The notes under the pieces: generated by a model
The model's input: only the letters and a program-made list of their open reading frames with translations
Databases searched by the model: none
Told to the model about the DNA's origin: nothing
Position numbers and translations under genes: made by a program
Shown here: positions 1 through 23,616 of the stretch, piece by piece
Numbering within the stretch: position 1 is the stretch's first letter
How the letters are laid out: the number at the start of each line of letters is the position of its first letter
Virus record (IMG/VR): IMGVR_UViG_3300031566_003893
Span: 1 to 23,616 of that record
Reading direction: 5' to 3' (one strand)
DNA length: 23,616 nucleotides
Source of the DNA: a virus

Positions 1-1
1 C

Positions 2-145
2 GCAGACGGAACATATGCAGCTGATAACCATCTTCACGCAGACGGAACATTCTCTGCTGATAGCCATCTTCACGCAGACGGAACATTCTCTGCTGATAGC
101 CATCTTCACGCAGACGGAACATATGCAGCCGATAGCCATAATCAT
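2..145 (+). repeat. Four tandem 36-bp coding repeats in the fibre gene
   Basis: Units begin at 2, 38, 74 and 110 with GCAGACGGAACAT. Units 2 and 3 are identical over all 36 bases; unit 1 and the diverging unit 4 share TATGCAG where units 2 and 3 have TCTCTGC. Each unit encodes 12 residues, so copy number can change without breaking the frame. More units may lie upstream of the window edge. Confidence 0.95.
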
Positions 146-415
146 AATGTTTCAATTGGAGATTCTGTCTCAGACGCAGCAAGTCTTAATGCATCAGAAG
201 TCAGTATTTATTTAGATTTTTGGAACGGAAGTAGTTGGACAAATAAACACTCAATATTAAATACTGAAAAAACTCTCGAAACAGAGGTAGATATTTCTGA
301 TAGTGGAACTTATCCAGATGCTGCAGGATTATGGAGAGTAAGAATTATAACAGATAGCGCATCACCAGATTTAATAAAAGGGGTAATTAAATGCAAACAC
401 GAATTAGATACTTAA
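2..415 (+). CDS. Tail fibre / receptor-binding protein, C-terminal part (5' end outside window)
   Basis: The reading frame is open from base 2 to the TAA at 413-415, so the start lies upstream of the window. The visible 137 residues begin with four 12-residue repeats of the type ADGTFSADSHLH, followed by a non-repetitive C-terminal domain (SIYLDFWNGSSWTNKHSI, then a stretch with DISDSGTYPDAAGLWRVRI). Repeats rich in DGT and HxH, followed by a small beta-rich end domain, are typical of phage tail-fibre or receptor-binding proteins; I infer that role from this pattern, not from a recognised family. The repeats are clearly more GC-rich than the surrounding DNA. The downstream neighbours (small proteins and a holin-like gene) fit the end of a late operon. 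Confidence 0.6.
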   Translation, partial: ADGTYAADNHLHADGTFSADSHLHADGTFSADSHLHADGTYAADSHNHNVSIGDSVSDAASLNASEVSIYLDFWNGSSWTNKHSILNTEKTLETEVDISDSGTYPDAAGLWRVRIITDSASPDLIKGVIKCKHELDT

Positions 416-428
416 TAAGGAGGTTAAA

Positions 429-680
429 ATGAAAATAAAAATAATAGATATTTTTGAATCTGAGGGACTTTTAAGAGTTAAGACAGAATGTGATTATGGT
501 TTTGATAATATTGGACTAAGTCTTGAATCAAAGAAAATCAATTCAATTACTGGTATGCCAAAATGGCAATTAGAGGTTAAAGAACTTCTTGATAAGAAAT
601 ATAAAAACGCAAAACCAATTAAAAAAGAAGAAAGTCTTGAATCTTTTAAAGGAAAAGAAATAGATTTCGATAAAATTTAA
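429..680 (+). CDS. Hypothetical protein (83 aa)
   Basis: Starts 13 bases after the fibre stop with a strong ribosome binding site (GGAGG at 419-423). The product is a small soluble protein. Its first half looks beta-rich (MKIKIIDIFESEGLLRVKTE) and contains a GMPKWQLEVKELLDKKY stretch; its tail is charged and Lys/Glu-rich. I do not recognise the family. Phage tail-fibre genes are often followed by chaperone or accessory genes, so a fibre-associated role is possible, but that rests on position only. The next gene starts two bases after its stop, so the two are probably co-translated. Confidence 0.75.
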   Translation: MKIKIIDIFESEGLLRVKTECDYGFDNIGLSLESKKINSITGMPKWQLEVKELLDKKYKNAKPIKKEESLESFKGKEIDFDKI

Positions 681-681
681 T

Positions 682-981
682 ATGAATTCAAAATTTGGGA
701 TAGGTGGGTCTTTAGTAGATCTAGATGGAAATCTTGTGTTTCCAGAAGTTAATGAAAAAGATTTGAATGAAAAATTAGAAAATAATAAAAAAGTAGAAAC
801 TGAATTAATAGAATTTTTTAAAAAAGCAGATTTTTCAAAAGAAAGAATAAATGAACTTTTACAATTTAAAAAGAATTTAGAAGATCTAAAATTATTAGAA
901 AGAATAGAAAGAAAAACTGAACTACTTTCATATTTAAAAGAGCAAAATCTTGAAATAGAAAAATATAAAAATAAAGAATAA
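682..981 (+). CDS. Hypothetical coiled-coil protein (99 aa)
   Basis: Begins one base after the previous stop (TAATATG). A short glycine-containing N-terminus (FGIGGSLVDLDGNLVFPEV) leads into an almost entirely helical, Lys/Glu/Leu-rich region from about residue 25 to the end, with heptad-like leucine spacing (ELLQFKKNLEDLKLLERIER). A coiled coil is likely. No enzymatic motif or membrane segment is seen. Position between a fibre gene and a holin-like gene suggests a virion-accessory or lysis-module protein, but the function is unknown. Confidence 0.7.
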   Translation: MNSKFGIGGSLVDLDGNLVFPEVNEKDLNEKLENNKKVETELIEFFKKADFSKERINELLQFKKNLEDLKLLERIERKTELLSYLKEQNLEIEKYKNKE

Positions 982-999
982 CTTATATTTCAGTACAAT

Positions 1000-1143
1000 A
1001 TGAATAAATTATTAACATTTACTAAGAAAAAAGGTCTAACTGAGAAACAGTTAAATATTATAGATTATGTAAGAGCTATAATTGGAACTATTCATATGAC
1101 ACTTGTTCTTTATACTGGGTCATGGACATTTGGTTTATTTTAA
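1000..1143 (+). CDS. Small single-pass membrane protein (47 aa)
   Basis: An ATG-to-TAA frame of 47 codons fills the gap between the coiled-coil gene and the holin-like gene. The N-terminal half is basic (MNKLLTFTKKKGLTEKQLN). The C-terminal half has one hydrophobic stretch (VRAIIGTIHMTLVLYTG followed by SWTFGLF) long enough to cross a membrane. No clear ribosome binding site precedes it (CAGTACAATATG), which lowers confidence. Next to a holin-like gene, a small membrane protein could be a lysis accessory factor, but this is inference. Confidence 0.5.
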   Translation: MNKLLTFTKKKGLTEKQLNIIDYVRAIIGTIHMTLVLYTGSWTFGLF

Positions 1144-1159
1144 TTAGAATGGAGGTAAT

Positions 1160-1381
1160 ATGGTAAAAACAAAAATTATAACAAGCGGAAAATTAGATAT
1201 TGTTGGTTTGAAGAAAATTGGAAAATCTTTTTTATTAACTTTAGGCGCTGCAGTAGTTGGTTGGATAGGTAATTCTGTAGGAATAATAGACTACGGTTCA
1301 GCAGAAACAATAGTTGCAACAATACTTCCATTTATAGTAAACGCATTATATAAGTGGTTAGGAAAGTACGAATCTAAGTAA
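1160..1381 (+). CDS. Holin-like small membrane protein (73 aa)
   Basis: A very good ribosome binding site (GGAGGT at 1151-1156) precedes the ATG. The 73-residue product has a basic N-terminus, a first hydrophobic segment at about residues 23-43 (FLLTLGAAVVGWIGNSVGII), a short turn with DYGSAE, a second hydrophobic segment at about 50-65 (IVATILPFIVNALYKWL) and a charged tail. Two membrane spans, small size and place at the end of the late operon match the phage holin architecture. Holins have little sequence conservation, so the function is inferred from shape and context. Confidence 0.6.
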   Translation: MVKTKIITSGKLDIVGLKKIGKSFLLTLGAAVVGWIGNSVGIIDYGSAETIVATILPFIVNALYKWLGKYESK

Positions 1382-1408
1382 ATTTACTTTTTTATTAACA
1401 AAAAATTT

Positions 1409-1434
1409 CCACAAGAAATTGTGGTCTTTTTTTT
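1409..1434 (+). terminator. Hairpin plus T-run terminator after the late operon
   Basis: A perfect 6-bp stem CCACAA/TTGTGG (1409-1414 with 1419-1424) is capped by a GAAA (GNRA) tetraloop and followed at once by TCTTTTTTTT. Archaeal RNA polymerase needs only the T-run, so this signal would work with or without the hairpin. It separates the late genes from the control region at 1436-1660. Confidence 0.75.
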
Positions 1435-1485
1435 ATTTTATAGAAGACAAATAGTTAAAAACACAAACAAAATAACCCCCCATTG

Positions 1486-1630
1486 TTTCCTGTGGAGATA
1501 TTTATAATGATAATATAATAAGTTATTTAATTATTATAATTATTATTAATTAATTAACAAACGACTAACCTAAAAGATTTCTGTGGAGTGGAAATATAGG
1601 TGTCTATTTGCTTCCGATGGAGATAGGAAG
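1486..1630 (+). promoter_or_regulatory. Control region with three TGGAG-centred elements
   Basis: Within a 279-base stretch without genes (1382-1660), three related elements recur: TTTCCTGTGGAGATA at 1486-1500; ATTTC-TGTGGAGTG-GAAAT at 1577-1595, nested in an outer CCTA (1569-1572) and TAGG (1597-1600); and CTTCC-GATGGAGATA-GGAAG at 1611-1630. The last two are inverted repeats with the shared TGGAG core in the middle. Between the first and second lies a nearly pure A/T stretch (1501-1560). They look like operators, or RNA hairpins, controlling the promoter just downstream. The RHH proteins encoded next are natural candidates to bind them. Confidence 0.5.
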
Positions 1631-1661
1631 TTTTTTAAATAAGAGTTATTTAACTAATTCA
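1626..1661 (+). promoter_or_regulatory. Archaeal promoter for the HNH-RHH gene
   Basis: GGAAG (1626-1630) followed by TTTTTTAAAT (1631-1640) resembles a BRE plus TATA box. Its centre lies about 26 bases before the ATG at 1661, predicting a leaderless or near-leaderless mRNA. There is no ribosome binding site before the ATG, which agrees. The BRE-like bases overlap the right arm of the last inverted repeat, so a repressor there would block the promoter. Confidence 0.6.
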
Positions 1662-2005
1662 TGGAAAGAGGAAGTAGGGAATACTCTGAGTGGAAATCCA
1701 GAGTCAATGTGAGGGATAATTTTAAATGTCAAGAATGTGGTAAAGAGGGCAGAGATGCACACCACATAAAGTCTTGGAAGGATTTCCCCAAATTAAGATT
1801 TGATGTTTCTAATGGAAAAACTTTATGTTTAGATTGCCATAAATTATGCAGAGGGAGTGGTCGACCAAAATTAAAAGATGGAAAGGTTGTAGCTTATTAT
1901 TTAAGTATTGATACAATAGAAAAATTAAGAAAAGATGCCTTTGAAGTTAAAAAATCTATGAGTCAATATATTGAAGAATTAATAAATGGAGTAAAAAATG
2001 GCTAG
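1661..2005 (+). CDS. HNH endonuclease fused to a ribbon-helix-helix domain
   Basis: The 114-residue product has an HNH nuclease module at residues 8-64: zinc ligands C23/C26 and C56/C59, the central HH at 34-35, and the late N51 and H60. The C-terminal part (about 76-110, VVAYYLSIDTIEKLRKDAF followed by SMSQYIEELI) has the beta-strand-helix-helix pattern of an RHH/CopG DNA-binding domain. HNH enzymes cut DNA with one metal ion; phage copies act in packaging, homing or genome processing. The fused RHH domain would give sequence preference and dimerisation. The next gene also begins with an RHH domain and overlaps this one by 8 bases. First gene of an operon with its own leaderless promoter. 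Confidence 0.8.
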   Translation: MERGSREYSEWKSRVNVRDNFKCQECGKEGRDAHHIKSWKDFPKLRFDVSNGKTLCLDCHKLCRGSGRPKLKDGKVVAYYLSIDTIEKLRKDAFEVKKSMSQYIEELINGVKNG

Positions 2006-2447
2006 ACCAAAAACTGGGAAGGACTGGAAAATAACTAGTTTTTCATTAGGACTAGAAGAAAAACAAATACTGAGAGAAATTGCAGAGTTCCAAGGATTAT
2101 CCCAAAGTGAGATGGTTGGATTTTTGGCAAAGAATTGGGATGCAGGAATCAACCCGGCAAACAGACTGAGCATTTTATTGGAAGAAAGGAAAGTTGCAAA
2201 CAAGAAGGTTGAGGAGATTGATGAGGACATCGAGAAGCTAACAAAACAAATCAAACTATTCGAATCATGGAACAAGACAAAGCATGCAAGCAAAGCAAAC
2301 GCGATCCGAATCCTTAAGCGGAAGATCCTCAATCGAGAATATGGAGAAGCAGAGGTAGCGGCCAAATATTGGCAGAGTCAAACTGGAATCACAGCAATCG
2401 AACTAATCGCAGAAGCAAGTGAGATAATCCAGAGGACCGGAATATGA
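1998..2447 (+). CDS. Ribbon-helix-helix DNA-binding protein with coiled-coil
   Basis: The start overlaps the HNH-RHH stop by 8 bases, with a GGAG upstream inside that gene. Residues 10-45 (KITSFSLGLEEKQILREIAE then LSQSEMVGFLAKNW) fit an RHH/CopG fold: a short beta-strand followed by two helices. Residues about 59-95 are a Lys/Glu-rich coiled coil, and the end is helical. RHH proteins bind operator DNA as dimers, so a transcription regulator of the early region is likely, possibly acting at the inverted repeats at 1569-1630. Codon use is more GC-rich toward its 3' end than in its neighbours, hinting at a different history. Confidence 0.75.
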   Translation: MARPKTGKDWKITSFSLGLEEKQILREIAEFQGLSQSEMVGFLAKNWDAGINPANRLSILLEERKVANKKVEEIDEDIEKLTKQIKLFESWNKTKHASKANAIRILKRKILNREYGEAEVAAKYWQSQTGITAIELIAEASEIIQRTGI

Positions 2448-2668
2448 TTAAAATGGATTTGAATTGGAATTACAATTATACTTCTAGATTAAAATATTTA
2501 AAAGCCAATACTGAAATAAAAATCTGTAAAGCTTGTAAAAATAAATTCCTTGCAATGAAAAAGAAAGGATTAATAAAAAATTCAAATAATATTATAAGAT
2601 CAAGTTCTGTATGCTGTAGTTCTAAATGTTCAAGAAATTTAAATAAAATTCAGAGAAAAGAACTATGA
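2444..2668 (+). CDS. Small cysteine-rich protein, probable zinc finger (74 aa)
   Basis: Joined to the previous gene by an ATGA overlap. The 74-residue basic protein has a CKAC pair near residue 30 and a VCCSSKCSRNLNK stretch near residue 57. Together they could hold one zinc ion in a treble-clef or zinc-ribbon fold. No other motif is visible. Small zinc proteins of this kind are frequent in archaeal viruses, usually with unknown nucleic-acid-binding roles. Confidence 0.65.
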   Translation: MIKMDLNWNYNYTSRLKYLKANTEIKICKACKNKFLAMKKKGLIKNSNNIIRSSSVCCSSKCSRNLNKIQRKEL

Positions 2669-2967
2669 ATAACTACTTCCACTCTGACTATTTTGGAAAT
2701 CCAATGTCAAAAAGTGACTATGAGTGGGCCAACAGACCAAGCCAAAAAGAAAGAGCAGAACTAGCAAAAGAAGAAAGAAATCAAAAGTGGATTAGAATAA
2801 GGAAAAAAATAGAGTTAAGAAATTTTACTGAAGAGATAGTGAGAGGATACTTTTTAAAATCACTAATAGAATTCAACAAGAAATACATTGGATATGAATT
2901 GTTGAGTGGATATGAATTGTGCTTATATTTATTAAATAATGATCCTTGTGAAGAAGAATGGAATTAA
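2665..2967 (+). CDS. Hypothetical protein (100 aa)
   Basis: Starts with an ATGA overlap to the preceding stop, indicating translational coupling. The N-terminus (MNNYFHSDYFGNPMSKSDYE) is aromatic-rich. A charged helical middle (QKERAELAKEERNQKW) and a C-terminal helix with tyrosines follow. No membrane segment, cysteine motif or catalytic signature is seen, and I do not recognise it. It ends within the start region of another very small frame at 2958. Confidence 0.7.
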   Translation: MNNYFHSDYFGNPMSKSDYEWANRPSQKERAELAKEERNQKWIRIRKKIELRNFTEEIVRGYFLKSLIEFNKKYIGYELLSGYELCLYLLNNDPCEEEWN

Positions 2968-3068
2968 AAGGAAGTTGGAGACTAGGACTTAAATCCGATC
3001 GTGATGGAAGTTTTTTATTTAAGATAATGAGAATAGAAGAAGAGATTTGCAGAGAGAAACAAATATAA
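2958..3068 (+). CDS. Possible small protein (36 aa)
   Basis: An ATG overlapping the end of the previous gene by 10 bases opens 36 codons (MELKGSWRLGLKSDRDGSFL, then a Glu-rich helix). The short overlap matches the operon style of this genome, but length alone gives little support. Its end runs into the TATA box of the next gene at 3092. Confidence 0.4.
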   Translation: MELKGSWRLGLKSDRDGSFLFKIMRIEEEICREKQI

Positions 3069-3091
3069 ATACATATTTCTTAATAAAATAA
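3055..3091 (+). promoter_or_regulatory. Archaeal promoter for the small gene at 3092
   Basis: AGAAAC followed by AAATATAAATA forms a BRE/TATA-like pair. The octamer ATATAAAT at 3063-3070 is centred about 26 bases before the ATG at 3092, predicting a leaderless transcript. No ribosome binding site precedes that ATG. Confidence 0.55.
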
Positions 3092-3214
3092 ATGGCACCA
3101 GAAATATATCTGGATGTTTTGATAATCGATAAATATGGAATACCAAAAGAAACAAAAATTGAAAGAAAAGCACCCAGAGAAACACAAGTAGAGTTAACAT
3201 TTTTCTATAGTTAG
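3092..3214 (+). CDS. Small hypothetical protein (40 aa)
   Basis: Forty codons from ATG to TAG, with alternating hydrophobic residues (MAPEIYLDVLIIDKYGIPKE, then basic residues, then VELTFFYS). The pattern suggests a small beta-rich protein. Support comes mainly from the well-placed promoter exactly 26-27 bases upstream. Function unknown. Downstream, 3215-3280 holds no gene and contains short A/T palindromes only. Confidence 0.5.
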   Translation: MAPEIYLDVLIIDKYGIPKETKIERKAPRETQVELTFFYS

Positions 3215-3280
3215 AACTCTAAAAATATTTTTACCGACGATAAAACTAGATTTTATTACCAATTATTAGACATTTTGCAA

Positions 3281-3320
3281 AATAGAAAGTTTTAAAAAGG
3301 GAATAGACGTGTATATTTTA
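3281..3320 (+). promoter_or_regulatory. Promoter cassette, copy 1 of an exact 40-bp repeat
   Basis: These 40 bases recur without a mismatch at 14744-14783, and weaker similarity continues about 20 bases beyond. The block contains TAGAAAG (BRE-like), TTTTAAAA at 3290-3297 (TATA box) and GACGTGTATATTTTA before the predicted start site near 3320. Here it drives the membrane-protein gene at 3331 with a leader of about 11 bases. Identity outside the TATA box, notably GGGAATAGACGTGTAT, suggests a shared regulator or late activator site. Confidence 0.75.
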
Positions 3321-3330
3321 GGGAAACACA

Positions 3331-3606
3331 ATGAATAAAAAAGAAACACTAACACTACAACAAGCAAGAAAAAGAATGCAATTTTTTTCGCAAGTCGAGG
3401 TCTACAAACCAGTAACACTAGTAAAGAAAATCATAGGTTACTCAATGATAGGAATCGGAACAATCACACTACCACTCCCAACAGGATCCATTTTTTTAAT
3501 TATGGGTGGATGTGCTTTATTAGCAATCGATTATAAGAAATTACTTAAGACAATCAACTTTTATGCTAAGGAAACATACTACGCAGTAAGGAGGGCATTA
3601 AAATGA
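3331..3606 (+). CDS. Small membrane protein with two spans (91 aa)
   Basis: The product begins with a polar segment (MNKKETLTLQQARKRMQFFS). A hydrophobic, glycine-rich pair of segments follows at about residues 34-68 (IIGYSMIGIGTITLPL then SIFLIMGGCALLAIDY), and then a basic tail. Two spans with a PLPTG turn resemble small inner-membrane proteins found in many phages, but no specific family is recognised. It is the first gene after the duplicated promoter and overlaps the next gene by 4 bases (ATGA), so it leads the operon running to about 5551. It might act in host-membrane modification or superinfection control, which is speculation. Confidence 0.65.
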   Translation: MNKKETLTLQQARKRMQFFSQVEVYKPVTLVKKIIGYSMIGIGTITLPLPTGSIFLIMGGCALLAIDYKKLLKTINFYAKETYYAVRRALK

Positions 3607-3995
3607 GCGAAAGGATAAAATTGAAAATGAAATGCCCTGTGTGTGGAGAAGAAGTTGAGGGAACAAGGAAAGATACTTGTTGTATAAAATGTAGGGCAAA
3701 ACTTAGAGTTGAATCAGAAAAAAGAGTAAGGGCGAGGATGAAAATAATACATAAAAAAGAAAAGGAAATTAGAGAGAAACAAAACCCAAGGAGATGTTCT
3801 ATTTGTAATGTTATGATGAGCAATACTCATCATAATGCAAGATTTTGCCCAGTATGTCAAACAGCTGTTCAGAAGGTTAAAGCTAGAAATTACGAACAAG
3901 AGAAACGAAATAGTTGGGTAAATTTATCAGAAGAAGAGAAATTAAGGAGAATGGAGATAGTGTCACAAAAATTATTAAATGGAGAAATAAAATGA
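3603..3995 (+). CDS. Double zinc-finger protein (130 aa)
   Basis: A strong ribosome binding site (GGAGGG at 3590-3595) precedes the ATG. The N-terminal ribbon has CPVC (residues 11-14) and CCIKC (26-30). A second ribbon has CSIC (67-70) and CPVC (82-85), with HH between. Basic helical linkers join them, and the C-terminal part is helical (LSEEEKLRRMEIVSQKLL). Two zinc ribbons on a basic chain suggest binding to nucleic acid or to the transcription machinery. No catalytic residues are evident. Confidence 0.7.
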   Translation: MSERIKLKMKCPVCGEEVEGTRKDTCCIKCRAKLRVESEKRVRARMKIIHKKEKEIREKQNPRRCSICNVMMSNTHHNARFCPVCQTAVQKVKARNYEQEKRNSWVNLSEEEKLRRMEIVSQKLLNGEIK

Positions 3996-4102
3996 TAAAA
4001 GATTTTATAGAGCAATGCCAAATCGATGAAGATAGAGGACTTCTACCAAAGGGGTACACAGAATCAATGAAAAAAAGTATGGAGATTGAAGATGGCATTT
4101 AA
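3992..4102 (+). CDS. Small hypothetical protein (36 aa)
   Basis: ATGA overlap with the preceding zinc-finger gene and a GGAG eight bases before the ATG support this start rather than an in-frame TTG further upstream. The 36 residues (MIKDFIEQCQIDEDRGLLPK then GYTESMKKSMEIEDGI) are acidic and helical. Unknown function; probably an adaptor-like peptide within the operon. Confidence 0.5.
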   Translation: MIKDFIEQCQIDEDRGLLPKGYTESMKKSMEIEDGI

Positions 4103-4439
4103 ACAAATATTATCAAAAGGAAATAAGGCAGGTTTTCCAGAACTAAAGATAACTTCAAAATTATTAAGATTTAATAGAGCTTTTACATCCAAAGAAGAGT
4201 CTAGAACAATCAAAGTTTTATTCGATGTAGAAAATGGAGAACTGGCATTTATTTTTAATCAAGAAGAAAATCCGACAGATACTTTTAAAATTTCAAAAGC
4301 AACAGGAACAGTAAGCTCAATGTCAATCTCTCCAATAATAAATTATGAAAAATTATCAAAGGTAAGATATTTAATTAGAGAAAAAGAAATCGATGGAGAA
4401 AAAGCATATTATGTAAAACTGGAGTATCAAAATGAATAA
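4092..4439 (+). CDS. Hypothetical protein (115 aa)
   Basis: ATG at 4092 has GGAG eight bases upstream and overlaps the preceding frame by 11 bases. The chain alternates beta-strands and turns (KVLFDVENGELAFIFNQEEN, then TGTVSSMSISPIINYEKLSK), suggesting a compact beta-sandwich or barrel, and ends with KAYYVKLEYQNE. No catalytic motif or family is recognised. Its place just upstream of the annealing-like protein makes a DNA-binding accessory role plausible but unproven. Confidence 0.7.
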   Translation: MAFKQILSKGNKAGFPELKITSKLLRFNRAFTSKEESRTIKVLFDVENGELAFIFNQEENPTDTFKISKATGTVSSMSISPIINYEKLSKVRYLIREKEIDGEKAYYVKLEYQNE

Positions 4440-4479
4440 TTTACAAAAAGCTAAAAAATTATTGGAGGAGATTTTATGA
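4432..4479 (+). CDS. Possible 15-residue coupling peptide
   Basis: A 15-codon frame (MNNLQKAKKLLEEIL) starts inside the last codons of the preceding gene. Its TGA lies in the ATGA of the gene at 4476. It contains the next gene's ribosome binding site (GGAGGAG). It may exist only to carry ribosomes to the next gene, or it may be chance. Confidence 0.25.
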   Translation: MNNLQKAKKLLEEIL

Positions 4480-4673
4480 ATAAAGAATTTAAGAAAAATG
4501 CAAGTGCAGAGAAAATCATAAAAGCATTCGAAGAATGTGGGACAAACGATTCAGTTAATTATAAGCACATCAAAGGTTCAATATCTGAAGTAGGCGGAAT
4601 TTTAAGTAAATTAGATGAAAGCGGAAATCAATTTTTCGCAATCAACGGAAAGTGGGTTCCAGCATTCGCATGA
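4476..4673 (+). CDS. Hypothetical protein (65 aa)
   Basis: Preceded by TTGGAGGAGATTTT, a clear ribosome binding site. The product has a helical N-terminus (EFKKNASAEKIIKAFEECGT) and a C-terminal beta-hairpin-like part (GGILSKLDESGNQFFAINGK then WVPAFA). No recognised family. Its TGA overlaps the ATG of the next small gene. Confidence 0.65.
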   Translation: MNKEFKKNASAEKIIKAFEECGTNDSVNYKHIKGSISEVGGILSKLDESGNQFFAINGKWVPAFA

Positions 4674-4786
4674 TAACTTTAAGAATTACAAACAAAGGAT
4701 TGGAAGTTATGAGATTTATACCATTTATGAAAAACAATGAAACTAAAACAACTGAGAAAGGAGGTAAAAATGGAAATATTAAATAG
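4670..4786 (+). CDS. Possible small protein (38 aa)
   Basis: The ATGA overlap with the preceding gene and a 17-base overlap with the next gene fill an otherwise empty gap. The product (MITLRITNKGLEVMRFIPFM then KNNETKTTEKGGKNGNIK) has a short beta-like start and a polar, probably disordered tail. The tail codons double as the ribosome binding site of the Rad52-like gene, so this frame may serve translational coupling. Confidence 0.45.
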   Translation: MITLRITNKGLEVMRFIPFMKNNETKTTEKGGKNGNIK

Positions 4787-5363
4787 ACAAATAAAAGCAT
4801 TATCGATATCAAAGATAAATGAAGGTTCAATAGGATTTATTACAAATGACATAAAAGATGTTATTCCAGGAACAGATAAGCCAATATGGTTTAATGTTTT
4901 AGGAGATCCAAACATCCTAGAAGAGCTTGTAAAGAATGTTGTTGCAAAAGGTAACACTATCGAGTTTGAGTACAATAATGGCGTAGTTGGCAGTTTAAGG
5001 CTAATTTCAAAGCCACAAGAAAAGAAGTCCGATAAATTTGACGATATGACAAACTTCGAAGCTTTATTGGATGCAGCACATAAAGAATTCTGTGATAAAC
5101 TAAACATTAAAACAGAATTAATTCAAGTAGACTTCGATAAAAAAAGAGCAGTATTCAGCGCAACTGTAAGTATAGAATACGGAGAAGAAAAAGTAAGAGT
5201 ATTCACAGCTCATGGAGATGCAGAAGGAATCGGTAGCAAGATGATAGAACCACACTTTATGAGAATGGCAGAAACTCGAGCAATTGCAAGAGCACTAAGA
5301 TGGGCTACAAATAACGCAAAAGTTGCAGTAGAAGAAACAACTGAAGTTCCAAAAACAGAATAA
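4770..5363 (+). CDS. Rad52/phage single-strand-annealing-like protein
   Basis: The start at 4770 is chosen over an in-frame ATG at 4737 because GGAGGT sits seven bases before it. The 197-residue product has a beta-rich first half. The later segment at about residues 140-185 (VRVFTAHGDAEGIGSK, then HFMRMAETRAIARALRWATN) resembles the MAETRAxxRALR helix of Rad52/DdrA-type and related phage annealing proteins. Such proteins coat and anneal single-stranded DNA in recombination-dependent replication. The call rests on this motif and length; a non-annealing relative is possible. Downstream genes include a PD-(D/E)XK nuclease, which fits a recombination set. Confidence 0.55.
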   Translation: MEILNRQIKALSISKINEGSIGFITNDIKDVIPGTDKPIWFNVLGDPNILEELVKNVVAKGNTIEFEYNNGVVGSLRLISKPQEKKSDKFDDMTNFEALLDAAHKEFCDKLNIKTELIQVDFDKKRAVFSATVSIEYGEEKVRVFTAHGDAEGIGSKMIEPHFMRMAETRAIARALRWATNNAKVAVEETTEVPKTE

Positions 5364-5551
5364 TGGCTGAAGAAGTAGAAAACCAACAAGAATTCACTCA
5401 GGAACAACGTAGCAGTGTAAAAGTAGTAAGAAACACAAAGGGCTACAACTGGGAGGTTAAAGTGTACGATGATGATCCAGATAAGGCTCTTGAAACAACA
5501 ATAAGACTAGAACTTAAATGTCAAGAAATATACGGAATTAAAACCGAATAA
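5363..5551 (+). CDS. Hypothetical protein (62 aa)
   Basis: The ATG shares its A with the stop of the Rad52-like gene (TAATGG), so the two are translationally linked. The N-terminus is acidic and Gln-rich (MAEEVENQQEFTQEQRSSVK). The rest looks like a small beta-beta-alpha domain (WEVKVYDDDPDKALETTIRL), ending in a helix with CQEIYGIKTE. Tight linkage suggests a partner of the annealing protein, but no family is recognised. Confidence 0.65.
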   Translation: MAEEVENQQEFTQEQRSSVKVVRNTKGYNWEVKVYDDDPDKALETTIRLELKCQEIYGIKTE

Positions 5552-5560
5552 ACAAACAAA

Positions 5561-5615
5561 AATTTTTTTTATTTTTTTTACTCTTTTGCTAGAGTATAAC
5601 AGGCAAAACACAAAC
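5561..5615 (+). promoter_or_regulatory. T-rich terminator followed by promoter-like ATAACAGGC element
   Basis: Two T-tracts at 5563-5570 and 5572-5579 are sufficient for archaeal termination after the operon ending at 5551. Directly after them, TAGAGTATAAC (TATA-like) runs into ATAACAGGCAAAA at 5596-5608, and the next ATG follows at 5619. The same order, T-tracts then ATAACAGGCAAAA, recurs at 9901-9933, so this is a repeated intergenic module ending one transcript and starting the next. Confidence 0.5.
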
Positions 5616-5618
5616 ACA

Positions 5619-5972
5619 ATGGATAATAAAATATATGAAGAAGCAATGGTGAATATGATTAAAAGAATCGAATCTCTAGAAGAATTTAATAGAAATTATT
5701 TTAAAAATCAAAGACCACCGAAACAATTTCAACAAATAAATACTCAAGGACTTGCAACTCCAGGACAAGCTAAGTATATTAAAGCACTCGGAGGAAATTC
5801 ATATCCAGAGATGACAAAAGCAGAAGCAGGAAAAGAAATTGACAGATTACTTGAAATTAAGAAGAATAAAATGCAGAGTGAAGGAGCAGAGATAATGAAC
5901 CCAATAGAAGTCAAAGAACCAAAAGAAGTAGACACGGAAGATGCAGGACTAGATGAGGAGGGATTAATATAA
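5619..5972 (+). CDS. Protein with TPxQxxYIxxLGG motif (117 aa)
   Basis: ATG at 5619 is preferred to an in-frame TTG at 5586, which lies inside the promoter-like element. Residues 1-40 are helical (MDNKIYEEAMVNMIKRIESL). A conserved-looking motif at about 50-85 (ATPGQAKYIKALGG, then MTKAEAGKEIDRLLEIKK) is a small helical module seen in various phage and bacterial DNA-associated proteins. The tail is acidic (EPKEVDTEDAGLDEEGLI), like the acidic C-terminal tips of single-stranded-DNA-binding proteins that recruit partners. I infer a DNA-metabolism role with low certainty. Confidence 0.65.
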   Translation: MDNKIYEEAMVNMIKRIESLEEFNRNYFKNQRPPKQFQQINTQGLATPGQAKYIKALGGNSYPEMTKAEAGKEIDRLLEIKKNKMQSEGAEIMNPIEVKEPKEVDTEDAGLDEEGLI

Positions 5973-6316
5973 TGAGAGAGATGACAATTACATTAAAAAT
6001 ATCAAGTTTTGATTTTACATATATTTGGAATCAGTATGTTAAAACTGGTGGAAAATTCAACGAATTTCTAATTAATTATTATATTGAAGAAATTGCAGAA
6101 AAATTCCCAGAAGCAGATATGGTTGTCCCAAAATTATTCCTTACTTCTGGGAATCTTTATGGATTATCAAATCTTATTAATCCTAAGAATTATAGAGCGC
6201 CAGATAGAATGCATTATGGTAGTTATATAGAAGATTCAAACCAAGCACAAAAATTAAGAGAAAACTTTTTTATTGCTGAAGACGAAATAAAAAATCCAAT
6301 AGAGGTTGGTGTTTAA
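5972..6316 (+). CDS. Hypothetical protein (114 aa)
   Basis: The ATG overlaps the previous TAA by one base, and a GAGGAGGG lies upstream. A second ATG three codons later is an alternative start. The product has a helical aromatic-rich N-terminal half (FDFTYIWNQYVKTGGKFNEF) and a mixed C-terminal half with YRAPDRMHYGSYIEDSNQAQ. No membrane segment or known motif is seen. Unknown function. Confidence 0.7.
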   Translation: MREMTITLKISSFDFTYIWNQYVKTGGKFNEFLINYYIEEIAEKFPEADMVVPKLFLTSGNLYGLSNLINPKNYRAPDRMHYGSYIEDSNQAQKLRENFFIAEDEIKNPIEVGV

Positions 6317-6317
6317 T

Positions 6318-6530
6318 ATGATAATTTTTGAGGGAGAACACGGGTCTGTAGATTACGACCATTTGGCAATTACGAATGACGGTACTAGAAATATAATTGC
6401 AATAGTAAGATGCGTTATAAGAGTTAAAAATCAAATCCCAGGAACAGCAATGTGTCCAGATTCTATCAAAAGAGAAGCATGTTCGAAATTGAAAAAGTTA
6501 GTGGCAGAGTTAGAGGAGGATTTAAATTAA
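6318..6530 (+). CDS. Hypothetical protein (70 aa)
   Basis: Begins just after the previous stop with a weak GAGG upstream. The first two-thirds are beta-rich (MIIFEGEHGSVDYDHLAITN, then NIIAIVRCVIRVKN). Two cysteines (MCPDS, ACSK) and a C-terminal acidic helix (KKLVAELEEDLN) follow. Family not recognised. Overlaps the next ATG by one base. Confidence 0.6.
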   Translation: MIIFEGEHGSVDYDHLAITNDGTRNIIAIVRCVIRVKNQIPGTAMCPDSIKREACSKLKKLVAELEEDLN

Positions 6531-6682
6531 TGGAAGGAGAAAAAAACGTTTGTGTGATTAACAAGACAGAGAAGGTAATCGGAATAAACGGAAATACCTT
6601 CGACTATAAAAACTTAGTAGTCCAAGGATTAACGATGGAAGAAACTAAAAGGGTATTTGATGAAGAATGGAAGATAAAATAA
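6530..6682 (+). CDS. Small hypothetical protein (50 aa)
   Basis: ATG at 6530 shares a base with the upstream stop and has GAGGAGGA about 10 bases before it, making it better than upstream in-frame starts. The product is a small beta-rich domain (KNVCVINKTEKVIGINGNTF) followed by a helix (TMEETKRVFDEEWKIK). Its end overlaps the SWIM-HNH gene by 16 bases. Unknown function. Confidence 0.55.
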   Translation: MEGEKNVCVINKTEKVIGINGNTFDYKNLVVQGLTMEETKRVFDEEWKIK

Positions 6683-7137
6683 CAAAATACTTTGATTTCG
6701 GAGGATACGAACAAATAGTTAAATTCTTAGAAAAATCTAAGTTAATTTATTTTATAGATTGTACTTGTAAAGATTTTGAGATGAGAAGAATAAGAAGGAT
6801 TGGTCAATTTTCTGATATAAAATACGTTGCGGAGCCGTGCAAACATTTATTGCCATTAGTAAAAATTTATGAAGATGAGGGTTTTAAGATAAAACAACCA
6901 AAACCAATGATTGGAACTGACAAATGTTCTGCAGAATTAAGAAAATTTTTAGTTGATAGATCTGAAGGAATGTGTGAAATGTATATGTGTGATCGTGAAG
7001 GGAAAGAAGTCCACAGAAAAGTTCCAAAAACAAACGGAGGAAAATATAATAAAGATAATTGTGTATTACTTTGTAAAGAATGTCATCAAAGAATAACATA
7101 TCAAAAGTGGCAAGGAACTCCAGGAGCAGAACCATGA
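6667..7137 (+). CDS. SWIM zinc-finger fused to HNH endonuclease
   Basis: The 156-residue protein carries two metal sites. Residues 32-60 match the SWIM pattern CxC-xn-CxH (C32, C34, C58, H60), a module for binding nucleic acid or protein. Residues 88-145 form an HNH fold: C103/C108, the catalytic-type H116 in EVHRKVP, N131 in KDNCVLL, and C136/C139 with H140. HNH modules nick or cut DNA using a metal ion. The fusion suggests a nuclease targeted through SWIM, for processing, homing or defence. ATGA overlap with the next small zinc protein. The HNH is well supported; the SWIM call rests on the spacing of four ligands. Confidence 0.75.
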   Translation: MEDKITKYFDFGGYEQIVKFLEKSKLIYFIDCTCKDFEMRRIRRIGQFSDIKYVAEPCKHLLPLVKIYEDEGFKIKQPKPMIGTDKCSAELRKFLVDRSEGMCEMYMCDREGKEVHRKVPKTNGGKYNKDNCVLLCKECHQRITYQKWQGTPGAEP

Positions 7138-7304
7138 GCTGTAAATTTAAAATAATTCCAATCAAGAAAAAGTGCAAATGCGGGAAAGAAGTTAAAAATC
7201 ATCATTTTCTATGCGATAAGTGTTGGGGAAAAAAAGCAAAAGCAAAATATCATAAAGAAAGAAAAAATTTATTAATTCCAATGATTAGGAGATTACAAAA
7301 ATAA
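7134..7304 (+). CDS. Small zinc-ribbon protein (56 aa)
   Basis: Coupled to the SWIM-HNH gene by ATGA. The very basic product has CKCG (residues 14-17) and CDKC (27-30) with HH between, enough for one zinc ribbon, then a Lys/Arg-rich helix (KKAKAKYHKERKN). A small nucleic-acid-binding protein is likely. The next gene starts one base after its stop. Confidence 0.65.
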   Translation: MSCKFKIIPIKKKCKCGKEVKNHHFLCDKCWGKKAKAKYHKERKNLLIPMIRRLQK

Positions 7305-7305
7305 A

Positions 7306-7878
7306 ATGGTAGAACTAAAAACAAAAGACAAAGAGAAAGTAATTAGAGGAAAAAAGTCAAGAGCAGCAGGTTCATCTTTTGAAACTAGAGTCCGAGAAAA
7401 TTTGGAAGAAAAGGGATGGATTGTGGATAAGTGGACAAATAATGTTGAGATTGAAGAAGATACAAAAAAAATAGTAGATATGGGAAAAGAAGATTTTCCT
7501 ATGATGGCTAAATCAATTAATTATGGAAAACTAATCAGAGCAAAAAACAAATGGTCGGGCCCAGGCAGACCGATGATGATGGGTGCAGGATTCCCGGACT
7601 TTATTGCATTTAGAATTTATGATGAGGAAGAAAACTTCCTAGATACAGGGGCTATTCCAAAGAAGCCAATTAAAATGTATGAGATTATTGGGGTCGAATC
7701 AAAGATGGCCGGAGAACTGAAGAAAGAAGAAAAGGAAAAATGCAAGTGGTTAATTGAACAAAGGATATTCAGTAAAATACTCATAACAGAAAAGACCAAA
7801 GTAAAAAATAAGATAGTGATAGTGTATCACGACTTTAAAGAAAAATATTGGAGATTCTATGAAAAATCAAAGGACTAA
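7306..7878 (+). CDS. PD-(D/E)XK nuclease, VRR-NUC/Holliday-resolvase-like
   Basis: The 190-residue product opens with a basic segment and the conserved-looking SRAAGSSFETRVRENLEEKG (E25 a likely first acidic ligand). GAGFPDFIAFR follows with D98, and then GVESKM with E131 and K133. This E...PD...ExK series with a helix after it (KKEEKEKCKWL) is the PD-(D/E)XK nuclease core found in archaeal Holliday-junction resolvases and VRR-NUC proteins. A 50-residue insert between the first helix and the PD strand is longer than in minimal resolvases. Likely role: cutting branched or recombining viral DNA, in line with the Rad52-like gene upstream. Confidence 0.7.
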   Translation: MVELKTKDKEKVIRGKKSRAAGSSFETRVRENLEEKGWIVDKWTNNVEIEEDTKKIVDMGKEDFPMMAKSINYGKLIRAKNKWSGPGRPMMMGAGFPDFIAFRIYDEEENFLDTGAIPKKPIKMYEIIGVESKMAGELKKEEKEKCKWLIEQRIFSKILITEKTKVKNKIVIVYHDFKEKYWRFYEKSKD

Positions 7879-7987
7879 ATTTGCCTATATGGTATGCACA
7901 AACGTTAAACTTTTATTGTAAGATGTTCTCAGGGCGATGAGTTAGAAAGGTATATTCTAATGAGTCCTTGTCCTTTGATTCGATAAG
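7879..7987 (+). other. Intergenic stretch with one hairpin
   Basis: No gene is visible here. A 6-bp stem TTAGAA/TTCTAA (7942-7947 with 7955-7960) closes a 7-base loop AGGTATA, flanked by the imperfect repeats GATGAG and AATGAG. It could be part of a short RNA or an operator. C/D-box guide RNA motifs were sought but not convincingly found. Confidence 0.3.
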
Positions 7988-8016
7988 TTTAAATAATTTT
8001 TATACTAACTACGAAT
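7980..8016 (+). promoter_or_regulatory. Archaeal promoter for the gene at 8017
   Basis: CGATAAG followed by TTTAAATA (7988-7995) gives a BRE/TATA pair centred 26 bases before the ATG at 8017. There is no ribosome binding site, as expected for a leaderless transcript. Confidence 0.65.
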
Positions 8017-8271
8017 ATGACTAAATACTATAAGTCAAAGAAACAAAAAGATAAAACAAAAACAAACCACCACATAATACCAAAATCTAGAGGTGGAAGT
8101 TCTAAGTTAGAAAATATTGCACTAGTTTCTAATAGAGACCATCAGTTTTATCATTCATTATTTTATAATAAAACACCAGAAGAAATTGTTAAATATTTAG
8201 TTAATGATTATTGGAATGGCAACTGGGAATATGTACAAAAAGCTTATAATTCTGAAAATGATTATTTATAG
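8017..8271 (+). CDS. HNH-like protein without zinc cysteines (84 aa)
   Basis: Residues 16-50 (TNHHIIPKSRGGSSKLENIA, then HQFYHSLF) match the beta-beta-alpha-metal core of HNH proteins: HH at 18-19, the N of ENIAL, and the late H in NRDHQFYH. The cysteine pairs that hold structural zinc in classic HNH enzymes are absent, so this belongs to the compact Cys-free type. The tail is helical with aromatics. It may be a nicking enzyme or homing-like nuclease, or a non-catalytic DNA-binding relative. It is the third HNH-type gene in the window and has its own leaderless promoter. Confidence 0.65.
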   Translation: MTKYYKSKKQKDKTKTNHHIIPKSRGGSSKLENIALVSNRDHQFYHSLFYNKTPEEIVKYLVNDYWNGNWEYVQKAYNSENDYL

Positions 8272-8305
8272 CAACATTTAAATACTAAAATAGATGCTTA
8301 TATTT
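8271..8305 (+). promoter_or_regulatory. Archaeal promoter for the gene at 8306
   Basis: TTTAAATA at 8277-8284, preceded by GCAACA, is centred 26 bases before the ATG at 8306. This placement decides the start: an in-frame ATG at 8294 lies upstream of the predicted transcript start. Confidence 0.6.
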
Positions 8306-8500
8306 ATGGCTAGAGCAGAAAGAAAAAATATTAATGTTGCAACTCTTGAAAAGATTCGAAGATTTCTAAAAGAACAAGACGAACCAGTGTTTATATCCGC
8401 GATCGTAAAGCAAGTAGGAGTGGATTGTCATTCGGTGAAATTGGCACTAACAATGTTAAACATCCGAACCAATAAAGACCGGAGAGTGAAACTCAAATGA
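8306..8500 (+). CDS. Small helix-turn-helix protein (64 aa)
   Basis: A 64-residue basic protein with a predicted winged-helix layout: helix 1 (VATLEKIRRFLKEQ), helix 2 (FISAIVKQVG), recognition helix 3 (DCHSVKLALTMLN) and a basic wing (RTNKDRRVKLK). It resembles the core of archaeal winged-helix regulators. It has its own leaderless promoter and is joined to the Tad2-like gene by ATGA, so it may regulate that operon. Confidence 0.6.
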   Translation: MARAERKNINVATLEKIRRFLKEQDEPVFISAIVKQVGVDCHSVKLALTMLNIRTNKDRRVKLK

Positions 8501-9099
8501 AATGGGATGTCGCTGTTGGAGTTTTGAGGCTTGGAGAAAAGATAACTAGGCCAAATTGGGAATCAGAACATTTCTGGGTTTTAAGTGAGGATGGCTTTGA
8601 GAGAATATTATGTCATGACGGAACACACGCAAGAGTTCATGCAAAACAACTAGAAGCTGATGATTGGTATATATGGAGAAGTCAAATAACAATAGAAGAT
8701 ATTTCAAGAAGAAGAAGAATGTTTATAGAGAATAATTTTGAGAAGCCAAATGTCATAAAATTTGGACCATTTTCACGAAACGTATTTAAGACGTTTGAAA
8801 TCTTAGGGATGAAGGTTATGGTTGATCCATCACTTTCGGCTGATTCGTTTATTATTTGTCATGAAAAATCAAAAGAAAAAACATTGAGTGATAAAATATA
8901 CTTGCAGGCAATAGGGAGTGAACGACTTCCAGATTCAGTACCAGTTAATGAGACTAGAAAATCAATCAAAAAACTCAAAAAGATTATTAAGGAAGATTGT
9001 GGTTCATTGGTTGGAGAAAATTTCGACGGATCGCATTTCGCTGACTGGGAAGAGATTGACAAAATAATTAAAGATGTTTTTGGAGATGCACTATGCTAG
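8497..9099 (+). CDS. Tad2/DUF2829-like N-terminal domain protein
   Basis: Residues 1-60 show the DUF2829/Tad2 pattern: a helix with a small hydrophobic face and glycine (VAVGVLRLGEKITRPNW), then short beta-strands, ending in LEADDWYIW, which corresponds to the family's conserved (A/E)xDW ending. Known Tad2 proteins are phage factors that sequester the signalling nucleotide of Thoeris defence. The remaining 140 residues include IEDISRRRRMFIENNFEKP, a beta-rich NVIKFGPFSRNVFKTFEILG segment and a lysine-rich helix, and are not a standard Tad2 part. Whether it binds a nucleotide cannot be told here; DUF2829 domains also occur in proteins of unknown role. Confidence 0.55.
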   Translation: MKWDVAVGVLRLGEKITRPNWESEHFWVLSEDGFERILCHDGTHARVHAKQLEADDWYIWRSQITIEDISRRRRMFIENNFEKPNVIKFGPFSRNVFKTFEILGMKVMVDPSLSADSFIICHEKSKEKTLSDKIYLQAIGSERLPDSVPVNETRKSIKKLKKIIKEDCGSLVGENFDGSHFADWEEIDKIIKDVFGDALC

Positions 9100-9446
9100 A
9101 GATAATCAACCAGAAGAACATGAACTTTTTATTCGAAGTTGCAAAGAAACCAAGAAACATATCCGAACTAGCAAAACTCGGAGACGTATCATTAAGTGCA
9201 GCATCTGTTTTAATATCGAGATGGGATAGAGTAAATTTAGTAAAAAAAACAAAATACGATGGACATAATGGAAAAGAAATTATAATCACATTAACAGATT
9301 ACGGAATTGTACAAGTAAGATTATTAAAAGAACTAAGAAAAAATTATAAAATTAACAAAGAGCAAATTGAAAAAATACTTGAACAAGAAAAAGAAGATGA
9401 AATTAAAATTACTGAGAAGGGAGGTGAACAATGCAAAACACAATAG
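9093..9446 (+). CDS. MarR-like winged-helix protein (117 aa)
   Basis: Starts inside the end of the Tad2-like gene (ATGCTAG). The layout is typical of archaeal MarR/ArsR-type regulators. A first helix (MNFLFEVAKKPRNISELAKL) and a recognition helix (LSAASVLISRWDRVNLVKKT) lead to a wing (KYDGHNGKEIIITLTDYG), then a long dimerisation helix. The C-terminal 40 residues are Lys/Glu-rich and probably coiled-coil. It likely controls transcription within this region. Its 3' end carries the ribosome binding site (GGGAGGTG) of the next gene. Confidence 0.7.
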   Translation: MLEIINQKNMNFLFEVAKKPRNISELAKLGDVSLSAASVLISRWDRVNLVKKTKYDGHNGKEIIITLTDYGIVQVRLLKELRKNYKINKEQIEKILEQEKEDEIKITEKGGEQCKTQ

Positions 9447-9889
9447 ACGAAAAATCTAAGTTAACTTATGACGATAGAAGAAAAATCCTATTACAGGAAA
9501 AATCTAATGTTACCGAACACAAAACTGAAGAAGTAATTGGAGACGAATCAAAAGGAATAAAGGCAGAAGAGTCTAAACTTATCTCTAAAGTTGAGTCAAG
9601 TATGAAAGTTGAATATACTGAAGAAGGAATCAAACTAGCATACAACGGATTAGTCAAAGAAAAAGGATATCACGATAAACATCTTGTAGACTTAAACAAA
9701 GGACTAAAAGATGCAGGAGAGATGACTCCAGAACTTACAAAGCTAAAAGAGGACTTACAAAAGATTGCTAAAATAGACGAAGCGGAGAAATCCAAAAAAG
9801 AAATCGAGGCAACTGAAGAAAGACTAAAAATAGTTAACAAAGAAATCAACGATATTAAAGAAACTATCGGAACACGATTAAAGCTTTAA
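9431..9889 (+). CDS. Hypothetical coiled-coil protein (152 aa)
   Basis: GGGAGGTG seven bases before the ATG gives a strong ribosome binding site; the gene overlaps the winged-helix gene by 16 bases. The product is highly charged (Lys/Glu), with an extended first third and a long helical region from about residue 90 (ELTKLKEDLQKIAKIDEAEK, then EERLKIVNKEINDIKETIG). No catalytic motif is seen. It may be a structural or scaffolding factor; position at the end of an early operon gives no firm clue. Confidence 0.65.
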   Translation: MQNTIDEKSKLTYDDRRKILLQEKSNVTEHKTEEVIGDESKGIKAEESKLISKVESSMKVEYTEEGIKLAYNGLVKEKGYHDKHLVDLNKGLKDAGEMTPELTKLKEDLQKIAKIDEAEKSKKEIEATEERLKIVNKEINDIKETIGTRLKL

Positions 9890-9900
9890 TTTCAAAACAA

Positions 9901-9950
9901 TTTTTATTTTTTTATTTTAAATAACAGGCAAAATAAACCGCCCAAAAAGG
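9901..9950 (+). promoter_or_regulatory. T-rich terminator plus promoter-like ATAACAGGC element, second copy
   Basis: TTTTTATTTTTTTATTTT at 9901-9918 should stop the upstream transcript. It merges with TTTTAAATA (TATA-like, centred near 9920) and ATAACAGGCAAAA at 9921-9933. The arrangement copies 5561-5608. The predicted start site falls a few bases before the ATG at 9951. Confidence 0.5.
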
Positions 9951-10283
9951 ATGATTAGTAGTAAAATATCGTTTTTACACGTAAAATCAACCGCGCAAAA
10001 TAACATGACTGAACCACAAAACCTAGCAAACGCAGCAATCATTATTGCTTGTATATATTTCTTATTTAATTACAATTCCGAATTTGTAGTTAAGTTGGGA
10101 ATTTATATTCTAATATTATTTTCAATAGCAACATGGGGAATCTTTCATCAAACAAAAGAAAATAAAAAACTAATGGAAACAGAAATACAACAAAGAGAAG
10201 CAAACATAAAAAATTTAAACGCTGCAACAGCAATCGCAGTAGCAAACACAAAATTAATAATGAGGAAAATAACAGGACAATGA
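9951..10283 (+). CDS. Membrane protein with coiled-coil tail (110 aa)
   Basis: The ATG at 9951 lies about 5 bases after the predicted transcript start; the in-frame ATG at 10005 is an alternative giving 92 residues. Two hydrophobic spans at about residues 27-40 (ANAAIIIACIYFLFNY) and 45-63 (FVVKLGIYILILFSIATWGI) are followed by a helical charged tail (KENKKLMETEIQQREANIKN). Membrane anchored, probably with the tail in the cytoplasm. Function unknown. ATGA overlap with the next small membrane protein. Confidence 0.65.
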   Translation: MISSKISFLHVKSTAQNNMTEPQNLANAAIIIACIYFLFNYNSEFVVKLGIYILILFSIATWGIFHQTKENKKLMETEIQQREANIKNLNAATAIAVANTKLIMRKITGQ

Positions 10284-10402
10284 TAATAAGTATTACTTTA
10301 ATTGCAGTCGTTGGATTGGGAGGAATTTCTCCCTTGGCATTATTAGGACTTTTAATAACATGGATACCTGATGTTGTTTTGATTGGAGTGTTGTCAAGAT
10401 GA
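10280..10402 (+). CDS. Very small hydrophobic membrane protein (40 aa)
   Basis: ATGA overlaps link it to both neighbours (10280 and 10399). The 40 residues are almost all hydrophobic (MIISITLIAVVGLGGISPLA then LLGLLITWIPDVVLIGVLSR), forming one or two membrane spans around the GGISP turn. The perfect double coupling makes translation likely. Role unknown. Confidence 0.6.
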   Translation: MIISITLIAVVGLGGISPLALLGLLITWIPDVVLIGVLSR

Positions 10403-10986
10403 TATTTCAAGAACCACTTCAATGGCCAAATCAACAACCAAGAACAAAAAACCAAAAAAGGGCCAACTTCGCAAATCATAGCATAACCAAAGGAAGCAAT
10501 GAGTTGACAAGCGAATTAAAACTACTAGGCGCAAAGAACGTAATCATCACAAGCGACCTCCGACAAAAGAAAGATAACATGGGCCCATGGGCAAATCAGA
10601 GAATAGAAGACTCAGGAATAGCGGTTTATTTTGAATTGAACGGAGAACCAAAAACAATGGCTTGTGACAAGTGGGATAGAATCGAACACAACATCTGGGC
10701 TTTATGTTTATCAATAAAAGCAATTCGAGGATTAGAGAGATGGGGAGGTTCTGAATTTTTAGATGGGTTATTCACAGGATTTAAAGCTTTGCCGGCGCCA
10801 GGACAAGAAACAAAAATGCAAGTAAGATATTTTAGTGAAGTAACAAATCTTGAACATTTACAATTGAAATATAAACAATTAGCAAAAGAACTTCACCCGG
10901 ACGCACAAGACGGAGACAGTGAAAAGTTCCAGGAGATGATGAAACAACACAAGCAATTAAAAGAAAATCTCGATAGACAACAATGA
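10399..10986 (+). CDS. J-domain (DnaJ-like) phage protein (195 aa)
   Basis: Residues 1-115 match a phage/plasmid family of J-domain proteins. They start with a Trp/Pro-rich leader (PLQWPNQQPRT), then LGAKNVIITSDLR, a strand with GIAVYFELNGEP, then ACDKWDRIEHNIWALCLSIK and IRGLERWGG. The C-terminal 45 residues are the J-domain core: helix II YKQLAKEL, the diagnostic HPD at 166-168, and helix III KFQEMMKQHKQL. J-domains stimulate Hsp70 (DnaK) ATPase, so the protein could recruit host chaperones for replication or assembly. Not all archaea have DnaK, which makes this informative about the host. Confidence 0.75.
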   Translation: MIFQEPLQWPNQQPRTKNQKRANFANHSITKGSNELTSELKLLGAKNVIITSDLRQKKDNMGPWANQRIEDSGIAVYFELNGEPKTMACDKWDRIEHNIWALCLSIKAIRGLERWGGSEFLDGLFTGFKALPAPGQETKMQVRYFSEVTNLEHLQLKYKQLAKELHPDAQDGDSEKFQEMMKQHKQLKENLDRQQ

Positions 10987-12302
10987 AAAAACTACAAATC
11001 GAATATATCAAGATTGAGGATATAATCCCATATAAGAATAATCCAAGGAACAATGACAAAGCAGTGGAGATAGTGGAAAAATCAATAAAGGAGTTCGGTT
11101 TTAAGAATCCGATCGTATTGGACAAGAATAATGAAATAATTGTGGGCCACACAAGACTCAGGGCAGCCAAAAAACTTGGATTAACAGAAGTGCCAGTGAT
11201 TTATGCAGAAGAACTAACCCCGGAACAAGTAAAAGCATTCAGAATAATGGACAACAAGTCAAGTGAAATCGCACAATGGGATCTGGACTTATTGAAAGTA
11301 GAGTTCGAATCAATGAGTCACTTGGAGTTTACAGGATTCACAGAAGCAGAGATTGACAAAATACTTGATCCAAAAGAAAAGATTAGTATGGGAAATATTG
11401 ATCCCAAGCACAAAATCGAAATTGGGGACCTTTATCAATTAGGAGATCACAGATTAATCTGCGGAGACTCAACAAAAGCAGAGACCTATGAAAAGTTAAT
11501 GCCAAAAGGAACAGACATCCAATGTGTCTTCACCGATCCGCCATACGGAGTGAGTTATTCCGGAACAAACAACCCAAACGGAAGAGATTGGTCAGTAATT
11601 GAAGGAGACGGATTGTACAATATGTTAAAAGACTGTTTTGTGCAAATCAATCAATATTTAATCAAGAACGGGGCAGTTTATGTATTCCACGCAAGCTCAA
11701 ACCAAATAATCTTCGAAAAAGCTCTAAATTATGCAGGATTACAAGTGAAACAACAATTAATCTGGAACAAACACCACATCTTGGGGCACTCGCACTACCA
11801 CTGGTGTCATGAGCCGATGTTTTATTGCTCAAGAATGAATGAAAACCCGGAATGGTTTGGGACCAGGGCAAACAAAACAACTCTAACAAAGATAATCCCG
11901 GAAGAAATGAGCATTGAAGAATTAATAAGATTTGTAAACAAAACAAAAGAAGAATCAACAGTATGGGACATAAAGAAAGATTCAACGAAAGATTACATTC
12001 ATCCAACACAGAAGCCAACAAGACTTGCACAAAGAGCAATCCTAAACAGCTCAAAGAAAGGAGACAAGATACTCGATCCCTTTGCGGGAAGCGGAAGTAC
12101 ACTGATGGCATGTGAAGAAAAAGGAAGAAAGTGCTACACAATCGAATTAGATCCAACATTCTGCAGCCACATAATCGATAGATGGGAGAAACATACCAAT
12201 AAAAAGGCCCAGAAATTGCACGGAATTGACAAAAAAGAGCCAGAAGCAGACCTAAACAAGCCAGAAATCAATCCCAAAGAGCCATCAGATACACAAAATT
12301 AA
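10983..12302 (+). CDS. ParB-like domain fused to N6-adenine/N4-cytosine DNA methyltransferase
   Basis: Residues 1-130 are a ParB/sulfiredoxin-like domain (IEDIIPYKNNPRNND, then EIIVGHTRLRAAKKLG). The rest is an amino-methyltransferase of beta order: motif IV DPPYG at 185-189, HPTQKP at 340-345 and the SAM-binding DPFAGSGST at 365-373. This ParB-MTase fusion is common in phages. It methylates an exocyclic amino group of adenine or cytosine at a short target, probably to evade restriction. All key motifs are intact, so it should be active. ATGA overlap with the J-domain gene. The C-terminal 35 residues are Lys/Pro/Glu-rich and probably disordered. Confidence 0.92.
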   Translation: MKKLQIEYIKIEDIIPYKNNPRNNDKAVEIVEKSIKEFGFKNPIVLDKNNEIIVGHTRLRAAKKLGLTEVPVIYAEELTPEQVKAFRIMDNKSSEIAQWDLDLLKVEFESMSHLEFTGFTEAEIDKILDPKEKISMGNIDPKHKIEIGDLYQLGDHRLICGDSTKAETYEKLMPKGTDIQCVFTDPPYGVSYSGTNNPNGRDWSVIEGDGLYNMLKDCFVQINQYLIKNGAVYVFHASSNQIIFEKALNYAGLQVKQQLIWNKHHILGHSHYHWCHEPMFYCSRMNENPEWFGTRANKTTLTKIIPEEMSIEELIRFVNKTKEESTVWDIKKDSTKDYIHPTQKPTRLAQRAILNSSKKGDKILDPFAGSGSTLMACEEKGRKCYTIELDPTFCSHIIDRWEKHTNKKAQKLHGIDKKEPEADLNKPEINPKEPSDTQN

Positions 12303-12320
12303 AGTAAGTTTAAGCGTAAA

Positions 12321-12339
12321 ACTTGACAAACTTGACAAA
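12321..12339 (+). promoter_or_regulatory. Tandem ACTTGACAA repeat before the short C5 methyltransferase
   Basis: ACTTGACAA is followed immediately by ACTTGACAA (one helical turn apart) in the 52-base gap between two methyltransferase genes. A weak TATA-like GTTTAAG precedes it. The repeat could be an operator; spacing does not fit a bacterial -35/-10 promoter. Confidence 0.3.
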
Positions 12340-12354
12340 AACAAAGGAAAAACA

Positions 12355-12912
12355 ATGAAAATACTAAATTTATACGCAGGAATCGGAGGAAATAGAAAAC
12401 TCTGGGGAGATGAACACCAAGTAACTGCAGTAGAATATGACGAAAAGATTGCAGAGATTTATAAAAAAGAATTTCCAAAAGACCAGGTCATTATAACAGA
12501 TGCACACGAATATCTTTTAAAACATTATAAGGAATTTGATTTTATTTGGAGTAGTCCTCCATGCCCTTCCCATAGTGTTACAAGTTATTTTTTAAATGCA
12601 CAAGGAACAGTGAGATACCCAAACATGAAACTCTACGAAGAAATAATCTTTTTAATGGCTTTTTGTAAGGGAAAGTTTTGTGTGGAAAATGTTAAAAGTT
12701 ATTATCCTCCAATGATTGAGCCCCAAAGCATAGGAAGGCATTATTTATGGTGTAATTTTAATATTGAAGGGTATTCTGGAAAGTTGGATAAGGTTGGAAG
12801 ATTCGGACATGTTAAAAGTGCAAAGACCGGAAGAACAGATGAGAAGAATAAATTAAAAAGAAATTGTGTTGATCCAGAGATAGGATTACATATTTTAAAA
12901 CAAGCAAAATGA
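12355..12912 (+). CDS. Short C5-cytosine DNA methyltransferase
   Basis: The 185-residue protein carries motif I (ILNLYAGIGGN, residues 3-13), motif IV with the catalytic cysteine (SSPPCPSHS, C70) and motif VI (VENVKSYY, E111). After that a short region (GRHYLWCNFNIEG, then GLHILKQAK) replaces the usual target-recognition domain. A full C5 enzyme is 300 residues or more, so this is the compact phage type; the QxRxR motif VIII is not obvious. It would transfer a methyl group from SAM to cytosine C5, if active, and may need a partner for target choice. ATGA overlap with the small terminase. Confidence 0.75.
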   Translation: MKILNLYAGIGGNRKLWGDEHQVTAVEYDEKIAEIYKKEFPKDQVIITDAHEYLLKHYKEFDFIWSSPPCPSHSVTSYFLNAQGTVRYPNMKLYEEIIFLMAFCKGKFCVENVKSYYPPMIEPQSIGRHYLWCNFNIEGYSGKLDKVGRFGHVKSAKTGRTDEKNKLKRNCVDPEIGLHILKQAK

Positions 12913-13298
12913 CAAGAATAACAAAGAAAAACTTTAAAGAAGCACTGAAGAACACAGGCGGAAATCAATCCAGGATAGCAGAGAAACTGGAAGTCTCAAG
13001 GCAAGCGGTCAGTTTATTTCTACAAAGAAACCTAGACATGAAACTACTCCATGAAGAAGAAAACGATTTATTGTATGATATGGCGGAGGACAATGTGGCA
13101 ATCGATGTAATGGTGCACAAAGATACAGATGAGAGCAAATGGTTATTGCTTAATTCTAAAAAAGGAAGAGCAAGAGGATATGGGCAAAAAACAGAAATCG
13201 AGCATGTGGGAGATGTTCCAATAACAATTAATTTAATCACAAAGTCAAATGAGGAAATCAAAAAAGCAAAGGGTGTGATTGAGAATGCAAGTAGTTAA
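12909..13298 (+). CDS. terS: Small terminase subunit (TerS)-like protein
   Basis: A 129-residue protein with an N-terminal helix-turn-helix (FKEALKNTGGNQSRIAEKLE then VSRQAVSLFL). The central helical hairpin and the KWLLLNSKKGRARGYGQKTE segment resemble the oligomerisation/linker region of phage TerS proteins. TerS binds the packaging-initiation site on viral DNA and hands it to TerL. Its direct overlap with the large terminase gene (14 bases) strongly supports the call. The C-terminal tail (TINLITKSNEEIKKAKGVIE) probably contacts TerL. Confidence 0.8.
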   Translation: MTRITKKNFKEALKNTGGNQSRIAEKLEVSRQAVSLFLQRNLDMKLLHEEENDLLYDMAEDNVAIDVMVHKDTDESKWLLLNSKKGRARGYGQKTEIEHVGDVPITINLITKSNEEIKKAKGVIENASS

Positions 13299-14748
13299 TT
13301 TAATTCTGTCTGAAAAGCAAGAAGAAATTTTAAGGGTTTTAGAAGATGATGTTCATACTGAGGTTTTTATGGGAGGAGCTGCAGGAGGGAGCAAATCCTT
13401 CACGGGATGTTTATGGCAAATTTTAAGGAGAATCAGATATCCAGGAAGTAGAGGTTATTTGGCAAGAGCAAGATTAAAAGACCTGAAGGCAAGTACTTTA
13501 TTGACATTTTTTGAAGTGTGTGGATTATTGGGTCTGAAATTAGGCACAGATTACAAATACAATGAAATGAAGGGAGTAATCAAATTCGCAAACGGAAGTG
13601 AAGAATATTTGAAGGATTTATTTTATTATCCAAGTGATCCTGAATATGTAAGTCTGGGGTCCACAGAATACACAGATGGATTTATTGATGAGATGGGGGA
13701 TATTACTGAACAGGCGTACCAAATCATAAGGTCAAGAATGAGATTTAAATTAGATCAGTTTAAGTTAATTCCAAAGATTGCAATGGGAAGCAATCCGTGT
13801 AAAACATTTATTTATAGAGATTTTTATAAGAGATGGAGAGATAATGAACTGGAACATTTCAAAGCATACATCCCAGCAAGTGTTTATGATAATCCTTTTA
13901 TTTCAGTGCACTACATCGAAAATTTAAAGAAACTGGACACAAAGAATCGTGAAAGACTTTTAAACGGAAATTGGGAGTATGATGATGATCCTACGAAAAT
14001 ATTTGATTATGACAGAATAATTGACATGTTCACAAATGAAGCAAGAAGAGGGGAAAAGTATTGTGTGGTTGATCAGGCAGGATTTGGAAGAGATAGTTGT
14101 ATGGTTTCAATTTGGGAAGGGTTATTTATTACTGAATTTCTACAATTTGATGTGGGGTTGAGTGTTGAAGAATTAGATAAGATTTTGACAGACAGACAAA
14201 TACCCAGGAGTCATTGCATAGTGGATGAGATAGGAGTAGGATTCGGACTAAAAAAAGGAATGCCAGAGATTGTTGGATTTGTGGCAAATGCTGCTCCAAT
14301 CAAAAAGAAGAAAGAAACAGAAGATGAAAAAGGAACTCACAATTATAAGAATTTGAGAAGTCAGTGCTGGTTTTTACTGGCAAATCATGTGAATGCAGGA
14401 ATGATAGGAATTTATAGAAAACTGCCAATTAAGATTAAAGATTTAATTGTGGAAGATTTAGAAGTGATGAAACAAATGGATGTTGACAAAGACACAACTC
14501 TGAGAGTAGTCTCAAAACAGGAACTAAAAGACAAAGGGGATTTAAACAGATCCACAGATGCAGGAGATGTTTTGATGATGAGAATGTATTTTGAGATTAA
14601 CCCAAACGAAGGAGCTTGGGCGTTCCCAGATTCAGTAATATCAAGCAGTGAAGAAAAATTCAAAGTTTATGGAGACTCAAATATAAGAACCATAACAAAA
14701 GACGGAAAAGAAATAAAAATGGTTGGCGACAGAATTTTAAGAGAATAG
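13285..14748 (+). CDS. terL: Large terminase subunit (TerL), ATPase-nuclease
   Basis: ATG at 13285 is preferred to the in-frame TTG at 13279. The 487-residue product has the packaging ATPase domain first: Walker A-like GGAAGGSKS at 30-38, and the Walker B-like acidic pair in TDGFIDEMGD near 133-137. An RNase H-like nuclease domain follows, with acidic residues D263 (CVVDQAG), D314 (CIVDEIG) and D425/D428 (STDAGDVLMM). TerL pumps DNA into the prohead and cuts concatemers. Length and both domains are complete. A new promoter begins immediately at its stop codon. Confidence 0.93.
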   Translation: MQVVNLILSEKQEEILRVLEDDVHTEVFMGGAAGGSKSFTGCLWQILRRIRYPGSRGYLARARLKDLKASTLLTFFEVCGLLGLKLGTDYKYNEMKGVIKFANGSEEYLKDLFYYPSDPEYVSLGSTEYTDGFIDEMGDITEQAYQIIRSRMRFKLDQFKLIPKIAMGSNPCKTFIYRDFYKRWRDNELEHFKAYIPASVYDNPFISVHYIENLKKLDTKNRERLLNGNWEYDDDPTKIFDYDRIIDMFTNEARRGEKYCVVDQAGFGRDSCMVSIWEGLFITEFLQFDVGLSVEELDKILTDRQIPRSHCIVDEIGVGFGLKKGMPEIVGFVANAAPIKKKKETEDEKGTHNYKNLRSQCWFLLANHVNAGMIGIYRKLPIKIKDLIVEDLEVMKQMDVDKDTTLRVVSKQELKDKGDLNRSTDAGDVLMMRMYFEINPNEGAWAFPDSVISSSEEKFKVYGDSNIRTITKDGKEIKMVGDRILRE

Positions 14749-14783
14749 AAAGTTTTAAAAAGGGAATAGACGTGTATATTTTA
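14744..14783 (+). promoter_or_regulatory. Promoter cassette, copy 2 of the exact 40-bp repeat
   Basis: Identical to 3281-3320 over 40 bases. TTTTAAAA at 14753-14760 is centred 26.5 bases before the A of the ATG at 14783, giving a leaderless start. The first bases of the repeat overlap the TerL stop codon. Confidence 0.75.
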
Positions 14784-14959
14784 TGGAAAACACAATAACA
14801 AAAAAAGTTAAACAACTTTCAAGAACACAGCAAGGAGTTTCTCTAACAAAAGAAGATAGAGAAATTATCGGAGTTGAAGAAAGTGGAATAGTTGAAGTTA
14901 GAAAACATAAATTAATAGAAGACGCAAAATGTGAGGATTCAAAAAATGACAGACAATAA
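14783..14959 (+). CDS. AbrB/SpoVT-like small DNA-binding protein (58 aa)
   Basis: The leaderless start follows the duplicated promoter. Residues 5-45 (TKKVKQLSRTQQGVSLTKED, then REIIGVEESGIVEVRKHKL) have the strand-loop-helix-strand rhythm of swapped-hairpin AbrB/SpoVT proteins, with the Gly-Val-Ser-Leu-Thr-Lys stretch where family members have GxTLPKE. AbrB-like proteins are widespread archaeal repressors and antitoxins. The acidic Cys-containing tail is unrelated. It could regulate the repeat-bearing promoters, including its own. The family call is moderate. Confidence 0.55.
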   Translation: MENTITKKVKQLSRTQQGVSLTKEDREIIGVEESGIVEVRKHKLIEDAKCEDSKNDRQ

Positions 14960-15062
14960 AGTAATGACTGAATTAGAATGTGAGGAGTTCTTTTGTAATG
15001 CTATTAGATTATGCACTGATGGATATAAATTGGCGGTTTCTGAATTAGAAAATGGTAACTAA
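14946..15062 (+). CDS. Small hypothetical protein (38 aa)
   Basis: Overlaps the preceding gene by 14 bases and the following by 11, filling the gap between them. The product (MTDNKVMTELECEEFFCNAI then RLCTDGYKLAVSELENGN) is acidic with three cysteines and likely helical. Translation is suggested by position only. Confidence 0.45.
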   Translation: MTDNKVMTELECEEFFCNAIRLCTDGYKLAVSELENGN

Positions 15063-15366
15063 AGAAGAATTTAAAGAGCTAATGAAAGATAAGCTTGAAG
15101 AGATATCTAGAGAAGAATTTATGTTAAATGATATTAATAACGGAAAATTTTTTTGCTCAGACGAAAGCTTCTTTTTCAAGTTTAAAGAACAATGGCCTAA
15201 AGTGTTTAAAGATGAAAAGGGATGTATTATTAAAGTTTATGAAAATGGAGGAATAAATATAGTAGATAGAGATTATTTTAATGACTCAATACCAACTTTA
15301 AAGGAAGCAATCAGATGCTCAGACTTACAAAAACTAAAGATTAATTTAACTAGCTCCCAGGTTTAG
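15052..15366 (+). CDS. Hypothetical protein (104 aa)
   Basis: Begins within the end of the previous small frame. The N-terminal part is helical and charged (MVTKEEFKELMKDKLEEISR), with aromatic-rich turns (FFCSDESFFFKFKEQWPKVF) and a beta-hairpin (GCIIKVYENGGINIVDRDYF). No recognised family. It ends the small operon driven by the second copy of the 40-bp promoter and is followed by the structured noncoding region 15367-15684. Confidence 0.65.
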   Translation: MVTKEEFKELMKDKLEEISREEFMLNDINNGKFFCSDESFFFKFKEQWPKVFKDEKGCIIKVYENGGINIVDRDYFNDSIPTLKEAIRCSDLQKLKINLTSSQV

Positions 15367-15416
15367 GGAAAACTCATACTCATCTCTTTCCTAGTGTTCG
15401 ATTTTAGAGATTGAGG

Positions 15417-15489
15417 GCAAACGAGTAGCACCATATGGGAAGGTGCGCCCCGTCAGGGGTAAGGCGATGTTCGAATCTCGCCGTTTGCT
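15417..15489 (+). ncRNA. tRNA-like structured RNA with shortened anticodon arm
   Basis: A 7-bp acceptor-like stem GCAAACG/CGTTTGC (15417-15423 with 15482-15488) encloses three arms. The D-arm is convincing: TA, then GCACC/GGTGC (15428-15432 with 15442-15446) around ATATGGGAA, with GG in the right place. The T-arm has loop TTCGAAT (15470-15476) on a stem GCGA(T)G/CTCGC with one bulged T. The middle arm is only CCCC-GTCA-GGGG, 5 bases shorter than an anticodon arm, and two extra bases (AG) follow the acceptor. No usable anticodon can be assigned. It may be a degenerate tRNA or a viral tRNA mimic. Confidence 0.5.
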
Positions 15490-15529
15490 TGTAATGAACG
15501 GTGAACCACCCAAAGGTAATACACTAAAT

Positions 15530-15564
15530 AGATGTGGCAGTAACACGTAAGACCACATCTTTTA
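15530..15564 (+). terminator. Strong hairpin with T-run after the tRNA-like RNA
   Basis: A perfect 8-bp stem AGATGTGG/CCACATCT (15530-15537 with 15553-15560) closes a 15-base loop and is followed by TTTT. It probably ends or protects the RNA containing the tRNA-like fold. A small GGTG-AAC-CACC hairpin lies between them (15500-15510). Confidence 0.5.
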
Positions 15565-15591
15565 TAATCAAAAACAATGGAAAAAGAAAAA

Positions 15592-15639
15592 AGTAATATA
15601 ATAACATAGTAATATAAAAATATAGTAATATGGAAAATA
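15592..15639 (+). repeat. Three 16-bp iteron-like direct repeats
   Basis: AGTAATATA begins at 15592, 15608 and (as AGTAATATG) 15624, exactly 16 bases apart, upstream of the C5 methyltransferase gene. Regular spacing on an A/T background suggests protein-binding iterons: an operator or, less likely, a replication element. Confidence 0.5.
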
Positions 15640-15684
15640 AACAAACAGAAGAATATAAGGACGCAAACTGTGAAGGAGACGAAA

Positions 15685-16899
15685 ATGGGAATTAATGTAT
15701 TATCCTTATTCGATGGAATTAGTTGTGGACAAGTTGCATTAGAAAGAGCAGGAATAAAAGTTGATAATTATTTCGCTTCGGAAGTTGATTTGAAAGCTAT
15801 AAAAATTACTAAAAAGAATTATCCAAATACATTACAGGTTGGAGATGTGACTAAAGTGCAATCAGAAAACCTAACTGACATTGATTTATTGATAGGAGGA
15901 AGCCCTTGTCAATCATTTTCTAATGCAGGTAAGAGAGATGGATTTGACGGAAAAAGTGGTTTGTTTTGGCAGTTCGTCAGGATATTGAAAGAAGTAAAAC
16001 CAAAGTATTTTATGTTAGAAAATGTGAAGATGAAGCAAGAATGGAGAGATGTAATAACCGAAGCATTGGGAGTAGAGCCCATAGAAATTGATTCAGCTTT
16101 AGTGTCAGCACAACAAAGAAAAAGATTATACTGGACAAACATACCAATTAAAAATATGCAAATAGAGGATAAGAAAATTTATCTAAGCGATGTATTAGGA
16201 ATCAAAGTAGATTCTAATGAAGACAGAATAATTATGACTAAATCTGATTTTGATGTAAAGGTTAGAAAATATTATATTGATAAGCTAGAACTTTGTAAAT
16301 ACCTTAGAAAATTTAAAAACAAAACAATAAAGGAAATAGCAGACCATTGCAGCATATCTATAACAAAAGCAGAACATTGGTTTAGATTAGATAGTTCTTT
16401 CGCAATCCCAGATGAAAACTCATGGTTTAAATTAAAAGAATTATTTGGAATTGATTCAGACAAATACGATAAAGAGATAACCGAATTTGAGATTAAGAGA
16501 AATAACTTTGATATGGCTAAAAGGATATATGATGTTAGAGGAAAACACCCAACTCTTACAACATTATCTGGAGGACATCAAAGAAAAACAATAAAGAATG
16601 GAGATGATTTATTCTATTTAACACCAGAGCATTCAGAAAAATTACAAACATTGCCAGAAGGATACACAGAAGGAATTACGGATAATCAGAGATTCAAGGC
16701 GATAGGTAATGGATGGACAGTTGATGTGATAGCGCACATATTGAAAGGATTAAAAGACCATCCAAGAAGTTTAACAATAGATAGACCATACTCATACAAA
16801 ATGAGAGAGGCTGTAAAGACTGGTGAAGCAATAGTAGAAAAAGGAAAACCTAAGATACTTTACAAATACGAAATTAAAAGAAAGACGCATAAGAACTAA
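15685..16899 (+). CDS. C5-cytosine DNA methyltransferase with internal HTH-like segment
   Basis: The ATG at 15685 has GAAGGAGA seven bases upstream, better than the in-frame GTG at 15670. The 404-residue enzyme is complete: motif I SLFDGISCG, catalytic loop GGSPCQSFS (C75), motif VI LENVK (112-115), motif VIII SAQQRKRLYW (141-150) and the closing QRFKAIGNGWTVDVI. Between motifs VIII and IX, about residues 195-265, an inserted helical segment (KNKTIKEIADHCSISITKAE then HWFRLDSSFAIPDE) looks like a helix-turn-helix in the target-recognition region, as in some phage C5 enzymes. It methylates cytosine C5 and probably protects viral DNA from restriction. The three 16-bp repeats just upstream may be its operator. 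Confidence 0.92.
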   Translation: MGINVLSLFDGISCGQVALERAGIKVDNYFASEVDLKAIKITKKNYPNTLQVGDVTKVQSENLTDIDLLIGGSPCQSFSNAGKRDGFDGKSGLFWQFVRILKEVKPKYFMLENVKMKQEWRDVITEALGVEPIEIDSALVSAQQRKRLYWTNIPIKNMQIEDKKIYLSDVLGIKVDSNEDRIIMTKSDFDVKVRKYYIDKLELCKYLRKFKNKTIKEIADHCSISITKAEHWFRLDSSFAIPDENSWFKLKELFGIDSDKYDKEITEFEIKRNNFDMAKRIYDVRGKHPTLTTLSGGHQRKTIKNGDDLFYLTPEHSEKLQTLPEGYTEGITDNQRFKAIGNGWTVDVIAHILKGLKDHPRSLTIDRPYSYKMREAVKTGEAIVEKGKPKILYKYEIKRKTHKN

Positions 16900-16900
16900 A

Positions 16901-17170
16901 ATGGGAATAAATGATAAAACAAAGTCTGGATTTGCAAAAGGTGCATTTAGGATGTTAGGAGAAAATTATAGTTTAGTGTCTTGTCCAAGACCATGTGAGA
17001 TTTGTGGAGAAGTTAGTTTACTAAAGGATGTGATAGAAGATAAATGTGTATGTTATGCTTGTTGGCGTAAAGACTATAATGAAAAGGTAGCAGAGAATGA
17101 AAGAGTAGTTGAAGAATTTAATACAAAAAGAGATTTATTACTAAATAAACATTCGCTTAAGGCTTGTTAA
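16901..17170 (+). CDS. Zinc-finger protein (89 aa)
   Basis: Starts one base after the methyltransferase stop. Cysteines at CPRPCEICG (near residues 28-35) and CVCYAC (near 49-54) can hold one zinc ion. The rest is helical and charged (NEKVAENERVVEEFNTKRDL). The start region AGAACTAAAATGGGAATA is repeated before the next small gene. The resemblance of its first residues (MGIN) to those of the methyltransferase suggests a copied start segment. Probably nucleic-acid or protein binding; function unknown. Confidence 0.65.
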   Translation: MGINDKTKSGFAKGAFRMLGENYSLVSCPRPCEICGEVSLLKDVIEDKCVCYACWRKDYNEKVAENERVVEEFNTKRDLLLNKHSLKAC

Positions 17171-17194
17171 ACGGAGAAGAACTAAAATGGGAAT

Positions 17195-17311
17195 ATGGAA
17201 TTAAAGACAATACAAGAATTAAAGAATGAAAAGATAAGATATTATGAAAGGTTTACAAAATCACAATTAATAAATATAATCTTAAGAAAAGAATTTGGTG
17301 AGTTATATTAA
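17195..17311 (+). CDS. Possible small helical protein (38 aa)
   Basis: ATG at 17195 opens 38 codons (MELKTIQELKNEKIRYYERF then TKSQLINIILRKEFGELY), a basic amphipathic helix pair. A dead ATG eight bases upstream (MGIWN then stop) comes from the duplicated start segment. Tightly spaced with the next gene (two bases), which favours real translation. Confidence 0.45.
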   Translation: MELKTIQELKNEKIRYYERFTKSQLINIILRKEFGELY

Positions 17312-17312
17312 A

Positions 17313-17489
17313 ATGGAAATAAAAGAATTAAAACAAATACTAAGAAAGATACCAGATGATTATTTCATTAGTCTGGAGTTCAATGACAAAAAGGAAAAAA
17401 AATTATTGGAAATAGAATGTTTGGATAATATTGAAAAAGAAGGAAAAGTTATAACTCTAAGAATTAAATTCGAGGAGGCTTATAATTAG
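17313..17489 (+). CDS. Small hypothetical protein (58 aa)
   Basis: ATG at 17313 is preferred to the in-frame TTG at 17295 because it follows the previous stop directly. The product has an N-terminal helix (MEIKELKQILRKIPDDYFIS) and a beta-hairpin (KLLEIECLDNIEKEGKVITL). The fold resembles small beta-alpha-beta proteins, but no family is recognised. Its last codons form the 5' strand of the structured RNA at 17482. Confidence 0.55.
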   Translation: MEIKELKQILRKIPDDYFISLEFNDKKEKKLLEIECLDNIEKEGKVITLRIKFEEAYN

Positions 17490-17553
17490 GAGGGGTAGTA
17501 CCGTAAGGCTACCGCCCTGCTCTTACTTGCAGGATGGTTAACCTCCTAATTAT
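17482..17553 (+). ncRNA. Three-way-junction structured RNA candidate
   Basis: A perfect 12-bp closing helix (17482-17493 with 17542-17553, strands ATAATTAGGAGG and CCTCCTAATTAT) encloses two hairpins. The first is GGTAG/CTACC (17494-17498 with 17509-17513), continued after a TA bulge by CC-GTAA-GG with a GNRA tetraloop. The second is CCTGC/GCAGG (17516-17520 with 17529-17533) with an 8-base loop TCTTACTT. An 8-base ATGGTTAA joins back to the closing helix. GC-rich helices in an AT-rich genome and a GNRA cap argue for a folded RNA. It is not a tRNA (no T-arm). It could be a regulatory RNA, riboswitch or packaging-type RNA. Confidence 0.6.
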
Positions 17554-17571
17554 TCGCACTTGAACTAAAAT

Positions 17572-17721
17572 ATGAAATGCCCATTTTGTAAACACATAAT
17601 AAGAAGAAAGGATGAAATTTGTAGCAAATGTGGTAAATTATATCCAACATTAAGAGTTACAAAAATTATATTTAAATGTAAAGATTGCTCGAGTTCGTAT
17701 AAAAATAACAATGGAAAATAA
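17572..17721 (+). CDS. Zinc-ribbon protein (49 aa)
   Basis: The 49-residue product contains three Cys pairs: CPFC at residues 3-6, CSKC at 17-20 and CKDC near 36-39, with a basic linker (KHIIRRKDEI). The first two pairs make a zinc ribbon of the kind common in archaeal transcription and translation proteins. It overlaps the winged-helix gene by 11 bases and sits right after the structured RNA, so it may form a regulatory pair with the former or bind the latter. Confidence 0.6.
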   Translation: MKCPFCKHIIRRKDEICSKCGKLYPTLRVTKIIFKCKDCSSSYKNNNGK

Positions 17722-17971
17722 AATAAAAAATTTATTAATGACAAAAAAGTTACCAGATATATTTATGGAAATCTATAGATATAAGCATAAATCTATAAGA
17801 GAAATGTCTAGAAAAATTAAATATTCAGAATCAAATATATATCCAGTAATTTTAAAGTTGTTAGAAATTGGATTAATTAAAAAAGAAAAACTTGGGAGAA
17901 GAATTATTATACATTATACAGAAAAGGGATTGATATTATATAATTTACTTATTAAAATAAAAAATATTTAG
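17711..17971 (+). CDS. Winged-helix transcription regulator (86 aa)
   Basis: The product has the archaeal winged-helix layout: helix 1 (LPDIFMEIYRYKHKSIREMS), recognition helix (YSESNIYPVILKLLEIGLIK), wing (KEKLGRRIIIHYTEKG) and a final hydrophobic helix. This matches MarR/PadR-type domains. Just downstream, two identical 12-bp direct repeats (17983-18014) precede the head operon, so it is a good candidate for controlling portal and late genes. Confidence 0.7.
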   Translation: MENKIKNLLMTKKLPDIFMEIYRYKHKSIREMSRKIKYSESNIYPVILKLLEIGLIKKEKLGRRIIIHYTEKGLILYNLLIKIKNI

Positions 17972-17982
17972 AAATTAATCTT

Positions 17983-18076
17983 TTATAAAATTATAACAAA
18001 GCTTATAAAATTATTTAATTTAATTTAATTATCGCTGAGTTATTAACATAAGCTCCCTCCTCAAAAAATCATATTC
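17983..18076 (+). promoter_or_regulatory. Candidate late promoter with 12-bp direct repeat
   Basis: TTATAAAATTAT occurs at 17983-17994 and 18003-18014, 20 bases apart (two helical turns), each containing a TATA-like core. From the second copy, a transcript would start near 18035, leaving a leader of about 42 bases with CTCCCTCCTC before the portal ATG at 18077. The repeat fits a dimeric winged-helix operator overlapping the promoter. Confidence 0.45.
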
Positions 18077-20431
18077 ATGGAACGAAAATCGGCAAGTATA
18101 TTCTCAAATTGCCCTTGGGAATCAGGAAGTCAGTCAGTTTTACAGCCACTAGGAAAACGACCAAGTGGACCATACAACCAAGCAAACACAATTCAAAAAC
18201 AAGAAGGAACAAGTGTTGTGACGGCATTTGAAGAAACTAGAGACGGACTTCCAAAAGCATATATTCCAAACTTTTTTTATAGGGCTCCATTTGGATACCC
18301 AAGATATAAAGATTTAAATTATTTTAGACAACTTGCTACAAGTATTTATGTTGATATGTGTACTACTGCAATCATAGACGAAGTGTGTTCAGTTGAGTGG
18401 GAAATAGTGGCAGAGGATAGAGCAGGTAACGAAATACCAGGAAAAGAAAAAGATATTGAACGTATCCAGGAATTTTTTTATAACCCAAACACAAACAAAG
18501 AGAGTTGGGAAACAATTATAAGAATGATGTTGCCAGACTTATTGGAAATTAACTCGGGAATTATTACTAAAGTTTTTAACATTTTTGGAGAAATGGTTGA
18601 AATTTATTCTAGAGATGGAATGGCGTTCACAAAAAATCCTGATCCTTATGGAACTTATACAAGTAGAGCAGATTTAATTTTAATGAAAAATATTCTAGGG
18701 GAAGGAGAAACTCAAACTCAACAAATGGACTACCCTGCTATTCAAGCAGAAATGACTGCTACTGACGCACATGAAGAAGGGGCTTATTTTCAATATGGAT
18801 TTAATACAGGAGCAAGACCAATACCATTTGGAAGGCGTGAAATAGTTTGGTTCGAGAAAAAAGTAAGAACAGATAATCTATACGGACGTTCTAGTATGGA
18901 AATTCTAGCAAAAACCGTTCAGACTTTAATTTACGCAGTAGAGAGTCAATTGGAATATTTTAATGACAACTCAATCCCTCCAGGAGTCTTGGGATTAGAA
19001 GGAATGACAAGTGCAGATATGAAAGCATTTGGACAACAATGGGTGCAACAGCAAAAGGTTCAAGATGAATTAGGAAACTGGAAACACACAAACCATAAAT
19101 TACCAATGGTTAACACGATGCCGAAGTTCGAGAGATTAGGATTCACAAACCAAGAACTCGAACTAATCGAATCACAAAAGTGGTGGTCAAAATTAGTCTG
19201 GGGAGCATTCGGAATCACAGCAACAGAACTGGGGTTTACAGAAGACTCAAGCGGTGCAGCAAACCAAATCGTACAAACAAGCGTAGCAAAGAAAAGGATT
19301 ATTTATCCACTATTAAGATTAATCGAATATCATGTCAACACAGAAATAATCCCGGAGTTTGGTGTTGAGGGTGTACGTTACAAATACAAAATTTTCGATA
19401 TTGACGAAGAAACAAAGAAATGGGGATTGTATAGAATGCAGACCGAAGCAGACCTAAAGACCATCAACGAAGTTCGTAATGCAGAAGGACTAGACGATGT
19501 AGAATGGGGAGATAAGAACGCAGGAGAGAGAAGCCCAAATCAAGGAACAAACATAAATGTAGGAGACCCAAGACAGCAAGACTCAGACAAGATTAATAGA
19601 GATAGCCAAAACACTCGTGATAAAATGTCAGGAAAGCCGGCAAAGGGAGACAAGCCAGATGATATTAAGAAAGCAATTACAACAGATAGTCCAAATACAC
19701 TAGAACTAGGAGAAGAGATAGGACCAGAAGAAAAGAAACTTAAAAAACAAATTACAGATTTATTAAAAAGTAACAAAGAAAAGGTGTTCGATTTATTAGA
19801 CTCCCAAGGAAAAGACGAACCACTAATGCAGATTAAGAGTATTGATGATTTGCCAGTATTAATTAAGAAGATATTTCAAATATTCTCATTTAAGGGAATT
19901 GTTGATGAGGTTATAGGAGAAAAGTTTAATTCTGGATGGGATAAATCAGAAAAACAAATTAATAAAAATATTCCAATGAATTACAAAGCTTTAGAATTTT
20001 TACAAAATCATACATTCGAAAATGTAAAAGGAATGACAGAAGAAATAGCAAATGATTTGAAAGCAGAACTAAGTAGAGGAATAATAAACGGAGAAAGCAT
20101 CCCAAAACTAAAAGATAGAGTTTCTAAAGTTTTTAATGTTGGAGAAGTTAGAGCAGAAGTTATAGCTATAACAGAGGTCGGCAGGGCAGAAAATCAAGGA
20201 AAGTTACTAGCAATGAAGGGTTCTGGATTGGATATGAAAAAGCAATGGCTCTCAGCACATGATGAACGAACAAGTGATTTATGCAAGCATTTGGATGGAC
20301 AAGTAGTAGGATTAGATGAAGATTTTCATTATAAGGATTGGTCTGGACAAGCTCCCCCTTCACATCCCCGTTGCAGGTCAGTTTTACTATTCTTAGATAA
20401 GGAAGATGAAGATAGTATCAGTTCAGGATAA
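18077..20431 (+). CDS. Portal protein fused to MuF-like minor head protein
   Basis: The 784-residue protein contains a phage portal domain over about residues 60-520. Its segments include NYFRQLATSIYVDMCTTAII, an IVWFEKKVRTDNLYGRSSME strand-helix, and TATELGFTEDSSGAANQIVQ. A disordered Asp/Lys/Gly-rich linker follows (about 470-560). The C-terminal 200 residues are MuF/gpF-like: AITEVGRAENQGKLLAMKGS, then WLSAHDERTSDLCKHLDGQV and the ending PPSHPRCRSVLLFLD. Portal forms the DNA entry ring; MuF is a head-associated protein near it. In most phages they are separate genes, so the fusion is noteworthy. Complete length; next to a tRNA gene. Confidence 0.88.
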   Translation: MERKSASIFSNCPWESGSQSVLQPLGKRPSGPYNQANTIQKQEGTSVVTAFEETRDGLPKAYIPNFFYRAPFGYPRYKDLNYFRQLATSIYVDMCTTAIIDEVCSVEWEIVAEDRAGNEIPGKEKDIERIQEFFYNPNTNKESWETIIRMMLPDLLEINSGIITKVFNIFGEMVEIYSRDGMAFTKNPDPYGTYTSRADLILMKNILGEGETQTQQMDYPAIQAEMTATDAHEEGAYFQYGFNTGARPIPFGRREIVWFEKKVRTDNLYGRSSMEILAKTVQTLIYAVESQLEYFNDNSIPPGVLGLEGMTSADMKAFGQQWVQQQKVQDELGNWKHTNHKLPMVNTMPKFERLGFTNQELELIESQKWWSKLVWGAFGITATELGFTEDSSGAANQIVQTSVAKKRIIYPLLRLIEYHVNTEIIPEFGVEGVRYKYKIFDIDEETKKWGLYRMQTEADLKTINEVRNAEGLDDVEWGDKNAGERSPNQGTNINVGDPRQQDSDKINRDSQNTRDKMSGKPAKGDKPDDIKKAITTDSPNTLELGEEIGPEEKKLKKQITDLLKSNKEKVFDLLDSQGKDEPLMQIKSIDDLPVLIKKIFQIFSFKGIVDEVIGEKFNSGWDKSEKQINKNIPMNYKALEFLQNHTFENVKGMTEEIANDLKAELSRGIINGESIPKLKDRVSKVFNVGEVRAEVIAITEVGRAENQGKLLAMKGSGLDMKKQWLSAHDERTSDLCKHLDGQVVGLDEDFHYKDWSGQAPPSHPRCRSVLLFLDKEDEDSISSG

Positions 20432-20434
20432 GAA

Positions 20435-20451
20435 CAGAAACTTTTAAAAAG
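20435..20451 (+). promoter_or_regulatory. BRE/TATA-like element just before the tRNA
   Basis: CAGAAACTTTTAAAAAG closely resembles the TATA part of the duplicated 40-bp promoter. Its centre lies only about 13 bases before the mature tRNA 5' end, while archaeal start sites fall about 26 bases downstream. A start inside the tRNA would be predicted, so it may not be the tRNA promoter. Confidence 0.35.
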
Positions 20452-20456
20452 ATAAT

Positions 20457-20527
20457 GCCCCTATGGTATAACGATAACATCACTCCCTTGTAAGGAGTGG
20501 CTCCCGGTTTGACTCCGGGTAGGTGCT
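20457..20527 (+). tRNA. tRNA-Thr (anticodon UGU)
   Basis: Acceptor GCCCCTA/TAGGTGC (20457-20463 with 20520-20526) has one C:T mismatch at the third pair. The anticodon arm ACTCC/GGAGT (20482-20486 with 20494-20498) holds the loop CTTGTAA with anticodon TGT at 20489-20491. The T-arm CCCGG/CCGGG (20503-20507 with 20515-20519) has loop TTTGACT, in which the usual C56 is T. The D-arm (GTATAACGATAAC) is weak, 2-4 pairs. No CCA is encoded. ACA codons are common in these genes, so it may supplement host translation. The oddities suggest a viral, partly degenerate tRNA. Confidence 0.75.
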
Positions 20528-20548
20528 TAATAATACTTCTAAAATTTT

Positions 20549-20586
20549 GAAAGTAGGTTTATAATGAATTTTGATTTAAAGCAATT
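20549..20586 (+). promoter_or_regulatory. Archaeal promoter for the prohead protease gene
   Basis: GAAAGTAGG followed by TTTATAAT (20558-20565) is a BRE/TATA pair centred 26 bases before the ATG at 20587. No ribosome binding site precedes this ATG, in line with a leaderless transcript for the protease-capsid operon. Confidence 0.65.
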
Positions 20587-21582
20587 ATGAATCAAGAAGC
20601 AAGTTTCACATTTACTACTCCATTGAATGTAAATATAGTTAATTTGAAGGGAGAAGAACACCTATTCGTCGAGGGTGATATATCTACAAACGATATAGAT
20701 TTTGTTAATGACATCATGACAGAGAATTGTCAAAAATCAATGCAAAAACAAATTCTAGAAAGAAATATGAAATTAGATTTAGAGCACGAAGCGTTCAAAG
20801 GAGATAACGATGAAGAAAAAGAAATCAACAAAACCAAAATACCAGCCGGAAAGATAATCGATGCAACGGTTAAGGACCTAGGCAAAGGAAGATTCAGCAC
20901 AAGTGTCAAGTGTGAAATTAACAGATTTAATCCAAACTATAATACAATCAAAGGAAATCTAGTAGAAAAATATTTAGATGCATTCTCAGTGGCATTTTTA
21001 CCAACCGACATCTCCTACGAAGAAAAAGAAGGAAAATCAATCCGTATGCTTAACGATGTTATTCTGCTTAACGTAGCAATGACAGGAAACCCATGTAACA
21101 CAAAAGCCCAAATGTCAGAAGTATTCACAAAATCAATGGACGCGCTTGAAGAGTACAAGAAAAGAAAGGCACTAGACCCAGGCGTTCAATCACAACTTGT
21201 CGTAAAAAACAAATCACATTCAATCGAGAAATCGAAAGATATAACTAAATTACACACAAAAAATTCTAAGATGACAGAAAAAACACAAGAAGAACTAGAA
21301 GCTGAAAATGAAGAAAGTTCTGAAAATGTTGAAGGTAAATCACTTGAGATGCTAAAATCTATATCAGCAGATTTGAAATCCATGAAAGAGAAATACGACG
21401 TTGTAGCAAAAGATAATGTATCTATGAAAGAAGCGCAAGCAGAAATGAAAAGCGAACTATCAAAGATTACAGAAGCTTTAAAACAACCCGTACGAAAAGC
21501 AATGGGTAACAATATTAATGAAGTAGATAAAAAAGCAGCTGAAGCGAATTTAAAATCTGTTGATCCTTTAGATCTTTGCTAA
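20587..21582 (+). CDS. HK97-type prohead protease fused to scaffold
   Basis: Residues 1-170 form the prohead protease domain. FVEGDISTNDIDFVNDIMTE is typical of its first strand, with catalytic histidine H67 in LDLEHEAF and serine S134 in DAFSVAFLP. The remainder (about 185-310) is charged and coiled-coil (LEMLKSISADLKSMKEKYDV, then EAQAEMKSELSKITEALKQP), acting as the scaffold around which capsid subunits assemble and which the protease later removes. The join is a lysine-rich linker with MTEKTQEELEAENEES; an internal ATG there could also make a separate scaffold. Directly upstream of the capsid gene. Confidence 0.85.
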   Translation: MNQEASFTFTTPLNVNIVNLKGEEHLFVEGDISTNDIDFVNDIMTENCQKSMQKQILERNMKLDLEHEAFKGDNDEEKEINKTKIPAGKIIDATVKDLGKGRFSTSVKCEINRFNPNYNTIKGNLVEKYLDAFSVAFLPTDISYEEKEGKSIRMLNDVILLNVAMTGNPCNTKAQMSEVFTKSMDALEEYKKRKALDPGVQSQLVVKNKSHSIEKSKDITKLHTKNSKMTEKTQEELEAENEESSENVEGKSLEMLKSISADLKSMKEKYDVVAKDNVSMKEAQAEMKSELSKITEALKQPVRKAMGNNINEVDKKAAEANLKSVDPLDLC

Positions 21583-21584
21583 AA

Positions 21585-22685
21585 ATGGGACAAGCATTCA
21601 CAGGAAATATGGACGGACTGGACTTCCAGGACGCATACTACCAATCGTTCGCTAATCTTAAGAGCAAGACTAAATATTGGGACCCAGTAAGTGGAGAAGA
21701 TTTGAGGCTACAAGCCAACATGAAAGCTACCACTACAACACAAGGTGGAGCCGGCACTGCAGGATATGCAATGATTCCGGTTTATTTATCTCCTATGCTG
21801 ATTGATCAGACTAGGAAGAGAACACCTTTGGTTGAGTTGATTCCTCGAGTTACAAACTTGGGAATGTATGCTGACTGGAACGAAATCACTGAAAAAGGCG
21901 CGGCGTTTACTGCATATGAAGATGCAGCATTCGGAGAAGCTGACGATACAATAGATCGTTACTCCACACCGATTAAATTCCTTTATTCAGTTGGTCGAGT
22001 TACTGGACCTGCACGAGCAGCGCAACCTGCGTTCGTTCTTGAAGGTTTCCAAGGTACTGGTTCAGGGTTAGGCGGTAGTGCATTCGGAAACGTTGCAGCC
22101 GGTAACGCTATGCAATTAAGAGTATTAACCGCAGCAAGAGCACTAAAGGAATTGGAAGAGAGTTTGATCGTAAATGGTGACGCATCCACAGATCCAACAG
22201 AGTTCTCCGGTATCGTAAAGTTACAGGGGACAACAAATGTTGTAGATTTGGACGGAGCAGCACTAACATTCGATTCAATCGAAGAGGCATGCCAGAATTC
22301 ATTTGATGACAGCGGAAACGTTAAGTTAGCAATTGGTTCTAGTTCAGCTATTAGAGACGTAAGAAAGATTATACTTGATACATATCGATATAATCCAAGC
22401 GATGTCCCAGCTGGTGTATTGCCATTCGGTGTTCCTTCTGCAGTAGTTCTTTGGACAATGGTTGGAGCAGTTCCACTGATCCCATCACAATACCTAAGCA
22501 ATACTTCAGGAGCAAAACAAATCTATTTCCTTGATACAGATTACATCGAGATGCGTGTACTACAAGATACTACATACGAAGCAATGGGTAAAACCAACGA
22601 TTCGGATAAGTTCTTCTTGAAACAGTACCAGTGTCTAGTGATGAAAAATCCAGCGTTCAACGCGTTCATAGATAATATATTGTAA
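21585..22685 (+). CDS. Major capsid protein, HK97 fold
   Basis: ATG at 21585 is preferred to the in-frame TTG at 21576, which overlaps the protease end. The 366-residue product has a polar N-terminal arm, then ATTTTQGGAGTAGYAMIPVY and LSPMLIDQTRKRTPLVELIP, which match the start of the mature HK97-fold shell. A beta-rich P-domain-like part with YSTPIKFLYSVGRVTGPARA follows, and the A-domain-like end includes KLAIGSSSAIRDVRKIILD and FFLKQYQCLVMKNPAFNAFI. Place after protease/scaffold is canonical. GC content is slightly higher than in the neighbours, as expected for a highly expressed gene. A TTTAAAAT at 21549-21556 may be an extra promoter. Confidence 0.9.
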   Translation: MGQAFTGNMDGLDFQDAYYQSFANLKSKTKYWDPVSGEDLRLQANMKATTTTQGGAGTAGYAMIPVYLSPMLIDQTRKRTPLVELIPRVTNLGMYADWNEITEKGAAFTAYEDAAFGEADDTIDRYSTPIKFLYSVGRVTGPARAAQPAFVLEGFQGTGSGLGGSAFGNVAAGNAMQLRVLTAARALKELEESLIVNGDASTDPTEFSGIVKLQGTTNVVDLDGAALTFDSIEEACQNSFDDSGNVKLAIGSSSAIRDVRKIILDTYRYNPSDVPAGVLPFGVPSAVVLWTMVGAVPLIPSQYLSNTSGAKQIYFLDTDYIEMRVLQDTTYEAMGKTNDSDKFFLKQYQCLVMKNPAFNAFIDNIL

Positions 22686-22707
22686 ACGAACAGTAATTTA
22701 TTTATTT

Positions 22708-22766
22708 TTTAAATATCTCGGCATCCTCGGCAGCTTCAGAGGGCGAGTAATCCACGATAAGGATTA
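22708..22766 (+). promoter_or_regulatory. Hairpins and TATA-like element between capsid and next gene
   Basis: The 115-base gap holds TTTAAATA (22708-22715), predicting a start near 22738. An imperfect hairpin CTCG..CCTC/GAGG..CGAG spans 22717-22747, and a perfect hairpin TAATCC/GGATTA (22748-22753 with 22761-22766) has a 7-base loop ACGATAA. The hairpins may end part of the capsid transcript or shape the leader of the following gene, which also has GGAGGT before its ATG. Confidence 0.45.
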
Positions 22767-22800
22767 ACAAACAACTAAATGAAAAAATGGAGGTAAAATA

Positions 22801-23094
22801 ATGACAGCATTAGGAGAAGTAGGAACAGTAACACAAGTAGCACCAAACGCAGGAGTTAAGTGTTTGATGTGGGAACTGGCAGACACTGTAATAGGTGGAA
22901 CTGACACAGTTCAAATCGACTTGAATGATTACGGAGCAACAACTTTATTGGCTATTGATGTTTATGACCAGACTACAACAGGAAGCGTAGTTGTTTCACA
23001 AGCACCAACAACAGTCGTAACAAGTGGAGTTTTAGTAGTTACATTGGGCGGTTCGGATACTGGAGCAAAAACCATCATACTTTATTGTAAGTAG
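22801..23094 (+). CDS. Small virion protein, possible head decoration (97 aa)
   Basis: GGAGGT at 22789-22794 before the ATG is a strong ribosome binding site. The 97-residue product is Thr/Val/Gly-rich and beta-stranded, with almost no charged residues (MTALGEVGTVTQVAPNAGVK, then TGSVVVSQAPTTVVTSGVLV). Such composition right after the major capsid gene fits a decoration, head-fibre or spike protein. No family is recognised with certainty. Confidence 0.6.
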   Translation: MTALGEVGTVTQVAPNAGVKCLMWELADTVIGGTDTVQIDLNDYGATTLLAIDVYDQTTTGSVVVSQAPTTVVTSGVLVVTLGGSDTGAKTIILYCK

Positions 23095-23112
23095 TCTGTC
23101 TTTTAACATAAA

Positions 23113-23616
23113 ATGGTAAGAGACGGAACAGTAAGTGGAATAATGTCTGGAAACAGAACTTGGACAGGTAGAAATACTTTTTATCAAGGAATTTCTGGAG
23201 CAGGACTTCAAGTAGTTAAGGATTCACAAGTTTGGTATGTTGACAAAAACAAGACATCGCCAGCAGCATCCGGAGACGGATTAAGTTGGGATACTGCGTT
23301 TTTGACATTGACTGAAGCAGTTGCAGCAGCTGGAGCTTATGATACAATTTTCATGGGAAGAGGGTATTATCAAGAAGCAGCAACGATAGAGATTGTTTCA
23401 ACACAAAGAGGACTAAAAATCTTCGGACCAACAACTGGTGGAGTGCCAACTTCAAATGGACTTTCGAGCGCGACAAGCACAGATGATATTCTGATAATCA
23501 ATGCAGATGATGTAGAAATTGCAGGAATAACATTTTGGTGTTTAACTAATGGAAAGAATGGAATTGATATTGGGGAAGACTATGATGGTTATAGCAATTG
23601 GATTCATGATTGTTGC
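23113..23616 (+). CDS. Parallel beta-helix virion protein, N-terminal part (3' end outside window)
   Basis: ATG at 23113 opens 168 codons to the window edge without a stop. After a glycine-rich N-terminus (RDGTVSGIMSGNRTWTGRNT), the segment VWYVDKNKTSPAASGDGLSW, then DTAFLTLTEAVAAAGAYDTI and FMGRGYYQEAATIEI, is the characteristic entry into a pectate-lyase-like right-handed beta-helix. Repeating short strands with DDVEIAGITF and NGIDIGEDYDGYSNWIHD follow. In phages this fold forms tail spikes, head fibres or enzymes that bind or cut surface glycans. Placement right after the capsid module suggests a head-attached spike, though a tail spike is equally possible. Confidence 0.75.
   Translation, partial: MVRDGTVSGIMSGNRTWTGRNTFYQGISGAGLQVVKDSQVWYVDKNKTSPAASGDGLSWDTAFLTLTEAVAAAGAYDTIFMGRGYYQEAATIEIVSTQRGLKIFGPTTGGVPTSNGLSSATSTDDILIINADDVEIAGITFWCLTNGKNGIDIGEDYDGYSNWIHDCC

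Follow-up and report, generated by a model that had tools for sequence, protein, structure and literature searches.

What would a compact three-helix RNA do between the short accessory genes of a tailed virus, and does it belong to any RNA family that can be found elsewhere? The question is raised by the stretch 17482-17553 of the window, i.e. of the whole 23.6-kb virus record analysed here (23,616 nucleotides, 33% GC). Among the head and packaging proteins encoded in the window are a large terminase subunit (TerL, Terminase_3), a portal carrying a fused Mu F-like domain and a major capsid protein of the SU10 type. Judged from its gene content, the window probably represents a tailed virus whose host is a DPANN archaeon. 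We propose this host because contigs bearing relatives of the capsid protein were binned as Nanoarchaeota, Woesearchaeota and one further archaeon (with a single WOR-3 bacterial bin), because an archaeal-looking TATA stretch, CTTTATAAAATTA, precedes the portal genes of the relatives, and because Woesearchaeal genomes contain weak relatives of a winged-helix protein that is encoded beside the element. Our search of the literature on RNAs of DPANN-archaeal viruses found almost nothing.

Folding of the three-way junction

The original prediction placed three nested helices within 72 bases of the plus strand, and folding returned them at the same coordinates with a minimum free energy (MFE) of -31.4 kcal/mol. 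P1 consists of 12 perfect pairs (ATAATTAGGAGG/CCTCCTAATTAT, 17482-17493/17542-17553) and encloses the P2 hairpin (17494-17513), the P3 hairpin (17516-17533) and an 8-nt junction strand, AUGGUUAA (17534-17541). P2 had been described with a 2-base bulge and a GTAA tetraloop; this form is predicted at -31.0 kcal/mol, and a six-pair form with an 8-base loop is nearly equal to it (-31.4 kcal/mol). The statement that the helices are GC-rich holds for the inner hairpins only, while P1 has 4 GC positions among the 12 of its 5′ arm.

The core 72-mer has a z-score of -4.5 and is matched by none of 200 shuffles; 10 of 20,000 local dinucleotide shuffles reach -31.4. When the window was scanned on both strands in steps of three bases, 17482-17553 was its most stable 72-mer. 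As a control for the scan, 40 versions of the whole window were made by dinucleotide shuffling within 150-base blocks; their best 72-mers had a mean of -23.7 (sd 1.9) and a minimum of -29.1, and none of the 40 shuffled windows reached the core element. Therefore, base composition and chance do not account for the structure. Taken by itself, the 12-bp stem would be less convincing, as coding sequence at 6103 contains an 11-bp inverted repeat that is unrelated to it.

The pairing runs beyond the extent that was first proposed. Folding with the flanks predicts, outward from the 12 pairs, a 2 × 2 loop, the pairs GC/GC (17478-17479/17556-17557), a small internal loop and the helix UCGAG/CUUGA (17470-17474/17559-17563), which gives an element of approximately 17470-17563. 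The 106-nt stretch 17470-17575 has an MFE of -39.3 and a z-score of -4.25, and again none of 200 shuffles matches it. The 8-base loops of P2 (ACCGUAAG, 17500-17507) and P3 (UCUUACUU, 17521-17528) hold GUAAG and CUUAC, respectively, and are complementary over these 5 bp, which is expected by chance in 1.7-1.9% of loop pairs. A loop-loop (“kissing”) contact between P2 and P3 is thus possible from the sequence.

The two strands fold with nearly equal energies (-31.4 and -29.7). Such folding of both strands, within a variable cassette region between the terminase and portal genes, would suit a Y-shaped inverted repeat that acts at the DNA level when the island is recombined, inserted or replicated. 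However, the GNRA loop, together with a single G-U pair, fits an RNA read from one strand, the flanking genes also favour the plus strand, and neither a second copy in the window or its relatives nor a flanking duplication was found, so that we consider a DNA element highly improbable.

Search for relatives of the element

In agreement with the original prediction, the element corresponds neither to an Rfam family nor to a tRNA: Rfam 15 gave nothing at 17482-17553 up to an E value of 10, the sole ARAGORN call in the window was a tRNA-Thr at 20457, and no T-arm is present in 17482-17553. A covariance model of the element, applied to 1.05 Mb of sequence (the window and its relatives), matched the window itself and nothing else; it found no match in the later loci (~1.3 Mb of related viral loci overall) or in 378 Woesearchaeal genomes. 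BLAST detected no copy of the element in the whole records of nine relatives and no similarity of the region to named phages, and a pattern combining both loops with the junction had no match in IMG/VR. The exact P2 pattern was found in 76 IMG/VR contigs, a number not above chance by our estimate; these contigs share essentially the P2 hairpin alone, some with U-runs after it, their best E value with the covariance model is 0.19, and we did not accept them as relatives. Within the reach of these searches, whose tools may conceal records almost identical to the window, the element is an orphan in Rfam, IMG/VR, the related viral loci and the Woesearchaeal genomes, and its fold is real, unusual and so far unique.

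Two strong Y-shaped folds of the L174 locus (1256-1314 and 3380-3446) lie at gene ends, each after TCGTTTAATA and with a stop codon inside; on the minus strand, both have the hairpin tip GCGUAGC. They were rejected as relatives, being similar in shape and different in sequence, with a host that is probably of another kind. A strong fold of L163 was also discarded, as it is located inside a coding gene.

The element sits between the terminase and portal genes, i.e. in an accessory island, as had been proposed. Among thirty portal relatives, this interval is variable in length (~90 bp in L078, ~630 bp in L079, other values in the rest) as well as in gene content. In relatives with 65-90% identical portals, the terminase-portal gap is short or different and the element is missing, which argues against the packaging-RNA role that the original prediction had allowed. 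Such a role would be suggested by the position before the portal gene and by nothing else. The phi29 pRNA is likewise a structured RNA encoded near head genes, but it differs from the element in size and layout and is not matched by it; there is no Rfam match, the terminase is a standard TerL with an ordinary portal, and relatives with the same head module do without the element. We regard a phi29-like packaging RNA as hardly credible.

The orphan status in all searches would also be expected if the structure had arisen by chance or were decaying within a hypervariable island, as might the remnant of an inserted RNA gene. The 11-bp repeat at 6103 points in the same direction, as does a weak alignment to the 3′ end of Woesearchaeal 16S rRNA. 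On the latter view, the element would be a degenerate 16S rRNA 3′ end, with which it has a colinear AGG.GGG...ACCUCCU in common. We rejected this origin as unproven: 1.1% of shuffles reach the alignment, which is not significant for a region picked after CCUCC had been seen. The whole-window shuffles are never as stable as the element and its outer helix lengthens the fold; chance or decay is, in our opinion, a very unlikely explanation.

Several further features of this virus group were recorded in the course of the comparison. The portal gene is interrupted at fixed sites by insertions of up to ~1 kb, which are inteins or introns; they correspond to window position 19237/19238 in L098, L099, L102, L100 and L103 and lie near 19512-19700 in L093 and L094, and the terminases of L095, L098 and L101 have intein-like insertions. 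The tRNA-Thr of the window (20457-20527) follows the portal gene and is 93% identical to the tRNA-Thr of L101 (3845-3917), located before the portal gene as part of a tRNA array that also has tRNA-Met and tRNA-Pro; tRNA genes move between islands. A 75-nt stretch with AAAGTTTTAAAAAGGGAATAGACGTGTATATTTTA, which looks like a repeated archaeal promoter, precedes ORFs at 3268-3342 and 14731-14805 of the window (81% identity between the copies), and is also present in L080 and partly in L081. The start of the contig (1-144) is made up of a 36-bp tandem repeat, CGCAGACGGAACATTCTCTGCTGATAGCCATCTTCA, encoding a repeated peptide.

Position between two short genes and possible function

The genes around the element form one tightly packed run on the plus strand. 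A 58-aa ORF to which no family could be assigned (17313-17489) ends within the element: its TAG stop (17487-17489) and, in part, its last two sense codons belong to the 5′ arm of P1, which confirms the earlier remark that a small gene ends inside the 5′ strand. Downstream, a 49-aa zinc-ribbon-like ORF (17572-17721, plus strand; Zn_ribbon_3 with an E value of 2.5e-5, below the cut-off) begins with its ATG (17572) after a gap of 8 nt from the extended stem, and its start context, GAACTAAAAT, is found again at two sites reading GAACTAAAATGG, one near 16885 and the other near 17171. Its end is overlapped by an 86-aa winged-helix ORF of the TrmB/HVO_A0114-like type (17711-17971, plus strand). No relatives of the flanking 58-aa, 89-aa, 49-aa and 86-aa proteins were found in IMG/VR, and the reality of the 58-aa and 49-aa ORFs is argued from the layout alone because neither has relatives.

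The four most GC-rich intergenic spots of the window include the tRNA-Thr, a tRNA-like RNA and the three-way-junction element. The GC-IGR approach to finding structured RNAs relies on intergenic stretches that are rich in GC within an AT-rich genome (PMC6429828).

We tentatively read the element as an intercistronic RNA module that acts in cis within a polycistronic viral mRNA. Of the roles first proposed, a cis effect on translation or stability stays the best guess, while the packaging RNA is not supported. The fold would separate two expression segments. It would cap the upstream one by protecting or defining the 3′ end of its message and would leave the downstream gene with a very short unstructured leader, ACUAAAAU, which might arise either as is or through cleavage at the stem base. 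On reaching the TAG stop, which falls in the 5′ arm, a terminating ribosome would briefly open P1, and the fold may thereby be coupled to translation of the upstream gene.

The intercistronic module is consistent with a fold well beyond chance that fills the gap between two ORFs, with both stem ends at gene boundaries, and that is high in GC among the intergenic spots of the window, which is the GC-IGR criterion. The stem is followed by UCGCACUUGAACUAAAAU and by no U-run, as distinct from a bacterial-type intrinsic terminator. Moreover, the related viruses have non-homologous stem-closed modules in a similar place, 5-12 nt before ORF starts. Scored on the coding strand in intergenic regions, the distance from the end of the closed stem to the start of the ORF is 5 nt in L203, 8 in L188, 9 in L191 and L207, 10 in L089 and 12 in L195, and several modules (L207, L198, L202 and L203) hold two hairpins within the closed stem. 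Some of these modules are, like the element, three-way junctions. This leader parallel was spotted after the fact, and the modules are unrelated to the element in sequence.

The nearest comparison is given by the RATGTGGG...CCCACAT(T) modules at the 3′ end of tRNA-like RNAs (for example, in L207, L198, L202 and L203), with a closing stem of 8-10 bp and one or two hairpins. They share with the element the kind of virus and a stem that ends shortly before an ORF start; the element differs by the lack of sequence similarity, its own 12-bp stem, no adjoining tRNA-like domain and no TTTTATAATC after it. All three marks of the tRNA-like family (the acceptor with T-arm, the GACACYSGG-AAAGA hairpin and the RATGTGGG/CCCACAT module) are missing from the element. 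Other points weigh against the intercistronic module: with no homologue there is no sign of selection on the pairing, the two adjoining ORFs are themselves proposed from layout, and a simple hairpin would be enough for mRNA protection, so that a three-way junction with a possible loop contact suggests something more specific.

The main rival is a free small RNA gene of ~72-94 nt, which would have its own archaeal promoter or be cut from the operon RNA and would act in trans on host or viral targets. Its compact multi-helix fold with a possible loop-loop pairing, a local GC as high as in the tRNA genes of the window and the presence of further structured RNAs in the same island are in accordance with this idea. 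A TATA-like stretch, GGAAAAGTTATAA (17444-17456, plus strand), lies ~26 nt upstream of the core stem and is a weak candidate promoter for a separate transcript, having been recognised by eye against an AT-rich background. Given this weak call, the lack of homologues and the embedding of the element in an operon with a gene end inside its stem, a free small RNA is possible, although we doubt it.

The element lies immediately before an ORF of the nucleic-acid-binding type and a regulator ORF, which raises the possibility of a ligand- or protein-responsive switch for the zinc-ribbon and winged-helix genes, for example, through autoregulation in which one of the two proteins binds the RNA. The purine riboswitch is a three-way junction in which two hairpins have kissing loops, and the element is similar to it in size, in its three helices and in its two 8-nt loops that possibly pair, as in compact riboswitches. 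However, the junction strands of the element are 0, 2 and 8 nt, in contrast to the long conserved J1/2 and J2/3 of the purine riboswitch; the family model of the latter is unmatched, as is the rest of Rfam, and an expression platform was not seen. No alternative structure masking the start codon is apparent, and no homologue of the gene pair, which could show co-occurrence, was found in IMG/VR. A switch of this kind seems rather unlikely.

A probable new RNA family with a tRNA-like part in the same island

Approximately 2 kb upstream of the three-way junction, the window carries a tRNA-like RNA (15417-15570). Its tRNA-like domain (15417-15489) has an acceptor stem GCAAACG/CGTTTGC, a T-loop TTCGAAT and a middle that is not tRNA, and is followed by GATGTGG...CCACATCTTTTATAATC up to 15570. 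This layout is common to L081 (4650-5000), L088 (1900-2250), L089 (12330-12830) and L101 (3580-3745); with L187-L207, to which two IMG/VR motif scans contributed, the family comprises ~17 distinct viral loci. The window copy is divergent, the sequence of the GACAC hairpin being missing and the T-stem bulged, and it is a probable member of the family.

The tRNA-like part is readable in 14 sequences. In these, the acceptor stem is paired in all 98 of 98 cells, and 5 of its 7 positions show two-sided changes. As the acceptor halves were found by complementarity, perfect pairing is partly built in, and it is the two-sided changes that count as evidence. The middle region, which takes the place of the D and anticodon arms, varies from 29 to 72 nt and contains no normal anticodon arm. 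After the tRNA-like part, there is a conserved hairpin, GACAC(C/T)(C/G)GG-AAAGA, and then a RATGTGGG...CCCACATTTTATAATC module that is highly variable inside. Some loci (L194, L203) have tandem repeats of the family. In L187 (12740-12940), a small ORF lies between the 5′ strand of the module, AATGTGGG, and a later CCCACATTTTATAATC, which appears as a cassette-like insertion. A start context, T(T/C)ATA(A/C)TCATGG, precedes many unrelated ORFs and is also seen right after RNA modules (for example, at L089 12442, L188 651 and L195 67); it is maybe a translation start signal of the virus group.

Rfam gave no above-threshold match for any of the tRNA-like loci tested, and ARAGORN called no tRNA at those tested save the least derived one, L089, as an intron-bearing tRNA-Ser. 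By eye, L089 keeps a D-arm-like stretch resembling tRNA, which suggests that the family descended from a real tRNA. The family seems to be viral because no copy of it turned up when 378 Woesearchaeal genomes were searched by pattern. This viral RNA family, for which the covariation speaks, is apparently undescribed so far; it is a discovery separate from the three-way junction and better supported.

One can imagine that the element comes from a class of fast-evolving, lineage-specific structured modules that separate and control short accessory genes in viruses of DPANN archaea, together with or beside the tRNA-like family, which by mimicking tRNA would draw the tRNA-processing enzymes of the host to the transcript and have it cut; we think this broader scheme quite unlikely. 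If the fold works in mRNA, it would make a compact three-way junction available to probe, and the tRNA-like family bears on the question of why a tRNA mimic unable to decode is retained in a virus.
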